Shown piece by piece: positions 1 to 64,000 of a DNA stretch of 64,000 nucleotides. A program made the translations under genes and the position numbers. The stretch spans positions 1-64,000 of the forward strand of contig JAJDBM010000012.1 in the NCBI GenBank assembly GCA_029261355.1. The letters run 5' to 3'. The stretch is from Nitrospirales bacterium (GTDB lineage: Bacteria > Nitrospirota > Nitrospiria > Nitrospirales > UBA8639). The notes below the pieces were generated by a model. It searched no databases. It had not been told where the DNA came from and saw only the letters and a program-made list of their open reading frames with translations. Numbering within the stretch: position 1 is the stretch's first letter; each line of letters begins with the position of its first letter.

Positions 1-630
1 TTGCCAGCCTGATGGAAGTGGGACTGAGGCCTTGCTGCCTTTACGGGTGATCCATTGGAATACTTTGTTCATTTCACTGCGTTCAGCAATATTCAATGTC
101 AAATTACAGTCTTGGGCCACGTAATCAAGGACTTGCTGGAATTTGCCATCTTTCCACAATTGTGGAGCCACTGATCCATCAATGTCCTCAGGTTTACTGA
201 GGCCAAGGGCCTTGCCGGCAGCATTGAGTCCGACGCCAAACCCTTTTTCGCAGAAGATATGAAACAGAATGTCAATATGGGTTCGTGCCAATTGCCGACA
301 CTCATCCCAACGATTGGATTCTTCAGCCAAGATGTCAAAGTCAAACCCGAGTCCGTTGAGTGTGACTATATTGTATCCGTTTTCTGTTTGAGTCTGGAGG
401 TAATCAACGAATGCAGAGAGGTCTTGTTGAGTCATCTGGGGGGCTGGAGTACCGTCTGGGTCACGAGAATAAAATAGTTGGGCCGATTCTTCTTGACTGG
501 CCCAGGTTGCGGCGCAACAAATACCCAATGGGCGATGGGCTAAGAGTTCACCGAAGTCTTCTGGAAGAATTTTAGCAGTTTCAATATCAAAAGCGAGATA
601 CTTGCGGTTGTACATTGATTGTTGTTCCAT
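1..630 (-). CDS. predicted DEDD-type 3'-5' exonuclease (3' end outside window)
   Basis: Open reading frame that runs off the left edge; 210 codons are visible. Seen: an N-terminal FDIET (D15, E17), NGLGFDFDIL near residue 92 with the second acidic residue, and YVAQD near residue 170 (Y170, D174). These match the acidic residues of DnaQ/PolB-like exonucleases, which remove nucleotides from 3' ends using two metal ions. It most resembles the stand-alone PolB-exonuclease-like proteins rather than a polymerase subunit. The start at 630 has GGAG about 9 bases upstream. An in-frame ATG at 645 would add five residues but has no ribosome site. It is divergent from the cobalamin operon. The biological substrate is unknown. 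Confidence 0.75.
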   Translation of the reverse strand, partial: MEQQSMYNRKYLAFDIETAKILPEDFGELLAHRPLGICCAATWASQEESAQLFYSRDPDGTPAPQMTQQDLSAFVDYLQTQTENGYNIVTLNGLGFDFDILAEESNRWDECRQLARTHIDILFHIFCEKGFGVGLNAAGKALGLSKPEDIDGSVAPQLWKDGKFQQVLDYVAQDCNLTLNIAERSEMNKVFQWITRKGSKASVPLPSGWQ

Positions 631-714
631 GGTGAGTGGCTCCATGTCGTAGTTAAGATTCAATATTGTAAAGGACCGTAGGAGTATCTGTCATTTAATA
701 CCTTATTCATTGTT

Positions 715-738
715 TGTATCATTAAAGATAAGGATACA
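715..738. promoter_or_regulatory. inverted repeat TGTATC-N12-GATACA upstream of cobalamin operon
   Basis: Two perfect 6-base arms (715-720 and 733-738) lie in the short gap between the divergent exonuclease gene and the first cobalamin gene. The position suits an operator. The gap is too short for a full cobalamin riboswitch and none was recognised. The role is inferred from position only. Confidence 0.2.
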
Positions 739-764
739 GACGATGACCTCGTGAGGAGAAACAC

Positions 765-1370
765 ATGCGAATATCAAAAGTGTATACACGAACGGGCGAT
801 GCCGGAAAAACTCGGTTAGCTGGTGGTCAGGAAGTGTGGAAGGATTCATTGCGGGTTGAAACCTATGGGACGGTTGACGAATTGAACTCGGTCCTTGGTC
901 TCGCCCGAGTTTTTAATAGTGATGAAGGAAAAACTGGAGACGCAGTCACTCGTTTAGAGAGGTCATTACACTGGATTCAAAATAAACTCTTTGATCTGGG
1001 GGGCTTATTGGCCACAGCCCCTGGTGAGACATTTAAGAACATGCCAACTGTGACAGCAGAGCATGTTCAGCGATTGGAAACCATGATTGATGAATGGCAA
1101 GAAGATCTTGAACCGCTGAAGGAGTTTATTTTACCGGGAGGAGGGAAAGTCTCCGGCTTTCTTCATCAAGCCCGCACGACTTGTCGACGAGCGGAGCGAC
1201 TATGTGTAGCACTTGCCCGTGAAGAGGAGGTGGACGAACACCTCGTAAAGTTCTTGAATCGGCTCAGTGATGCGTTGTTTGTATTAGCGAGATGGGTCGC
1301 GAAAACACAAGACGAACCCGAATACTTGTGGGAGCGAGAATTGGAAACAGAGGGAAATAGTAACACCTAA
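765..1370 (+). CDS. PduO-type cob(I)alamin adenosyltransferase
   Basis: 201 residues, the usual length of the PduO-type family. The enzyme moves the adenosyl group of ATP to cob(I)alamin or a cob(I)amide to make adenosylcobalamin. Seen: the N-terminal nucleotide-binding segment TRTGDAGKTRLAGG (about residues 8-21), DELNSVLG, and the signature FILPGGGK near residue 125 followed by the arginine-rich helix ARTTCRRAER. A GAGGAG ribosome site sits about 9 bases before the ATG. It is the first gene of the cobalamin operon; cobU follows after about 100 bases. The family is well recognised. The symbol is left empty because cobO, cobA and pduO are used inconsistently for it. Confidence 0.92.
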   Translation: MRISKVYTRTGDAGKTRLAGGQEVWKDSLRVETYGTVDELNSVLGLARVFNSDEGKTGDAVTRLERSLHWIQNKLFDLGGLLATAPGETFKNMPTVTAEHVQRLETMIDEWQEDLEPLKEFILPGGGKVSGFLHQARTTCRRAERLCVALAREEEVDEHLVKFLNRLSDALFVLARWVAKTQDEPEYLWERELETEGNSNT

Positions 1371-1470
1371 AACGAGACAGGTGAAGATCGCCAATCGTCG
1401 AGAATGATCTTACGGTTCACCATCTGAACGGTGTCAAATCATCAGAGCACTCCTAAAAAAATGGATTCAT

Positions 1471-2058
1471 ATGACACGCATACAGACAAAGAAGAAAAAG
1501 ACATCTTCCCTGACAAAGAAGCCTTTGGCTCAAGTCAATCAGAAAAGTGAATTAATTTTTATTGTAGGGGGCGCTCGATCAGGGAAAAGTAGTCATGCCC
1601 TAAAGCTGAGTCGAGCCTTGAAACCACGAGCCTTTATCGCCACGGCAGAACCCTTGGACAAAGAAATGGATCGGCGGATTAAGAAGCATCAACGCAGTCG
1701 TCGCGGAGCCTGGGACACAGTTGAAATTCCTATACAGATGGCTCCATGGTTTCGAAGCTGTGGGAAGAACTACCAAGGCGTGGTTGTTGATTGTTTGACT
1801 TTGTGGCTGAGCAACATATTTGGCGATAAGGCCCTTTGCAAGAAGTTTCCTTCCTTGTTGAAGGAACTATTGCTGGCTGTTCGTGAGGTTCCAGGTCGAG
1901 TGATTGTGATTAGTAATGAGTTAGGACTCGGCATTGTTCCAGGTGATTCGGGGACTCGAGAATTCCGAGATCTTGCTGGCCGGATGAATCAACAGGTGGC
2001 CGCTGCTGCCGATGAAGTGTATTTTGTGGTAAGTGGTCTCCCAATGCGATTGAAGTGA
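1471..2058 (+). CDS. cobU: adenosylcobinamide kinase / adenosylcobinamide-phosphate guanylyltransferase
   Basis: 195 residues. CobU phosphorylates adenosylcobinamide and then adds GMP to give adenosylcobinamide-GDP, the substrate of CobS. Seen: after a lysine-rich N-terminal extension of about 27 residues, the P-loop GGARSGKSSHA, then FIATAEP, a DCLTLWLSN segment carrying the Walker B aspartate, VISNELGLGIVP, and RDLAGRMNQQVA near the C-terminus. This is the usual order of CobU motifs. The basic extension (KKKKTSS) is longer than in enterobacterial CobU, so the true start could be internal. It lies between the adenosyltransferase gene and cobT on the same strand. The assignment is firm. Confidence 0.93.
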   Translation: MTRIQTKKKKTSSLTKKPLAQVNQKSELIFIVGGARSGKSSHALKLSRALKPRAFIATAEPLDKEMDRRIKKHQRSRRGAWDTVEIPIQMAPWFRSCGKNYQGVVVDCLTLWLSNIFGDKALCKKFPSLLKELLLAVREVPGRVIVISNELGLGIVPGDSGTREFRDLAGRMNQQVAAAADEVYFVVSGLPMRLK

Positions 2059-2147
2059 CTGGTTTTCAGTAGTGAATTCCTTCCTCGTCTTATTAAGGGA
2101 GAGGGCTGAGCTAAATCTAATTATTTGAGTATGAACTCTGAACTAAA

Positions 2148-3221
2148 ATGAATATTGATTCAATTATTAAGAAAATCGAACCAGTAAACCAGAATTTGAT
2201 TACACAGGCTCAAACGAAGCTTGATCGGCTGACAAAACCAGTTGGGAGTTTGGGACGTTTGGAAGACCTGGCTGCGCAGTACGTAGCGATTTCAGGGAAC
2301 GTGAATCCGACTTGTCCCAGGCCTCGGGTGCTGACGCTAGCTGCAGATCACGGCGTGGTGGCAGAGGGGGTGAGTGCCTATCCCAGCTCTGTGACCGCAC
2401 AGATGGTGGCCAACTTTCTTCATGGGGGTGCGGCGATTAATGTGTTGGCTCGTCAGGTTGAGGCTGATGTTCACGTAGTGGATATGGGCGTTGCTAGCAA
2501 CCTTGAAAACCTAACAGGGTTGGTTCATCGTAAAATTGCATTTGGCACGAAGAATATGGCTTTAGGGCCTGCGATGTCGCGCGATGAAGCGCAACGATCA
2601 GTGGAAATTGGCATTGAGTTAGTTGAAGAAGCGTTTACTGATGGTATTCGTGTGTTGGCAACAGGAGAAATGGGCATCGGTAATACGACTTCGAGTGCGG
2701 CGATTACTGCTGTGATGACGGGGCGACCCATATCCGAAATTACAGGGAGAGGTACTGGTGTTGATGATGAAGGATTGTGCAACAAGGTGAGAGTCATTGA
2801 GCAGGCTCTTTCTGTGAATAACCCCAATGCCAATGATCCGCTTGACGTACTTTCCAAAGTTGGAGGGTTTGAAATTGGCGGATTGGTGGGAGTCATACTT
2901 GGTAGTGCGGCCTGTAAGATTCCTGTTGTGCTTGATGGCTTTATTACTGGGGCCGCAGCTGCTCTTGCTGTTGGGATTGCTCCAGCCTGTCGTGAATATA
3001 TGATTGCCTCTCATCAGTCAGCCGAGGTTGGCCATCGTGTGTTGTTGGACTATATCGGGATTCGTCCCTTGCTGGATCTCAATCTTCGTCTTGGCGAGGG
3101 AACGGGTGCCTGTTTGGCCATGAACCTCCTGCAGTCGAGCATTCTACTCTTGACCCAAATGGCTACATTCGAACATGCAGGGGTGGATGAAGCTGTCACG
3201 AGTACATTGGATTCAGTGTGA
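2148..3221 (+). CDS. cobT: nicotinate-nucleotide--dimethylbenzimidazole phosphoribosyltransferase
   Basis: 357 residues, close to the standard CobT length. CobT activates the lower-ligand base (typically 5,6-dimethylbenzimidazole) to its alpha-ribotide, which CobS then joins to adenosylcobinamide-GDP. Seen: LTKPVGSLGRLEDLA near the N-terminus, AADHGVVAEGVSAYP, the glycine-rich GEMGIGNTTSSAA near residue 173, and the C-terminal LRLGEGTGA with the glutamate expected to be catalytic. The stop overlaps the GTG start of cobS (GTGA), so the two are probably translationally coupled. No lower-ligand synthesis gene (bluB or bza) is in the window, so the base used cannot be inferred here. Confidence 0.95.
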   Translation: MNIDSIIKKIEPVNQNLITQAQTKLDRLTKPVGSLGRLEDLAAQYVAISGNVNPTCPRPRVLTLAADHGVVAEGVSAYPSSVTAQMVANFLHGGAAINVLARQVEADVHVVDMGVASNLENLTGLVHRKIAFGTKNMALGPAMSRDEAQRSVEIGIELVEEAFTDGIRVLATGEMGIGNTTSSAAITAVMTGRPISEITGRGTGVDDEGLCNKVRVIEQALSVNNPNANDPLDVLSKVGGFEIGGLVGVILGSAACKIPVVLDGFITGAAAALAVGIAPACREYMIASHQSAEVGHRVLLDYIGIRPLLDLNLRLGEGTGACLAMNLLQSSILLLTQMATFEHAGVDEAVTSTLDSV

Positions 3222-3985
3222 AGGTGATGTGGTTGTCGTTTTCACTCGCCTGGAACTTTCTGACGATTATTCCATTGCCGTTTAGTCGGCAATCCCATGT
3301 GAAGCCACAGATGTTAGCGGCTTCGTTTGGATGGTATCCATTTGTTGGGTTTTTGCTTGGGACGATATTAGTGTTGAGTGATCGTCTCTTATTGTCTGTC
3401 ATCTCAGAACCAATGACCAACATGTTGTTGGTGACGATTCTCGTCGTCTTAACCGGGGCGCTCCATCAAGATGGATTGGCTGATACGATTGATGGTTTGG
3501 CAGGGGGAAAAGATTCAACGCATCGATTGACGATCATGCGTGATAGTCAAATCGGCGCCATCGGCGCCACAGGGCTTATTCTTGCGCTCGGATTACGGTA
3601 TGCCGGTTTAAGTAGTCTTCCTCCGGGGGGGCGAGAGTTCCTATTGCTATGCTTGCCAGCTCTTGGCCGATGGTCCATGGTGGTTGGGGCCTGGAAGGTC
3701 TCGTACCCGCGACCAGAAGGGGGAGTGGCCTTGGCATTTATTCAGTATATCTCTGTTCGTGATGTCATCATGGCCACGATGATCTTAGCCATGGGCCTGA
3801 TGTGGGCCTTGCACCCGATGAAAGCCGTCCTTCTTATGTTTGCAATGGTAGCCATGATTCGATTCATCGTATGGGGTGCTACTCGTTTGTTTGGAGGTGT
3901 GACTGGTGATGCCCTTGGTGCGGTAAATGAAGTGACAGAAATTGCCTTTCTTCTCTGTGCTCCATGGTTGGTGAACCACATATGA
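3218..3985 (+). CDS. cobS: adenosylcobinamide-GDP ribazoletransferase (cobalamin synthase)
   Basis: 255 residues, integral membrane protein. CobS joins adenosylcobinamide-GDP with alpha-ribazole or its phosphate, the last assembly step, at the inner membrane. Seen: the signature HQDGLADTIDGLAGG near residue 84, followed by RDSQIGAIGATGL, and several hydrophobic segments between about residues 35-70 and 170-250. The GTG start at 3218 overlaps the cobT stop as GTGA. An in-frame ATG at 3227 is the alternative start. The small CWC protein gene begins 16 bases after the stop. The assignment is firm on motifs and on operon context. Confidence 0.94.
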   Translation: MKVMWLSFSLAWNFLTIIPLPFSRQSHVKPQMLAASFGWYPFVGFLLGTILVLSDRLLLSVISEPMTNMLLVTILVVLTGALHQDGLADTIDGLAGGKDSTHRLTIMRDSQIGAIGATGLILALGLRYAGLSSLPPGGREFLLLCLPALGRWSMVVGAWKVSYPRPEGGVALAFIQYISVRDVIMATMILAMGLMWALHPMKAVLLMFAMVAMIRFIVWGATRLFGGVTGDALGAVNEVTEIAFLLCAPWLVNHI

Positions 3986-4001
3986 ATGAGGGTGGATCAC
4001 G

Positions 4002-4223
4002 ATGAAACGGCGTATTCCAAAGACGTGTGAACGTTGTCAACAAGATTTCATTTGTGGGCTCTTTGGCTGTTGGTGTGGCGAATTGCCTATTACGGATGAG
4101 CAATATGTAGAGATTTCTGAACGTTACCATGAATGCCTCTGTTCTTCATGTCTGGCCGAACTGTCTGGGAGACCACTCTCCCCAGATATCATCAAACTGA
4201 GTGCTCCCATTATTGAAACATGA
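4002..4223 (+). CDS. small cysteine-rich CWC-type protein inside the cobalamin operon
   Basis: 73 residues with nine cysteines in three clusters: CERC near residue 9, then CGLFGCWCGELP at about 18-29, then the CLCSSC segment near 45. The CWCGELP centre matches the cysteine-rich CWC family, for which no function is established and which probably binds a metal. Its stop overlaps the cbiB start (ATGATG at 4220), and it begins 16 bases after cobS, so it is clearly part of the operon. Whether it works in cobalamin assembly or only shares the transcript is unknown. An in-frame product with good family resemblance makes it very likely a real gene. Confidence 0.8.
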   Translation: MKRRIPKTCERCQQDFICGLFGCWCGELPITDEQYVEISERYHECLCSSCLAELSGRPLSPDIIKLSAPIIET

Positions 4224-5167
4224 TGGTGACGTTGAAAGTTTTGGTTGCATGTGGTCTCGATGTGGTGTTTGGAGATCCACGGTGGTTTCCTCATCCAGTT
4301 AGACTAATGGGGATGATGGCCCATGGGTTTGAACGTCTCGCCTTACGAGTATTTAGAAGTAGGTCTGGGCAGTATGTCGCAGGAGTCTTTTTGGCCCTAG
4401 GTTTGCCTGCTCTGTTCTACTTCAGTACTGACTGGATGATTCAAACGGTGACGGAGATCAATGCATGGACTGGCCATATTCTATGGATACTTTTGGGCGC
4501 GACTACGCTAGCGGGGCGAGATTTGGCCGATCATGCGAATCATGTCTCTCGTGCATTGCAGGAAGGGTCGCTGGATAACGCACGTCAAGCGGTTTCGCGT
4601 ATCGTCGGTCGAGATACGGTGAATCTTTCAGAGCCCGACGTGATTCGCGCCACAGTTGAAACCGTTGCGGAGAGTACCTCTGATGGCGTGATTGCGCCAT
4701 TGGTGTATTTGGTGATTGGCGGTCCACCCTTGGCGTTAGCCTATAAGGCGGTGAATACGTTGGATTCCATGATTGGGCATCGAACAGAGACCTATCAATA
4801 TTTTGGATGGGCAGCGGCACGATGTGATGATGTGCTGAATTGGGTGCCTGCTCGGTTGAGTGGCCTGTGTCTTGTCATGGCTGGAGGGCTACGACATGGG
4901 ACTGGCCTTCATGCTTGGACTATCTTTCTTCGTGATGGAGGTAATCATGCCAGTCCCAACAGTGGACGGCCAGAAGCGGCCATGGCGGGGGCCTTGCAAG
5001 TGCAACTTGGGGGGAGCAGCTCATACGACGGTGTTGCGGTGACACGTCCTTTGATTGGTGATCAACGACAATCATTAACACGGACCCATATCTCGTCTGC
5101 GATAGAATTGATGGCTGTTGCCTCTGTGTTGGCACTCATTATTCTTCTTGTGATTGTGTGGCTATGA
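4220..5167 (+). CDS. cbiB: adenosylcobinamide-phosphate synthase
   Basis: 315 residues, membrane protein. CbiB attaches aminopropanol or its phosphate to adenosylcobyric acid. Seen: near the N-terminus DVVFGDPRWFPHPVRLMG, typical of the family, then hydrophobic segments at about 55-75 and 80-100, SDGVIAPLVYLVIGGPP near residue 155, the KAVNTLDSMIGHR motif, and a C-terminal membrane helix. Start ATG at 4220 overlaps the end of the CWC gene; the stop overlaps the next start as ATGA at 5164. The gene is called cobD in some genera, which clashes with the decarboxylase that follows. Assignment is firm. Confidence 0.94.
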   Translation: MMVTLKVLVACGLDVVFGDPRWFPHPVRLMGMMAHGFERLALRVFRSRSGQYVAGVFLALGLPALFYFSTDWMIQTVTEINAWTGHILWILLGATTLAGRDLADHANHVSRALQEGSLDNARQAVSRIVGRDTVNLSEPDVIRATVETVAESTSDGVIAPLVYLVIGGPPLALAYKAVNTLDSMIGHRTETYQYFGWAAARCDDVLNWVPARLSGLCLVMAGGLRHGTGLHAWTIFLRDGGNHASPNSGRPEAAMAGALQVQLGGSSSYDGVAVTRPLIGDQRQSLTRTHISSAIELMAVASVLALIILLVIVWL

Positions 5168-6288
5168 AGTCTTCTCCTGTTCATGGGGGCAATATTTACG
5201 AGATTGCCAGTTCGCAAGGCCGTTCGATTCATCGAGTACTTGATTTTAGCGCCAGTATCAATCCCCTTGGTTTATCACCTGTGGTACGTCGTGCAATTCG
5301 ACAGGCAATTCCTTTTGCCGTTCATTATCCTGAGATTGAGTCGCTGTCATTGCGGAGACAGTTGGCGAGAATCCATAAAATTTCTGAAGGTTGCCTTGCC
5401 ATAGGCAATGGGTCGGCTGAACTCATTTCTCTCATCCCTCGTGCCCTACATGTTCGTCATGGTCTCGTGATTGGTCCGACTTTTGTGGAATTCGAACGGG
5501 CGTTGACGCAAGCACAGGCACGTTGTACCTATGTGCTGGCTCAATCTGACAGTGACTATACTCCACCTATTGACGAAGCCTGTACCCTACTTGATCAGCA
5601 GACAGGAATCCGACGATCAAAGAAACAGAGTATTGATAGTCCAATTGATATCGTTTTTCTCTGTCATCCCAATAGTCCAACGGGGCAAGTGATATCGCGA
5701 GCACAATTCCATCAATTATACGAATCGGTTCAAAGAGCCGGCGCCTGTCTCATCGTGGATGAAGCATTTATTGATTATTGTGTCTCACGTTCAGTGCTTA
5801 GGAAGGTCGGTACGATGGCTGGTCTTTTCGTCCTTCGAAGTTTTACGAAATTCTTTGCCATTCCCGGTCTTCGTATTGGTTATCTCGCAGGGCCGGAAAA
5901 AGAAGTGAGTACCATTCGTTCGCTGCTTCCGCCATGGTCGGTGAATATCGTGGCATCTGCCGCAGCTGAGGCGGCAGTTCAAGATAAGGCGTATCAACGT
6001 CAATCCGTGACGTTCATGAATATCGAACGAAAACGATTTCGAGCAGGGTTACAAGTCTTGCCATATGTTCAACGTGTCATTCCGTCTTCAGCCAATTTTC
6101 TCCTAGTGCAATTATCCAAAGATTATTCTGTCGCACGAATGGTTCAAGAGCTGTGCGAAGAGGGACTTGTGATTAGAGACTGTCAGAATTTCCCTGGAAT
6201 CGACGTTCCTACCATACGTTTAGCTGTTCGTCTTCCCAAAGAAAACGATCGATTGTTGAAGGCTTTGAAGCGACAACCACGACAATGA
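5164..6288 (+). CDS. cobD: threonine-phosphate decarboxylase (PLP-dependent, CobD/CobC type)
   Basis: 374 residues from the ATG at 5164, which overlaps the cbiB stop as ATGA; a GTG two codons earlier (5158) is possible. The family makes (R)-1-amino-2-propanol phosphate from L-threonine phosphate for CbiB. It is related to histidinol-phosphate aminotransferase. Seen: HGGNIYEIA and FSASINPLG near the N-terminus, CHPNSPTGQ near residue 165, VDEAFIDY near 200, and SFTKFFAIPGLRIGY near 230, whose lysine binds PLP. Context next to cbiB favours the cobalamin role over histidine synthesis. The stop overlaps the cbiZ start. Confidence 0.9.
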   Translation: MKSSPVHGGNIYEIASSQGRSIHRVLDFSASINPLGLSPVVRRAIRQAIPFAVHYPEIESLSLRRQLARIHKISEGCLAIGNGSAELISLIPRALHVRHGLVIGPTFVEFERALTQAQARCTYVLAQSDSDYTPPIDEACTLLDQQTGIRRSKKQSIDSPIDIVFLCHPNSPTGQVISRAQFHQLYESVQRAGACLIVDEAFIDYCVSRSVLRKVGTMAGLFVLRSFTKFFAIPGLRIGYLAGPEKEVSTIRSLLPPWSVNIVASAAAEAAVQDKAYQRQSVTFMNIERKRFRAGLQVLPYVQRVIPSSANFLLVQLSKDYSVARMVQELCEEGLVIRDCQNFPGIDVPTIRLAVRLPKENDRLLKALKRQPRQ

Positions 6289-7001
6289 AGGTATGCATCC
6301 CTGCATTATGGCGAAGCTCATTTCGAGTTATCGACCGTACGCTTGTTGTTGCCTTTCCATCGTCTCGTCGTATCATTTCGTCTGCGGTTCATGGTGGGGG
6401 AATCGTGCGTGCAAATGGGATTCTTAATCATCAAGTTCTCACTAGAAAATCTCTTGCAGAGAGTGATCGTGCAAAGGATCCAAGTCGGTACCTTGGTGAG
6501 CTGGCCACACGAGTTGGAATATCTGGTCGATGTGTTGGATTAATGACTGCGGTGGATATGCGCTGTCTCGTCCTGAAACGTGTTGCATCAGAGGGGTTCT
6601 GGATCGAGGGATTCTTTACTGTTGGAGTGATGAACGCGGTTCGCGCGGGTGATCCAATAATGACGGAGCCTCCAAAGAATAGGAAGCCTCATATTGGCAC
6701 CATTAATATCATATTGATCATGAATGCACGCCTCAGCTCAGCAGCCATGGTCAATGCTGTGGGTGTGGCCACAGAGAGTAAAACGGCGATGTTGTTGGAT
6801 GAAGGCATCATGAATATGTCGGGAACCCATTTGGCGACGGGAACCGGGACGGACGTGGTGGCTGTTGTCTCAGGTCAAGGCCCCTCTTGTCGATATAGTG
6901 GCACGCATACCAAAATTGGTGAACTCATTGGTCTAGTCGTGTCTGAAGGTGTTAAGGAGGGACTGAAAAAGAACAGGAGGTGGAAAAAGAGGCAGAAATG
7001 A
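6285..7001 (+). CDS. cbiZ: adenosylcobinamide amidohydrolase
   Basis: 238 residues. CbiZ cleaves the aminopropanol arm from adenosylcobinamide (and pseudocobalamin-type corrinoids in some bacteria), giving adenosylcobyric acid that CbiB can use again. Seen: SSAVHGGG near residue 33, VGLMTAVDM near 84, TVGVMNAVRAG near 113, GTINIILIMNARLSSAAMVNA from about 141 (family core), and ATGTGTDVVAVV near 185. The C-terminus is very basic. The start ATG overlaps the cobD stop (ATGA). It is the last gene of the operon and faces the minus-strand CheY-like gene. CbiZ is common in archaea and sporadic in bacteria, so acquisition by transfer is possible. Confidence 0.88.
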   Translation: MKVCIPALWRSSFRVIDRTLVVAFPSSRRIISSAVHGGGIVRANGILNHQVLTRKSLAESDRAKDPSRYLGELATRVGISGRCVGLMTAVDMRCLVLKRVASEGFWIEGFFTVGVMNAVRAGDPIMTEPPKNRKPHIGTINIILIMNARLSSAAMVNAVGVATESKTAMLLDEGIMNMSGTHLATGTGTDVVAVVSGQGPSCRYSGTHTKIGELIGLVVSEGVKEGLKKNRRWKKRQK

Positions 7002-7158
7002 TTATTCGGCATAACTCGAAAATAAATAGCTGTCTTGTCTTGGCCGATGAACAGAATATGAGACGATGGGCCTGGTGGGGGGGGAGAAGCTGCGCTGCGC
7101 TCCATGCTATGTCATAAGGAACGGATTTTTAAACGACTGATTATGGTGAGCGAATCTC

Positions 7159-7524
7159 TTAGCGCGACAGTATTCGATCGATAGCTAAAGAAAGCTCTTC
7201 GAGCATAACTGGCTTACCTAAGATTCCTTTCACCTGCTCTTGAGATGCCAATTGTTTAACTTCTTCCGTAAGGTGTCCAGTCATAATCAGTACTGGAATT
7301 TTTTGAAAACTTGGATGTTCCTGCAGGGCAATCAAAAATTGAAAGCCATCCATGATCGGCATGTCGATATCGGTAATAATCAAGTGAATGTGATGTTCTT
7401 GTAATATGGTGAGGGCCTCAACTCCTTGAGTGGCTGTATAGCATGTGTATTTTTTATAGAGCAGATATTCTTGAAAAAAAAGTCGATTGGAATAGTCATC
7501 TTCCACGAGAAGGATCGTCCCCAT
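7159..7524 (-). CDS. single-domain CheY-like response regulator
   Basis: 121 residues forming only a receiver domain. Seen: the acidic pair in LLVEDDY (about residues 5-11), phospho-acceptor aspartate in IITDIDMP near residue 53, the threonine in MTGH near 81, and the lysine in LGKPV near 103. All residues needed for phosphorylation and switching are present. With no output domain it would act by protein contact, as CheY or a phosphorelay shuttle does. No histidine kinase is adjacent in intact form, so its partner is unknown. It is transcribed towards cbiZ. Confident for the domain, not for the pathway. Confidence 0.9.
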   Translation of the reverse strand: MGTILLVEDDYSNRLFFQEYLLYKKYTCYTATQGVEALTILQEHHIHLIITDIDMPIMDGFQFLIALQEHPSFQKIPVLIMTGHLTEEVKQLASQEQVKGILGKPVMLEELSLAIDRILSR

Positions 7525-8059
7525 TTATGTGTCTCCAGGTTATTTGATATATGGTGTATGGGTTTCAATCTAGTGAATTCACACGGACGTGCCATTTTCT
7601 GAAATTTCATCATTGTCAACTGAGGGGGGTAGGCAAGCATAATGGAGGCACCGAGTTGACTGGTGTTCTCGATGGTCTCTATGCCCTTCCCTTCTATTTT
7701 TGATTTTCTTTCGTTCTTCTGAATGTCCGAGCCCAGTCGTTTTTTTGACATGGTGATGCCATATAATTTTGAAATTTTTTCTGACTGATAGTTTCTCCAG
7801 GGGGGGGGTAATTGGAGAAGGGTGTGGTCAATGCTGTTGCTCGTGGATGTGGAGATGTATCCCTGTCCTGTTGTCATTCATATCGGGGCATTTTTCGTTT
7901 GTCTAAATTTGGTCTCTCGAGTAACGGACAACGTTACAATTTGAAGTTTCATAATACTCATGATAGGTTTAACAAAATTGGTCGTATTTATTAACTAGGC
8001 ACCTATTTGTCAGGGAGGAACCTTTTGGTGCAAATTATGGAAAGTAAAGGAGAAAGTTT
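7525..8059. other. gene-poor stretch with a nine-base G run
   Basis: No gene could be supported. A minus-strand open frame (7380-7877) crosses it and overlaps the CheY-like gene in another frame; its product has no recognisable motif, so it is not called. A run of nine G lies at 7800-7808 and another of eight or nine G at about 7076-7083. The stretch just before 8060 carries the ribosome site of the HxlR gene. Confidence 0.5.
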
Positions 8060-8383
8060 ATGGCAAGTCGTCCGAGTGCAATTCATATAGTTCAAGATGT
8101 GGTCGGTTGTAAATGGATGCTCGACATCATTGAGGGTGTTCGTAACAATGTGAGGCGGCCAGGTGCCATGGCTAAAAATATTCAAGGGGTTTCCACTAAA
8201 GTGCTCAACGAACGATTAATTAAATTAGTCGCATTTGGAATTCTTCAAAAACAGGTCTATCCTGAAATTCCTCCTCGAGTCGAATATGAAGTGACGAAAT
8301 TGGGGAGCCAGTTTTTCCCAATTCTTGACCTTATTAATAAGCTACAAGATGAATTAGATCATGGTAAGTTCAGCATGAATTAG
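8060..8383 (+). CDS. HxlR-family winged-helix transcriptional regulator
   Basis: 107 residues. HxlR regulators are small dimeric DNA-binding proteins that often control neighbouring detoxification or redox genes. Seen: VVGCKWMLDIIEGV (the family's G-KW-ll-iL element) at about residues 13-26, GVSTKVLNERLIKLVAFGIL for the recognition helix and wing at about 42-61, and VEYEVTKLGSQFFPIL near 73. The ribosome site AAAGGAG lies upstream of the ATG. The last residues are altered by a 26-base tandem duplication: without it the frame would end in FSNASI rather than FSMN. Its target is not evident because the next genes are pseudogenes. Confidence 0.85.
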   Translation: MASRPSAIHIVQDVVGCKWMLDIIEGVRNNVRRPGAMAKNIQGVSTKVLNERLIKLVAFGILQKQVYPEIPPRVEYEVTKLGSQFFPILDLINKLQDELDHGKFSMN

Positions 8384-8401
8384 ATCATGGTAAGTTCAGC
8401 A
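8351..8401. repeat. 26-base tandem duplication at the 3' end of the HxlR gene
   Basis: The unit starting gaattagatcatggtaag occurs at 8351-8376 and again from 8377, with 25 consecutive identical bases. Because 26 is not a multiple of three, the second copy changes the reading frame and creates an early TAG stop. It looks like a recent slippage event. Confidence 0.9.
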
Positions 8402-8548
8402 ATGCTTCGATTTAAAGCAAATTGACACTTGGTTCACCTCTCCCCCCTGGATCAAGTTCACTAGATTTACGTGTTATCCCCCTCCCTCAAACATAATCGA
8501 ATACCTGAAGGTCTGTGTATATCATCGCCAGTTTGGCTTTGACTGTTC

Positions 8549-8965
8549 TTAATTTGTGTCAGTGGCCTCGATGTATCCCTTTGAGTAGGAATCACGGATG
8601 AGGTCGTCTCTTTCATCGATCTTGGACGAGACGATATACAGAAGAGGTTCGCTTGTCAGATGCTCGGATATGTTGATTTTATTGGGTGTAAGAAATCCTT
8701 GATGATTGCGCATGGATATTTTTTCATCGAAGTTGACCGTCTGCATGGTAGTGGAATCGATAAACTCTAAAGGTAGTTGGGCCTCGGGGATCTGTGGGTA
8801 TTCAATTGCTCTGCATCAGATCTTTTTCTGTGCCATGATCAATTCCAACGATCCTTCGATTCTTTCAAGGATGCGAAAAGATTGGTAAGTGAATTACATC
8901 TGTCTTCGTCAGCAACCCGACACTTCACGACGTGCATATTCCTTATACTCCAGGTAGGCGAGTGT
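8549..8965 (-). pseudogene. unidentified degenerate coding region with three in-frame stops
   Basis: Read on the minus strand in one frame, 139 codons give protein-like sequence interrupted only by TGA at 8909-8911, TAA at 8894-8896 and TGA at 8816-8818. Readable parts include AYLEYKEYARREVSG, then SFRILERIEGSLELIMAQKK, then YPQIPEAQLPLEFID, then EPLLYIVSSKIDERDDLI close to the natural stop at 8549. The composition and the clean last 88 codons argue for a former gene. I do not recognise the family. The 3' part could still be expressed as a short protein from an internal ATG at 8746. It lies in the decayed stretch between the HxlR gene and the S9 peptidase remnant. Confidence 0.45.
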
Positions 8966-9129
8966 CTATAGTCTCTCATGTATTGATTTGGTTGGAATGT
9001 GCGTCGAAAACTATCAATTCGTATTATCTGTATGTATGAATAGGTTTTCGGAGCTTGCTACTGGCTTGTTGTTCGACAAAAAGATAACAATAGAAAGGGC
9101 GAAATCTTTAGAAACATTTTTTTTAAACG

Positions 9130-9497
9130 ACCCCGACTTGCCGGAAGCCATTTTTCGAAGACTTATATATTCGTGTCGAAGACCTACGGACTGCAGAGGA
9201 GCGTCAATTGATAGCCTCCCGTTCTCCTCTAAACCCAAGCAATCCCATCACCAAGCCTCCGCTCATCGGACAGGGGGCGAATGATCCTCGAGTGAAGCAG
9301 AGTGAATCTGTGCAGATTGTGCAGGCGATGCACAGTAAAAAACTGTGAATTATGTTCTGTAATCAGAAGAAGGACACGGCTTTGTTCGCCCTGAGAATCG
9401 TTTATCATTTTTGGCGACTGCGGAGTTCTTCTTAGCCGAACACATCGGCGGACGTTCAGAGGCAGTCGGCCATGATTTTCGAAATTCAAGTATAGAA
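9130..9497 (+). pseudogene. remnant of S9 (prolyl oligopeptidase-type) serine peptidase, C-terminal part
   Basis: The frame starting near 9136 reads KPFFEDLYIRVEDLRT, then RSPLNPSN and PLIGQGANDPRVKQSES, which is the segment holding the catalytic aspartate of S9 peptidases (G-NDPRV). It stops at TGA 9346. One base back, the next frame continues VNYVL, a TAA at 9360, then SEEGHGFVRPENRLSF with the catalytic histidine, and ends near FLAEHIGGRSEAVGHDF. So about 120 residues of the C-terminal catalytic domain remain, with one frameshift (apparently one lost base) and one nonsense codon. The propeller domain and the nucleophile serine are absent. No function is expected. Confidence 0.85.
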
Positions 9498-9624
9498 AAT
9501 AAAACTGGTGCCGGTCATATTTCAGGTTTGAGGATGCTCTTTCGTAGAGCAAAATAGTTTTCTTCGATGAAGAGACCCTGAGGTATTCCGTGAACAAAAC
9601 GATTAGAGAGCAATCTGCACGAAG

Positions 9625-10521
9625 ATGAGTCAAACGGAACCTAGCATGCTCACGGTACGGATTGATGAGGACTCCCAGTTTGACCTCGTTGAGTCTCAAC
9701 CACTGGTTCCATGGTGGAGCTTTACGAAAACTGTTCTTGCTGTTTGTGCCCTTCTTCTTGTCTCAGAAAGTAAATTGTCACTAGATAACCAGATTCAGGG
9801 GCGTACATTTACCTTGCGTCAGCTGTTACAACATCGCGCTGGGGTTCGAAGTTATAGTGGACTTGCCTCTTATCACCGTGCGGTTGCAAACGATGAAGTC
9901 CCCTGGTCGGTTGAGCAACTCTTTAAAGAAGTGGAGGTTGAGCAACTCGCATTTGTCCCTAACCAAGGTTGGTCCTATTCAAATGTTGGTTATGTATTTG
10001 TCCGCCAAATGATTGAGGCGGCGACAGGCTCCGATCTCCAGAGTGCAATCGCACATATTGTTTTTGAACCTTTTGGGTTGAGACCTCCCAAATTAGCGAC
10101 AAGGCCCGAGGATCTGAATGGAACAGTCTGGGGCAACAAGAATCACTATCATCCTGGATGGGTGTATCATGGACTTCTTGTTGGCTCTGCTCGCGATGCA
10201 ACCACCTTACTTCATCTCCTCATGAGTGGGTATGTTTTGCCTCCTGCCTTGTTAGCCGATATGACGATCGAATACCGCATAGGCGGGCAGTTATCTGGTC
10301 GTCCATGGAACTCTACCGGCTATGGTCTTGGGCTAATGATGGGGGAAACGCCTGCCGGATATGCAATAGGTCACTCAGGATGTGGGCCGGATAGTGCGAA
10401 TGCCATCTATCATTTTCCAGAGAGAAAATACCCTTGTACGATATCGGCATTTTCACAAAGTCAGGGGGAGAGTATGGCAGAACATGAGGTGGTACGCCTG
10501 GCGGGAAATAGTGGTTGCTAG
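9625..10521 (+). CDS. serine hydrolase of the beta-lactamase / penicillin-binding fold
   Basis: 298 residues. Seen: the SxxK motif as SFTK at about residues 32-35, the YxN motif as YSN near 118 within QGWSYSNVGYVFV, LLQHRAGVRSY near 70, and a GHSGCGP motif near 250 in place of the KTG box. These are the active-site elements of class C beta-lactamase-like hydrolases and esterases. No signal peptide is visible, so it is probably cytoplasmic; many such proteins are esterases or peptidases rather than resistance enzymes. The ribosome site is weak. It may once have formed a unit with the S9 peptidase remnant just upstream. Confidence 0.85.
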   Translation: MSQTEPSMLTVRIDEDSQFDLVESQPLVPWWSFTKTVLAVCALLLVSESKLSLDNQIQGRTFTLRQLLQHRAGVRSYSGLASYHRAVANDEVPWSVEQLFKEVEVEQLAFVPNQGWSYSNVGYVFVRQMIEAATGSDLQSAIAHIVFEPFGLRPPKLATRPEDLNGTVWGNKNHYHPGWVYHGLLVGSARDATTLLHLLMSGYVLPPALLADMTIEYRIGGQLSGRPWNSTGYGLGLMMGETPAGYAIGHSGCGPDSANAIYHFPERKYPCTISAFSQSQGESMAEHEVVRLAGNSGC

Positions 10522-10640
10522 TCAAGATTCATCTGCTTGGGGTTCCATCAATATTCATTGATTATCGTCAATGAGTTTGCTGTATCCTTTCAAAGATTAT
10601 TATCCATAGATTTCGTCCTTGAATGTAAGGGAGCAATATT

Positions 10641-10943
10641 ATGCCTGATTTTATTTTGTTCATGCATAACGATTCTAGAAATACTGAGACACAAGATGAA
10701 AATCTTGCGTGGAGTCATTATATTGAAATTTTACAGGCTAAAGGGGTGTTTCAGGGAGGAAGTTCCATTGGATCAGGTATTTGTAAAAACTTATCTGGTT
10801 CCAATATGAATATCACCGATCATTTGGTGGGATACATCCGTATTCAAGCAGACACTATGAAACATGTAGAAGAATTGTTAGAGGGGAATCCGGTGTTTGG
10901 CTCAGGTGGAACCGTTGAGATAAGAGAACTACCAACAGAATAA
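10641..10943 (+). CDS. YCII/DGPF-related small protein
   Basis: 100 residues of the YCII-related superfamily (dimeric alpha-beta barrel fold). Seen: N-terminal strand DFILFMHND, WSHYIEILQAKGVFQGG in the middle, and C-terminal VGYIRIQADTMKHVEELLEGNP followed by GGTVEIREL, the usual end of the fold. The start is supported by AAGGGAG about 8 bases before the ATG. Unlike the second YCII gene at 21497, no sigma factor follows. The biochemical role of these proteins is mostly unknown. Confidence 0.8.
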   Translation: MPDFILFMHNDSRNTETQDENLAWSHYIEILQAKGVFQGGSSIGSGICKNLSGSNMNITDHLVGYIRIQADTMKHVEELLEGNPVFGSGGTVEIRELPTE

Positions 10944-11042
10944 ATGGGGCATGAAGTTTTCCTGGCAAAATCACGATTGTTTTTTAATGCGCGAGGGCCA
11001 AGATGGTGATTGTCTGGACAAGGAAGGTATCATTTAGCCACG

Positions 11043-11582
11043 ATGCGCTACCAAGAACGTATTATCAAGCTGATAGAGTCTGATTCAATTCGCATGGAAG
11101 CGTTAAACCTGTTACGCACGTTGGGTTTACCAGATTGGTGTATTGCGGCTGGTTTTGTGAGGAATCTTATCTGGAATAGTCTCTATGCTACTGACGTCGG
11201 CTTCAACGACGTGGATGTCATCTATTTTTGTCGCCTAGATTTTTCTGAAGAAAGGGATTCACGTTTGGAAGAAGAGCTTCATGTTTTATGTCCAGATCTC
11301 CCATGGTCGATCACTAATCAGGCACGTATGCATGTGAGTAATGGAGATCACCCTTATCAGAGTTCATTGGATGCGATGAGCTACTGGCCAGAAAAGCAAA
11401 CAAGCATTGGTTTTACATTGGATAACAGTGGACAGGTGCATGTACATCATTGCTTTGATCTTTCTTTGCTGTTCAATGGCACGATCACCCGCAATTCCAA
11501 GCGGTCCCTAGAAATATTACAACGCAGAGTGAAGAGCAAGGAGAGGTTAGAAACATGGCCTTTGTTGAGAGTTGAAACCTAA
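11043..11582 (+). CDS. nucleotidyltransferase-like protein (NTP_transf_6 / DUF925 type)
   Basis: About 179 residues from the ATG at 11043; a TTG at 11010 gives 11 more. Seen: CIAAGFVRNLIW near residue 35 and FNDVDVIYF near 57, which correspond to the glycine motif and paired aspartates of the Pol-beta nucleotidyltransferase fold. SIGFTLDNSGQVHVHHCFDL lies further on. The family transfers a nucleotide to an unknown target; no experimental role is established to my knowledge. It stands alone between a YCII gene and a methyltransferase gene. Family call is good, function open. Confidence 0.8.
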   Translation: MRYQERIIKLIESDSIRMEALNLLRTLGLPDWCIAAGFVRNLIWNSLYATDVGFNDVDVIYFCRLDFSEERDSRLEEELHVLCPDLPWSITNQARMHVSNGDHPYQSSLDAMSYWPEKQTSIGFTLDNSGQVHVHHCFDLSLLFNGTITRNSKRSLEILQRRVKSKERLETWPLLRVET

Positions 11583-11643
11583 GAGTCAATGGTATTCAAT
11601 AGATCGTGAGTCCCTATTGATGTATGTGTGAGGAGAAGAGCAT

Positions 11644-12372
11644 ATGTCCAATCCGAAAAGTGAGTGGCAGACAGAAGAATTGACGACAGGCTATCTCGAA
11701 GGCGTGCGCGGAGCGATCCCGGGTGCTGAATTGCAGTTTTCCGTTATTGATCGAATTCTTCAGTCTTGGTGTCACGCCCCATCTCGTATTCTTGATTTGG
11801 GTTGTGGAGATGGAATTCTGGGTTACCGTCTTCTTCAAACCTTCCCTTTGGCACATGGAACTTTTGTCGATTTTTCAGAACCTATGCTTGATGCGGCAAA
11901 GGGAAAAGTTTCTAGCTTGGCAAAGGCAAAGGTTGTGAAGGCAGATTTTTCATCGCCTCAGTGGCTGGATATTATGACTTCATGTCAAGCATTTGATATT
12001 GTCATTTCCGGATTTGCCATCCATCATTTACCAAATGAGAGAAAGAAGGCGCTCTACTCTGAGATCTATGACCACCTTGTACCTGGTGGAGTTTTTCTCA
12101 ATCTCGAACATGTTGCTTCTTTCACATCGGCAGGCGAAGAACTCTTTGATGAGTTTTTCATTGATCATTTGCACAACTTTCATGCGACGACTGAATCTAA
12201 TACGACCAGAGAGGCCATTGCCAATACCTATTATCATCGGTCAGATAAGAAGGAAAACATCCTCCTATCTGTTAATGAACAATGTGTTTGGCTTCGAGAG
12301 ATCGGGTTTAATGATGTTGACTGTTTCTTCAAAGTGTTTGAGTTGGCTCTGTTCGGAGGACGGAAATCATGA
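11644..12372 (+). CDS. class I SAM-dependent methyltransferase
   Basis: 242 residues. Seen: motif I ILDLGCGDGILGYRLL at about residues 44-59, the acidic residue ending motif II in GTFVDFSEPML near 76, FDIVISGFAIHHLP near 119 (motif IV region), and LVPGGVFLNLEH near 145. These define a Rossmann-type methyltransferase that binds S-adenosylmethionine. The substrate cannot be told. GGAG lies just upstream of the ATG (GAGGAGAAGAGC). Neighbouring genes are unrelated single units. Confidence 0.88.
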   Translation: MSNPKSEWQTEELTTGYLEGVRGAIPGAELQFSVIDRILQSWCHAPSRILDLGCGDGILGYRLLQTFPLAHGTFVDFSEPMLDAAKGKVSSLAKAKVVKADFSSPQWLDIMTSCQAFDIVISGFAIHHLPNERKKALYSEIYDHLVPGGVFLNLEHVASFTSAGEELFDEFFIDHLHNFHATTESNTTREAIANTYYHRSDKKENILLSVNEQCVWLREIGFNDVDCFFKVFELALFGGRKS

Positions 12373-12444
12373 ATTCTGACACCGGAGCAGATTCCGAGAA
12401 GAGATTGTGGGGGACTAGAGGCTAATGTATCGAGGATTCACAAT

Positions 12445-13077
12445 ATGAATTTCGGTATTATTGTTTTTAATCAAGTAGAAGAGCTTGATTTTATCGGGCC
12501 GTGGGAAATGGTGACGATGTGGCGCAAGGTTGCTGAGGGGCCGGAGAACTGTTTAATTATTGGGCAGTCGCTTGAGCCCGTTATTTGTGCAAAAGGGTTG
12601 TCTCTCAATCCGCACGTGTCGTTTGCGAGTTGTCCTACGCTTGATTATTTGCTGATTCCTGGAGGTCAAGGTACACGACAAGAAGTCAATAATCCTGTGC
12701 TTATTGAGTTTGTTGCGACACAAGCTAAGAACTGCAATGCCGTTCTTTCTGTTTGCACCGGTTCTTTTGTACTTCATGCTGCTGGGTTGTTGTGGGGAAA
12801 GAAGGCTACAACACATTGGGGTTCGTTGAATCGTCTCCGCGTACTCAGAGATGTGACTGTCGTAGAGGAACGGTATGTTCAAGATGGCAACGTTTGGACC
12901 TCAGCAGGCGTATCTGCCGGTATTGATCTCATCCTCGCGTTTATCGCCAGTGTGGCAGGTGAGGAGGCCGCTGGTAAAGTCCAGTGTAGCGCAGAGTACT
13001 ACCCGTCTTCGATCACATACGGGGGATTTGAGAATCATGGGCAAGCACCAGCATATATTAAGAAACCTAGTTTTTGA
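12445..13077 (+). CDS. DJ-1/PfpI (class I glutamine amidotransferase-like) protein
   Basis: 210 residues. Seen: N-terminal GIIVFNQVEELDFIGPWEM, typical of ThiJ/PfpI proteins related to the N-terminal domain of AraC-type regulators. LLIPGGQGTR lies near residue 70, the nucleophile elbow AVLSVCTGSFVLHAAGLL near 98 with its cysteine, and KATTHWGSL near 118 with a histidine. The protein may be a glyoxalase-like hydrolase, an isocyanide hydratase relative, or a stress protein; the motifs do not separate these. No DNA-binding domain is attached. Confidence 0.85.
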   Translation: MNFGIIVFNQVEELDFIGPWEMVTMWRKVAEGPENCLIIGQSLEPVICAKGLSLNPHVSFASCPTLDYLLIPGGQGTRQEVNNPVLIEFVATQAKNCNAVLSVCTGSFVLHAAGLLWGKKATTHWGSLNRLRVLRDVTVVEERYVQDGNVWTSAGVSAGIDLILAFIASVAGEEAAGKVQCSAEYYPSSITYGGFENHGQAPAYIKKPSF

Positions 13078-13170
13078 TTGCTTTCCTTCATAGGTAGCTG
13101 TCCACTTTGTTGTCCATATCTGTCCCGCACCAGGGTGCTTCAATCTGTCATTTTTTTTTAAACCCAACAC

Positions 13171-13964
13171 ATGTCTGTCATTGTTCGTGGCGCCAAAATA
13201 TTCCTAAATGACTGTGGGCATGGTCCACTGACATTGTTCTTGCGTGGCAATTCCGATACTGCTGATATTTGGGGGTGATGTTATCAGTAGGCTACATCAA
13301 CCGTATTGTTGTCTAGCTCCTGACTTGTCTGGGTTCGGCCGTTCAGGTCTTCCTCAAGCATTTGATTGTTCGTTTAAAGATGTCGATCAATTTGTGATTG
13401 AGTTGTTAGGGGCCATTCATATTCATCCAATCCATAAATCTTGTTGTGTATGATTTCGGTGGAGCGTTTGCCATGGCCTGGGCTGTCCAGTGCCCAGAAA
13501 AAATCGACGCATTGCGCCAATGAGCACGTCATTTTTTGTCTCGAAATTTCGTTGGCAGGTTTGGGGGAAGATTTGGCGCATTTTCGTCATTGATGAAATA
13601 TTCATGGCTATGAATAACTGGCCACTCTTTTATTGGTCTGTGCGTCGAGGTTCTAGAAGTCTGACGAATGAACATATTCGTCGGACCTATTCTTCTATTC
13701 ACTCTTCCGATGAAGCAGATGGTATTGGGTTTGTATCGCGCTGCAAATTCGGAAGACTTTCGTGTGTGGGTGCCTCGAATGTTACATGTCACGACCCAAG
13801 TCCCCACTTTGGTGCTCTGGGGAAAGGATCCCTGCATTCCTTCATGGGTTGCACATAGTTTTGGTGTGAGGGAAGTCAAGCTCTTGGATAATTGTGGCCA
13901 CTAGGTCCCAGTAGAAGCACCGGAGGAAGTGGCAACGGAACTTTACAAGTTTTTTGCGACATAA
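13171..13964 (+). pseudogene. alpha/beta-hydrolase pseudogene
   Basis: Consecutive frames reconstruct one alpha/beta hydrolase of about 260 residues. Fragment one starts at ATG 13171 and stops at TGA 13276. The next frame reads DVISRLHQPY, then LAPDLSGFGRSGLP. Another frame from about 13437 reads LVVYDFGGAFAMAWAVQCPE up to TGA 13521. The frame from 13520 reads MSTSFFVSKF and NEHIRRTYSS. After about 13700 another frame reads GLYRAANSEDFRVW, then VPTLVLWGKD, a TAG at 13902 after NCGH, and VPVEAPEEVATELYKFF. That makes at least four frameshifts and one nonsense codon. An aspartate (D in YDFGG) replaces the usual serine nucleophile, as in haloalkane dehalogenase and related enzymes. Confidence 0.88.
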
Positions 13965-14095
13965 ACTGAGTACTTCTGGTAGGGGACAAATGGAATTGCC
14001 GATAACGGGTGGTTGACGTAGTATGGTGGTCATTCTCAATTGGTTTTTCAAGGGTATTGGAATGTCTGAAAGATGCCACAGAGAACGGAGGATCT

Positions 14096-15082
14096 ATGGA
14101 TACACGACAATTAGGGACAACTGGGGAAGAGGTTTCTGCTTTGGGGTTAGGGTGTATGGGTATGTCCGAATTTTATGGACCGTCGGATCAGCAGGAAGCC
14201 ATTGCGACTATACATTATGCCTTAGAGAATGGCCTGAACTTTTTGGATACTGCGGATATTTATGGGATGGGACGCAATGAGGTTCTCCTCGGGCAGGCAC
14301 TGAAGGGGCGACGAGAGCAGGCATTTGTGGCCACGAAGTTTGGCATTGTTCGAGATGAGGCCGGAGAGTTTATCGGTCAAAATGGGCGACCAGACTATGT
14401 TCATCAGGCATGTGATCAGAGTCTGGAGAGACTCGGAATGTCGGTCATTGATTTGTACTACCAACATCGAGTCGATGCTGAGGTGCCAATAGAAGAGACA
14501 GTTGGAGCCATGGCCCAATTGGTTGAGCAAGGCAAGGTTCGCTATCTCGGATTATCGGAAGCCAGTGTTGAGACTCTTCGTCGGGCCAATGCGGTGCATC
14601 CAATTGCCGTGTTACAAACCGAGTATTCTCTCTGGAGCAGAGAGCCGGAAGATCAGATTTTAGCCACCTGCCAAGAGCTTGGCGTCACCTTTGTGGCCTA
14701 TAGTCCTCTGGGACGAGGTGTGCTTGCCGGAAAGATTCAACAAGTAGAAGATCTTGCTTCCGATGATCGACGTCGTCAATTGCCCCGCTTTCAAGGCGAA
14801 AACTTGACACGAAACCTTGCGCTTGTTGACCGACTCAAGCATGTTGCTGCCCAGCGAGGGATGACTTCTGCGCAGTTGGCGTTAGCTTGGGTCCTTTCAC
14901 AAGACAAAAACATTCTTCCTCTTGTTGGCACGAAACGACGACATTATTTAGAGGAAAACCTTAAAGCCGTGTCGATGACTCTCAGTCAGGAAGAATTGAA
15001 GGTTTTAGACGACGTGTGCACTTCAGGTGTGGCTTCGGGTGATCGATATCCTGAGGCTGGGATGCAGGCTGTAAATCGCTAG
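14096..15082 (+). CDS. aldo/keto reductase
   Basis: 328 residues from the ATG at 14096, chosen because ACGGAGGA lies just upstream and homologous proteins begin with MxxRxLG. The catalytic tetrad is visible: aspartate and tyrosine in FLDTADIYG near residue 50, lysine in VATKFG near 82, histidine in DLYYQHRVD near 122. [13 protein letters not shown] near 204 and the C-terminal [15 protein letters not shown] supply NADPH contacts. It resembles the YghZ/PLR1-like group acting on small aldehydes and ketones. It follows the hydrolase pseudogene and precedes a cupin gene; no operon is evident. Confidence 0.92.
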
Positions 15083-15121
15083 TCCAAACTTGCCGAAATA
15101 CTTCAATCCATCATTGAAAGT

Positions 15122-15147
15122 TTTACCTTCTATTATTGTATGGTAAA
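15122..15147. promoter_or_regulatory. inverted repeat TTTACC-N14-GGTAAA upstream of the cupin gene
   Basis: Perfect 6-base arms at 15122-15127 and 15142-15147 lie about 27 bases before the cupin start. The spacing and place suit a repressor operator, but no regulator is adjacent. Role inferred only. Confidence 0.2.
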
Positions 15148-15174
15148 GGTCTAATCAAATAGTGAGGCTTACGG

Positions 15175-15642
15175 ATGAACCAATCTGAGAGACGTGGCTA
15201 TGCGTTAAAAGCCGGAGAAGGCATTCATATCAATTTTCGAGGAACGCGAATGACGGTGAAGGTTTCTGACGAGCAGTCAGAAGGTATGTACTCCTTGCTT
15301 GAAATGGTTCATCCCCCCAATATTGGGCCGGCTTTGCATATACATCCGAAAGGAGCGGAAGCCTTTTATGTCTTAGGGGGTGCATATACCATACGTTCGG
15401 GAGAAGAAATGTATGAGGCGAGCCCTGGTGACTTTGTATTTATTCCCAAAGGCGTGGTCCATAATTATCATTCTGGTGAGCAGGGCGGAAAAGTTCTTGT
15501 ACTCGCCCCTTCTGGACTTGAGAACTACTTTGCTGAGGTCGCTCGTACTCTTAGCATCGGTCCCATCACTTGGGAGTTGGAGCAGGAGATTGCCAAGCGA
15601 TATGGCCAAGAGTTCCTTGATCATCTTACGCATTGGGGATGA
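15175..15642 (+). CDS. cupin-domain protein
   Basis: 155 residues with one cupin barrel. Seen: ALHIHPKGAEAFYVLGG near residues 51-67 (first motif with HxH and glutamate) and PGDFVFIPKGVVHNYHSG near 86-103 (second motif with histidine). These residues normally bind one metal ion. The helical C-terminus, ending DHLTHWG, is longer than in a minimal cupin. Such proteins can be small-molecule isomerases, dioxygenases or binding proteins; the substrate is not deducible. Confidence 0.85.
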   Translation: MNQSERRGYALKAGEGIHINFRGTRMTVKVSDEQSEGMYSLLEMVHPPNIGPALHIHPKGAEAFYVLGGAYTIRSGEEMYEASPGDFVFIPKGVVHNYHSGEQGGKVLVLAPSGLENYFAEVARTLSIGPITWELEQEIAKRYGQEFLDHLTHWG

Positions 15643-15716
15643 GTTGTGACACGTGGTGAAGAATATACATTTTGGAAAGATTTTTTAGAGTAATATATGA
15701 CCTAAGATCTCTTGCT

Positions 15717-15845
15717 TTATCTCCAACCGGCTCCGTTGGGTATCTCCATATCGACCAATTTAAAAGCATTATTTAGCACGCGATACTGGAAACGGATATA
15801 TTCGATTGAAGGATGGAGATGTCCTGCCCATGGCTGATCTAACAT
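15717..15845 (-). pseudogene. short coding-like remnant, family unknown
   Basis: A minus-strand frame of 42 codons reads DQPWAGHLHPSIEYIRFQYR and ends VDMEIPNGAGWR. It has protein-like composition but no ribosome site, and a stop lies shortly upstream in the same frame. It is the only structure seen in the 295-base gap between the cupin and methyltransferase genes. It could be a gene fragment or chance. Confidence 0.25.
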
Positions 15846-15937
15846 ATGTAGTTCCGTATGCCATAGAACATTCTAGCCCGAAGTCTTAGTTTTTCCTCTG
15901 TTTCCTCGTCATTTTTAATAATTTACTATTGAAAGCT

Positions 15938-16618
15938 ATGAAACTAGAGCAGGTTGTTCCGTTTGGGCGATCCTTAAGCGAGTATCGAGAAATGTTTTCG
16001 CTTTCTGTTGGAGACTGTTCTCGGAATATTCTTGGGGTGGGCGATGGTCCTGCGAGCTTCAATGCGGAAATGACCAAGCTCGGGCATCGGGTAATTTCTG
16101 TCGATCCACTCTACTCTTTCACAGGGCAGGCGATTAAACAAAAATTCTACGAAGTGGTTGATGATATTATTGAACAAGTGAGACGTACGCCTTCAGATTG
16201 GGTATGGACGTACCACCAATCTCCTGATGACCTACGCGCAAATCGCCTGACCGCTCTGCACGCATTTCTCGCTGATTATGATGCGGGGAAAAATCAGAAG
16301 CGATATGTGGTTGGCGAGTTACCGCATTTATCTGAGGTCCATGACGCGACCTATGGCTTGGCACTTTGTTCCCATTTCCTTTTTTTGTACTCGGATCAAT
16401 TTGGCCTAGAGTTTCACAAAGCTGCTCTCTACGAAATGTTGCGCGTCGCCTCAGAGGTCAGAGTCTTTCCATTGCTGACCCTTAAGGGAGCGCGATCTCC
16501 GTATATTGCCCCGGTGGTCCACAGCCTAGAAAAACAAGGGTTTCAACTGTCGATCCAGAGAGTCGAGTATGAACTGCAGCGAGGTGGAAATGAGATGCTG
16601 GTGGTGAAGAGGGGATAA
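15938..16618 (+). CDS. SAM-dependent methyltransferase-like protein
   Basis: About 226 residues from the ATG at 15938; a TTG three codons upstream is an alternative. Seen: NILGVGDGPASFNAEMTKLG at about residues 29-48, a variant of the glycine-rich SAM loop, followed by VISVDPLYSF with the acidic residue that would hold the ribose. LALCSHFLFLYSDQFGLEFH near 140 and EMLRVASEVRVFPLL near 167 match the later strands. The protein belongs to a methyltransferase-like group of unknown substrate. It is preceded by a gap without clear promoter. Confidence 0.75.
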   Translation: MKLEQVVPFGRSLSEYREMFSLSVGDCSRNILGVGDGPASFNAEMTKLGHRVISVDPLYSFTGQAIKQKFYEVVDDIIEQVRRTPSDWVWTYHQSPDDLRANRLTALHAFLADYDAGKNQKRYVVGELPHLSEVHDATYGLALCSHFLFLYSDQFGLEFHKAALYEMLRVASEVRVFPLLTLKGARSPYIAPVVHSLEKQGFQLSIQRVEYELQRGGNEMLVVKRG

Positions 16619-16681
16619 TGTGATATATCTGTTCCAGCGGCTTTACGGGGATGGTACCTCCCTGATATAGAGAAGGTATCT

Positions 16682-17122
16682 ATGTCAAAACCACTTCTTT
16701 TTTTAATCGCGTTGATCTCGATGGGGGCACTCTGGTTGTATGCCACACAACCACCGATTGGACCTCAATTACCTGACGATCCTAAGGCTCTTGAAGCGTT
16801 AGCGCGGGTGCAATCTCATGTTGCGCGTGATTCATCCACGATTGATCAGTCCCTTTCTAAGCTGATTGCCACGTTAGAGAATAAAGGGATACCGATTAAT
16901 GTGGGAAATTGGCGTGTGGCTGTGTCTGGTGAAAAATCTAAGGACATTTATGTCGTGAGTCGACTCGTTCGGGAAAAGGGTGAAACGGGTTGGATTGAAC
17001 GTGATTTTGCCTGGGAAGTCAATATACCAGAAAAATGGATTAAGGTGGTGACGTTGGCGGCGAGCAGTCTGATGCCACTCCATGAGTTGGCTCCTCTTCC
17101 CCACTCTGAAGAGATATCGTGA
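16682..17122 (+). CDS. exported or membrane-anchored hypothetical protein
   Basis: 146 residues. A hydrophobic N-terminus (LLFLIALISMGALWLYA, residues 5-21) would serve as signal or anchor. The mature part has a helical region (residues 30-75) and an alternating stretch that ends WIKVVTLAASSL. No family was recognised. AGAAGG lies just before the start. Its last 83 bases overlap, tail to tail, the 3' end of the minus-strand Rieske gene, which is unusual and may mean one of the two termini is imprecise. Confidence 0.6.
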   Translation: MSKPLLFLIALISMGALWLYATQPPIGPQLPDDPKALEALARVQSHVARDSSTIDQSLSKLIATLENKGIPINVGNWRVAVSGEKSKDIYVVSRLVREKGETGWIERDFAWEVNIPEKWIKVVTLAASSLMPLHELAPLPHSEEIS

Positions 17123-17456
17123 TGGCATCCTGCTCAGAATCGGGGAGTAAGACTTGGATGAGACCATCGGTCTCGCGCACCTCGAAGATGGGCACTCGCC
17201 ACGATTCATTTGGGTTTTTCAGACACGTCCCTGTTTGAATATCAAACTTCCAGCCATGCCAAGGACAGGCAACGAGGTTGCCTTCTACTGGGCCTTCTCC
17301 GAGTGGTCCTCCTGCATGGGGGCATGTGTTATCCATCGCGTAGATCGTGCCGTCAATATTAAATAACGCCAGTCCAACATCTCTCAACTCAACCGACATA
17401 CCGGTTCCTGGTTGCAGGTCTGCCTTTTTGCCAACGGTAATAAATCGTTTTTCCAT
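17040..17456 (-). CDS. Rieske [2Fe-2S] ferredoxin-type protein
   Basis: 138 residues. Both Rieske ligand boxes are present: CPHAGGPLGEG (C-x-H) near residue 45 and CPWHGWKFD (C-x-x-H) near 64, holding one 2Fe-2S cluster. The length and lack of a membrane helix suit a soluble ferredoxin such as a dioxygenase electron carrier or a nitrite-reductase-small-subunit-like protein. No oxygenase gene is adjacent. The C-terminal about 28 residues (GEEEPTHGVASDC and beyond) are low in structure and lie over the convergent gene. No strong ribosome site precedes the ATG. Confidence 0.88.
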   Translation of the reverse strand: MEKRFITVGKKADLQPGTGMSVELRDVGLALFNIDGTIYAMDNTCPHAGGPLGEGPVEGNLVACPWHGWKFDIQTGTCLKNPNESWRVPIFEVRETDGLIQVLLPDSEQDAITISLQSGEEEPTHGVASDCSPPTSPP

Positions 17457-17616
17457 GGAATATACGATAACAGGTGAAAGCCGGGTAGTGTAGCAGGGGT
17501 ATCGTATAGCATCAAGGCCAATGAGGTGCCATCTTGATTCTCTTGTTCGACGATGCTATAGAAAATGTGTAGTCCGTTTGGGGCAGTGAAAGTGTCAACT
17601 CTCATTTGGTATCCCA

Positions 17617-18153
17617 ATGGAAATGACCTTACTTCTCAATGCCACGTATGAGCCGCTGCGAGTTGTTGGCTGGCAGAAAGCCATCACCTTGTTATGGCAA
17701 GGCAAGGTCGAAGTCCTCGAATTTCACGAACGTGATATTCGAGGCATTTCTATGAGTTTCAAGCTACCCTCCGTCATGCGTCTATTGAAGATGGTGAAGT
17801 TGCGGGGGAACTATCACGCCGTCAAATTTTCACGCATCAATATTTTTACTCGAGATGGCTATACCTGCCAGTATTGCTATCAACGCTTTCGCACAGAAGA
17901 ATTGACGTTTGATCATGTGATGCCCATTGCGAAGGGCGGAAAGAAAACATGGGAAAATATTGTCACGGCCTGCTGGCGTTGTAATAACCGTAAAAGTGGA
18001 CGATTGCCACATGAAGCAAGTATGAAGTTATTGAAAAAACCAGTCAAGCCACGATGGACGCCACGTCTCACCTTAATGATTGGCATTCGAAATGCTCCTG
18101 AAAGTTGGCGTGACTATCTGTATTGGAATATGGAACTCGATGCCGATGGCTAG
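17617..18153 (+). CDS. HNH endonuclease family protein
   Basis: 178 residues. The N-terminal part (TLLLNATYEPLRVVGWQKAI) and the C-terminal part (LTLMIGIRNAPESWRDYLYW) match a widespread chromosomal HNH family. The nuclease core is YTCQYC near residue 86, LTFDHVMPIAKGGK near 101 with the catalytic histidine, NIVTACWRCNNRK near 119. Two CxxC pairs bind a structural zinc. It is usually chromosomal and not tied to a restriction system; the role is unknown. It is divergent from the Rieske gene. Confidence 0.87.
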   Translation: MEMTLLLNATYEPLRVVGWQKAITLLWQGKVEVLEFHERDIRGISMSFKLPSVMRLLKMVKLRGNYHAVKFSRINIFTRDGYTCQYCYQRFRTEELTFDHVMPIAKGGKKTWENIVTACWRCNNRKSGRLPHEASMKLLKKPVKPRWTPRLTLMIGIRNAPESWRDYLYWNMELDADG

Positions 18154-18414
18154 GATTGAGAGTTACTCTTTATAAAGCCGTCACTCCATGGTTTTTCTCT
18201 TCTCAGAACTAATTTTTCCCTTCTTTCTCTCAAGCCGGTTCTTTAAATCTCGGAATATGGCGTGAATTTCGCTCACGATGCAGAAATCTGTTGTGGGATC
18301 TTGGCGAGACTTGTTTGCGCTTATGCATAATCAGTGAGTGGTGTCATCTCAGTGAAGGGCTCATGTTGTGTTTAAGGAGTTTTTGAAAGAGTGGGGGGAT
18401 GATGGGAGGGAAGT

Positions 18415-18467
18415 GGGCCTTATCACAGTTGGCATGTCAGGTAATGGAATGCTAGGTGATAAGGCCC
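18415..18467. repeat. 12-base perfect inverted repeat in a gene-free stretch
   Basis: Arms gggccttatcac (18415-18426) and gtgataaggccc (18456-18467) are exact reverse complements separated by 29 bases. The stretch 18154-18558 holds no supportable gene. The stem could be a transcript end shared by the convergent HNH and zinc-ribbon genes, although no T run follows, or part of a small RNA or mobile repeat. Confidence 0.6.
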
Positions 18468-18558
18468 CAGAAACGAATGAGAAATTAACTATCTGACTAA
18501 TCTTTTGATTCCCTCGGCCCTTGAACCAAGACGGTGTTCGAGCATGTCACGGTTTTCG

Positions 18559-18708
18559 TTATGTTCGAACGAGAGGATTGGGTCGTTGTTCAGCTTGTAG
18601 ACGTTTCCCACAATTAATACAGACAAATACCATTAATGCCATACCGGCTTCCATGTCCACTTCACGATCTAAAATCATTGTGCCTTCACATTTCTCACAA
18701 CTTCGCAT
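18559..18708 (-). CDS. small zinc-ribbon protein
   Basis: 49 residues from the ATG at 18708. It carries two CxxC pairs, CEKC at about residues 4-7 and CINC near 31-34, separated by a hydrophobic stretch, and so would form a zinc ribbon. The last third is basic (KRLQAEQRPNPLVRT). A GGATG sequence upstream is a weak ribosome site. The paired cysteines in a short protein support a real gene. Function unknown; perhaps nucleic-acid binding. Confidence 0.6.
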   Translation of the reverse strand: MRSCEKCEGTMILDREVDMEAGMALMVFVCINCGKRLQAEQRPNPLVRT

Positions 18709-19175
18709 GACTACATCCCTTTCCTTCCACTCTGACAATAATGAAATGAACAATCAAAAAAAGATGAATAGGCAAATTTTACCTAGCAGAAAAATCGAAA
18801 GTACCACAGACGCTCACTCTTACGCCAGTTTACTGCTTCGTGGTCTTCAAGGCGGTACGATTTGAAAAGGTTCGACTAGTTGTTAGCATGGCACAGTGGC
18901 TTTCTTTTTTCCATGGTGCATGTCCACCACAGAAGGGCTTGCGGTAGGGCCTATGACCTACTTGTTATTATGGTTGAAGGCTTCTTTAAGAGGAAGGCAG
19001 AATGAAAGACAGAAGGATGATATTGGGAATGGAACAGAGTGAAGATCTTACGAAGAGCAGCCGAAATAGAGAGTGGGTCACTCTCAAAGAGGACTCCTGT
19101 TCTCAGTATTGCGCGGCTACCCATGTGCCAAATTAGTCGATAGAGCTGCGTATCAACTGAAAAGGTCTTGAGTAT
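18709..19175. other. 467-base stretch without a supported gene
   Basis: Contains the upstream regions of the divergent zinc-ribbon and metallopeptidase genes. A minus-strand open frame (18951-19349) overlaps the start of the metallopeptidase and has no recognisable motif, so it is treated as chance. No promoter with good spacing was recognised. Confidence 0.5.
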
Positions 19176-20210
19176 ATGGCGAACACAGCCATCATAGAAG
19201 AACCTGTTTGGGCCAGTTTGCCTGACGAGCAGTTGCTTGACCTGCGCCTCTGTGATCTTCATGTGCACATACAGGGAACCCCTCTCGCGCAATCGATAAA
19301 GCAATTGTGCAAGGAACTTGCGGGTCATGGCCTGAGGTTTCGTCCGCATTGTTGGTTGTCAGATGATTGGTATTGTCCTGATGGGATTCCCGGCATTGCG
19401 ATTCCCTTTTATATGAGTCATCCGCGATTGGCCAAATTAGAACTGAGTCAAATGCTTGAGGTGGAAGGGGGGACTCCTGACTGGTGCATGCGTATTCTCC
19501 GACATGAAGCTGGGCATGCCATAGAAAATGCCTATCGACTGCGACGACGGCATCGACGGCAACAGCTCTTTGGGAAAACCACGAACCCCTATCCTGATTG
19601 TTATTTGCCCAAGCCCTATAGCAAGCGCTTTGTCCTTCATTTAGATACCTGGTATGCACAAAGCCATCCTGACGAAGATTTTGCCGAAACATTTGCCGTG
19701 TGGCTAACGCCGGGTTCCGATTGGAAGGAACGCTATGACGGATGGCCGGCTATAAAGAAATTAGAATATATGGATAGCCTGATGACAGAGTTAGTGGGTG
19801 CTGTCCCGCCGGTAACGGCCAAGCAACGAATGGATCCGCTTCATACCTTGAAGAAAACACTTCGCGAGCATTATCAGCAGAAGCGAGAGTTGTATGGATT
19901 AAATTATCCCAATTTTTACGATCGAGATATGAGGCGGCTATTTTCCAATGCCAAGGAGTACAAAGGGCAGCCTGCTGCCGCAAGCTTTGTTCGTCGATTT
20001 CGAAAAGAAGTGCGTCGGAAGGTGGCTGACTGGACGGGAGAATATCAATATACGATTGATCAAGTTCTGAAAGACATCATTGAGTATTGTCGTGAGCGGC
20101 AGTTACGACTCACTGTTCCGGAGGAGCAAGCAAAACTAGATTTCACTATATTCGTCACCGTGCAAACCATGAACTATTTACATGGAGGGCGGCATCGAGT
20201 TGTCCTATGA
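19176..20210 (+). CDS. putative zinc-binding metallopeptidase
   Basis: 344 residues. The zinc site is RHEAGHAIENA near residue 110 (HExxH) with a downstream HPDEDFAETFAVWL near 165 that would give the third ligand. The N-terminal LRLCDLHVHIQGTPL, and RFRPHCWLSDDWYCPDG with GIAIPFYMSHPRL, match a conserved family annotated only as putative zinc metallopeptidase. No signal peptide, so cytoplasmic. Its stop overlaps the ATG of the following ATP-grasp gene (ATGA at 20207), so the two are translationally coupled. Pairing of a peptidase with a carboxylate-amine ligase suggests a shared small peptide or amino-acid conjugate as substrate; this is inference. Confidence 0.82.
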   Translation: MANTAIIEEPVWASLPDEQLLDLRLCDLHVHIQGTPLAQSIKQLCKELAGHGLRFRPHCWLSDDWYCPDGIPGIAIPFYMSHPRLAKLELSQMLEVEGGTPDWCMRILRHEAGHAIENAYRLRRRHRRQQLFGKTTNPYPDCYLPKPYSKRFVLHLDTWYAQSHPDEDFAETFAVWLTPGSDWKERYDGWPAIKKLEYMDSLMTELVGAVPPVTAKQRMDPLHTLKKTLREHYQQKRELYGLNYPNFYDRDMRRLFSNAKEYKGQPAAASFVRRFRKEVRRKVADWTGEYQYTIDQVLKDIIEYCRERQLRLTVPEEQAKLDFTIFVTVQTMNYLHGGRHRVVL

Positions 20211-21229
20211 AAAAGCTTCGAGTTCTCACACTCATGCATGAAGATTTAGTCCCTCCTGAGAATATGGATGGGGTCGATCTGGCCACGGTGGAATGGAAGA
20301 CGGAGTTTGATGTGATTTCCACGCTTCGTGAGATGGGACATGAGGTGAAGCCTGTTGGTGTGCGTGATGAGTTAGATGTGATTCGACATGCCGTCGATGA
20401 ATTTAAGCCGCATATTGCCTTTAATTTATTAGAAGAATTCAACGGGTTTGGTGGATTCGATCAAAACGTGGTTTCCTACCTTGAGCTGGTTGGGATGCCC
20501 TATACGGGGTGCAATCCACGTGGGTTGGTGCTCACACGCGACAAGGGGTGGTCTAAAAAAATCCTCACCTATCACGGGATTTTGTGTCCGGAGTTATCTG
20601 TTTTCCCACTCGGTCGTTCGGTTCGGTGGAGCAATGAGATTCCTTTTCCTGTGATTGTGAAGTCAATTTCTGAGGAAGCCTCTCTGGGTATCTCGCAAGC
20701 CTCCATCGTGGACGATGCTGAAAAATTAGAAGAGCGCGTCAAGTTTATCCACGAAAGTATTGGTAGCAGCGCAATTGTGGAGCAGTTTATTAAAGGCCGA
20801 GAGCTGTATGTTGGTGTGTTGGGGAATCAGCGATTACAAGTGTTCCCGGTCTGGGAATTGATTCTGAAAAACATGCCAAATGATGTTCATCAAGTGGCTA
20901 CGGAGCGAGTGAAATGGAGTGTGAGCTACCAAAAGAAGTATGGCATCACTTCACAGGCAGCCAAGGGATTAACCAAATCCATGACTAACCACATTCAGCA
21001 ATTAGCGAAAAAAGCCTACCGAATTTTGGGATTAAACGGATATGCTCGACTAGATTTTCGCCTGGATGAAGAGGGGAATGTCTATTTTTTAGAAGCCAAC
21101 CCCAATGCCCAAATTGCTTTCGGGGAAGATCTCACTGAATCAGCAGAAAGTGCGGGCTTGTCGTATGAGGGATTCTTGCAAAAGGTATTAAATCTTGGAA
21201 TGCGCTGGAAGCCTGATGATGTTCGATAA
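20207..21229 (+). CDS. ATP-grasp ligase related to D-alanine--D-alanine ligase
   Basis: 340 residues. Seen: N-terminal VLTLMHEDLVPPENM; LLEEFNGFGGFDQNVVSYLE near residue 75; MPYTGCNPRGLVLTRDKGWSK near 96, where Ddl proteins have Y-G and the D-K pair; FPVIVKSISEEASLGIS near 147 (ATP-binding lysine); and a C-terminal ARLDFR with FLEANPNAQIAF near 280-300 (magnesium ligands E and N). The Ddl substrate loop is poorly matched, so it probably links other substrates than D-alanine. It is coupled to the metallopeptidase gene. A second, truncated copy of its 3' end lies at 23235-23399. Confidence 0.83.
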   Translation: MKKLRVLTLMHEDLVPPENMDGVDLATVEWKTEFDVISTLREMGHEVKPVGVRDELDVIRHAVDEFKPHIAFNLLEEFNGFGGFDQNVVSYLELVGMPYTGCNPRGLVLTRDKGWSKKILTYHGILCPELSVFPLGRSVRWSNEIPFPVIVKSISEEASLGISQASIVDDAEKLEERVKFIHESIGSSAIVEQFIKGRELYVGVLGNQRLQVFPVWELILKNMPNDVHQVATERVKWSVSYQKKYGITSQAAKGLTKSMTNHIQQLAKKAYRILGLNGYARLDFRLDEEGNVYFLEANPNAQIAFGEDLTESAESAGLSYEGFLQKVLNLGMRWKPDDVR

Positions 21230-21496
21230 TATGCTCTCACTCTAATTTTTCTCACCTCATCCTACATTCAAACTCCTCAATCTCTTTGTTTTTTTTGTAC
21301 CTCTCCTCAAAAAAATCCTGGTGCTTTTTCCTAATACCTAACAAATATAGATTTTTCACATATTTCTAATCAAGTGGCCTGACAAGACCCTAAACTTGAA
21401 CTCTGCTATAAAAAATATAAAGGGGATGTCCAAAACGGGGGTGTCCATGCGTCTTAAGACTGAGAGCAACACAAACATTTATAGAAAGGAATCAGT
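21230..21496. other. AT-rich gap before the YCII/ECF42 pair
   Basis: No gene. Homopolymer T and A runs occur near 21285-21312. The only structure of note is the candidate ECF42 promoter listed separately. Confidence 0.5.
21427..21453 (+). promoter_or_regulatory. candidate ECF42 promoter (TGTCCA-N17-CGTC)
   Basis: TGTCCA at 21427-21432 and CGTC at 21450-21453 are separated by 17 bases. Published ECF42 promoters, as I recall them, have TGTCGA at -35 and CG(A/T)C at -10, so this is one mismatch from the motif. It lies 44 bases before the YCII gene whose operon encodes an ECF42-type factor, fitting autoregulation. Confidence 0.5.
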
Positions 21497-21844
21497 ATGT
21501 CTAAGAAGAACTATCTCTGTATCCAGCGAAGCGAGTCGGGGAGTTGTGACCAAGGGGAGGGACCATCGCCTGCGCAAATGGAGGAAATGTACACCAAATT
21601 CAATGCCTGGAAAGAGAAATTTCGGGCTAATCTCCACGACCTTGGTGGAAAACTCGGAGGGGGGAAAATTGTGACCTCAGAAAGTACAACTGATGGGCCT
21701 TTCGTCGAAGCCAAGGAAATCATTGGTGGCTATATGATTGTCTCTGCGGACAGTCTAGAAGAGGCGCTAGAGGTAGCCCGACAAAGTCCCGGCGTCTGGA
21801 TGCCTGGGTCAAGTATTGAAGTGAGAGAGATCAGTACGCCTTGA
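21497..21844 (+). CDS. DGPF/YCII-domain protein partnered with ECF42 sigma factor
   Basis: 115 residues. Contains TTDGPFVEAKEIIGGYMIVSA near residue 62, the DGPF motif that names the family, and VWMPGSSIEVREI at the C-terminus. The N-terminus (YLCIQRSES) and a long central helix (EEMYTKFNAWKEKF) are typical. AAAGGA lies about 8 bases before the ATG. The stop overlaps the TTG start of the sigma factor gene (TTGA), so the two are coupled. DGPF proteins are the conserved partners of ECF42 factors; how they work is not established. Confidence 0.88.
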   Translation: MSKKNYLCIQRSESGSCDQGEGPSPAQMEEMYTKFNAWKEKFRANLHDLGGKLGGGKIVTSESTTDGPFVEAKEIIGGYMIVSADSLEEALEVARQSPGVWMPGSSIEVREISTP

Positions 21845-23115
21845 CGACGCCCAGACTCGTCGAGCACTTCTTTCGACACGAATACGGCAGGCTTGTTGCC
21901 ATATTATCTCGACGAGTAGGCGTTGGAAATCTTGAGGCGGTTGAGGACGCCGTTCAGTCCGCCTTGATGAAAGGGCTTGAGGCGTGGGTGATGACGGGTG
22001 TACCGGATAATCCGTCGGGCTGGCTCTTTCGGGTGGCGCACAATAATCTGATGAGTGAGTTGCGTCAGCATACGGGCCGCAGTCGTATTTTAGAGCAACA
22101 TACCAACGATGCCATCAATACTCCGGAGGACGATCCGGAGTGTTTGATGGCGGGGGAAGTGCAGGACGACCTGCTACGAATGTTATTTGTGTGCTGTGAC
22201 GACACGATCTCTGTGGAATCACAGTTAGTCTTGGCCTTGAAGACCCTCTGTGGATTCAACATTCGAGAGATTGCGCTTCGCTTGTTTACCAGCGAAGCCA
22301 ATGTCTACAAGCGCCTTAGTCGAGCCAGAAACCGTTTGCGAGAACATCCCACTCTCTTCGAAGAATGTTCTGGCGAGGATTATTCCACTCGACTCCCAGC
22401 AGTACACAAAATCCTCTACCTCCTTTTCACGGAGGGCCACTTTTCGTCCCATACAGAAATGGCTATTCGCCGAGAGCTGTGTGACGAAGCCATACGGTTG
22501 GCCACTATTTTAGCCGAACATTCGGTAGCGCAGGTTCCGGAAACGTTTGCCCTGTTGGCTTTGATGCATCTGAACGTGGCACGTTTAACCGCTCGTCAGG
22601 ACGGTTCCGGTGGTTTACTTCTATTGGAGGAGCAGGATCGCGGGCTGTGGAATTGTCGGGATATTCAAGTTGGAATGGAGTGGCTAACTCGATGCGCAGA
22701 AGGCGATAGCTTTTCCCGATATCACGCAGAGGCGGGGATTGCAGCAGAACATTGTCTTGCCCCTTCGTTTCAGGAAACTCGTTGGGATCGGATCGTGGAA
22801 TGTTATGAATTACTCGAGCAGATCGCCGCTTCCCCTATACATCAGCTGAACCGTGCGGTTGCCATGGCAGAGTGGCAAGGCCCTGCCTCGGGACTCGCTA
22901 TTCTTCAGGGTTTCGAGCCATCCACCTGGTTAGCGAAGTCTTTCCAGAGTGCCGCGGTATTCGCTGATTTGCATCGGCGCTGTGGGAACACCGAGAAGGC
23001 CAAATGTTATCGGGATAAAGCGATTAATTTGGCTCCCTCTTTGCCAGTCAAAGAGCTGGTAATGCGACGACTTGATGGAGAAAGTGGAATTCGCATTAAG
23101 GGAGATGTTGATTAG
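21841..23115 (+). CDS. ECF42-type RNA polymerase sigma factor with C-terminal extension
   Basis: 424 residues starting with TTG at 21841, overlapping the upstream stop. The N-terminal 170 residues hold the sigma regions: RLVAILSRRVG and EDAVQSALMKGLEAW (region 2.1-2.2), PSGWLFRVAHNNLMSELR (region 2.3-2.4), and FNIREIALRLFTSEANVYKR near 143 (region 4.2 helix-turn-helix). The remaining about 240 residues, with the motif YLLFTEGH, HRAVAM-like NRAVAMAEWQGP and a TPR-like helical end, replace an anti-sigma factor and are the mark of the ECF42 group. No anti-sigma gene is present. Its regulon probably begins with its own operon. Confidence 0.9.
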   Translation: MTTPRLVEHFFRHEYGRLVAILSRRVGVGNLEAVEDAVQSALMKGLEAWVMTGVPDNPSGWLFRVAHNNLMSELRQHTGRSRILEQHTNDAINTPEDDPECLMAGEVQDDLLRMLFVCCDDTISVESQLVLALKTLCGFNIREIALRLFTSEANVYKRLSRARNRLREHPTLFEECSGEDYSTRLPAVHKILYLLFTEGHFSSHTEMAIRRELCDEAIRLATILAEHSVAQVPETFALLALMHLNVARLTARQDGSGGLLLLEEQDRGLWNCRDIQVGMEWLTRCAEGDSFSRYHAEAGIAAEHCLAPSFQETRWDRIVECYELLEQIAASPIHQLNRAVAMAEWQGPASGLAILQGFEPSTWLAKSFQSAAVFADLHRRCGNTEKAKCYRDKAINLAPSLPVKELVMRRLDGESGIRIKGDVD

Positions 23116-23234
23116 GGGTTAGGGTAAGGAGTGATTACCTCATTCACAGAAACTGAATCAGAAACCTTTGAAAATTCTTCGGTTAGCATTCAGAAGCTTA
23201 TTCCGGCTTTACATATCGTTTGGATTAATTTCTT

Positions 23235-23399
23235 AATGAAGAGGGCCGCGTCTATTTCTTAGAATCCAACCCCAATGCCAAAATTCCTTTTGCGGAGGAT
23301 CTCACTGAATCAGCAGAAAGTGGGGGCTTGTCGTATGAGGGATTCTTGCAAAAGGTATTGAATCTTGGAATGCGCTGGAAGCCTGATGATGTTCGGTAG
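23235..23399 (+). pseudogene. truncated second copy of ATP-grasp ligase 3' end
   Basis: An open frame of 54 codons ends in TAG at 23397 and reads EEGRVYFLESNPNAKIPF, then EDLTESAESGGLSYEGFLQK, then MRWKPDDVR. It matches the last 54 codons of the intact gene at 20207-21229 almost residue for residue. The final roughly 120 bases differ at only a few positions, while the first part is more diverged. Weak similarity may extend up to about 23211. The rest of the gene is missing. It is either the tail of a lost paralogue next to the first copy or a partial duplication. Confidence 0.88.
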
Positions 23400-23555
23400 G
23401 GTTCTATTGTCATAACCTCACGCACAATAATCATTTCTCAAAATTCTTTTTTTCCAATTTTATTTCTACAAACAGCAAAGGGTTCTCTAGGTTCTTATTT
23501 CTGCACTGTCTATACCTAGCCTTGATCCCTAGCCTGCCACTTTTCTTTATCTGTT

Positions 23556-24140
23556 TTATATTTCTCCGGTAGCTGATTCCCCGACCAAGTTCTCTAAATT
23601 TTCTCGGTATGTCGATATTGTCCGAAACATTTCTTGATAGGTGTCAGGAACTCTCCTTGCTGCTTGATCTATTAGAGAGTTTATAATCGCCACCATATCA
23701 GAATGAAGTGGATAGGTTCCTCCTGAATTTTCTGAGGTTTCAGTAGGATAGCGCAATTTGAATTTCGTTCCTGTTCTCAGGTCCTGATAATAAGAATGAT
23801 TCAGGTGAACAATCATGGCCTGTAACCGATCCTCCAAACGGAAACCATTATTCTCAATAATTTTGTAGAGTTTGACTAAGTCGTGACTATTTGAAGGCTT
23901 TGCTGAAACTGATGCAATACATGCTTTCATGGAGCATTCAATGGCATGCCCAGTCAATTGTAGCTGAGGGTTTATGAGGTGATGTCTCTTTTTCTCTAAA
24001 ATCGATGCAGCTGCGAGAAACTCTATCGCGATGTGTGCCAATTCATAAGCCTGCAATTCTTTTGGAATGGAAAATGACGGTTCACTAGTAAATTCATAGA
24101 GTTTCTTGATTTTGTTCTGAGTATTTTCAATTTTACTCAT
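23556..24140 (-). CDS. HEPN-like helical protein, function unknown
   Basis: 194 residues, almost entirely helical. The segment QLTGHAIECSMKACI near residue 60 followed by SNSHDLVKLYKII near 82 resembles HEPN-type proteins, which often show a conserved helix and an SHDL-like turn. The classic R-x4-6-H RNase motif is not clear, so an RNase or toxin role cannot be claimed. No antitoxin or nucleotidyltransferase partner is adjacent. It is a single minus-strand gene between the ATP-grasp remnant and the DsrE gene. The family resemblance is moderate. Confidence 0.6.
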   Translation of the reverse strand: MSKIENTQNKIKKLYEFTSEPSFSIPKELQAYELAHIAIEFLAAASILEKKRHHLINPQLQLTGHAIECSMKACIASVSAKPSNSHDLVKLYKIIENNGFRLEDRLQAMIVHLNHSYYQDLRTGTKFKLRYPTETSENSGGTYPLHSDMVAIINSLIDQAARRVPDTYQEMFRTISTYRENLENLVGESATGEI

Positions 24141-24322
24141 AGGTTTCGTTCTCTGAAAGCCAGTATTGTTAAACGTTGGCTTGCAAGTCCAAGTGCACTA
24201 AGATTAAGTGATGATCTTGAGTACTTGAAACATCTTCTTTCAACGTCATAGCTTCAAAGGCAGCACTCATTTCTTACGATTGTTAATGGAGAATGGGTGA
24301 TAAGCGTTTTTGATTTACGGCA

Positions 24323-24673
24323 CTAGTTAAATGCCAAAAACCGGTCGCAGCCTGTGATGATGTTGGAGAGGACGACTAAACCGCAGAAGGTGACTTCTTT
24401 GGGATGTCCTTCCGTCGAGATTTTGTGTTGTTGGCAGCCATAGGCACAGACGAAGAATTTGGCGCCGGAGGAGGCGAGTTCTACGAGGAGTGGGTTTTGG
24501 AGGTTTTTGACGCCTTCGTCAATCAAGTAGAGGTAGACATCCACGCCTGAGCGAAGGGCTTCTTCGCCAAGCTTCGTCACTGTTTCAGCATTAGGGTTTT
24601 CGGGGGGAGTCGACAGTAAAATGCCGAGTTTTTTACCTTTGAGGGACAAATCAGTTGGGATGGGCAGTGACAT
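24323..24673 (-). CDS. DsrE/DsrF-family sulfur-relay-like protein
   Basis: 116 residues with the DsrE fold: strand KLGILLSTPPENPNAETV near residue 14, GVDVYLYLIDEGVKNL near 43, ELASSGAKFFVCAYGCQQH near 65 with cysteines C74 and C78, and a C-terminal FCGLVVLSNIITGCDRFLAF. DsrE proteins carry sulfur on a conserved cysteine or serve as small redox carriers. There is no tusBCD or dsr operon here. Divergent from moaC, so a sulfur-transfer role linked to molybdopterin is tempting but unproved. Confidence 0.75.
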   Translation of the reverse strand: MSLPIPTDLSLKGKKLGILLSTPPENPNAETVTKLGEEALRSGVDVYLYLIDEGVKNLQNPLLVELASSGAKFFVCAYGCQQHKISTEGHPKEVTFCGLVVLSNIITGCDRFLAFN

Positions 24674-24739
24674 CGTGATTCAGGGGGTGAGGTTGTTCAA
24701 TACTCTCAAAAAATGAATGTACGTGGAACTATTGAGGCT

Positions 24740-24773
24740 GTCAAGCATACCTCTTTTCAGGGGTTTGCTTGAC
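24740..24773. promoter_or_regulatory. hairpin between DsrE gene and moaC, overlapping the moa -35 box
   Basis: Arms GTCAAGCA (24740-24747) and TGCTTGAC (24766-24773) are exact reverse complements, and CCTC/GGGG inside can extend the stem. The right arm includes most of the -35 box TTGACG of the moa promoter. As DNA it could be a repressor operator; as RNA it could end leftward or rightward transcripts. Confidence 0.5.
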
Positions 24774-24798
24774 GATGTTTTTGACCCACTCTTATAAT
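24769..24798 (+). promoter_or_regulatory. sigma-70 promoter for moaCDEA
   Basis: TTGACG at 24769-24774 and a consensus TATAAT at 24793-24798, spaced by 18 bases, lie about 40 bases before moaC. It is the best housekeeping promoter seen in the window. Confidence 0.65.
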
Positions 24799-24838
24799 GA
24801 TTCAACTTTCTCATAGTCGTTGATATATATAAGGAGCG

Positions 24839-25345
24839 ATGGAATACACGATGGCTGATTTGACCCATTTTAATGATGCTGGACGAGCCCGGATGGTTGA
24901 TGTGTCGCAGAAGGTATCAACCGAACGAATTGCGACAGCCCAGGGGAAAGTCTTGTTACTTCCGGAAACTCTTGAAAGAATTCAAAGTGGTCGAATTGCA
25001 AAAGGGGATGTATTAGCCGTGGCGCAGGTCGCAGGAGTGATGGGTGCGAAACACACCCCTCACCTGATTCCCATGTGTCATCCTCTTTTGCTAACGAGTG
25101 TCGATGTCGATTTTAAAGAAGATCCACAGCCTGATGTGTCTGGCCAATGTTCAATCATGGTCTTTGCCACAGTGAAGACGACTGGAGGCACTGGAGTTGA
25201 GATGGAAGCTCTGACGGCTGTGTCGGTGGCGGCGTTGACCATTTATGATATGTGTAAGGCGGTTGATAAAGGTATGAGTTTTGGTGAGATTTGTCTGCTC
25301 TCCAAGTCTGGCGGGAAGTCTGGTACGTACACTCGCTCTATGTAA
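24839..25345 (+). CDS. moaC: cyclic pyranopterin monophosphate synthase
   Basis: 168 residues, or 164 from the internal ATG at 24851. MoaC converts the product of MoaA (3',8-cyclo-GTP) into cyclic pyranopterin monophosphate, the second half of step one of molybdenum cofactor synthesis. Seen: [10 protein letters not shown] near the start, [13 protein letters not shown] near residue 78 with active-site histidines, [24 protein letters not shown] near 117, and GKSGTY at the end. AAGGAG is only 2 bases from the ATG at 24839 and 14 from that at 24851, so the start is uncertain. First gene of the moa cluster. Confidence 0.94.
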
Positions 25346-25387
25346 TGTTCGGTGCATGTGCGATGAAAATGGGTATTGTGAACTGAT

Positions 25388-25642
25388 ATGCTGACGATAA
25401 AGTTATTTGGAATGGTGAAAATGTTGGCTCAGCAACAGAAGGAATTATCGCTTGACCTGCCAAGTGGTCAGACCGTTAAACTCTTAGTTGAGTTTTTGAA
25501 TGCTGAGTATCCAGATATTGGAGACCTGATTCTCAAGAAAAAGGTGCTGGTTTCCGTCAATCAAGAAATCGCCCATCCTGACACGGTGATTAATGGGGAA
25601 GATGAGATTGCGTTGTTGCCGCCGTTTGCCGGTGGAGCGTGA
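25388..25642 (+). CDS. moaD: molybdopterin synthase sulfur carrier subunit
   Basis: 84 residues with a beta-grasp ubiquitin-like fold (MLTIKLFGMVKMLAQ at the N-terminus, EIALLPPFAGGA at the end). MoaD carries sulfur as a C-terminal thiocarboxylate on a terminal Gly-Gly. Here the gene ends GGA: one alanine follows the Gly-Gly, so the usual C-terminus would need removal of that residue. It lies between moaC and moaE, so its identity is secure. Confidence 0.9.
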   Translation: MLTIKLFGMVKMLAQQQKELSLDLPSGQTVKLLVEFLNAEYPDIGDLILKKKVLVSVNQEIAHPDTVINGEDEIALLPPFAGGA

Positions 25643-25719
25643 GTAAGCAAGAGTATCGACAATGTGTCCTGGCAATCGTGCACATATATTCTTTAATAGC
25701 GATAGGGGAGTCCTAGACG

Positions 25720-26163
25720 ATGTCTGTCGAAACTGAAGGGGCCATGTTGGTTCGCATACAGGCGGAAGATTTTTCAGTGGATGAAGAAATCAATCGTGTG
25801 CGGGCTCGTTCGACTCGTATCGGTGGTATCTCGACATTCCTTGGAATTGTGCGTGATCGTTCAAAGGGGCGTGATGTAAGGTTACTGACCTTTGAACATT
25901 ATGAGGGGATGGCTCAGAAAAAGCTTCGTGAGATTCGCGAACGGGCATTACAAGATTTTGATGTGATTGAAGTCTTAGTGCTCCATCGATTTGGCGCGAT
26001 TGATATTGGTGAGAATGTCGTGCTGATTGTGGTTGGAGCTGAGCATCGAGCCGATGCCTTTAAAGCCTGTGAATGGTGTATTGACGAATTAAAACAAATC
26101 ACGCCTATTTGGAAACTAGAAGAGACGCCTGAGGGCGAGGTGTGGGTGGAAGAACATCCGTAG
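25720..26163 (+). CDS. moaE: molybdopterin synthase catalytic subunit
   Basis: 147 residues. MoaE, with MoaD, puts the dithiolene sulfurs into cyclic pyranopterin monophosphate to form molybdopterin. Seen: GGISTFLGIVRDRSKGR near residue 33, LTFEHYEGMAQKKL near 56, VLHRFGAIDIGE near 86, and CIDELKQITPIWKLE near 120 with the lysines that close the active site. GGGGAG precedes the start by about 10 bases. An ATG eight codons later (25744) is possible. Members of the pathway downstream (moeA, mog) are not in the window. Confidence 0.94.
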   Translation: MSVETEGAMLVRIQAEDFSVDEEINRVRARSTRIGGISTFLGIVRDRSKGRDVRLLTFEHYEGMAQKKLREIRERALQDFDVIEVLVLHRFGAIDIGENVVLIVVGAEHRADAFKACEWCIDELKQITPIWKLEETPEGEVWVEEHP

Positions 26164-26218
26164 TGCGCGAATATCGTGAGCAACGGATGGTGTGAATGAT
26201 CGTGAGGGAAACGTCATC

Positions 26219-27295
26219 ATGTCTGAAAATTTGACCACCAAGATGAACGCTGAAGAGTCGATGCCTGTGGCGCTTGATACATTTGGACGACCGCTTCGAG
26301 CCTTGCGCGTGTCAGTGACTGATCGCTGTAATCTTCGCTGCCAATATTGCATGCCCGAAGAAGAATATGTGTGGCTGCCACGAGAAACGCTTTTATCCTT
26401 TGAAGAAATTTCGAGACTTGCGAATGTGTTCACCTCACTGGGCGTTGACAAGGTTCGTATTACTGGTGGGGAACCATTACTCCGAAAGAATCTGCCTTCA
26501 CTCATTTCTCTTCTTCGAACGAATGCCAAAATTACTGACATCGCCATGACGACCAACGGTATTCTTCTCACCGAGCAAGCGCAATCGTTGTATGATGCGG
26601 GACTGCATCGAGTCACGGTGAGTCTTGATACTTTGCATGCGGATCGGTTCAAAACCCTGACGAAGCGAGATACCTTTGCCCAGGTTTTGGAGGGGATTGA
26701 TACTGTTGGACGAATCGGATTCCAAGATTTCAAAATAGATACGGTGGCGATGCGTGGCTTTAATGATGATGAATTAGTTGACCTCATTGAATTCGGGAAG
26801 AAGGTTGGTGGTGAAGTTCGGTATATTGAATACATGGATGTAGGTGGGGCGAATGATTGGTCTTCTGATAAAGTCTTATCTTGTGCGGAAATTTTACAAA
26901 AACTGAGTGCACATTACGGCTTGATTGAACCGATCATTGAAGATTCCTGGGCACCGGCTAATCGCTTTCGTCTTCCTGATGGAACGATATTTGGCATTAT
27001 TGCTTCGACCACCCTTCCTTTTTGTTCAACCTGTGATCGTAGTCGTCTCACTGCTGATGGCATGTGGTATCTCTGTCTCTATGCTAAAATCGGAATGGAC
27101 CTTCGGAAGCCATTGCGTGACGGCGCGACGGAAGAAGAGATGCGAGCATTACTTCTTTCAACGTGGCAGCATCGTGTCGATCGTGGCGCTGAGCAGCGAA
27201 AGGAACTTGAACCAGCAAATAGCCGTGGGCGTTTCGTCGAAATTGAACGGCTTCGTCAAGACCCACATTTAGAAATGCATGCCCGCGGCGGATAA
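26219..27295 (+). CDS. moaA: GTP 3',8-cyclase (radical SAM)
   Basis: 358 residues from the ATG at 26219; a GTG at 26192 adds nine residues. MoaA converts GTP to 3',8-cyclo-7,8-dihydro-GTP using two 4Fe-4S clusters. Seen: the radical-SAM triad CNLRCQYC near residue 37, RITGGEPLLRKN near 80, the second cluster CSTCDRSRLTADGMWYLC (C-x2-C-x13-C) near 265, and a C-terminal Gly-Gly (HARGG) that is needed for catalysis in studied MoaA proteins. Last gene of moaCDEA. Confidence 0.95.
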   Translation: MSENLTTKMNAEESMPVALDTFGRPLRALRVSVTDRCNLRCQYCMPEEEYVWLPRETLLSFEEISRLANVFTSLGVDKVRITGGEPLLRKNLPSLISLLRTNAKITDIAMTTNGILLTEQAQSLYDAGLHRVTVSLDTLHADRFKTLTKRDTFAQVLEGIDTVGRIGFQDFKIDTVAMRGFNDDELVDLIEFGKKVGGEVRYIEYMDVGGANDWSSDKVLSCAEILQKLSAHYGLIEPIIEDSWAPANRFRLPDGTIFGIIASTTLPFCSTCDRSRLTADGMWYLCLYAKIGMDLRKPLRDGATEEEMRALLLSTWQHRVDRGAEQRKELEPANSRGRFVEIERLRQDPHLEMHARGG

Positions 27296-27610
27296 GTAAC
27301 CGTCCTCCACTCGTTATTTCTTCTACAGCCCTTCGTTGTCATTCCTTTTCTTTTTTTATACGCCTGGTCGTGTTCTTCATATCTGCATCACTTTTTAACT
27401 CTTTGGATAGGATCGTTCGGCGGCATGTTGTAAGTGAGACTTGTCTGAACGTCTTGAGGGATTTCTCCTGTTGTCCTCAATATGTTGTATGTTTCTTTAT
27501 CTGTTTGACGGTTACTTTCTTGCTGGGACTTTTGTCCTGTGATATGGTGCAAGCTCATATGTTCGAGATACTTGCGGTGAATATGACTCTGGAGGAGTAA
27601 GGGCAATAGC
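27296..27610. other. intergenic stretch between moaA and accD
   Basis: No gene supported. A weak promoter match TTGCTG-N17-TATGGT lies near 27520-27550. The accD ribosome site (GGAGGAG and AAGGG) occupies the last 20 bases. Confidence 0.4.
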
Positions 27611-28450
27611 ATGGGATGGTTTAAACGACAAAAGTCTGCTGAAGATATCGAAAAATCCTCAAAAAATCTTGAGGGAATGTGGCTCAAATGTAATCTCTGT
27701 CGAGCGATTATTTACGCCAAAGAAGTGGAGCGGAACCAAAAGGTTTGTCCAAAGTGTGATTATCATTTTCCGTTCTCTGTAGAAGAACGAATTGCCCATC
27801 TTACCGACGAACAGTCCTTTCAAGAATGGGATGCTGACATTGTTCCTGAAGATGCGCTCGAATTTGTTGATACGATGTCATATTCTGATCGATTGCTTGC
27901 GGCCCAAAAAAAGACTGGTAAGAATGAGGCCATTGTGAGCGGGCAATGTACGATTGATGGACATGTCCTTGGTATTGGCATCTTCAATTTTCGATTCATG
28001 GGTGGCAGCATGGGCTCTGTCGTTGGAGAGAAAATTTGTCGAGCCATTGATCGTTCCCTTGATGCGAAGATGCCGTTTCTTTTGATCACGACTTCTGGGG
28101 GCGCTCGGATGCAGGAGGGGGCGTTGTCTCTCATGCAAATGGCGAAAACGGCCTCGGCTCTTGCGCGGTTCGCTGAAGCGCGTCTTCCCTTTATTGTCCT
28201 GCTGACTGATCCGACATTTGGTGGTGTGACGGCCAGTGTGGCGATGTTGGGCGATGTGATCTTGGCCGAGCCCAAAGCTTTAATAGGTTTTGCCGGACCA
28301 CGAGTGATTGAGCAGACGATTAAGCAGCGGTTACCGGATGGATTTCAGCGGGCGGAATTTCTCCTTGAGCATGGAATGATTGATCGAATTGTGTCTCGAA
28401 AAAATCTCAAATTTGAAATCCACTCCTTATTGCAATACGTAAGTCCGTGA
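27611..28450 (+). CDS. accD: acetyl-CoA carboxylase carboxyltransferase subunit beta
   Basis: 279 residues, standard length. AccD with AccA transfers the carboxyl group from biotin to acetyl-CoA to make malonyl-CoA, the first step of fatty-acid synthesis. Seen: the N-terminal four-cysteine zinc ribbon (CNLC near residue 27 and CPKC near 46), GHVLGIGIFNFRFMGGSMGS near 120 and LLITTSGGARMQEG near 155 (crotonase-type core), and PTFGGVTASVAMLGD near 200. Followed by folC after 124 bases, the same accD-folC order found in many bacteria. Confidence 0.96.
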   Translation: MGWFKRQKSAEDIEKSSKNLEGMWLKCNLCRAIIYAKEVERNQKVCPKCDYHFPFSVEERIAHLTDEQSFQEWDADIVPEDALEFVDTMSYSDRLLAAQKKTGKNEAIVSGQCTIDGHVLGIGIFNFRFMGGSMGSVVGEKICRAIDRSLDAKMPFLLITTSGGARMQEGALSLMQMAKTASALARFAEARLPFIVLLTDPTFGGVTASVAMLGDVILAEPKALIGFAGPRVIEQTIKQRLPDGFQRAEFLLEHGMIDRIVSRKNLKFEIHSLLQYVSP

Positions 28451-28574
28451 TGTCCGGATGATTCTGTCTAACATTGAACCTTCAACATGCCTCATCCGAT
28501 CAGAACACTTCATGATTGAGAAACATTCATTATCTTCCTCCCATATATAGTTAGTATTCGTATTATTCAGCCTT

Positions 28575-29858
28575 ATGGATTATAAGGATACGACTGATTT
28601 TCTTTATAGTCTGTATCGACATGGTATTAAGCTTGGCCTTGAGTCCATATCGACGGTGTTGCAGAGCCTTGGGAACCCACATCAAACGTTCCCATCTTTA
28701 CATATTGGTGGTACTAACGGAAAAGGGTCGACGGCCGCTGCCTTAGCTCACATTCTCCAGGCTACGGGTTCACGCGTTGGTTTGTACACGTCGCCCCATT
28801 TAGTCGATTTCCGAGAACGTATCCGGATCAATGGACAGTATATTCCAGCAATTCGAGTGGTTGAAATCACTCAACGACTGAGAGCGCTCGATCTTGCTCC
28901 ACAAACATTTTTTGAATTTACGACGGCAATGGCTTTTGCCTATTTCGCAGAAGAATGTGTTGATATTGCGGTGATTGAAGTTGGAATGGGAGGCCGGTTT
29001 GACGCGACGAATGTCGTGATTCCGTATGGCGTTGTGATTACCACGATAGCTCATGATCATCAGCAATACCTTGGGACAACATTACCAGATATTGCATTTG
29101 AAAAAGCTGGGATTATTAAAGAAGGGATACCAGTTATTGTGGGTGATGTGCCTCCGGAAGCCTCTGTCGTTATTCGTCAAGTCGCGAAGGATAAGCAGGC
29201 CCCTTACTATGGATTGGGATCTGAGTTTCACGTGGTTCCTGACTCGATGAACCGGTTTCAGTATGATGGTCTCTCCGAGACCTATGCTGATCTTTCTTGT
29301 GCTCTCCAAGGAGAGCATCAGATGAAGAACGCCGCCTGCGCGTTGGCCTTACTGGAAACAGTACAAGATCTCACGGGGGCAATTCCTGAATCCCTCATCC
29401 GTGCAAGTCTTGCCACTGTTCAGTGGGAGGGCCGAGTTGAAATACTCGGAGAGCATCCGACGCTGATTATTGATGGGGCGCATAATCCAGCCTCAGCCAC
29501 AGCACTCGTTGAGACCTTGATTCGTATGCTTCGATGTAAGCCTGACGCACAACTAGTATTGGTTTTAGGGATGATGCAGGATAAAGACCGTAAGAATTTC
29601 CTTGAACGATTTCGTTCACTTGTTCGATTTTTGATCCTGACGCCCGTTTCTGTTCCTCGTGCCTCTTCCGTGTCAGAATTGAAACAAGATGTACCTGACG
29701 GGATGTGCGTAACGTATGAAGCCAGTAGTCCTGCTGAAGCTCTCCTTCTTGCCAAACGACTTGCTATGCCTAACGATATTATCTGTGTGACCGGGTCGTT
29801 ATTTTTAGCAGGGGAGGTAAGAATACTTGTGAAGGGAGAATATCCTACGTGTTCTTAG
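28575..29858 (+). CDS. folC: bifunctional folylpolyglutamate synthase / dihydrofolate synthase
   Basis: 427 residues. FolC adds glutamate to dihydropteroate and then to folates. Seen: P-loop HIGGTNGKGSTAAALAHIL near residue 42, YTSPHLVDFRERIRING near 75, VIEVGMGGRFDATNV near 132, HDHQQYLGTTLPDIAFEKAG near 160, and the C-terminal LIIDGAHNPASA near 297 of the Mur-ligase-like domain. The stop is 6 bases before the lptD start. Identification is firm; the two activities are assumed from family. Confidence 0.94.
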   Translation: MDYKDTTDFLYSLYRHGIKLGLESISTVLQSLGNPHQTFPSLHIGGTNGKGSTAAALAHILQATGSRVGLYTSPHLVDFRERIRINGQYIPAIRVVEITQRLRALDLAPQTFFEFTTAMAFAYFAEECVDIAVIEVGMGGRFDATNVVIPYGVVITTIAHDHQQYLGTTLPDIAFEKAGIIKEGIPVIVGDVPPEASVVIRQVAKDKQAPYYGLGSEFHVVPDSMNRFQYDGLSETYADLSCALQGEHQMKNAACALALLETVQDLTGAIPESLIRASLATVQWEGRVEILGEHPTLIIDGAHNPASATALVETLIRMLRCKPDAQLVLVLGMMQDKDRKNFLERFRSLVRFLILTPVSVPRASSVSELKQDVPDGMCVTYEASSPAEALLLAKRLAMPNDIICVTGSLFLAGEVRILVKGEYPTCS

Positions 29859-29864
29859 TGCTGG

Positions 29865-32093
29865 TTGAGGTGGCCATTGCCATATTCTAGACTATTTCCC
29901 TTCGCGTCTTGCCTTATCGTCTGTGTCCTGTATGCTGCGACTGTGGTCGCACAAACACCCTCCTCTGTGAGTGAGTCTCCTACGTCTACCTCGGACTCCC
30001 CGACGGAACTGACCTCAGAACATCTTGAATTCGATCAGGTGACGGAAGTGTATATCGCGACTGGTTCCGTCGTGGTCGTTCAGGGCGATACCCGTCTGAC
30101 GGCTGATCATGTCACCCTACATAAACTCACTGGAGACTTAGAAGCCAAAGGGCATGTCTATCTTCGTGGTAAAGATACGGATGTCTGGTCTGAAGAGCTT
30201 GAAATCAACCTCAATACCGATGCTGGCATTATTACCAATGGCGACGTGTTTATGCGAAAAGAAAATTCCTTCGTCACTGGGGAACGAATGAGGAGGTTTT
30301 CTGAAACCCATTATCGATCTCAAGATGGATCGTTTACCAATTGCGATGCGAAAGATGGGGAAGTGCCGGCTTGGCGATTTACCTTTCGTGATATGGATTT
30401 CGATTGGGATGATAGTCTCTATGGTGAGGGCGTATGGTTTAACATCAATGATGTTCCCATTCTTCCCATTCCGACGTTTCGATACCCTCTCGGTAGTAAG
30501 CGAAAGACTGGATTGTTAATTCCTTCAGTCGGGGTCGACAATGTATTCGGAGTTAGCTATCGGCAAAGTTTCTTCTGGGCTATTTCACCCAGTCAAGATT
30601 TCACCATCACTCCGCTTATTTTGAGTAAACGGGGAGGGGGGAGTGATTTTGAATATCGGTATATCATCGATCGTCAGTCGAAGGGCGATTGGTTAGTGAG
30701 TACCTTGTATGATACTGATCAGAGTCGCGCTCGGGCAGACATTACAGGGGCCCATATACAAGAGATTAATCGTGATTTGTCATTTAAGTTAAAGGTCAAC
30801 TATTCCACAGATCGATCATTCTTGCAAGACTTGAGTAATTCAGGAGTTCTTCGAGCCCTGCCAAGTCAGGAATCAGTTCTGAACATCACGCAACGGCTCA
30901 ATCATGGGAGTGTTTATTTAGTGGGACAATACCTTCAGCCATTAAGCAATGGTGGAACAACCACCTTTCAGCGGTTGCCTGAAGTTGGACATCGGTTTCC
31001 CGAGTACGCTGTCTTGAGTAGTCCGTTATCTGTTGGGATGGATTCGACCTTTGTGCATTTTTTCCGTGAAGAAGGTTTCCAGGTAAGTCGTGTAGATTTG
31101 ATGCCGAGTGCTTCCCTCAATGGTCTTCATCTGGGACATGTTTTGGGCATTAAGCCACAAGTCAAACTGCGGGAAGTGGCCTATACTCGTGGGGTCACCT
31201 CACAATCTGCGCAAAGTCGAGAGACGTTCTGGGCTGCGATTGAGGCCACATCAAACTTATCCAGGCGGTTTCGATTCGGAGAGGAGACACGTATTCGTCA
31301 TTCTATAGAACCGAGTGTTATCTACGAGTTCGTGCCTCAGACTGATCAGTCGAAACTCGTCCGTATTGATGGGACTGATGATCTTATCAAGAAAAGTCTT
31401 GTCACCTATTCTCTGAACACTCGAGTCAGTGAACAAAACTCGACAGGGGGGTCAGGGACCTGGATCGATTTACTCCTGACGCAGAGTTATCATGTTGGTG
31501 AACCTCCTGGTCTGGCCAAGCGTTTTTCTGATATTTGGGGACGCACCACGCTGAATAAGCCAGTTCATTTCACTGATATTATTTCAGACTTCAGAATGAC
31601 GATTGATACCTTCTTTGATCCAAATCAATCACAATTTAGTCAGTGGAATACTGATTTTCGACTACAGGCCCATAAGTATTGGTATGTTGATATTGGTCAA
31701 CGATATACGAGAGCTGGACCTCGTGTCAGGCGTGGAGACATCTGGAATCCTGTGTCGTTTAACGAAGTGTTGTCTCCCCAAGAGGAAATTTATTTCCTGA
31801 CTGCAGGTGGAGGGGTTCGGTTGCCGTTCGGGTTGTCGATGGGGGCAAAAATCTACCGTGATCTTAAAACCAATCAGACATCTGAGCTTGATATTGTCGG
31901 TCTCTACCAAAATCCCTGCAAATGCTTTTCCTTTGGGTTGTACTATATTGAATTTCCTGATCGGACCCAGTTTAACTTCTTATTTAGCCTCACAGGTCTT
32001 TGGGCCAGTACGGGCGAGGGGGCAGTCCTAATGGAGAATATCTTAGACCCATTATTTAAAGGTGAAAAAGGCGTTCCATGGAAGACTCTTTGA
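29865..32093 (+). CDS. lptD: LPS-assembly outer-membrane protein LptD
   Basis: 742 residues starting with TTG at 29865 (an in-frame stop lies three codons upstream). A signal peptide is visible (LPFASCLIV-like core, ending VVAQ). Residues about 45-150 form the periplasmic OstA domain (SEHLEFDQVTEVYIATGSV, LTADHVTLHKLTGDLEAKG); the remainder is the beta-barrel with many alternating strands. Cysteines in FTNCDAKDG near 160 and NPCKCFSFGLYY near the end may form the disulfides. LptD inserts lipopolysaccharide in the outer membrane with LptE, so this organism is diderm with LPS. Overlaps the next gene by 16 bases. Confidence 0.9.
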   Translation: MRWPLPYSRLFPFASCLIVCVLYAATVVAQTPSSVSESPTSTSDSPTELTSEHLEFDQVTEVYIATGSVVVVQGDTRLTADHVTLHKLTGDLEAKGHVYLRGKDTDVWSEELEINLNTDAGIITNGDVFMRKENSFVTGERMRRFSETHYRSQDGSFTNCDAKDGEVPAWRFTFRDMDFDWDDSLYGEGVWFNINDVPILPIPTFRYPLGSKRKTGLLIPSVGVDNVFGVSYRQSFFWAISPSQDFTITPLILSKRGGGSDFEYRYIIDRQSKGDWLVSTLYDTDQSRARADITGAHIQEINRDLSFKLKVNYSTDRSFLQDLSNSGVLRALPSQESVLNITQRLNHGSVYLVGQYLQPLSNGGTTTFQRLPEVGHRFPEYAVLSSPLSVGMDSTFVHFFREEGFQVSRVDLMPSASLNGLHLGHVLGIKPQVKLREVAYTRGVTSQSAQSRETFWAAIEATSNLSRRFRFGEETRIRHSIEPSVIYEFVPQTDQSKLVRIDGTDDLIKKSLVTYSLNTRVSEQNSTGGSGTWIDLLLTQSYHVGEPPGLAKRFSDIWGRTTLNKPVHFTDIISDFRMTIDTFFDPNQSQFSQWNTDFRLQAHKYWYVDIGQRYTRAGPRVRRGDIWNPVSFNEVLSPQEEIYFLTAGGGVRLPFGLSMGAKIYRDLKTNQTSELDIVGLYQNPCKCFSFGLYYIEFPDRTQFNFLFSLTGLWASTGEGAVLMENILDPLFKGEKGVPWKTL

Positions 32094-32758
32094 CCTTCAC
32101 CTTTTCCAATAGGGTGAAGAGAAATTTTGTTCGTTTTCGTTATGGGATGAGCTGTTTGGTGTTCATTTTTGTTTCTTTCGATCATCTGGTTTGGGCTCAC
32201 GAACGCATTACTGATCAGGTGACCGTGACAGTGAATAAGGGGCGTTTATTAGGCATTCATAGTGGTGAGGGCATTGCTCGTCTTTCGTTGGCCGCGGGCG
32301 AAGACATTGTCGCAATCAAAGCCAAAGGCTTGACAGGGTTTGTTCAGACATCAGCGCGATTACTTGGATATTCTGGGACCTTTCAGCGCTGGAGTGAGCG
32401 ACGCTTGGATGTCTCTGAGCACATACATGACGTCCATGTGACGCCACGATTGGTCCTTGTCGTAGGCGAGCAACACGTGTATGGTTTTCATGAGAATGCA
32501 GGGCAGTGGAAGGTCGAATCGTTGCGACCTCGTGAGACCCCCAAGCATCTTATCGTGCAGGATCATGTTGCTGTGATCATCACAAATCATCAGGCTTTTG
32601 GATTTTCAGCTTTTACCGGTGGGTTTTTCTCCAAAGACCTTCCTCTTACTGATACGGAGATTAGGAGTGAAGCCAACGATAATATTGTCATTCTTCATCT
32701 CAGTGACAGGCAGTTGGTGTTTAGGTCAGGTCTAGCCATTTGGACGGAACTACGCTAG
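32078..32758 (+). CDS. exported hypothetical protein downstream of lptD
   Basis: 226 residues. A membrane-spanning signal is visible at about residues 22-41 (FRYGMSCLVFIFVSFDHLVWA) just after a basic stretch. The mature part is rich in short alternating strands (VTVTVNKGRLLGI, LVLVVGEQHVYGF, VAVIITNHQAFGF), suggestive of a beta-propeller or beta-sandwich. No family recognised. It overlaps the lptD 3' end by 16 bases and probably forms the last gene of the accD-folC-lptD operon, so an envelope role is plausible. Confidence 0.7.
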   Translation: MEDSLTFTFSNRVKRNFVRFRYGMSCLVFIFVSFDHLVWAHERITDQVTVTVNKGRLLGIHSGEGIARLSLAAGEDIVAIKAKGLTGFVQTSARLLGYSGTFQRWSERRLDVSEHIHDVHVTPRLVLVVGEQHVYGFHENAGQWKVESLRPRETPKHLIVQDHVAVIITNHQAFGFSAFTGGFFSKDLPLTDTEIRSEANDNIVILHLSDRQLVFRSGLAIWTELR

Positions 32759-32818
32759 CACCTAAAGAATAGATAGAGAAAAGGCAACCTGGATGTGGAG
32801 TCCCTGTGGATGAAGCGA

Positions 32819-33031
32819 TTAGTTTGAAGAGAGGGTGTTATGGGTCAGGCTGCTTGATGTGAGTCCAGGGTAATCGACGCCGATTGGACTCGTTGAGCAG
32901 TGGGATCCCCACCATTCAACCACTTCGTGTAAAAATGGATCATCTGGACCAGTGGCAAATAGATGACCGTAGAGGTAGCCAGTTTTCGTATCGAATAATA
33001 TGAAAATTGGCATTGATGTCTGCTCTGACAC
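32819..33031 (-). CDS. small hypothetical protein with good ribosome site
   Basis: 70 residues from a GTG at 33031. AGAGGAG lies 6 bases before the start, which is the main reason to accept it. The product (FILFDTKTGYLYGHLFATG, then DDPFLHEVVEWWGSH) has ordinary protein composition but no known domain. It is antisense in a 624-base gap between the exported protein gene and the NtrC-type regulator. The rest of the gap (33032-33382) shows no gene. Confidence 0.4.
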   Translation of the reverse strand: MSEQTSMPIFILFDTKTGYLYGHLFATGPDDPFLHEVVEWWGSHCSTSPIGVDYPGLTSSSLTHNTLSSN

Positions 33032-33382
33032 AATTGACTCCTCTGCTAGAGCGGAAAAAGTTCGTTGTCCTAATTTGTCGTTTGACTTATCTCATACTGT
33101 CGGCAGGTGCTCATCACTTCTTGAGGGAAAAGTCTTAAGCGATGAGTTGAATTGATGCTGGTGTAGAGTGTTGTCCCTTTCCATCCGCAAAGATCGGTGA
33201 GTGATGAAAAATGAGAAATCTTGTCGGAGATCTACCTTGTATAAAGACCGGGAGGAATGGCTTTCACTCTTTACCGCTTGACCTTTATGGCGTAAATAAT
33301 GTTAGCTATGCTCCTAATGTGTCGATTTTTGTGAGAGCGTTTCACCTTGTATTCGTGGAAAGTTCAAAGAAAAGGAGGGTTT

Positions 33383-34846
33383 ATGGGCTCCTCTGACGTA
33401 CACACTTTCTCTCAAAGTCCCCCACCAGCTCATATTTTACTCGTTGAAGATGAAATAGACATTCGTGAAGCTCTCTGCGCACAGCTACAAGACGAGGGGC
33501 ATCACGTGGTGTCGACTGAGTCTGGCACTGAGGCCTTATCGCTCTTGCAGCAATCGCCATTTGATATTCTTCTGACAGATGTCATGATTCCAGGAATGAA
33601 TGGCATTGAATTGGTTGAGCAAATTGCACAATTTCCAACCGTCCCAGTGACCATTGTGATGACTGGCTATGGATCGGTGGAGATGGCCGTTCAAGCCATC
33701 AAAGCTGGCGCTTTTGATTTTTTACAAAAACCTTTTTCAGTTGAAGTGCTGAGTGCCACGATTGAAAGCGCGCTTCGCGTCAAATCCCTTCGAAATGAGA
33801 ACGTAGAGTTACGCCGAACCGTGAAGGGGCAATTTGGTCTCGGGAATCTCATTAGTGCGAGCGAGACGATGAAACAGGTCTTTCGTCTTATCGAATGTGT
33901 CGCAGATACTGAAAGTACAGTGCTCATACTTGGAGAAAGTGGGACAGGGAAAGAGCTCATTGCACAAACCACGCATTTTCATAGTGAACGTCGAAAAGGA
34001 TGTCTCATCCCGGTTAATTGCGGAGCCATTCCTGAAGCGTTACTTGAAAGTGAGTTATTTGGGCATGAAAAGGGTGCCTTTACCGGGGCCGTTGCGACAA
34101 GAATCGGCCGATTCGAATTAGCTGCTGGTGGGACAATTTTCCTCGATGAGATTGGTGACTTGAGCCCGCCCTTACAAGTCAAGATTCTGCGTGTGCTCCA
34201 AGAAAGAACATTTGAGCGGGTTGGAGGCGCTCGCACCTATAAGGCAGATGCACGAGTCATCGCCGCTACCAATCAAGATTTAGAAGAATTAGTCGCCAAT
34301 AAACTATTTCGGGAAGATCTGTATTACCGATTGAATGTGGTTCCTATTTTAGTCCCTCCCTTGCGACATCGAACCGAAGATATTCCATTGTTGATTGAGC
34401 ACTTTATTAATCAATTTAATGAGCGGCGAGCCGCAAAGTTAACCGGAGCCTCTCCAGATGCCATGTCCCTCCTTTGTAGCTATCAATGGCCAGGGAACGT
34501 TCGTGAGTTGAGTAATATTGTTGAGCGAATGGCTATTCTCAAACGAAATGGGCTGATTGAGACGGAAGATTTACCTGAGAAGATTCGCTCACCCCATGCT
34601 CCTTCGATTGCTAATGTTCCCGCGGCAATTCCTGTCGGCGGGATTAACCTGTCGAGTACAGTTGAAGAGTTTGAAAATCGACTCATCATAGAAGCGCTTG
34701 AACGAACCAATTGGGTCAAAAGTAAGGCCGCCCAACTCCTTCATATCAATCGTACGACTCTTATTGAAAAGCTCAAGAAAAAATCCCTTGCAGAAGTTGT
34801 GGCGAATCGAACCGGCCGTGATGTGAATCCTGTCATTTCATTTTGA
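33383..34846 (+). CDS. sigma-54-dependent response regulator, NtrC family
   Basis: 487 residues from the ATG at 33383, chosen for AAAGGAGG upstream; a TTG at 33347 is in frame. Domains: receiver at about 17-130 with D66 in LLTDVMIPG and K116; AAA+ sigma-54 activation domain at about 155-390 with Walker A GESGTGKE near 184 and the GAFTGA loop at 231-236; C-terminal Fis-type helix-turn-helix (SKAAQLLHINRTTLIEKL). All residues for phosphorylation and sigma-54 contact are present. No kinase is adjacent. Position at the head of the flagellar locus suggests it controls flagellar genes beside the FleR-type protein; alternatives cannot be excluded. Confidence 0.92.
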   Translation: MGSSDVHTFSQSPPPAHILLVEDEIDIREALCAQLQDEGHHVVSTESGTEALSLLQQSPFDILLTDVMIPGMNGIELVEQIAQFPTVPVTIVMTGYGSVEMAVQAIKAGAFDFLQKPFSVEVLSATIESALRVKSLRNENVELRRTVKGQFGLGNLISASETMKQVFRLIECVADTESTVLILGESGTGKELIAQTTHFHSERRKGCLIPVNCGAIPEALLESELFGHEKGAFTGAVATRIGRFELAAGGTIFLDEIGDLSPPLQVKILRVLQERTFERVGGARTYKADARVIAATNQDLEELVANKLFREDLYYRLNVVPILVPPLRHRTEDIPLLIEHFINQFNERRAAKLTGASPDAMSLLCSYQWPGNVRELSNIVERMAILKRNGLIETEDLPEKIRSPHAPSIANVPAAIPVGGINLSSTVEEFENRLIIEALERTNWVKSKAAQLLHINRTTLIEKLKKKSLAEVVANRTGRDVNPVISF

Positions 34847-35096
34847 GTCATGCTGCAAGTCATCCCGTCGTAAGAGAAACCTCATCTCGTTCTCTCTCCT
34901 CTTTTAGGTGATCCTTTTGACGAAACCGTCAACTGATTGACGGATTTCCCTACTCCTTCTTCCTCGCAGCATGAGTGTTATTCCTTTTATTTTCAATCAG
35001 TTCCATTAAAAAACCTCTCTTCAAACTCTGCCTATAACATCGGTCTGATTTTTGCTATTTCTTTGTTTGAGTTTTAATCACAAAGGAGCAGAGTTC
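34847..35096. other. gap with hairpins between regulator and TPR gene
   Basis: Holds an imperfect hairpin (GAAACCGTCA with TGACGGATTTC, about 34922-34950) and a longer-range pair CATGCTGC / GCAGCATG (near 34850 and 34967). These may end the regulator transcript. The end of the gap carries AAAGGAG of the next gene. No sigma-54 match found here. Confidence 0.35.
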
Positions 35097-37148
35097 GTGT
35101 ATGTGATCCTTTTTGCTTTGGTCTTTCTTCTATTTCCTGTGATGAGTCATGCGTCTCCTTGTTCAGTCTTTCCCTGGCATCATCCAGCAGAAATGGTTGA
35201 ACCACAAACCTTTAAAGATGCGCGAAATGCCATGAAAAACGGACAATTATCAGAAGCAAGGCATCTATTGGGTAAGTTTCTGGGGAATCATCCAGAGGGT
35301 GCATTGGCATACAGTGCACGTTGGGCGCTCACTTCGTTGCCGGGAGAGGAAGCCCTTGAGGGCGATAAAGAAACCACCAATATGATTGATCGGATAATGA
35401 TTCAGAGAAGAGCTTATCCCAGCGGCCCTTATGGGCCATGGGCGCTCTGTCGTATAGGGGAGTTGTATCAAGAGATGGGGTGGACGACCGAAGCGAATGG
35501 AGCATTTGAAGAGTTCTTTGGAACCTATCCTGAACATCCACTTACTGGAGGAGTTTTATTGAATTCTGGGAAGATGATCCTTGATGCAGAGAAATATATC
35601 GAAGCCGCTCTTATTTTTCGCCGCTTAATCGAAGGACCCAAATGGAGTGACTATCATATAAGCGGAGCTATGGGATTAGCCGATTCGGCGGCTTTTTCGA
35701 AGGCCTGGATACAAGCATCCTATTGGTACGAAGTAGTTGAAGTTGAGGATCCTCAAATCATTCGTGCATCAGCATCGTCTTCCTATCATTATGGATTAGC
35801 AGAATCCAAGCGAGGGCATCACGCTCATGCAAACGAATGGTATCTAACGACCTATAATTTACATCCCGCGAACGTTGAAGCTGGATTCGCGCTCAATCAA
35901 ATTGGGGACTACCTATTCAAGAAACAGCATGTCATGGCCGCTCTGTGGTTTTTTCATGAAGCCGCACGATTTTATGAGACTGAAGAGCCTGGTCGTCGAG
36001 CGGAGCTGTCACTCGTTCGATGGATGGTTTCCTATTTAGATGCTGACCATTCACCGTCTGAACGAAAAGCCCTTTATGAAGACTTTGATGCACGTGAAAT
36101 CTATCTATCCGTTACATGGGATGGAGTGATTGAGGCAACACGGCTCTTATCTCAATCACCAGAGGGGGATATTGGTGACGAGGCACAGTACTGGCTCGCA
36201 CGTGGATATCAAGAAACAGGAGATTCAAAAGGTGCGTTGCAAGCCTATCGTCAGGTTGTTGAATCTTCGCAAGACGAATATTGGCGAGAGAAATCACAAG
36301 TAATTCTCACGGGGATTTTACTAGAAGAGTTTCGAGGCCATTATTCAAAGCAAGCCTGGGTAGACCTTATAGGAACGTATGAGCGGCAGAAGTCTCTTCT
36401 CCATTTACTCCCGAATAATATTGAATCGATGCGCATGATTGCAGACGCGTATCGATTTGTCGGTCTTCCGCGACAAGCCTTGACGCGGTATGAAGAGTTG
36501 TTACGGCATCCTCTCGATCCGGCAATACAAGAAGAGCTTCTCTTTTTGAATGTGGAGTTGGCGAATGACACGACCGAGGGGGAGCTGATTCGTCATGCCG
36601 CCGAAGCCTATGTCCATGCTTACCCAAATGGGAAGCAGCGTGATGACATCGCTATGATTCTTGGTCAGCTGGATATTCGTGAGGACCAGGTTGAGTCAGC
36701 TGTGAGGCACTTTTCGTTCCTTCTCAAGCAGGGGAATGATGATGCATTGAAGCGACAAGCACGACGTGAGCGAGCACGGGCCTACCAGAAGCTCGGCCAA
36801 TTTGATGCGGCGATTGCTGACTATCGACAGCTCGTGAGCAAACATTCAGCATCCGTTGGGATTCACTTATCGTTAGCTGATCTTTTGTATGAGCAGAAGA
36901 AATTTTCTGAAGCTGAAGGTGTCTATCAACCCATTGCGGAGTCGGAGTCCATAGAGGAAGCGAAAGCATGGGCGCGTTTTCGACTGGCACTCTGTTACCA
37001 AAAAAATGGAAAAGAAAAAGATGCGGAAACTCTGCTTGGAGGCCTTCGTCAACCTGGGCGAGATGTCAAGGACTTAGAGGTCACGATTCAATCAGCAGCA
37101 GCAGCCGTGATTGATGAATTTATTCCAACCAAGGGTGCCTCATCATGA
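35097..37148 (+). CDS. exported tetratricopeptide-repeat protein
   Basis: About 683 residues from the GTG at 35097, which has AAAGGAG 8 bases upstream; the TTG at 35052 lacks one. A signal peptide (VILFALVFLLFPVMSHA) is followed by many helix-turn-helix repeats of the TPR/Sel1-like kind, for example GDSKGALQAYRQVVESSQDE and FDAAIADYRQLVSKHSASVG. It should lie in the periplasm. The stop overlaps the ATG of the sensor kinase gene (ATGA at 37145), and the kinase overlaps the next regulator, so all three are coupled. Possible roles: flagellar assembly scaffold in the periplasm or a signal input; neither is shown. Confidence 0.8.
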   Translation: MYVILFALVFLLFPVMSHASPCSVFPWHHPAEMVEPQTFKDARNAMKNGQLSEARHLLGKFLGNHPEGALAYSARWALTSLPGEEALEGDKETTNMIDRIMIQRRAYPSGPYGPWALCRIGELYQEMGWTTEANGAFEEFFGTYPEHPLTGGVLLNSGKMILDAEKYIEAALIFRRLIEGPKWSDYHISGAMGLADSAAFSKAWIQASYWYEVVEVEDPQIIRASASSSYHYGLAESKRGHHAHANEWYLTTYNLHPANVEAGFALNQIGDYLFKKQHVMAALWFFHEAARFYETEEPGRRAELSLVRWMVSYLDADHSPSERKALYEDFDAREIYLSVTWDGVIEATRLLSQSPEGDIGDEAQYWLARGYQETGDSKGALQAYRQVVESSQDEYWREKSQVILTGILLEEFRGHYSKQAWVDLIGTYERQKSLLHLLPNNIESMRMIADAYRFVGLPRQALTRYEELLRHPLDPAIQEELLFLNVELANDTTEGELIRHAAEAYVHAYPNGKQRDDIAMILGQLDIREDQVESAVRHFSFLLKQGNDDALKRQARRERARAYQKLGQFDAAIADYRQLVSKHSASVGIHLSLADLLYEQKKFSEAEGVYQPIAESESIEEAKAWARFRLALCYQKNGKEKDAETLLGGLRQPGRDVKDLEVTIQSAAAAVIDEFIPTKGASS

Positions 37149-38329
37149 ATGACTCTCATTCAATGCGAAGCATCAATTATGCTCGTGAAGCAGGAAAGCA
37201 AACATTCGAGGATGTTCAGCAGAGCCTCATTGAAAAAATGCAAAACCTTGATCTGGAGTTGCGGGCCGTTTCCATTGGGTTAAAGAATAAAATTGAGGAA
37301 ACGGAGAGACTCCATGAACAAATGACCAAAATTTTCGAATGCCTTCCACTAGGGGCCATTCTTTGTAATCAAGATAGCAAAATTCTCCAAATTAATTCGC
37401 CGGCAAGAGATTTCTTGGGAGCTGGACCTCTCCTGAAAAGAGGCCAAGCGCTTGACCCTGAGTGGCGTCGATGCCAGCTACCGCCACCACCTTTTTCACG
37501 GCATGTCTATCAAGGGAAGTTGCTGAATTGTTGGGAGGAAGTAATCGGTGAGCCAGGAGTCTTTCCGTGTCTGACTGTTCGGTTTATGGTTAATGAGCAA
37601 GAAGGCAGCCTGGCTCTGGACGAATCTTCGTTGCAAGGTCCCCCAAATTTGGAAGAAATCCTTGCCAAAGTTGCACATGATATTCGTAATTCGTTGTCTA
37701 GTATTGGGCTCTTTGCCTCGTTAGTCGAAAGGCGGGTGTGCAATGAGTCTGAGCATCAACGTCTCGGGATCCATCTCCAAAAGTCAGTGAAATCATTAGA
37801 GCAATTTGTCACAAAGATGGTGGTTCCTAATTCTAAAAATATTACGCTGGAAATGGTCAATGTGCCTGCCCTTTTCGATCAAGTCGAGATCTTGTTGTCT
37901 GAGCCGTTACAAGCTCATCGGGTAACCTTACGGCGTACTATTGAGCATGATGCAGAATTTCTGAAGGGTGATGCCGTTCTTCTGCAACGTGCCTGTTTGA
38001 ATGTGTTACACAATGCTCTTGCTGTTTCCCTTCAAGGTGGAGTGATTGAGGTGGAGGCGCGACGTATTCAGGCACCTCAGACTCTGAAAGATACGAGAAT
38101 AAATGGGATCTGTATCCAGGTGCACGATTATGGCTATGGCATTAAGGCGGAGGACCTCCAGCATGTCTATGAACCTCGGTTTTCACGAAGAAGTGGGGGG
38201 TCAGGACTAGGGTTATCAATCGTGAAGGAGATCATGGATGCACATCAAGGAACAATTGACATACAAAGTCAAGAAGGGGAAGGGACCACGGTGTCCTTGA
38301 GCTTTCCGCAACAGAGGAGATCCGTATGA
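37145..38329 (+). CDS. soluble sensor histidine kinase, FleS/FlrB type
   Basis: 394 residues, no membrane segment. Order: N-terminal coiled coil (about 20-62), PAS-like domain (about 63-155, LPLGAILCNQDSKILQIN), dimerisation domain with phospho-acceptor H178 in KVAHDIRNSLSSIG, then the ATPase domain with N box LNVLHNALAVS near 288, G1 DYGYGI near 325 and GGSGLGLSIVKEIM near 350. It should phosphorylate the regulator encoded next (ATGA overlap at 38326). Such cytosolic kinases check hook-basal body completion in polar flagellates; this is inference from family and position. Confidence 0.88.
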   Translation: MNDSHSMRSINYAREAGKQTFEDVQQSLIEKMQNLDLELRAVSIGLKNKIEETERLHEQMTKIFECLPLGAILCNQDSKILQINSPARDFLGAGPLLKRGQALDPEWRRCQLPPPPFSRHVYQGKLLNCWEEVIGEPGVFPCLTVRFMVNEQEGSLALDESSLQGPPNLEEILAKVAHDIRNSLSSIGLFASLVERRVCNESEHQRLGIHLQKSVKSLEQFVTKMVVPNSKNITLEMVNVPALFDQVEILLSEPLQAHRVTLRRTIEHDAEFLKGDAVLLQRACLNVLHNALAVSLQGGVIEVEARRIQAPQTLKDTRINGICIQVHDYGYGIKAEDLQHVYEPRFSRRSGGSGLGLSIVKEIMDAHQGTIDIQSQEGEGTTVSLSFPQQRRSV

Positions 38330-39708
38330 TCCTAACTGACCCAGATGAAAAACCGTCAATTTTAGTTGTGGAAGACGATGAGCAATTACAAACGGCCTTG
38401 TCTCATACCTTAGGTGGTCATGGGTATGCCGTGGCCGTTGTGAGTGATGGGTATGAAGGTATGGATTGGTTGGAGCATCATGGAGCATGCTTGGTGTTGG
38501 CCGATATCAACTTACCGGGGAAGAGTGGGTTGGATATGTTGCGAGACATTCGACTGGCAGGCAATCAAGTCCCAGTGGTCGTGATGTCAGCTTATGCATC
38601 CGTCGAATCAGCTGTCCAGGCCTTGAAATTAGGGGCTTCAGAGTTTTTAGAGAAACCGTTTCCTGCGGAGAAACTAGAAGAGGTGATCGCCCGCATCAAA
38701 GGTGGTGAACCGGTATTGAAGCCGAATTGTTCCACGAAGATAGATGACGAGTCGGAATTTGTTGGATTCATCACCCGCAACGAACGTGTTCAGCAAACGT
38801 TAAAGACTCTAGAGACGGTGGCTGTGAGTCAAGCCACCATTCTGATTCAAGGAGAAAGTGGGACTGGTAAAGAAGTGTTAGCGCGCTTCGTTCATCGACA
38901 TAGTCCACGTGTGAATCAACCATTTGTGGCTGTGAACTGTGCGGCTCTTCCTGAGGGGTTATTAGAAAGCGAGCTGTTTGGTTATGAAAAGGGGGCCTTT
39001 ACTGGTGCATTGGCAAGACGGTGTGGAAAATTTGAATTGGCTCACCAGGGTACGCTGTTATTAGATGAAATTGGTGAAATGACGTTAGCGTTACAAGCAA
39101 AACTCTTGCGGGTCTTACAGGAACGTGAGGTGGATCGACTGGGTTCGCGGACACCGGTTAAGGTCGATGTCCGTGTCATTGCAACGACTAACAGGAATTT
39201 GATTCAAGAAGTTCAGGCGGGACGATTTCGCGAAGATGTGTATTATCGGTTAAGCGTGATGCCTGTGACCATCCCTCCTTTACGAGAACGTCCAGAGGAT
39301 ATTGAGGTATTAGTGGAGCATTTTGCTCACCAATCATTCCAGCGTAATTGTCGTGTTAGTGCGGGTATCACAGCGGAGGCAATGAGCTACCTGAAAACCC
39401 GTCGTTGGAGAGGGAATGTCAGAGAGTTGGAAAATGTCATTGAGCGAGCAGTGTTGTTATCGGGCACGGGTTCGTTGCATATGGAGCATTTTGCGGTTGA
39501 GGAACCCGTGATGACCTCACCAACGCCTTCTTTACAGCCAACAGGGTCGATTTGGGAAATGGAGCGCGATCTTATTTTTCGTGTCTTAGATCAACATGGA
39601 GGTAATCGAACCCATGCGGCTCGAACCTTAGGCATTAGTATTCGGACCTTGAGGAATAAGTTACGGGAGTATCGTCAGCTTAACGGGGGTGTCAGTCTTG
39701 ATGTGTAA
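38326..39708 (+). CDS. sigma-54-dependent flagellar regulator, FleR/FlrC type
   Basis: 460 residues. Receiver with D60 in LVLADINLPG; AAA+ domain with GESGTGKE at 176-183, GAFTGA at 223-228, LLLDEIGEM near 245, RWRGNVRELENVIERA near 366; C-terminal Fis-type DNA-binding helix pair (GGNRTHAARTLGISIRTLRNKL). It is coupled to the kinase gene. Two good sigma-54 promoters, before flgB and fliL, are its natural targets, together with the NtrC-type regulator upstream. Called fleR by analogy; other flagellar names (flrC, flgR) apply equally, so no symbol is given. Confidence 0.9.
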   Translation: MILTDPDEKPSILVVEDDEQLQTALSHTLGGHGYAVAVVSDGYEGMDWLEHHGACLVLADINLPGKSGLDMLRDIRLAGNQVPVVVMSAYASVESAVQALKLGASEFLEKPFPAEKLEEVIARIKGGEPVLKPNCSTKIDDESEFVGFITRNERVQQTLKTLETVAVSQATILIQGESGTGKEVLARFVHRHSPRVNQPFVAVNCAALPEGLLESELFGYEKGAFTGALARRCGKFELAHQGTLLLDEIGEMTLALQAKLLRVLQEREVDRLGSRTPVKVDVRVIATTNRNLIQEVQAGRFREDVYYRLSVMPVTIPPLRERPEDIEVLVEHFAHQSFQRNCRVSAGITAEAMSYLKTRRWRGNVRELENVIERAVLLSGTGSLHMEHFAVEEPVMTSPTPSLQPTGSIWEMERDLIFRVLDQHGGNRTHAARTLGISIRTLRNKLREYRQLNGGVSLDV

Positions 39709-39764
39709 TCTGTTTGATTGTCGGGCATGGCTCCGCGGAATAGTTTACAGGGCAACTGCCGAAA

Positions 39765-40016
39765 ATGAATAGGCAGACATTGCCTGTGGGAAAAAATGTG
39801 CTGGTCAAAAAAGAGGATAGGTATTTTCAGTCAAGGGTTATTATTCACCCACTGTCATGGAAAGTGTGCGTATCGAGGCTTGGTTGTTGGTCTGTAGATG
39901 TCAATGAGCATGTCTGGAGTGAAATGGCATTAGTGTTGCTGACTCACCAATGGAGGGAAGTATGGCTAGGCAAAGTTCTGTCAGATTCCTATGAGGAATT
40001 ATGGTGGTGTCAATGA
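39765..40016 (+). CDS. doubtful small ORF upstream of flgB
   Basis: 83 codons from ATG 39765, ending just before the flgB ribosome site. There is no ribosome site before the start. The product (VGKNVLVKKEDRYFQSRVII, then WREVWLGKVLS) is vaguely like the N-terminal beta-barrel of PilZ/YcgR proteins. The sigma-54 promoter for flgB lies inside it, which speaks against an active gene, though promoters within genes exist. Confidence 0.25.
   Translation: MNRQTLPVGKNVLVKKEDRYFQSRVIIHPLSWKVCVSRLGCWSVDVNEHVWSEMALVLLTHQWREVWLGKVLSDSYEELWWCQ
39925..39940 (+). promoter_or_regulatory. sigma-54 promoter upstream of flgB (TGGCAT-N5-TTGC)
   Basis: TGG at 39925-39927 and TTGCT at 39936-39940 keep the exact 10-base spacing between GG and GC. 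Against the consensus TGGCAC-N5-TTGC there is one mismatch. It stands about 90 bases before flgB, right behind the FleR-type activator gene, so control of the flgBC-fliEFGHIJ operon by sigma-54 is likely. Confidence 0.7.
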
Positions 40017-40031
40017 GTAAGGAGGTCTAGG

Positions 40032-40442
40032 ATGGTCTCATCAATATGGGATGGAGGTTCACAACTCTATGAAAAGGCTCTTGATGTGCGGAGTGCCATT
40101 CATGAAACAGTTGCATCGAATTTAGCAAATGAAGAAACGCCTGGGTATAAAAATCGTCAGCTTCCTTTTCGTGAGACTCTTTCTGCCCTCCAGCGGGGAG
40201 AACTCTTACCGAATGTGATGCATGTGCATCCTCGCCATCTTCCATTGGTTTCTCCTGATCATCAGATTTTTCGTCATACAAATGTCATCAATTCAGGGGG
40301 GGGACTCGACGGGAATACGGTCAATTTAGAACAAGAGATGACGCGGATGACCGAAAATACCATGATGTATATGGCTGTGAGTCAATTTCTGAAAGGTCGA
40401 TTTGAAGGATGGGGAGGAGCCATTGCCGAAGGTCAGGGATGA
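40032..40442 (+). CDS. flgB: flagellar basal-body rod protein FlgB
   Basis: 136 residues. FlgB forms the proximal rod. Seen: AIHETVASNLANEETPGYKNRQLPF near the N-terminus, which is the conserved rod-protein motif (NxANxxTPGYK), and C-terminal VNLEQEMTRMTENTMMYMAVSQFL. AAGGAGGT sits 5-6 bases before the ATG. A run of eight G occurs in the coding sequence at about 40296-40303. First gene of the structural operon. Confidence 0.95.
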   Translation: MVSSIWDGGSQLYEKALDVRSAIHETVASNLANEETPGYKNRQLPFRETLSALQRGELLPNVMHVHPRHLPLVSPDHQIFRHTNVINSGGGLDGNTVNLEQEMTRMTENTMMYMAVSQFLKGRFEGWGGAIAEGQG

Positions 40443-40525
40443 TAAGCGACAGAATGATCTGGGAGTGATATCCATACCTGTTGGAAATGTATGATTTATG
40501 TCGTGCTTGATGAAAGGAGTTGGAG

Positions 40526-40969
40526 ATGAACGTTGATCGTTTATTCAGTGTTGTTGGATCCGCGTTGAATTCACAACGACAACGACTCAATATCATTGCT
40601 GGAAATTTAGCGAATGCCGAATCGACTCGATCACCCAATGGTGGTCCCTACCAACGAAGAGATGTCGTCTTTCGTTCAAACTCACCGAATACCCCATTTA
40701 CCTCAGTCTTTACGCAAGCCTTCGGTCGAGCGGGAGAACCGCATGGTGTCAAAATTGATCAGGTGATATTAGATGATCGACCGCTTCGAAAAGTCTATGA
40801 CCCGGATCATCCTGATTCTAATGAAAAGGGGTACCTCGAATTACCGAATGTGAATGTAATCGAAGAAATGACCAATATGTTATCGGCTTCTCGAGCCTAT
40901 GAAGCGAATTTGGCTGTGTTAGAGACCGGGAAGTCCATGACGATGCGGGCCCTGGAAATGGGACGATAA
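40526..40969 (+). CDS. flgC: flagellar basal-body rod protein FlgC
   Basis: 147 residues from the ATG at 40526 (AAAGGAG six bases upstream; TTG at 40520 rejected). Another rod subunit. Seen: RLNIIAGNLANAESTRSPNGGPYQRRDVVF near residue 20 and the C-terminal NVIEEMTNMLSASRAYEANLAVLETGK with the helix that packs in the rod. Between flgB and fliE as in most flagellar operons. Confidence 0.95.
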   Translation: MNVDRLFSVVGSALNSQRQRLNIIAGNLANAESTRSPNGGPYQRRDVVFRSNSPNTPFTSVFTQAFGRAGEPHGVKIDQVILDDRPLRKVYDPDHPDSNEKGYLELPNVNVIEEMTNMLSASRAYEANLAVLETGKSMTMRALEMGR

Positions 40970-41139
40970 CATCAACCGGCTATGGGAATGATTGGTGAAT
41001 TCCTGTACGGCCATTTTCGAAACTTAGAAGATCTGAGCCTATTCTTGCAGCACGTGCATTGGAGAGCTAATTTGTCTGTTTCGCCTAGAGATGCGAGCAA
41101 CGCACATGACGCATTGTTTCTAAGAGGATAAAGGATTGC

Positions 41140-41451
41140 ATGATGGATGATATACGTATTCGTGGCATTGATCCCATTCTGGATACTCTTGCCAAAGAGG
41201 CTATACGTGGAAGCACGACTCAAACGAATGGAGCAAGTTTTGGAGAACTCTTAAAGAATGCCGTTGAGTCAGTGAATCATCTTCAACATCAAGCGGGGCG
41301 ACTAGAGGATGGGGTGGCGAGAGGTGAAGATGTCAATATACATCAAGCGGTCATCGCAGGAGAAAAGGCGGGATTGTCTTTTAAGCTCATGATGCAAATG
41401 AGAAATAAAATGTTGGAAGCCTACAAAGAAGTATTGCGTATGCAGGTCTAA
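41140..41451 (+). CDS. fliE: flagellar hook-basal body complex protein FliE
   Basis: 103 residues. FliE links the MS ring to the rod. Seen: a variable N-terminus, SFGELLKNAVESVNHLQHQAG near residue 30, and the conserved C-terminus VNIHQAVIAGEKAGLSFKLMMQMRNKMLEAYKEVLRMQV. The start is ATG 41140 or 41143; AGAGGA lies upstream. The 170-base gap after flgC shows no good promoter. Confidence 0.94.
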   Translation: MMDDIRIRGIDPILDTLAKEAIRGSTTQTNGASFGELLKNAVESVNHLQHQAGRLEDGVARGEDVNIHQAVIAGEKAGLSFKLMMQMRNKMLEAYKEVLRMQV

Positions 41452-41536
41452 GGATAGTGAGTCGTCACTGGTACGAAGTGAGAAAGCGGGAGGCCGATAG
41501 TGTTTTCTGACATGTCACTTTTAAGTAATCGTAATT

Positions 41537-43171
41537 ATGGCTGATCAAGCTTCGCAACCCAAAACTCTTCCAGATACCATTCTTTACAATTTTACAGCCC
41601 TCACCATGCCTCAACGCATTGGGCTTGTGGTGTTATTGGCGCTTGGTATAGCCGTGATTCCACTGCTGGCACTCATGGGTAAAGAGCCTGATATGAGTGT
41701 GTTATTTGCTAAATTGGAACGAGGCGATGTTCAGGCGATTATCGCCAACCTCGATCGTCAGGGGATCCCATATGACCTGACACAAAGTGGCGATACGATA
41801 AAAGTGCCAAGTGAAAAGGTTCTCGAGTTACGACTTCAGATGGCTTCTGATGGGCTTCCTGAGTCGAGTGGGGTTGGGTTTGAGATTTTTGATCGCGTTG
41901 GACTTGGTACGACACAATTTGTCCAAAAAATGAATTATCGTCGTGCCCTACAAGGAGAGCTGGCAAGGACCATTGCTCAGATCGGAGAGGTCGAGCGGGC
42001 ACGCGTACATTTGGTGATTCCAGAACGGCGATTATTTACGACAGACAAACAGCCTGCCAGAGCCGCAATTGTGCTGACGCTTAGGAGGGGAGGCGCATTA
42101 TCTCAATCACAAGTACAAGGAGTCATTCATTTGGTCTCCAGTAGTGTGGAGGGGCTTGATCCTTCTGAAGTGACGATTGTGGATGGTCATGGGCAAGTGC
42201 TGAGTAATACCATTGCATCGAAAGACGCACAGTTATCTTCGTCGCAGGTGGCGATGCAGCGAAATATAGAAACCGATTTTGAAGAACGTGTGCAGAGTAT
42301 GCTCGATAAAGTGCTTGGTCGAAATAAGTCAGTGGTTCGAGTTTCGACGATTCTTGATTTCCGCCAGGTGGAAGTGACGGAAGAAACGTATGACCCTCAA
42401 AGTCAGGTTGTACGAAGTGAAAATCGTAGTCAAGAAAAGATCACTGAAGAGAGTGGAACGTCAGAGACGGGTGTCCCTGGTGTTCGGAGTAATGTTCCGA
42501 ATGATGGAGATATCACCGGGGCGGGTGGGCGACCAAAAGAAGCGAAGAGAAAAAATGAAACATTGAATTATGAGTTGAATAGAAAGGTGAGCAAAATTGT
42601 CGAGCCAACAGGGTCGATTAAACGATTGTCTGTAGCCGTACTAGTTGATGGGACCTATGAGCTCGCAGACGGTGCGGCTGCGAGCGCTGATGCCAGCGAA
42701 GGAGAGTTGAAGTATGTGCCTCGTTCAGAGGAAGAAATGACCAAGCTGGTGGATATTGTTAAAAAATCTGTAGGATTTTCAGAAGCACGAGGGGACGAAA
42801 TTGAAGTCGTCAATACGCCATTTGAAGGTACATCGCTTAAAGAGGGGGATGAACATGTGTCGACCATGGTCCAGACATTCTTCTCGACCTGGGGTGGTTT
42901 AATTAAGCCAGCGGTTTTTCTTTTCCTGGGGCTTCTGGTTTTACTCTTTGTCGTGCGTCCGATGGTAACGAGTCTCACGACTCCTCCTTCGGAGCCTGTT
43001 CAAATTCCTCAAGATGGACTGCCGGCAACAGTGGCGGATTATGAAGCGGAAATTACAGAAACACCTGAAGAGATCGCGATCAAACTTGCGTCAGAAAATC
43101 CCGCGACGGCAGCCCATGTAATTCGGACGTGGATAAAGGGTGATCAGGAAGAAAAGGCAGAAAACGTCTAG
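41537..43171 (+). CDS. fliF: flagellar MS-ring protein FliF
   Basis: 544 residues. FliF forms the membrane ring on which the flagellum is built. Two membrane helices are seen: about 28-48 (GLVVLLALGIAVIPLLALM) and about 452-474 (LIKPAVFLFLGLLVLLFVV). Between them lie ring-building domains with GFEIFDRVGLGTTQFVQKMNY, ELARTIAQI and ARVHLVIPERRLF. The cytosolic tail, ending WIKGDQEEKAENV, would bind FliG. The stop is one base before the fliG start. Confidence 0.95.
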   Translation: MADQASQPKTLPDTILYNFTALTMPQRIGLVVLLALGIAVIPLLALMGKEPDMSVLFAKLERGDVQAIIANLDRQGIPYDLTQSGDTIKVPSEKVLELRLQMASDGLPESSGVGFEIFDRVGLGTTQFVQKMNYRRALQGELARTIAQIGEVERARVHLVIPERRLFTTDKQPARAAIVLTLRRGGALSQSQVQGVIHLVSSSVEGLDPSEVTIVDGHGQVLSNTIASKDAQLSSSQVAMQRNIETDFEERVQSMLDKVLGRNKSVVRVSTILDFRQVEVTEETYDPQSQVVRSENRSQEKITEESGTSETGVPGVRSNVPNDGDITGAGGRPKEAKRKNETLNYELNRKVSKIVEPTGSIKRLSVAVLVDGTYELADGAAASADASEGELKYVPRSEEEMTKLVDIVKKSVGFSEARGDEIEVVNTPFEGTSLKEGDEHVSTMVQTFFSTWGGLIKPAVFLFLGLLVLLFVVRPMVTSLTTPPSEPVQIPQDGLPATVADYEAEITETPEEIAIKLASENPATAAHVIRTWIKGDQEEKAENV

Positions 43172-43172
43172 T

Positions 43173-44165
43173 ATGGGAAATCTTTCTGGATATGAAAAGG
43201 CCTCGATTCTTCTCTTGGCCATTGGTGAAAGTGCGGCAGCCGAAGTCTTGAAAGTTATGGATCAAAAGGAGATACGTGCGATTGGAGCCTTTTTAGGGGG
43301 AATGGTGAATGTGGGGACGGATGAACACCACTTTGTCCTGAAAGAGTTTGTGAAAGAGGCTGGTGCTTCTGGTCTCTCTGTGGAAGGGAAAACCTATCTT
43401 GCCAAAATCCTGAATTCAGCTCTGGGGAAAGATAAAGCGAGGAGAATTCTCAGTTCGCTCAATACCTCTGATAATGCTGGATTCGAAACGTTGAAATCAA
43501 TGGATCCTGTGTCAATTGCTAACATGCTGACCTATGAGCATCCTCAGACTGGAGCGCTTATTCTATCCAACATTGAATCAGATCAATCGGGACAAATCCT
43601 GGGATTACTGCCCGCTCACAAACGAGATGCCATCGTCTATCGCATGGCGACAACAGAAGAAGTCTCACCGAATATGTTAGAGGAGTTAAACGGTGTGTTG
43701 CAGGAAGAATTGCGTGTTGGAACGTCGAAAAATGCGATTGCCGTTGGCGGGACAGGTCTTGTAGCAGAAATTCTGAATACAGTGAAGCGTAATGTGGAAG
43801 GTGAAATCATGACTGCGCTTGAAGAGAAGAATGCGGAGATTGCCGAAGAGATACGATCGAAAATGTTCGTTTTTGAAGATCTTGAAGAGATTGATGACCG
43901 GGGTATGCAAGAAGTCTTGCGCGATGTCAGTAAAGATGAACTGATGTTGGCCTTGAAAGCGGCTGATGAAGGACTTCGGGACAAATTCTTTAAGAACATG
44001 TCTAGCCGTGCGGCAGAATCATTGAAGGAAGACATGGAAAATCGTGGCCCGGCGAAATTAAGTGATGTTGAAGGTGCGCAACAAAATATCCTGAAGATTG
44101 TTCAGAAAATGGCCGCAGAAGGTCGTGTGGCGCTTGGAGGTAAAGGTGAAGAGCAAATGGTCTAA
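43173..44165 (+). CDS. fliG: flagellar motor switch protein FliG
   Basis: 330 residues from the ATG at 43173; an in-frame GTG at 43140 inside fliF is unlikely. FliG couples the stator to the rotor. Seen: KASILLLAIGESAAAEVLKVM at the N-terminus, the EHPQT motif (MLTYEHPQTGALILSNI near residue 122), and the charged C-terminal helix MFVFEDLEEIDDRGMQEVL near 230 that contacts MotA. The 3' end overlaps fliH. Confidence 0.96.
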   Translation: MGNLSGYEKASILLLAIGESAAAEVLKVMDQKEIRAIGAFLGGMVNVGTDEHHFVLKEFVKEAGASGLSVEGKTYLAKILNSALGKDKARRILSSLNTSDNAGFETLKSMDPVSIANMLTYEHPQTGALILSNIESDQSGQILGLLPAHKRDAIVYRMATTEEVSPNMLEELNGVLQEELRVGTSKNAIAVGGTGLVAEILNTVKRNVEGEIMTALEEKNAEIAEEIRSKMFVFEDLEEIDDRGMQEVLRDVSKDELMLALKAADEGLRDKFFKNMSSRAAESLKEDMENRGPAKLSDVEGAQQNILKIVQKMAAEGRVALGGKGEEQMV

Positions 44166-44841
44166 GGTGCTTAAGACAGAAAATAGACTGCTGCCCGTTG
44201 AATTATTTGAGATGACGGAGCTTATTCCATTTTCCCCTGGGTATGGAATGCCTCGTCTGCTCGTGAATGAAGAAGAGCCTGAGATTGAAACACCACACGA
44301 CTGTTCGGCTCTTCAGCGACAAGCATTTCAATCTGGGCATGATGCAGGCCTTCTAGCAGGTCGAATGCAATCTCAGCCTGATATTGATCGAGAAATTCAA
44401 CGAGTACTTCTCTTAACTGAGCAACTGGAAAAGACTCGCGACGATATGGTGGTGCAGGCTGAGGCAGATCTTGTGGAGTTGTCGTTTGCGATTGCAAGAA
44501 AAATCATTCAACGTGAAGTTTCCGTGGATCCTGAGATTCTTGTTGAGTGTCTCCAGCCTATCCTCAAGAGTCTTTCGGCGACCGGGGGAGTGTGTCTCAA
44601 GGTCCACCCTGATGACATTTCTCATCTTCAAACTGCTCAGTCGCGTTTTTCTAGTCAAGACGGCGAACCCCTGGCAATTCATCTGGAGGCCGATGAATCG
44701 GTCGGATTGGGAGGCTGTACGATTCATACCGAAGGCCTAGATATCGATGCGTCGATTGAACAGCAGATTCATCGCATCAGTGAAGCCTTAATTGTAAAGA
44801 AAGAACCTCATGGATCTCACGTGCCTTCTTCCCCGTCTTAG
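44146..44841 (+). CDS. fliH: flagellar export protein FliH
   Basis: About 231 residues from the GTG at 44146, which has GGAGG 5 bases upstream and overlaps the fliG end. FliH holds the FliI ATPase at the export gate. The central region is a helical coiled coil (about 60-110) with GHDAGLLAGRMQ; the C-terminal domain has ELSFAIARKIIQREVSVDPEILVE and LKVHPDDI, matching FliH/HrpE. The tail overlaps the fliI start by 32 bases. Confidence 0.9.
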   Translation: MKSKWSKVLKTENRLLPVELFEMTELIPFSPGYGMPRLLVNEEEPEIETPHDCSALQRQAFQSGHDAGLLAGRMQSQPDIDREIQRVLLLTEQLEKTRDDMVVQAEADLVELSFAIARKIIQREVSVDPEILVECLQPILKSLSATGGVCLKVHPDDISHLQTAQSRFSSQDGEPLAIHLEADESVGLGGCTIHTEGLDIDASIEQQIHRISEALIVKKEPHGSHVPSSPS

Positions 44842-46156
44842 TCATACGAATTCGATCACCACCTATGGCAGAGTGCTCAAAGCCGTCGGTCTGATGGTCG
44901 AGGGTACAGGCCTGTCCGCGACGATTGGACAAAGTTGTCAAATTATTAACAACGCGGGGCAGATAGTAACCGAGGCTGAGATTGTCGGGTTTCGTGGAGA
45001 TCGTGTGATTCTGATGCCATTCGGAGAGATGAATGGTATTAGTGCAGGCGACCGAATTCTTTTTGAGTCGCGTCCAGTCCATGTACCGGTGGGGAGGTTG
45101 GTCTTGGGTCGCGTATTGGATGGTCTCGGGAGACCAATTGACGGAAAAGGTCCGATTCCTTTTACCGAAAATTATCCGTTACATGGAAACATTCCAGGCC
45201 CCCTAGAACGAGATCGAATTGCCACACCCATGGATCTTGGTATTCGATCAATCAATGCGTTTCTAACATGCGGGATTGGTCAGAAGCTTGGAATCTTTGC
45301 GGGTAGTGGGGTAGGGAAAAGTGTCTTGTTGGGAATGATGAGTCGGCATGCCGCGGCTGATGTCAATGTGATTGCTTTGATTGGTGAACGTGGTAGAGAG
45401 GTTAAGGAATTTATTGAGCGTGAGCTTGGGGCGGAAGGATTGCAACGATCAATCGTAATTGCCGCCACATCTGATCAGCCTCCGTTGGTACGGTTGCGAG
45501 GGGCACTCATTGCTAACGCTATTGCTGAGTATTTTCGCGACCAGGGAAAGCATGTGTTGCTCATGATGGATTCGGTCACACGTCTGGCTCATGCGCAACG
45601 AGAAATCGGTCTTGCGGTGGGAGAGCCTCCTACTGCGAAAGGATATCCGCCTTCGGTATTTAACCTGCTACCGAAAGTATTGGAACGTGTGGGACCGGCA
45701 CGAGGTGGATCGATTACGGGTTTGTACACGGTTCTGGTGGACGGTGATGATATGAATGATCCGATTGCTGATGCGGTGCGCGCCATCTTAGATGGCCATA
45801 TTCTTCTCTCAAGAAGTTTAGCGGTGCAAGGGCAGTATCCAGCAATTGATGTGCTAGGGAGTATTAGCCGAGTGATGTCAGATGTTGTATCGGTAGAACA
45901 TCAGAGAACGGCTCGTACTCTACTCGAAGTGATGTCGGTTTACCAAAATTCAGAAGAGCTCATAAACTTGGGAGCCTATCAGCCAGGTACAAATCCCAAG
46001 CTTGATGTGGCCATTTCTATGCGAGAGTCTATTCGGAATTTTCTCATGCAAGAAAGGGATAACCCCAGTCAATTATCGGATAGTGTGTCGATGTTGAGTC
46101 GGTTATTCGCAGAGGCGACGCACCTATCATCTATGGTAGGGAAAGGACGCCAATGA
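44810..46156 (+). CDS. fliI: flagellum-specific export ATPase FliI
   Basis: 448 residues. FliI is the hexameric ATPase of flagellar type III export, related to F1-beta. Seen: N-terminal barrel (GLMVEGTGLSATIGQSC), Walker A GIFAGSGVGKSVLLGM near 160, ALIGERGREVKEF near 190, Walker B VLLMMDSVTRLAHAQREIGL near 250, and GSITGLYTVLVDGDDMNDPI near 305. The stop overlaps the fliJ start (ATGA at 46153). Confidence 0.96.
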   Translation: MDLTCLLPRLSHTNSITTYGRVLKAVGLMVEGTGLSATIGQSCQIINNAGQIVTEAEIVGFRGDRVILMPFGEMNGISAGDRILFESRPVHVPVGRLVLGRVLDGLGRPIDGKGPIPFTENYPLHGNIPGPLERDRIATPMDLGIRSINAFLTCGIGQKLGIFAGSGVGKSVLLGMMSRHAAADVNVIALIGERGREVKEFIERELGAEGLQRSIVIAATSDQPPLVRLRGALIANAIAEYFRDQGKHVLLMMDSVTRLAHAQREIGLAVGEPPTAKGYPPSVFNLLPKVLERVGPARGGSITGLYTVLVDGDDMNDPIADAVRAILDGHILLSRSLAVQGQYPAIDVLGSISRVMSDVVSVEHQRTARTLLEVMSVYQNSEELINLGAYQPGTNPKLDVAISMRESIRNFLMQERDNPSQLSDSVSMLSRLFAEATHLSSMVGKGRQ

Positions 46157-46596
46157 ATTGGACAACCCTCCTACGATATAGAATTCAAGTCGAAGATGTC
46201 ATTCGAGAAGAAGTCATTATGGCTGAATTTGAAAAATCCAAACAGGAGTCAAATCGAGTGCATGCACGAAATGAAATGAATCGTATTGCGAGCAATTTAG
46301 ATCGTAGCCTTCAATCTGGCGTTGAATCGGTGTTTGCTGAACAGCGATTTCGCTGGTTAGAAGAGTCGGGAGGCATGCTAGAAATTCAGACGAAACGGAT
46401 ACAGGAAATTGAGGGAAAGCTTGAAGAGATGCGAGGGCGCCTACGCAAGGCACATCATGCGCGTCGCGTGGTAGAAATCGTGATTGAAAAACAGGAAGCT
46501 GCCTATATGAAAAAACTTGAACAACAGGAACAGACGCTGATGGAAGAAGCTTCTGCTCATAAACATATCACGACAGCACGTGAGGAAGTGATATAG
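46153..46596 (+). CDS. fliJ: flagellar export protein FliJ
   Basis: 147 residues, nearly all charged coiled coil, as expected for the FliJ chaperone-escort that sits in the centre of the FliI ring. Seen: WTTLLRYRIQVEDVIREEVIMAEFE at the N-terminus and HHARRVVEIVIEKQEAAYMKKLEQQEQ near the C-terminus. Sequence alone is weak for FliJ; the identity rests on position right after fliI and on length. Confidence 0.85.
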   Translation: MNWTTLLRYRIQVEDVIREEVIMAEFEKSKQESNRVHARNEMNRIASNLDRSLQSGVESVFAEQRFRWLEESGGMLEIQTKRIQEIEGKLEEMRGRLRKAHHARRVVEIVIEKQEAAYMKKLEQQEQTLMEEASAHKHITTAREEVI

Positions 46597-46657
46597 ATGG
46601 GATTCTTTGTCGGTGGGTCAGAAATAAAGTGGGTAGGCAAGAGTTTGAGAGGACACT

Positions 46658-47269
46658 ATGCAAAATTCGCCTAGTAAATCATTTTTGCCGCGTCTTATTG
46701 TGTTGCCTTGGTGGATGGTGATTCTTGTCCTAGGAGTGACGGCTATCATGTCCGTGTCGTACTCAGTGGGAGAGGAACATCAAGTGACTGAGGAAACTTC
46801 TCAAGAAAATCAAGATGTTGCAGACATGGATCATCCTGAGGAGATGAGCGAAGAAGCGACACTCATTCAACAGTTGCAAACTCGTCTAAAAGAAATTCAA
46901 GAGCGGGAACAACGTTTGCAGCAAAAACAAGCACGAGTCGAAGGCCTTCAACGAGATGTTGAAGCATTAGCCGCACGTCAAACAAAAGAGGCAGAACGGT
47001 TAAAAGCTATAGAGGAATCATTAAACGTAAAGGAAGAGGAAGTACCAACAGAAGATCCTTCTCTCGAACACTTAGTCAAAGTATACGGAGCCATGGATCC
47101 AGAGGAAGCTGCGTTGAGAATTGAAAAAATGGAAAATCAATTAGCTCTAGAAATATTGTCAGGCATTCAAGATAAAAAAGCCGCTGGCGTGTTAGCTGGG
47201 GTGAAACCAGAAAAGGCCGCCGAACTGTCCCTGGGGCTGAGAAATTTTCGAAAAGAGAATATGAAATAA
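46658..47269 (+). CDS. MotE-like flagellar protein (periplasmic coiled coil with MgtE_N-like end)
   Basis: 203 residues. One membrane helix at about 18-38 (LPWWMVILVLGVTAIMSVSY), then an acidic linker, a long coiled coil (about 67-130, glutamine and glutamate rich), and a C-terminal domain LVKVYGAMDPEEAALRIEKM with AAGVLAGVKPEKAAEL, resembling the MgtE intracellular domain. This order is that of MotE, which stabilises the MotC/stator assembly or acts as a chaperone in other bacteria. Located between fliJ and fliK, as common. Called by structure; function inferred. Confidence 0.75.
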   Translation: MQNSPSKSFLPRLIVLPWWMVILVLGVTAIMSVSYSVGEEHQVTEETSQENQDVADMDHPEEMSEEATLIQQLQTRLKEIQEREQRLQQKQARVEGLQRDVEALAARQTKEAERLKAIEESLNVKEEEVPTEDPSLEHLVKVYGAMDPEEAALRIEKMENQLALEILSGIQDKKAAGVLAGVKPEKAAELSLGLRNFRKENMK

Positions 47270-47299
47270 CGTGGTACCAATGAAAGTACTGTGTAACCG

Positions 47300-48697
47300 A
47301 TGACATCTCCATTCCTTCCAATTGCCAATAGCCCCGTAGGTCCAGGAATTGGGACATCTGATGTCGGTTCTCAAGCAATTAAACCATTAAGTGACGAAGG
47401 CGACCAGGGATTCGTTGCCTTTGCTGAGGTGTTAGGTGATACCCAACTACTGCAAGAACAAGAAGGGGATGATGCAAGTAATTCATCTGGAGAAGAACCT
47501 GTTTTCTTCCAAGAATTTCATCATGAAGAATTATTGGTCAGTTTGACAGGACAGGTGACGCCTGTCATTCCTGTATTGGGAACGAATCCTACAGGTTCAG
47601 TTGCATTGACTCAACAGAGTCTGACGTCTCATCCCATACTTCAAGAACAGGCATCTGCGGTGGAAATATTGAGTTCTAGCCAGGGTCGTGTGCCTGGTAC
47701 CCTAGAACTACCCGTAGGAATTGCTGGGCCAAGTACACAGGAAGCAGGGAAATCAGGGCCCGTTGCTGGAACGGTTTTGCCTTTAGACGTCGCGCCTCTT
47801 CCGAATCAGGTTAAGCCGTTGCTCGAGACTGCTGGACAACAAATTGCCAGGGTCGTTTCCCAAGATGAAACGGCTAGAGGGGGAGGCGTAAAAGTTCCCG
47901 CCTTCTTGAACGGTGTTCCTGGCGTCAATCCCAATATTCCGACAGCACTCGCTTCGGTAACGGGAGCCGTGAGTGAGTCATTGTTATCGCCTCAACAATC
48001 GACATCTGCTCTTGATGTGGGAGGGAATACCGCTCAAACAAGTCTGAGTGCCTTGTATGCCCAAAGTCGATTGCCTCAACTACCTGATGAACCCACTGCG
48101 CTTATAAGTCGGGCTGAAGGCGAAGGGAAAACTATTGGACTTAGTGCGTCTTCTCAAAATGCAGAAACGACCTTTGGATCCTCTGGTAGTGGCTTACCCT
48201 TTGGGCAGCATCTGGGAAATGGACAAGGGCAAACATTCGATTCTTCCCCTGGCTCACAAGTACCAGGCAATCAAGGTCAATTGGCAGCTAGGGCCGGAAA
48301 CTTTGATGAACGCCTACAGCTCTTGAATACGGCAGTACCGCATCGTTTGCAAATTGATGTTCAATTATCTGAAACGGCACGCATGCAAGTAGATGTGGGG
48401 GTACAGCATCGACAAGTGTTTGCTGGCGTGTTGCTCGACAATCCTGTGTTGCGATCTCTGGCCGCTCAGAATATTCAAGCCTTGGAGGAGCAACTTGGTA
48501 AAGCAGACATGGAATTAGAAGAGTTTAATGTGCATGGAGATGATCAATTGCGGAATCAACATCCTGGGCAAGAGCATGACGAACAAAAAGGATTTCAGGG
48601 GGGACTTTCTCATGCATTGAAGTCCTCATCTCAACAAACTCAACTCGACGATCACCGCCAAGGTGGCGGTGATAGAGGATGGCATCTGGTGGCATAA
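47300..48697 (+). CDS. fliK: flagellar hook-length control protein FliK
   Basis: 465 residues. The N-terminal about 330 residues are low-complexity, rich in Q, S, G, P, as in the ruler part of FliK. The C-terminal domain (about 345-430) contains LQIDVQLSETARMQVDVGVQ and VLRSLAAQNIQALEEQLGKADMELEEF, the Flg_hook fold that switches export specificity. The last codons include a perfect hairpin (see separate entry). Identity rests on the C-terminal domain and on position before flgD. Confidence 0.88.
   Translation: MTSPFLPIANSPVGPGIGTSDVGSQAIKPLSDEGDQGFVAFAEVLGDTQLLQEQEGDDASNSSGEEPVFFQEFHHEELLVSLTGQVTPVIPVLGTNPTGSVALTQQSLTSHPILQEQASAVEILSSSQGRVPGTLELPVGIAGPSTQEAGKSGPVAGTVLPLDVAPLPNQVKPLLETAGQQIARVVSQDETARGGGVKVPAFLNGVPGVNPNIPTALASVTGAVSESLLSPQQSTSALDVGGNTAQTSLSALYAQSRLPQLPDEPTALISRAEGEGKTIGLSASSQNAETTFGSSGSGLPFGQHLGNGQGQTFDSSPGSQVPGNQGQLAARAGNFDERLQLLNTAVPHRLQIDVQLSETARMQVDVGVQHRQVFAGVLLDNPVLRSLAAQNIQALEEQLGKADMELEEFNVHGDDQLRNQHPGQEHDEQKGFQGGLSHALKSSSQQTQLDDHRQGGGDRGWHLVA
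48651..48673. repeat. strong short hairpin at 3' end of fliK
   Basis: Arms ATCACCGCCA (48651-48660) and TGGCGGTGAT (48664-48673) are perfect complements with a 3-base loop. No T run follows, so it is not a simple terminator. It may protect or process the mRNA upstream of flgD, or be coincidence. Confidence 0.6.
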
Positions 48698-48756
48698 CGT
48701 CAACCTGGTGAATGAATGCGTAAGTCTTAACTTGTAGAGAGAAAGAGAGATTCTTT

Positions 48757-49431
48757 ATGGAAGCTGTCACCCCAACTTCTCCCACGACTAGAGAGCCAGT
48801 CAATGCGATTACATCAGAAAATGTACAGGAGTTGGGACGTGAGGTCTTTTTGGAATTGTTGGTGACGCAATTAGCCAGTCAGGATCCCACGAATCCTGTT
48901 GAAAATGAGGATTTCATCTCTCAATTGGCACAATTTACCTCGCTAGAACAAACCACCAATATCAATGACAATTTGAAAAGTCTCATCGGTCAAAGTGACC
49001 AACAATCCAAGCTGGATTTGGTGGGGTTGATTGGACGAGAAATAAGTGCTCAAGGCAATATCGTATCACTGAAGGAGACCGGGGATCAGACATTGTCCTA
49101 TGTCTTGGATGAAACAGTGAAATCACTAGATATCGGTGTATTTAATGAAAAAGGGACTTTGGTTCGAAGCTTTAGAGATCTAGGTTTTCATGAGGCGGGA
49201 ACACATCAAACCGTGTGGGATGGAAAAGATCATGATGGTGATCGTGTTGAAGCTGGGGTATACAGTTTTGTGCCTAAAGCTTTTGATGCCAATGGGAAAG
49301 AAGTGGTGGCCACGACCTATATGCGGGATGTGGTGAAAAGTGTCATGATCAGTGAAGACAAGCCGTTGATTACTTTAGGTAGTGGAAAAACCTTGTTATC
49401 CAATGACATCTTATCGGTTCAAGCATTGTAA
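48757..49431 (+). CDS. flgD: flagellar hook assembly protein FlgD
   Basis: 224 residues. FlgD caps the growing hook. Seen: the N-terminal export and cap motif FLELLVTQLASQDPTNPVENEDFISQLAQFTSLEQ near residues 29-63, a central FlgD Ig-like domain with LVRSFRDLG and HQTVWDGKDHDGDRVEAGVYSF near 145-168. Preceded by a purine-rich ribosome site (AGAGAGAAAGAGAG). Directly upstream of flgE as usual. Confidence 0.95.
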   Translation: MEAVTPTSPTTREPVNAITSENVQELGREVFLELLVTQLASQDPTNPVENEDFISQLAQFTSLEQTTNINDNLKSLIGQSDQQSKLDLVGLIGREISAQGNIVSLKETGDQTLSYVLDETVKSLDIGVFNEKGTLVRSFRDLGFHEAGTHQTVWDGKDHDGDRVEAGVYSFVPKAFDANGKEVVATTYMRDVVKSVMISEDKPLITLGSGKTLLSNDILSVQAL

Positions 49432-49483
49432 TGAGTTTCATTGTCGTCACAATTCATTTCAGCCGTAGAAGGAGTTAACGAGT

Positions 49484-50824
49484 ATGGGTATTACTTCGGC
49501 ATTTTTTACAGCGACAAGCGGAATTAACGCTACCAGTCGTGCATTAAGTGAAATTGGTAATAATATTGCGAATGCGCAAACCACTGGATATAAAACGCGG
49601 ACAGTCACATTTGGTGATCTCTTTGGCGCCTCGATCGGTGGAGGAGGAACGACCAATTCTTTAGTAGAAGGTCGAGGTGTTCGAGTATTAGGAATTGATC
49701 CTAGTTTTAGTCAAGGTTCTTTGCAAACGACCTCAAATGCGTTGGATCTGGCTGTGGATGGAGATGGGTTTTTTCAAGTAACAGATGCGAATGGCGATGC
49801 TTTCTTTACAAGAGCTGGACAGTTTGGCACTGATGCAGCCGGAAACGTCACAAATCCTGCTGGACTCAAATTGCAAGGCTTTCAGGCAGATACTAATGGT
49901 GTCATCACAGGAACGGTTGGCGATTTGGTGCTGACAACCACGCAGCAAGTCGGCACGGTGACGTCTTTGGTGAACATGTCAGGAAATCTCAGTGCAGGGC
50001 AGGCAGTCAAAACATTTGATATTGATGATCCCATTGGGACTTCATCATTCAGCACAGGGTTCCAGATATTTGATTCACTCGGATTTGGCCACGGGGTCAC
50101 GATGTATTTTAACAAGACCTCGGCTGCCAATAATTCATGGGAATATAATATTGTGGGGACTGCCTCAGAATTTACCGTCGTGGCAGGTTCAACATCCGCC
50201 GATGGACTGAGTGACTTAGTCGCAACAGGAACATTGGATTTTACCGATGGAGGATTACTCGATTCTGAAGGGACGCCAACATATTACGATAACGCTACTC
50301 CAACTGGACTGGTTTTTACCAATGGAGCGGCGGATATCCTCTCTGCTAACCTTGCCTTTAACTTTGGGACGAGTATTACAACTGATGGCGGAGCCGGCAC
50401 CAATGGGATGCTGGGACAGGGAGGTGCGTCTGTGATTCTCACACAGTCACAGAATGGCTTTGCCAATGGAACATTGGCAGGGACATCGATTGGGGAGGAT
50501 GGCGTTCTTCTGGGTCGATTTTCCAATGGTACCACAAGAAACCTTGGTCAGGTCTTATTGACGAGATTTAGTAATCCTGATGGCTTGCAACCGATTGGGC
50601 GGAACTTGTTCATTCAAAGCGCTGACTCAGGAAGTCCGTTAGATGGCGCTCCAAGTTCTGGTAGCTTCGGTAAAATCTTTGCCAATACCTTGGAAGCCTC
50701 AAACGTTGACTTGGGGGATGAGTTGGTCAATATGATCACCATGCAACGAGGGTTTCAAGCGAATGCCAGAATCATTACCACCACAGATACTCTCCTGGGT
50801 GAACTGGTGAATTTATCACGATAA
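49484..50824 (+). CDS. flgE: flagellar hook protein FlgE
   Basis: 446 residues. FlgE builds the hook. Seen: N-terminal SGINATSRALSEIGNNIANAQTTGYKTRTVTFGDLF, the classical rod-hook motif, LDLAVDGDGFFQV near residue 86, and C-terminal NTLEASNVDLGDELVNMITMQRGFQANARIITTTDTLLGELVNL. GGAG lies about 9 bases before the ATG. It ends the upstream half of the structural cluster; a strong terminator follows. Confidence 0.96.
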   Translation: MGITSAFFTATSGINATSRALSEIGNNIANAQTTGYKTRTVTFGDLFGASIGGGGTTNSLVEGRGVRVLGIDPSFSQGSLQTTSNALDLAVDGDGFFQVTDANGDAFFTRAGQFGTDAAGNVTNPAGLKLQGFQADTNGVITGTVGDLVLTTTQQVGTVTSLVNMSGNLSAGQAVKTFDIDDPIGTSSFSTGFQIFDSLGFGHGVTMYFNKTSAANNSWEYNIVGTASEFTVVAGSTSADGLSDLVATGTLDFTDGGLLDSEGTPTYYDNATPTGLVFTNGAADILSANLAFNFGTSITTDGGAGTNGMLGQGGASVILTQSQNGFANGTLAGTSIGEDGVLLGRFSNGTTRNLGQVLLTRFSNPDGLQPIGRNLFIQSADSGSPLDGAPSSGSFGKIFANTLEASNVDLGDELVNMITMQRGFQANARIITTTDTLLGELVNLSR

Positions 50825-50840
50825 TGAGGAAACTGTAGAT

Positions 50841-50875
50841 AGGCAGAAAAAGTGAGATATCTTTTTCTGCCTTTT
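50841..50875 (+). terminator. rho-independent terminator after flgE
   Basis: Stem AGGCAGAAAAAG (50841-50852) with CTTTTTCTGCCT (50861-50872), loop of 8 bases, followed by TTT. All 12 pairs match. It begins 17 bases after the flgE stop and separates the flgB-flgE operon from fliL onward. Confidence 0.85.
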
Positions 50876-51004
50876 ACATTCCTTCCTTCACATTGATTCT
50901 TCTGAGTTTGCAGACCTACCTAGATATGCTCTCACTGTGCGCGTCGTGTATGTGGATGTTCTGATTGTCATCATTTTCGTTTTGCCTGCCAGATATTCGT
51001 CAAA

Positions 51005-51285
51005 TCACCATTGCAATTGAAAAATCAGTAGTTGCAGGCAGATAGCGGCCATCATGCTGTATTCGAGGACGAATGTCGGTAAAACGTATTGTGATTTGGC
51101 GCTTACTTTATTTAATTTTGACGGCCAGTCTTGGGGATGGCAGTTGAATGTGAGAGAGTCAATATAGGTGAAATATGTGTCAATGTCCTTCAGTTTTTGA
51201 ATGTATCTTTGGCTGAGTAATTTTGTGTGCGACCTCTAAATAAATCCAGCACAATTCGATGTTCCTCGGTGATTGATGAATTCAT
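51005..51285 (-). pseudogene. small minus-strand gene with a single frameshift, family unknown
   Basis: From ATG 51285 one frame reads SSITEEHRIVLDLFRGRTQN up to KDTFKN and a TGA. Reading one A more in the A5 run (plus strand T5, 51195-51199) continues smoothly as KKLKDIDTYFTYIDSLTFNC, then QDWPSKLNKVSAKSQYVLP, and ends at TGA 51005. Joined, this makes about 93 residues. No family recognised and no ribosome site visible. It sits in the only long gap (50876-51579) of the flagellar locus; the rest of that gap holds the fliL promoter and nothing else I can support. Confidence 0.4.
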
Positions 51286-51508
51286 TACAGTTAGCCAAGT
51301 GTCAAGGTCCACTACTTGGTGCGGGAGAAGTTGACGGAGAGGTGAGTCAAGATCTATGCGAGATATGATGTTGAAATAAGAAAGCCTTGGAATGTTTTAA
51401 CGCGGAAATAGTAAGAAAAATCCATAAAAATAACCACTTGCGTGCTGTCGTCATTCTAGGAAGCTCTACTTGGTTTTCGTGAATATGCTCATGGGGAAAT
51501 CTAGGAGA

Positions 51509-51525
51509 CTGGTATAAAAGTTGCT
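51509..51525 (+). promoter_or_regulatory. sigma-54 promoter upstream of fliL (TGGTAT-N5-TTGC)
   Basis: CTGG at 51509-51512 and TTGCT at 51521-51525 have exactly 10 bases between GG and GC. The -12 element is perfect; the -24 element differs from TGGCAC at two positions. It lies about 55 bases before fliL, after the flgE terminator, and so should start the fliLMNOPQR-flhBA transcript. Confidence 0.7.
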
Positions 51526-51579
51526 GACTTTGATGTTGCAGGAATCGTCAATTGTAAAATCTGAAAATGAGGTTTAGCT

Positions 51580-52083
51580 ATGGCGGACGAAGGAAAAGCA
51601 GAGGAAGACAGTGGGGGAGGGTCGAGTAAAAAACTGATACTTATTATTATTGTTGCGGTGGTCGTGTTGGGTGGTGGAGGTGGCGCTGCATGGTTCTTCA
51701 TGGGATCAGGTGATGAAGAGGAGGCTCATGCCAGTGACAAAAAACATGAAAAAGAAGCAGAAGATGAGCATGCGAGTGAACCAGGTCCTGTTGTTGAAAT
51801 GGAACCTTTTGTTTTGAATCTGGCTGACCGTGAAGACTTACGTTACCTAAAGATGACGGTCAAAATGGAACTGGATCGCCCTGAAGCAGAGACTGACTTC
51901 CTTTTAAAAATTCCGGCCATTCGAGATACGCTCTTAGTGCTGTTGTCCAGCAAGGAGTCACACCTTCTTCGCACGACTAATGGGAAACGTCGGGTACGTG
52001 AAGAAATTCTGAAGCGGGTCAATGGAGTCATGAAAAAAGGGAAAATTTCCAATGTGTTCTTTACAGACTTTGTCATTCAATAA
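51580..52083 (+). CDS. fliL: flagellar basal-body-associated protein FliL
   Basis: 167 residues. FliL forms a ring round the stator and raises motor torque. One membrane helix at about 20-43 (LILIIIVAVVVLGGGGGAAWFFM), an acidic, histidine-rich linker, and a periplasmic domain with VEMEPFVLNLADREDLRYLKMTVKMEL near residue 72 and IRDTLLVLLSSKESHLL near 110. The C-terminus (KISNVFFTDFVIQ) is typical. Confidence 0.94.
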   Translation: MADEGKAEEDSGGGSSKKLILIIIVAVVVLGGGGGAAWFFMGSGDEEEAHASDKKHEKEAEDEHASEPGPVVEMEPFVLNLADREDLRYLKMTVKMELDRPEAETDFLLKIPAIRDTLLVLLSSKESHLLRTTNGKRRVREEILKRVNGVMKKGKISNVFFTDFVIQ

Positions 52084-52169
52084 GCGTGACTAAGAGAAAC
52101 TCAGCGAGTCAAATGGGTCTGAACAAAGAATCCGGTCTCTCGTTAATTTTCTGTACGACCTAAAAAGAT

Positions 52170-53153
52170 ATGGAAAAAATTCTCTCACAAGATGAAGTAG
52201 ATGCCCTGCTTCGTGGAGTTTCAGGCGGAGATGTCGAAGAAGAAATTGTAGAGCCTGAAGATCCAACGGAGGGCCCGGTTCCCTATGATCTCGGCAATCA
52301 AGAGTGGATTGTTCGTGGGCGCATGCCTACGCTGGACGTTATTCATCAGCAGTTTTCCCGCCTGTTCCGAATTTCCTTAGGTGAGGTGCTTCGAAAAACG
52401 ATTGAGGTGACGGTTACCAATCAATCTGTTCTCAAATTTAGTGAGTTCACACGTCGTTTGCCTGTTCCCGCGTATTTACAAATTGTCTCGATGGAACCAT
52501 TACGAGGCTTCGCGATGGTAGCCACGGATGCGGCGACAGTGTATTTGCTCGTGGACCATTTTTTTGGTGGAACAGGTCAGACGCACGTTAAACCTGAAGG
52601 ACAAGATTTCACGCCGATAGAGCAGAGGATCATGAAAAAAGTTATGGTGATGGGATTGGCCAATCTTGAAAAGGCATGGGAGCCAGTCCACAAAGTGACG
52701 ATTAAACCCGTACGATCTGAAATGAATCCACAACTGGCATCGATTGTTTTGCCTTCAGATATTGTCATTGTGATTACTGTGGGTGTTGAGTTGGGTGATT
52801 CGGTTGGAGATATTCATCTCTGTATTCCCTATGCCATGCTGGAACCGCTTCGTGAGCGTTTACAAGTCAGTTTTCAGAGTGATTTCTATGAGGTTGATCA
52901 GAGTTGGGTAAGGCGATTCTCTGACCGTCTGCGGGAAACCTCAGTGACCTTGTCTGTCCAATTGGGGTCGACCACGATTTCAGTTGAGGACTTAATGAAT
53001 TTTTCCGCGGGCGATGTCATCGTTTTGGAACAACCTATAGATGTCCCGCTTGTGGGGACGATAGAAGATGTACCAAAATTTCACGGGTTCCCTGGAATGA
53101 CCAAAGCATCTCAATCATTTCAAATTTCTTCAATGATAAGTCCTCGAGAGTAA
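52170..53153 (+). CDS. fliM: flagellar motor switch protein FliM
   Basis: 327 residues. FliM is the C-ring subunit that binds phospho-CheY. The N-terminal CheY-binding motif ILSQDEVDALLRG is present (residues 4-16). The middle domain shows RLFRISLGEVLRKTIEV and YLQIVSMEPLRGFAMVA; the C-terminal domain shows the SpoA fold (VQLGSTTISVEDLMNFSAGDVI). Position between fliL and fliN is standard. The CheY motif implies chemotaxis proteins elsewhere. Confidence 0.96.
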   Translation: MEKILSQDEVDALLRGVSGGDVEEEIVEPEDPTEGPVPYDLGNQEWIVRGRMPTLDVIHQQFSRLFRISLGEVLRKTIEVTVTNQSVLKFSEFTRRLPVPAYLQIVSMEPLRGFAMVATDAATVYLLVDHFFGGTGQTHVKPEGQDFTPIEQRIMKKVMVMGLANLEKAWEPVHKVTIKPVRSEMNPQLASIVLPSDIVIVITVGVELGDSVGDIHLCIPYAMLEPLRERLQVSFQSDFYEVDQSWVRRFSDRLRETSVTLSVQLGSTTISVEDLMNFSAGDVIVLEQPIDVPLVGTIEDVPKFHGFPGMTKASQSFQISSMISPRE

Positions 53154-53197
53154 ATGTGTCATGAGCATGAGCACACCCACAAAAAAGGAATGCGCGA

Positions 53198-53659
53198 ATG
53201 AGTGATACGCCAGAAGAAACACAAGGGAGTCCAGCTGAAGAAGATGATATGGAAATGGATGTTGAGGCGGCAATGGCTGCTGCCTTAGCCGATGAGGCAG
53301 CTTCCAATCCTCCCGCTGCTGCTCCAGCCACGGTGCCACCGGCCGAGCCTCCAAGCCCCCCTCAAATGCCGACTGTTCAAGGGGAAGGTCAAGACTGTGA
53401 CCTGAACTTAGATCGCATCATGGATATTCCATTAGTGATATCAGCGCAGCTTGGCAGCGCTAGAATGGTGATAAAAGAACTGCTGCAACTTGGACCTGGC
53501 TCTGTCGTTGAACTTGATAAATTAGCAGGTGAACCATTAGAAGTCCTCGTGAATGAAAAGCTCGTGGCGCGTGGAGAGGTGGTGATGGTTAACGAGAAGT
53601 TTGGTATTCGTTTAACTGATGTTGTGAGTCAATCAGAGCGAGTAAATAGACTTTCCTGA
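53198..53659 (+). CDS. fliN: flagellar motor switch protein FliN
   Basis: 153 residues. The C-terminal SpoA domain (about 72-150) carries IMDIPLVISAQLGSARMVIKELLQLGPGSVVELDKLAGEPLEVLVNEKL-type motifs, and VMVNEKFGIRLTDVVS ends it, as in all FliN. The N-terminal about 65 residues are acidic, then alanine- and proline-rich, an extension of unknown use, perhaps a flexible export-interaction arm. AAGGA is 8 bases before the ATG. Confidence 0.93.
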   Translation: MSDTPEETQGSPAEEDDMEMDVEAAMAAALADEAASNPPAAAPATVPPAEPPSPPQMPTVQGEGQDCDLNLDRIMDIPLVISAQLGSARMVIKELLQLGPGSVVELDKLAGEPLEVLVNEKLVARGEVVMVNEKFGIRLTDVVSQSERVNRLS

Positions 53660-53753
53660 TAGGCAGGGAGTGAACGGTATGATGCGAATGGTCAGATTTC
53701 CTCAGAGTTACGGTTCGTCTTTCTTTATTGTTTCCATCTAACGTGTGTACACA

Positions 53754-54143
53754 ATGGACTTTGCTGATCAAGCATTGAAAATGGCAGGGGCTCTTGGAGT
53801 GGTGATTGCTCTCCTGCTTGGTGGAACCTTTCTTTTGAAGCGTCTCATGGGTGACACCCGTTCCCCCCTTGGACAATCTATGCTTAAACTGGTGGGCGGA
53901 CTTCGGTTAGGGCAAGGGAAGTCAATTATGCTCGTCGAAGTAGCTGGTGAAGTGCTCGTCTTAGGCACGACTCCTCGTGACTTGACACTGTTAACTCGAA
54001 TCACAGACTCGGCACGTGTGAAGGAATTGAGTGATACGTCAGGAACGGTTGTGGGGGGACTTGGACTTCTTTCAAGTGGATTTTGGCGCAGTAACAATGC
54101 GGACTCAACATTATTGTCGGATAGCAGGGAATCGTCTAAATAA
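53754..54143 (+). CDS. fliO: flagellar biosynthetic protein FliO
   Basis: About 129 residues from the ATG at 53754 (GTG 53745 also possible). One N-terminal membrane helix (MAGALGVVIALLLGGTFLLKRLM), then a small cytosolic domain with LKLVGGLRLGQGKSIMLVEVAGEVLVLGTT, which is the FliO/SpoA-like core. FliO helps FliP assembly. Identity rests on this core plus its place between fliN and fliP. No strong ribosome site is seen. Confidence 0.88.
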   Translation: MDFADQALKMAGALGVVIALLLGGTFLLKRLMGDTRSPLGQSMLKLVGGLRLGQGKSIMLVEVAGEVLVLGTTPRDLTLLTRITDSARVKELSDTSGTVVGGLGLLSSGFWRSNNADSTLLSDSRESSK

Positions 54144-54181
54144 TTGATGAATGACTGTCTGTACTTTGCCAATCATGAATC

Positions 54182-54988
54182 GTGGTCATTATGAATGGAC
54201 ATAGCAATTTTGCCGTCATGGGTAATCGACTGAAACTGTCATGCTGGATTTACATGTGCAGTATCGTCCCGCTCTGTAGCTTGATCGGGACGAATGTCTA
54301 TGCTCAAGGTGTCCAGGATCCATTGCTCAGCTTTCAACTATCTGGGGGCGAAGGGGCAGAGCCATGGACTATTGGAATCAGGATACTTGCTCTCCTGACC
54401 GTTCTGTCTTTAGCTCCTGCCTTATTGACCTTGTTAACGTCGTTTACCAGATTGGTGATTGTCCTGGGGTTATTACGGCAGGCGATGGGAACGATGCATG
54501 CTCCTCCTAATCAAGTCGTCATAGGGTTGGCATTATTTATGACCATGTTCATCATGATGCCAGTATGGGAGGAAATACGCGTACAGGCCATCAATCCTTA
54601 TCTGGAGCAACAAGTTGAACAAGACGTGGCTATGGAACGAGCCATTGCGCCAGTGCGAGGGTTTATGTTGCGCCAGGTGCGTGAGAAGGATCTTACGCTG
54701 TTTGTAGAAATGGCCGGCGTTCAAGATTTACAAGATCATAGTGATGTGCCTTTGCATGTGCTCATTCCGGCCTTTGTAACGAGTGAGCTGCGGACAGCCT
54801 TTCAAATTGGCTTTCTTATTTATGTCCCATTTTTGGTTATCGACATGATCGTCGCGAGTATTTTAATGTCGATGGGGATGATGCTCCTTCCTCCTGTCAT
54901 GATCTCTCTTCCTTTCAAGCTTGTGTTGTTTGTGCTTGCAGATGGTTGGTTTTTAATCGTGGGCTCGCTCATGAGAAGTTTTCATTAA
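54182..54988 (+). CDS. fliP: flagellar export gate protein FliP
   Basis: 268 residues from GTG 54182; the ATG at 54191 is equally likely. N-terminal signal-type helix ending NVYAQG, as in other FliP. Seen: SLAPALLTLLTSFTRLVIVLGLLRQAMG near residue 78 and PAFVTSELRTAFQIGFLIYVPFLVIDMIVASILMSMGMMLLPP near 195. FliP with FliQ and FliR forms the export channel. Confidence 0.95.
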   Translation: MVIMNGHSNFAVMGNRLKLSCWIYMCSIVPLCSLIGTNVYAQGVQDPLLSFQLSGGEGAEPWTIGIRILALLTVLSLAPALLTLLTSFTRLVIVLGLLRQAMGTMHAPPNQVVIGLALFMTMFIMMPVWEEIRVQAINPYLEQQVEQDVAMERAIAPVRGFMLRQVREKDLTLFVEMAGVQDLQDHSDVPLHVLIPAFVTSELRTAFQIGFLIYVPFLVIDMIVASILMSMGMMLLPPVMISLPFKLVLFVLADGWFLIVGSLMRSFH

Positions 54989-55063
54989 CCAATCGATCCA
55001 GTCTTGAAAATTTGTTCTGTTTGCATATCTTGTTTAACCACCATGTAGCCCTCGATTCTTGCT

Positions 55064-55333
55064 ATGTCACCTGAAAGTGTCTTGGACATTGGAACCTCCG
55101 CCATTCAGACGATTCTATTGGTCGCAGGACCCATGCTGGGTTTAAGTTTGGTCGTAGGCCTCCTGATCAGCGCGTTTCAAGCGATGACGCAAATCAATGA
55201 AGCCACATTGACGTTTGTTCCCAAGATTGTAACCGTATTTCTCGTGATTTTATTTGGATTTCCCTGGATACTCCAACAGATTCTCGGATTCATGATTTCC
55301 ACATGGAGCCAGATTCCAGAGTTTACTCAATAG
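55064..55333 (+). CDS. fliQ: flagellar export gate protein FliQ
   Basis: 89 residues, two membrane helices (about 15-40 and 52-76). Seen: AIQTILLVAGPMLGLSLVVGLLISAFQAMTQINEATLTFVPKI, the family signature. Part of the FliPQR channel. Followed by a 174-base gap containing an imperfect hairpin before fliR. Confidence 0.95.
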   Translation: MSPESVLDIGTSAIQTILLVAGPMLGLSLVVGLLISAFQAMTQINEATLTFVPKIVTVFLVILFGFPWILQQILGFMISTWSQIPEFTQ

Positions 55334-55371
55334 GCTGCAATCATCAAGCGGGACGGAATACGTCAGATGTG

Positions 55372-55430
55372 AAAAAAGGGGAGGTAGAACGCCGAATGGG
55401 AAAATGTTCAATATTTCTCACCCCTCTTTT
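55372..55430. repeat. imperfect long-loop hairpin between fliQ and fliR
   Basis: AAAAAAGGGG (55372-55381) can pair with CCCCTCTTTT (55421-55430) at nine of ten positions across a 39-base loop. It could be a weak attenuator inside the export-gate operon. Low confidence. Confidence 0.25.
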
Positions 55431-55507
55431 CCCTTCTCGATGAATTTCAACATTCTTATTTCTGGTGTTTCGTATTTGAGGGTAAGGGTGTTGTCCAGGG
55501 GGAATTC

Positions 55508-56293
55508 ATGCTTCAATTTGATTTTGCGGTCCAAGAGATGTGGAGTTTTATCGTGGTATTAATTCGAACTGCCGCGATCTTATCTGCCCTCCCACTTCTT
55601 GGAGCAAGAAATGTCCCAACCCGGATTAAGGTGACCTTGTCAGCAGGAGTGGCCATCATTTTGACCCCGGTGGTGGATATACATTTTGTTCCAGACATGT
55701 TGCAGCCCCTCACCTTATTAATGGGACTCGCAGCCGAACTCCTCATTGGCCTCACGTTAGGGTTAGGCACACGTTTGTTAATGGCGTCTGTTGAAATGGC
55801 CGGGCAGGTCATGGGGTTTCAAGTTGGTTTTGGTTTTGCCCAGGCGGTTGATCCAGCAACACAATTGCAGACGCCTGTCTTTGGACAACTCCTCACTGTT
55901 CTTGCCACCTTGCTGTATTTTCAATTGGATGGTCATCATCTCATTCTTTTGGCCTTGGGGAATAGTTTTACCTTGATCCCGCCTTTTGGTGCACATCTTC
56001 AAGCTCCCCTGTTGGTGGATATTGTTCAACTTATTCAAGGAACGACGAATACCGGACTTAAGATCGCGCTTCCCGTGATTGGGGCGACATTTTTAATTCA
56101 TCTCACGATGGGGATACTTGGACGGTTAGTTCCGCAGATGAATGTCTTGGTGACCAGCTTTCCTCTGACAATTTCGATGGGCCTTCTGGTCTTGGGGTTT
56201 GGACTGCCAATGATTGCGCTCATCTTTCAGCAATCACTGATTGGTCTGGAGCGAGTGTTGTGGGATTTGCTTACGGAGTTAGGCCGTGGCTGA
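55508..56293 (+). CDS. fliR: flagellar export gate protein FliR
   Basis: 261 residues with about six membrane helices. Seen: FIVVLIRTAAILSALPLLGARNVPTRIKVTLSAGVAIIL at residues about 13-50, GLTLGLGTRLLMASVEMAGQVMGFQVGFGFAQAVDPATQ near 80, the FliR hallmark. Ends in a cytosolic turn after IALIFQQSLIGLERVLW. The last 8 bases overlap the flhB GTG start. Confidence 0.95.
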   Translation: MLQFDFAVQEMWSFIVVLIRTAAILSALPLLGARNVPTRIKVTLSAGVAIILTPVVDIHFVPDMLQPLTLLMGLAAELLIGLTLGLGTRLLMASVEMAGQVMGFQVGFGFAQAVDPATQLQTPVFGQLLTVLATLLYFQLDGHHLILLALGNSFTLIPPFGAHLQAPLLVDIVQLIQGTTNTGLKIALPVIGATFLIHLTMGILGRLVPQMNVLVTSFPLTISMGLLVLGFGLPMIALIFQQSLIGLERVLWDLLTELGRG

Positions 56294-57365
56294 GAATAAA
56301 GAAGGTCAAGAAAAATCAGAACAACCCACAGGCAAGCGTCTAGAGGACGCGCGCAAAAAAGGGCAAGTCCCAAGCACAAAAGAGTTTGCTCCTATTGCCG
56401 TCATGTTTGGCGGTGCAGGCATGATTACCTTATGGATGCCAACAGCCTGGCGGCAATTTCAGCATAGTAGTGAGAAATTGTTTGAGAAGATTGGCACATT
56501 TCAAATCACTCCAGATTCTATTCAACAATATATGTTAACGATTGTGGAAAGTTCCTTTTTACCAATTCTTCCATTTGCTCTGATCATGACGGCCCTTGGT
56601 GTTGGCGCGATGATGCTGCAAACTGGGCCACTGTGGATAGAAGATGCTCTCCAACCCAAACCATCTAAACTCAATCCTGTTAGTGGGCTCAAGAAAATTT
56701 TTTCCACACGTGGGGTAGTGGAATTGATGAAGTCTTTGTTCAAGGTGGGACTCATTTCGAGCATCGTCTATACCATTGTTAAAGGTGATCTTGAAACGAT
56801 CATGCAACTGTCGAGTATGAGTTTTGGTGATGCATTCTCAACCATTTGGGGAATTGCGCTGAAAATTATTCTGTGGATTGGTGCGGTCATGTTGGCGATG
56901 GCAACTGTTGATTTTCTCTACCAACGTTGGCAAACCACAGAAGACCTGAAAATGACAAAGCAGGAGACCAAAGATGAATCCAAAGACGTTGAAGGTGATC
57001 CGCTTATTCGTTCTAGGCGAATGAGTTTACAGCGAGAGCGGTCACGTCAGCGGATGATGCAGGATGTTCCAAATGCGGATGTGGTGATTACAAATCCTAC
57101 GCATGTCGCGGTGGCCTTGAAGTATGACTCGGGCTCGATGGAATCGCCACGAGTGGTGGCCAAAGGTGCTGGCGTCATAGCTGAAAAAATTAAACAAGTC
57201 GCTCGACATGCCGGTGTTCCAATTATTGAAAACCGTAGTTTGGCTCGTGGCATTTTTAAAATGGTGAATGTTGGGCAAGAAATTCCTGGAGATTTGTATC
57301 GTGCAGCAGCAGAAGTATTGGCCTATGTGTATCGGTTGAGGCAGAACCATGATCAAGCGAGTTAA
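56286..57365 (+). CDS. flhB: flagellar export switch protein FlhB
   Basis: 359 residues starting with GTG at 56286 inside fliR. Seen: N-terminal GQEKSEQPTGKRLEDARKKGQV, four membrane helices between about 30 and 215, and the cytosolic domain with the self-cleavage site NPTH near residue 264 (DVVITNPTHVAVALKY). Cleavage switches export from hook to filament proteins. All expected features are present. Confidence 0.96.
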   Translation: MAENKEGQEKSEQPTGKRLEDARKKGQVPSTKEFAPIAVMFGGAGMITLWMPTAWRQFQHSSEKLFEKIGTFQITPDSIQQYMLTIVESSFLPILPFALIMTALGVGAMMLQTGPLWIEDALQPKPSKLNPVSGLKKIFSTRGVVELMKSLFKVGLISSIVYTIVKGDLETIMQLSSMSFGDAFSTIWGIALKIILWIGAVMLAMATVDFLYQRWQTTEDLKMTKQETKDESKDVEGDPLIRSRRMSLQRERSRQRMMQDVPNADVVITNPTHVAVALKYDSGSMESPRVVAKGAGVIAEKIKQVARHAGVPIIENRSLARGIFKMVNVGQEIPGDLYRAAAEVLAYVYRLRQNHDQAS

Positions 57366-57492
57366 CGCATGACAACGCGCATGGAGAACATTGAAATACT
57401 GAGAAACGACGAAAGAGCCAGCGACGATTCTATTCACCGTGTTCACTGCGCCCTGTGTATGTTGCGCAGTGTTGTATTCATAAAGGACACTC

Positions 57493-59601
57493 ATGGCATT
57501 TGATGCTCAAGCGTTGAAAGCGGAACTCATGCCTTCTCACTATGGCGATATGCTTCTGCCTATTGGAGTGGTCGGGATTCTGTTGATCATGTTGTTACCG
57601 TTGCCGGCCTTTCTTCTCGATCTCTTTCTTTCCCTCAGTTTGATTATTGCAATCTTGATTTTATTGGTTACGATGCATGCGGGACGACCAGCGGACTTTT
57701 CAGTCTTTCCTGCTGTTCTGCTGCTTGGAACCCTCTTTCGCCTGGCGCTTAATATTGCGTCGACCCGCGTCATTCTCTTAAATGGTCATGAAGGTACGGC
57801 GGCGGCGGGTGAAGTGATTCAGGCATTTGGGGATTTCGTCGTGGGTGGGAACTTTGCAGTTGGATTAGTAGTGTTTTCAATTTTGGTCATCATTAACTTT
57901 GTCGTCATTACCAAAGGTGCCGGTCGTATAGCTGAAGTGGCGGCACGTTTCACCTTGGATGCAATGCCAGGTCGGCAAATGAGTATTGATGCAGACTTGA
58001 ATGCGGGCATTATTGATGAGAGTGAGGCGAGGAACCGTCGGGATCTTATCTCACAAGAAGCCGATTTTTATGGATCCATGGACGGGTCAAGTAAGTTTGT
58101 GCGGGGTGATGCTGTTGCGGCACTGCTGATCATCTTTATTAATATTCTCGGAGGGCTGGCGATTGGGGTGTTAGACCATGGTATGTCCATTGTCCAGGCG
58201 GCACAAACATTCACACTCTTAACCGTGGGTGATGCGGTGGTGGCTCAAGTGCCTGCGCTAATCATGTCCACCGCCGCCGGCATCATTATTACCCGCGTGT
58301 CCACAAAGACTAGTTTGGGACGTGATTTAACGGATCAAATCTTTCTTAACCCAAACCTTGTTGCCGTTGTGGCTGGAATTTTTCTATTCTTGGGGATAAT
58401 CCCTGGTTTACCTCATGTAGCCTTTCTTCTCTTGGGTTCCGCTGCCGGGGGAGTGGCGTATGTGTTGTGGCAGCGGAAGCATGAAGAGGCGGAATTGCCA
58501 AAAACGGCGATAGCTGACGCCAAAAAACCGTCGGATCCTGAAGCAGAAGCAGCCGAAACTGTTGTTCCGCCAGATTTACTCGAATTGCACGTTGGCTATG
58601 GACTCGTTCCACTTGTCGATACCGCACAGGGTGGAGAATTACTTGAACGTGTTCGAGCAATTCGTCGTCAAACAGCACAAGATCTCGGTTTTGTGGTGCC
58701 CTCCGTCCATATTCGGGATAACCTGCAATTAAAGCCACATGAATATAGTGTTCTGCTAAAGGGGATATCCATTGCCAAGGGAGAACTGGTTCCTCGCCAT
58801 TTGTTAGCCATTAATCCGGGATCAGCAAGAAAAGGCATTGAAGGGAAACCTGGGAAGGATCCGTGTTTTGGATTACCCGCCTTGTGGATAACACCGCAGG
58901 ATAAAGAGCGAGCACAAATGGATGGATATACCGTGGTCGATGGGGCAGCAGTCATTGCCACTCATCTGACGGAAATCATTCGTGCGAATGGCCATGAAAT
59001 CCTAGGACGCCAAGAGGTCCAGAACTTGCTGGATAACCTAGCTAAGACGTATCCAAGAGTGGTGGATGACTTGATCCCGACCCAATTACCTCTTGGAACC
59101 GTCGTACGGATTCTTCGGAATTTACTGCGGGAAAGGGTGTCTATACGTGATTTACGAACGATCTTGGAGTCAGTGGCTGACTATTCCACGCAAACAAAAG
59201 ATCCGGAGACATTGACAGAATATGCCCGGCAAAATTTATCTAGGACGATTACCAGCCAATATGTCACCGATGAGGGGATGGTCCACGTGATTAGCCTTGA
59301 CCCTATGCTAGATCGGCGGCTGGTTGAAGCCCTGAATCCAGGTCAAGGAGGTAGTCCTATCATTTCACCCACGTTTATGAGTCAATTTATGGAATCAGTA
59401 AAAACGGCTATTGAGCGAACAGTAGGACAGGGATATCAGCCTATTCTCTTATGTTCTCAAACGATACGGAGTTACGTGTACAAGTTGATTTCTCCAGGTT
59501 TGCAGTCTCTTACTGTTCTGTCGCCAAATGAAATTGATGGAAAAGCAAAAATTCAAGCAATTGAAGTTGTGAGGTTACCACATGAAGCTGAAACGGTTTG
59601 A
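57493..59601 (+). CDS. flhA: flagellar export protein FlhA
   Basis: 702 residues. Eight membrane helices in the first about 330 residues (LLPIGVVGILLIMLLPLPAFLLDLFLSLSLIIAILIL, GNFAVGLVVFSILVIINFVVIT) with the conserved cytosolic loop KGAGRIAEVAARFTLDAMPGRQMSIDADLNAGIIDE near 140-175. The cytosolic domain includes DLGFVVPSVHIRDNL near 398 and RELVEALNPG-like RLVEALNPGQGG near 612. FlhA receives export substrates and chaperones. The 127-base gap upstream shows no clear promoter. Confidence 0.96.
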   Translation: MAFDAQALKAELMPSHYGDMLLPIGVVGILLIMLLPLPAFLLDLFLSLSLIIAILILLVTMHAGRPADFSVFPAVLLLGTLFRLALNIASTRVILLNGHEGTAAAGEVIQAFGDFVVGGNFAVGLVVFSILVIINFVVITKGAGRIAEVAARFTLDAMPGRQMSIDADLNAGIIDESEARNRRDLISQEADFYGSMDGSSKFVRGDAVAALLIIFINILGGLAIGVLDHGMSIVQAAQTFTLLTVGDAVVAQVPALIMSTAAGIIITRVSTKTSLGRDLTDQIFLNPNLVAVVAGIFLFLGIIPGLPHVAFLLLGSAAGGVAYVLWQRKHEEAELPKTAIADAKKPSDPEAEAAETVVPPDLLELHVGYGLVPLVDTAQGGELLERVRAIRRQTAQDLGFVVPSVHIRDNLQLKPHEYSVLLKGISIAKGELVPRHLLAINPGSARKGIEGKPGKDPCFGLPALWITPQDKERAQMDGYTVVDGAAVIATHLTEIIRANGHEILGRQEVQNLLDNLAKTYPRVVDDLIPTQLPLGTVVRILRNLLRERVSIRDLRTILESVADYSTQTKDPETLTEYARQNLSRTITSQYVTDEGMVHVISLDPMLDRRLVEALNPGQGGSPIISPTFMSQFMESVKTAIERTVGQGYQPILLCSQTIRSYVYKLISPGLQSLTVLSPNEIDGKAKIQAIEVVRLPHEAETV

Positions 59602-60925
59602 AGCCCTGACCTTACAAGGAGCGCTACGGTCAGTCAGAGATGAATTAGGTCCTGATGCCGTCATCGTGTCCACTCGACGGGTTCACAAAGGCGGGGGGCT
59701 CTTTGGATTGCTCAGTCAGCCAGTTGTGGAAGTGACAGCCGCAGTGGATCGTGGCAAAAAACCGAAAAAGGTCGAATCGAACCTTATGGACCGAATGCGT
59801 CAGACTGAAAAAGTTGTGGAAGCGGCCATGACCAGTCCAGAAGAGAAACCTGAATCATCACCTGTCTCCAATAGTCAATCACGGAGGTTTGAAGAGCAAC
59901 TGCGTATGGCGACGATGCTGGACCCCTTTACCGAACAATTAACTGCTGTGCGAGAGGAACTTCAACGATTACGTGAAGATCGAGAAAATCCTGAATCTGT
60001 TGTTGGACCATTGCGACAAGAAATTGAAGGCCTTCGAATCACCGTGGGAGAAGCATTGGGTGATCGAATGCGACAACAGGTTAATGCGTTACCAGGTGAT
60101 CTCACAACAGAATATGAACGTTTAGTTTCTCAGGGAGTACAGCCATCACTGGTGCATGACCTTTTGCGTTCAGTGGTGGAAACATTGGGAACCGCAGGTC
60201 TTGGAAATCGTGCCATTGTTCAGGAACTTATTCGAGAGCGTATTGAGCAGTCTCTTTCTGTGTCTGGGTCAATTCTGCCAACGGGAAACTTGCAAAAGGT
60301 TGTGATGCTTGTCGGGCCGACCGGAGTGGGGAAGACAACCACGGTTGCCAAACTCGCCAGTTGCGTGACGCAAGCAGAGCGGCCCTATAAAACGGTATTA
60401 ATCACGCTTGATACGTATAGAGTGGCTGCGGTTGAACAGCTACGGGTATTTGCAAAAATCCTCAAATTACCTTTAGAGGTGGCCGTATCACCTCAGGATC
60501 TTTCAATGTGCATTAGCCGGCATTCTGATGCGGACTTGATTCTGATTGATACTGCAGGGCGAAGTCCACGCGATCGTGTTGGACAGGAAGAACTGAAAAA
60601 CATAGCGCGTCAAGGGTTGAAAATTGAAACCCACTTGGTGTTAGCGGCTCCTACGTCAGAATCTGTCCTGCATGAAGTGATTCAGCAATATCGAACCATT
60701 CCCATTCACCGTCTTCTCTTTACCAAATTAGATGAAATTGGACATCATGGAAAGCTTCTCAATCTTCTCCATTATACGGGCCTTCCATTGTCCTACCTTT
60801 CTATGGGACAGCGAGTCCCAGAAGATTTGGAGCTCGCAACGGCGCATGGGCTCGTGGAGCGACTTTGTCGTGCCCATCATCAGGAACCGATGGAAGGTTC
60901 ATCCTTGTTAGGAGTATCCACGTGA
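59582..60925 (+). CDS. flhF: flagellar signal-recognition-type GTPase FlhF
   Basis: 447 residues; overlaps the flhA end by 20 bases. SRP-type GTPase that places the flagellum, usually at the pole. N-terminal basic B domain (KLKRFEALTLQGALRSVRDELGPDAVIVSTRRV), helical N domain, then G1 VMLVGPTGVGKTTTVAKLAS near 241, LITLDTYRVAAVEQL near 275, LILIDTAGRSPRD near 320 and TKLDEIGHHGKLL near 380. Coupled to flhG, which regulates it. Confidence 0.95.
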   Translation: MKLKRFEALTLQGALRSVRDELGPDAVIVSTRRVHKGGGLFGLLSQPVVEVTAAVDRGKKPKKVESNLMDRMRQTEKVVEAAMTSPEEKPESSPVSNSQSRRFEEQLRMATMLDPFTEQLTAVREELQRLREDRENPESVVGPLRQEIEGLRITVGEALGDRMRQQVNALPGDLTTEYERLVSQGVQPSLVHDLLRSVVETLGTAGLGNRAIVQELIRERIEQSLSVSGSILPTGNLQKVVMLVGPTGVGKTTTVAKLASCVTQAERPYKTVLITLDTYRVAAVEQLRVFAKILKLPLEVAVSPQDLSMCISRHSDADLILIDTAGRSPRDRVGQEELKNIARQGLKIETHLVLAAPTSESVLHEVIQQYRTIPIHRLLFTKLDEIGHHGKLLNLLHYTGLPLSYLSMGQRVPEDLELATAHGLVERLCRAHHQEPMEGSSLLGVST

Positions 60926-61866
60926 TTAACCCCCGAGCGAACCACTCAGTATCGAAAATGAAACGAAAAGTCATTCCACCAGTCAATGATCAAGCCAGCG
61001 GTTTAAGAGCGGTGTTCTCCCCAAAATTCAAGCAACCTCGACCGGTGCAAGTTGTGGCTGTGAGTTCAGGAAAAGGGGGAGTCGGAAAGACGAATATCGT
61101 GATTAATTTGGCTGTGGCTTCCGCCAAACAGGGACGAGAAGTCCTGATCTTGGATGCAGACTTAGCATTAGGGAATGTAGATATTCTTTTAGGATTGGCA
61201 CCCACCTATACAATTGAAGATGTGTTCTCTGGAGATCGGACGTTAGACGAAGTCATGATTAAGGGGCCTGAAGGTATTCGGATTTTGCCGGCTGCATCAG
61301 GTATCCAAGAATTATCAAATTTGACGTATGAACAACAATTACAGTTGCAGACAGGGTTCCTTCAGTTGGATCATCCACCAGACCTTCTGTTGATTGATTG
61401 CGCCGCTGGGATTTCATCGAATGTGTTGTATTTTAGCGTAGTGGCACATGACACGCTGATTGTGACGACGCCTGAGCCAGGATCCTTGACCGATGCCTAT
61501 GCCGTGATGAAAATTCTTTCCACTCGCTACCAACAGCGTCGTTTTCGCTTTCTCGTGAATATGGTACGAAAGTCTCAAGATGGGAAAGAAGTGTTTCGGA
61601 AGTTTAGTTTAGTTACGGATCGATTCCTTAATATTTCATTAGATTATGTTGGGTGCATTCCCTTTGATGACTGTGTGCCACTAGCTGTTTCTCAGCAACG
61701 TCCAGTGACTGAGGTCTTTCCCAAGTCCGCGGCCAGTAGGGCAATGGTTCGGGTCGTTGACAACATCGGGCTATGGAAAAGCGAGCATCCTCTGCGAGGA
61801 GGCTATCAATTGTTTGGAGCTGCCGGATTTGGGCAAGTTCAACCAGAAATGGAGAGAACAGCATGA
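60922..61866 (+). CDS. flhG: MinD-like flagellar number regulator FlhG (FleN)
   Basis: 314 residues from the GTG at 60922, which overlaps the flhF stop as GTGA and has AGGAG 7 bases before. Deviant Walker A ATPase: SSGKGGVGKTNIVINLAVA near residue 50, LILDADLALGNVDILLGL near 74, LLIDCAAGISSNVLYF near 155. FlhG stimulates FlhF and limits flagellar number; in many polar flagellates it also restrains the master sigma-54 activator. The stop overlaps fliA (ATGA). Confidence 0.93.
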   Translation: MINPRANHSVSKMKRKVIPPVNDQASGLRAVFSPKFKQPRPVQVVAVSSGKGGVGKTNIVINLAVASAKQGREVLILDADLALGNVDILLGLAPTYTIEDVFSGDRTLDEVMIKGPEGIRILPAASGIQELSNLTYEQQLQLQTGFLQLDHPPDLLLIDCAAGISSNVLYFSVVAHDTLIVTTPEPGSLTDAYAVMKILSTRYQQRRFRFLVNMVRKSQDGKEVFRKFSLVTDRFLNISLDYVGCIPFDDCVPLAVSQQRPVTEVFPKSAASRAMVRVVDNIGLWKSEHPLRGGYQLFGAAGFGQVQPEMERTA

Positions 61867-62642
61867 AGCGAACCATCGCCGAGAAGGACCCCATTCCCGT
61901 GAAACAACCGATTCCCTCAAAGCTCATCTTTGATGGAGATGAGCGGGAACAACTCATTCAAGACTTTGTCCCCGTCATCAAATATATGGCTCTGCGTTTG
62001 GCCATGCGGGTGTCGAGTGGATTGAATGTTGAAGATTTGATAAGTGCTGGGACTGTGGGCCTCCTTGATGCGATTACGAAGTTTGATCCCTCACGGGAAA
62101 TCAAATTTCGAACCTATGCAGAGTTTCGAATTCGAGGGGCTATGCTGGACGAAATACGTGCGATGGATTGGGTGCCCCGTTCGATGCGAGAACGGATTGG
62201 GAAAATACAACATGCGGCCAATGAATACACCAAACGAAAAGGTCGACCCCCAACTGAAAGTGAGTTAGCGGCTGAACTTGGAATGGAAGCTGAGGAAGTC
62301 GATGCGACATTGTTGCAGGCGAAAGGTTCGGTTGTGTTGAGTTTAGAAGATTTAGGGAGTCATGATGATGATGCGCATCCAATTCTCGATGCTCTCGCTG
62401 ATCGTGATCAGCCAACACCTTTGGAATCGCTATTGTCAGAGGATACAAGAAAGATTTTGGCCGACGCGATAGATCATTTGCCTGAACGCCAGCGTTTAGT
62501 ATTGACACTCTACTACTTTGAAGAATTGACCATGAAAGAAATCGGTGCCACCTTGAATGTGACTGAATCTCGAATTTGCCAGTTACACGCCCAGGCGATG
62601 ATACGTCTAAAAGCTCAGCTGCATAGCCGCCTATCTCGATAA
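61863..62642 (+). CDS. fliA: flagellar sigma factor FliA (sigma-28)
   Basis: 259 residues from the ATG at 61863 that overlaps the flhG stop (ATGA). Directs late flagellar and chemotaxis genes. Seen: region 2 LRLAMRVSSGLNVEDLISAGTVGLLDAITKFDPSREIKFRTYAEFRIRGAMLDEIR; region 3 RSMRERIGKIQHAANEYTKRKGRPPTESELA; region 4 LPERQRLVLTLYYFEELTMKEIGATLNVTESRICQLHAQA. No flgM (anti-sigma-28) gene is in the window. Confidence 0.95.
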   Translation: MKRTIAEKDPIPVKQPIPSKLIFDGDEREQLIQDFVPVIKYMALRLAMRVSSGLNVEDLISAGTVGLLDAITKFDPSREIKFRTYAEFRIRGAMLDEIRAMDWVPRSMRERIGKIQHAANEYTKRKGRPPTESELAAELGMEAEEVDATLLQAKGSVVLSLEDLGSHDDDAHPILDALADRDQPTPLESLLSEDTRKILADAIDHLPERQRLVLTLYYFEELTMKEIGATLNVTESRICQLHAQAMIRLKAQLHSRLSR

Positions 62643-62843
62643 CCCTTTTCCTATGTCAGGAGTCGAGTCCCTCTTCTTCTCTCGTTTCATCTTCTGATCC
62701 TTGCCACTCACTATCCCTCTAACGCATCAACTTCATTCAAGAGTCTAAGACACCGAGAGAAAAAGGTGATGAACGGGTTTGTGCATGCAAGACAGACTTG
62801 GTCTGGCCTTCGAAAGTAGCGATCCTTGCGACTGATGTCTTAT

Positions 62844-64000
62844 ATGTTTGATTTTCAATCCATGGTCAATGTGTTGTGGGTACTCGTCTGTAAGGCTTAA
62901 GTCATGCTTATGAAAATTGGGTTTACCTGTTTGGATAGTGGATTGGTTCGTGCCAAAAATAGTACCAACGTTGCACTTAAAAAAACCTTACGGACTTTGT
63001 CGTGGCTGCCATGATTTATTTGGCAGTGGGTTATGGCTTCATGTTCGGAGCGAGTGTTTAAGGCTTTATAGGAATTGATGATTTGTTTACGGCAGGTAGG
63101 TTGACATCATGGTTCCTATCTTTTTTTTTCAATTGATATTCTGTGGAACGGCGACGACAATTCTCTCTGGTGCCGTCGCTGAGCGAATGCGGTTTGTTTG
63201 GTACGTATTGAGTGCTTTCATCCTTTCTGCCGTACTCTATCCAGTCATGAGGCATTGGATGTGGGGCGGTTTTGCAGACAGGGCACAGACAGGGTGGCTT
63301 AACAGTCGAGGGTTTATTGATTTTGCAGGGGCGTCAGTCGTCCACCCTACGGGAGGGTGGGCCGCGTTAGCTGTGATTGTCGTGATTGGTCCACGAATTG
63401 GTCGTTTTGATAGAAGTGATGCGCCAATTCTGGGTCGCAACATTCCCTTACCCGTGTTAGGGCTGTTTTTTTGTGAATCGGATGGCTTGGATTCAATGGT
63501 GGCAGTACGTGTAACTTTGATGAACAAGTGTCTAAGGTATTGGTGAATACGATGTTAGCTGCTGCAGGTGTTGGTTTGACAGGTCTTGGCTTATCTTGCC
63601 TCAAAGGTCGATCAGATGTTGGCGTCATGTTCAATGGGACCCTTGCCGGTCTTGTTGCTATCACGGCCTGTGCCCCGTTAGTAGAACCATGGTCATCAGT
63701 CGTGATCGGAGCGCTTGGAGCTAGTATTGCTTTGACGGCAACCATACTGCTGGAAAGAATTCAACTCGACGATGTGGTTGGTGCGGTTCCTGTGCATGCA
63801 TGTGCTGGTGCGTGGGGAACCATATCGGTGGCATTATTCGGAGATTCTACGTTATGGAAAAGTGGTCTGAGTCGATGGGGGTAATTAGAAATTCAATTTA
63901 TTGGTGTGGTGGTTTGTTTCCTATGGTCATTCGGTGTGGCGTATGTTCCTTTTCGATGCATCAATCTTTGGTTTCCGCTTCGTGTGCCCCAAGAGGATGA
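62844..64000 (+). pseudogene. ammonium transporter (Amt) pseudogene, 3' end outside window
   Basis: Successive frames rebuild one Amt protein. It starts FDFQSMVNVLWVLVCKA, then TAA at 62898, then MKIGFTCLDSGLVRAKNSTN; a frameshift follows at the A7 run (62979-62985). Next comes VVAAMIYLAVGYGFMFGASV with TAA at 63059. After a further frameshift near 63113 the frame reads QLIFCGTATTILSGAVAERM, then WMWGGFAD, then FAGASVVHPTGGWAALAV, with another frameshift near 63470. The next frame reads VLVNTMLAAAG to VPVHACAGAWGTI. One more break near 63880 leads to EIQFIGVVVCFLWSFGVAY and a final LRVPQED. At least five lesions exclude a working transporter, although both pore histidines are still encoded. 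It lies 200 bases after fliA. Confidence 0.9.

Follow-up and report, generated by a model that had tools for sequence, protein, structure and literature searches.

The locus raises the question of why the end of an intact ligase gene recurs in the same orientation a short way downstream, and how the second copy came to lie there. In the window (the whole stretch of 64,000 nucleotides analysed, from a Nitrospirales bacterium), the 3′ end of an ATP-grasp ligase gene (21066-21228) and positions 23236-23398 form a gapless direct repeat of 163 nt with 91% identity and a spacing of 2170 nt. The repeat is found in these two places only in the genome (BLAST, E 2.7e-61), which confirms what the sequence-only reading had noted, namely that the last 54 codons of the ligase reappear about 2.2 kb downstream with the stop preserved. 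It had placed the start of the copy at 23211, a position that falls in a doubtful 5′ stretch; the firm repeat begins at 23236. With the third base of the stop included, the native tail (21066-21229, plus strand, delimited by the repeat and the alignment) and the copied tail (23236-23399, plus strand, delimited by the repeat, BLAST, the alignment and a congener profile) differ at 15 of 164 positions and are 90.9% alike base by base. The reading frame and the stop are retained in the copy, with TAA in the native gene and TAG in the copy. Among direct repeats within single stretches of a 312-kb sample of this genome (window included, 4 kb counted twice), this is the sole case in which an open reading frame (ORF) has its stop end repeated at a place not covered by an ORF of at least 90 codons. 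Elsewhere in the same genome, two adjoining frames of 212 and 203 codons (L098:14464-17044) carry 86-97% repeats at their flanks and 3′ parts and may represent a tandem duplication.

The intact ligase (20207-21229, plus strand; 340 aa, PF07478) resembles D-Ala-D-Ala ligases, is the source of the repeated tail and has full-length relatives at 53-85% identity. Its conserved upstream partner, a gene for a putative zinc metallopeptidase (Peptidase_Mx, PF15887; 19176-20210, plus strand), adjoins the ligase in all 13 relative loci searched. Between the two tails lie a YCII-domain gene (21497-21844, plus strand; PF03795), unmatched in 13 relative loci around the ligase, and a gene for an ECF42-like sigma factor with a long C-terminal extension (21841-23115, plus strand; Sigma70_r2, Sigma70_r4_2 and DUF6596) that overlaps the YCII stop. 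Sigma regions 2 and 4, the long extension and the adjacent YCII gene together give the ECF42 and YCII architecture, as judged by Pfam domains; a YCII neighbourhood is described for ECF42 sigma factors in the accessible part of PMC8999054. The best match to the sigma factor reached 35% among 58 relatives and 36% among 294 other genomes of the phylum, several of which are common to both sets, and no donor of the cargo was found there. On plasmids, identity was below 60% in all 249 records with a match (39% at best among the matches listed), and the cargo DNA matched none. To the right of the copied tail, a lineage-specific stretch holds a HEPN-like orphan gene (23556-24140, minus strand; PF05168 below cut-off) with no match in the 58 relatives, followed by a convergent DsrE-family gene (24323-24673, minus strand; PF02635) as the right-hand junction neighbour. 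PADLOC gave no match for the YCII, sigma or HEPN-like proteins. No tyrosine integrase (PF00589) was detected on the contig (C12) in a search limited to that family.

The main finding is that the copied tail is dead. Four in-frame stops lie just upstream of it (23154, 23169, 23184 and 23226). Six amino acids differ between the native and the copied tail, and the copy has lost constraint, because five of these six changes alter residues that the native gene has in common with all four congeners. Without a start-to-stop frame of the ligase gene, with in-frame stops and with conserved residues changed, the sequence has the properties of a pseudogene fragment. Nothing suggests a present-day role for it; taken alone, it is a minor pseudogene and should not receive a gene annotation. 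Synonymous differences between the copies are relatively many (pS 0.206 versus pN 0.056, Fisher p 0.013). We dropped the idea of two functional alleles based on this excess, since P = 0.19 under a model in which one branch is constrained and the other dead.

The sequence immediately 5′ of the copied tail, which contains the four stops, may be a strongly decayed continuation of the ligase fragment (23145-23235, plus strand), and the evidence for its homology to the ligase is mixed. Compared with the native gene, extension 5′ of 23236 did not exceed chance (local scores matched by 364 of 500 and 242 of 500 shuffles), and anchored ungapped identity gave p values of 0.10, 0.02, 0.14, 0.44 and 0.72 at 15, 21, 30, 45 and 60 nt. 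With a profile that included the four congeners, the nhmmer score rose from 115.6 to 122.8 bits, a gain of 7.2 bits that was matched by one of 400 shuffles and four of 800 random window segments, and the match of the fragment to the four-congener profile extends 5′ to 23170. Anchored gapped scores against single genes were 27, 27, 25 and 11 for the congeners and 9 for the native ligase (the best matched by two of 144 random segments); a second scoring scheme gave 57, 56, 53 and 48 for the congeners and 44 for the native ligase (matched by three of 144). The 5′ stretch thus seems to fit the congeners better than the native ligase, which would be unexpected had the fragment been copied from that gene. 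Downstream of the copied stop, no homology was detected beyond chance (equalled by 20 of 200 shuffles and 33 of 200 Markov resamples). A candidate homology past the stop had been as good in only one of 200 random window segments, a control that was not matched in composition, and was dropped in view of the composition-matched nulls.

The duplication, or an exchange with a sister lineage, is younger than the split from the four congeners (G001 to G004) and lineage-specific, because the copies are 90.9% alike yet only 64.6-71.3% identical to these congeners. Both copies share 22 states that are absent from all four congeners, six of them in the 5′ 62 positions and 16 in the 3′ 102 positions. Identity between window and congeners is 70.7% for the functional tail and 76.0% for the gene body, and that among congeners is 75.1% and 80.6%, respectively. 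The functional tail is therefore not phylogenetically odd compared with the gene body, and no distant donor tail is seen in it, although a donor from a sister lineage would look alike.

We found the ligase and the DsrE gene convergent on 14 distinct related contigs. They are separated by about 380 nt in congener G001 and about 290 nt in G004, where the gene end is uninterrupted and both the YCII/sigma pair and the fragment are absent; on contig L050 their stops lie 4 nt apart. The gap elsewhere ranges from 1.5 to 4.7 kb with an ORF content that varies by lineage (among the matches listed), and in the window it measures 3.1 kb and holds the YCII gene, the sigma factor, the fragment and the HEPN-like orphan. 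The DsrE gene is absent from the downstream DNA examined of congeners G002 and G003, which are thus uninformative on the junction. The intergenic DNA of G001 and G004 showed no match beyond chance to three non-coding stretches of the window (27 to 205 of 300 shuffles were as good), and none of the relatives examined is a genome close to the window with the state just before this insertion. Using tblastn, a second ligase was found in none of 26 distinct related loci, some on contigs with little downstream DNA; the set comprised 32 loci on these 26 contigs, six having been fetched twice, and included one ligase in two pieces (L058) and two loci with a partial gene only (L063 and L064). A relative with the fragment and no insertion, which would have spoken against the sequence-only reading, was not seen, nor was one with two ligases and no pair, which would have supported it. 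Of tails repeated on the 14 related junction contigs, we detected no second ligase tail, one DsrE tail and one tail of a cyclase gene.

The junction between ligase and DsrE varies in gene content between lineages, with independent tail scars in two other genomes. In G012 (L038), 105-nt direct repeats (7428-7532 and 6747-6851; 84 of 105 positions identical, 80%) flank a 576-nt insert (6852-7427) at the 3′ end of a TetR/squalene-hopene-cyclase gene, and the repeated stretch spans the stop of this 841-aa gene. In G022 (L053), which is collinear with G012 to either side, the 105-nt stretch occurs once (2802-2906), and this represents the uninterrupted state. The outer G012 copy matches G022 at 93 of 105 positions and the inner at 84; at the 21 sites where the copies differ, G022 sides with the outer copy at 14 and with the inner at five, and L051 at 11 and eight. 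The polarity of the copies is only suggestive, as other members of the genus do not favour the outer copy consistently. Relatives of the 576-nt insert are present elsewhere in G018 and G030 without such a tail alongside. In G024 (L041), the DsrE tail recurs over its last 73 nt at 86% identity with the stop lost; a YciB/IspA-family gene separates the copies, and a phosphatase-like gene follows the tail copy. The latter is accompanied by a 235-nt repeat (82%), and the partial duplication spans L041:8105-10776. As in the window, a gene tail is repeated in direct orientation beyond inserted DNA in both genomes, but the tails are those of the TetR/cyclase gene and of DsrE and not of the ligase, and both duplications extend beyond the stop of the gene. 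The 841-aa frame in G012 (L038:7481-10006, minus strand) may itself be unusual: it fuses a TetR-type regulator (TetR_N and TetR_C_28) with a complete squalene-hopene cyclase (both N and C domains), and frames of equal length at the corresponding place in L037, L039 and L040 suggest that this fusion is conserved.

The fragment is probably a non-functional remnant of the ligase 3′ end that marks the right-hand border of a lineage-specific YCII/ECF42-like insertion of about 2.2 kb, which arose by recombination, a reading that we hold with moderate confidence. The setting would be a junction of rapid gene turnover between the convergent and conserved ligase and DsrE genes. The insert would have entered by recombination inside the 3′ end of the ligase. 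The incoming DNA would have brought along a ligase tail from this lineage or a sister lineage, and the outcome would be a whole ligase gene to the left of the insert and, to its right, a tail cut off from its gene and decaying. We infer both that insertion and duplication in the window were one event and that the route was recombination; homologous recombination is the likelier route because the contig lacks a tyrosine integrase. The sequence-only reading had offered two origins for the fragment, a tandem paralogue mostly deleted when the pair came in, or arrival of the pair by recombination that duplicated the end of its target. The latter fits best, though it is unproven, because none of the 26 loci has a second ligase, the G001 and G004 junctions lack both pair and fragment, and G012 and G024 bear independent tail duplications; the sigma factor without a close homologue is also in line with it. 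If correct, the scar identifies the YCII/sigma pair as having been gained in this lineage and reveals the gene end at which it was joined.

The deleted-paralogue origin is comparatively unsupported by the related loci, but a short-lived duplicate confined to this species is conceivable, and we regard as unlikely, while still worth serious consideration, that the ligase, or its 3′ part, was duplicated in tandem in this species and that most of the second copy was lost or gave way to incoming accessory genes, so that its tail survived. The possible 5′ extension would mean that the copy was once longer, and the G024 duplication at the corresponding junction runs past the stop; yet downstream sequence would often be included in a tandem duplication, and the window has no homology past the stop. 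The relatively many synonymous differences, which would suit two once-functional copies, are also expected from one constrained and one dead branch. An assembly artefact, in which two strain variants had been fused into a single contig of the draft genome (74 contigs), is improbable, given that both copies lie inside a 72-kb contig in different surrounding sequence, that in-frame stops precede the copy and that conserved residues are altered in it. Retention of the repeated tail because it still does something, such as acting as a recombination site or transcript signal, is least credible of all. Frame and stop are kept, and on the minus strand each copy has a promoter-like match across its end (21255-21226 and 23413-23386), in a region with 10 such matches versus 5.4 expected, but consensus matches of this quality (9 of 12) are weak evidence. 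Moreover, a terminator-like site is absent at both copies, conserved residues are lost in the copy, and the sample of this genome holds no other such case.

Divergence along the repeat bears on a further process that could accompany either origin. The 5′ part had been described as more diverged than a near-identical 3′ part, and the best split, at 21127, does leave 11 differences in the 5′ 62 nt and four in the 3′ 102 nt (Fisher p 0.004 when the choice of split is not corrected for). The gradient is only marginal, because an equally strong split occurred in 286 of 5000 permutations (p ~0.06) and four of the 11 differences form one adjacent block. Gene conversion from the intact ligase, later re-homogenising the 3′ part of the fragment, would explain this inequality, and the gradient would be steeper still if the stretch at about 23145-23235 is homologous. 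Considering the corrected p value, the single block and a longest identical run between the tails of 36 nt, which is unremarkable (p 0.30), such conversion is allowed, as had been proposed, but not required, and we consider it rather doubtful.

Comparable scars have been described before, as at the e14 prophage site of Escherichia coli K-12, where, in the accessible part of PMC11148124, the displaced icd 3′ end (icdC) measures 165 bp with 12 exchanges and 54 C-terminal residues. As preserved in that account, the order is that of the window, with an intact gene, an insert and a direct-repeat copy of the last 54 codons with stop (164 bp and 15 differences in the window); the likeness in size is probably chance. 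In contrast to the e14 prophage, the window insert is about 2.2 kb long, its two genes encode a YCII protein and a sigma factor and not a site-specific recombinase, no tyrosine integrase was detected on its contig, and the window copy has in-frame stops just upstream. Tail and body of the window ligase are similarly placed relative to the congeners, which would also hold if the insert had brought in its tail from a sister lineage.

Tail scars are present at three of 15 junctions, formed by the ligase in the window, the cyclase gene in G012 and DsrE in G024. One junction has thus seen three independent gene gains with tail duplication, one of them with the uninterrupted state known. It is tempting to speculate, with considerable doubt, that the ligase/DsrE junction of this family repeatedly captures small integrase-free DNA via recombination in the flanking 3′ ends and that the tails of 70-160 nt are its scars. 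If true, tail scars would make integrase-free gene capture readable and countable. In hotspots without recognizable mobile elements, homologous recombination is frequent at the flanking core genes, according to the accessible part of Oliveira et al. 2017 (PMC5635113). The ligase/DsrE junction resembles the gene-turnover hotspots between core genes in that account, many of which lack mobile elements, in its conserved flanks and lineage-varying accessory genes, a likeness judged by layout. Two further features were noted near the ligase of relatives. In G053, direct repeats of 84 nt (96%) and 223 nt (70%) lie just downstream of the ligase without a ligase-tail copy (L044:5846-6187), and near the ligase of congener G003 (NPIRA02, also L046) there is a long array (L033:7201-10955) that resembles a CRISPR and repeats about every 61 bp.
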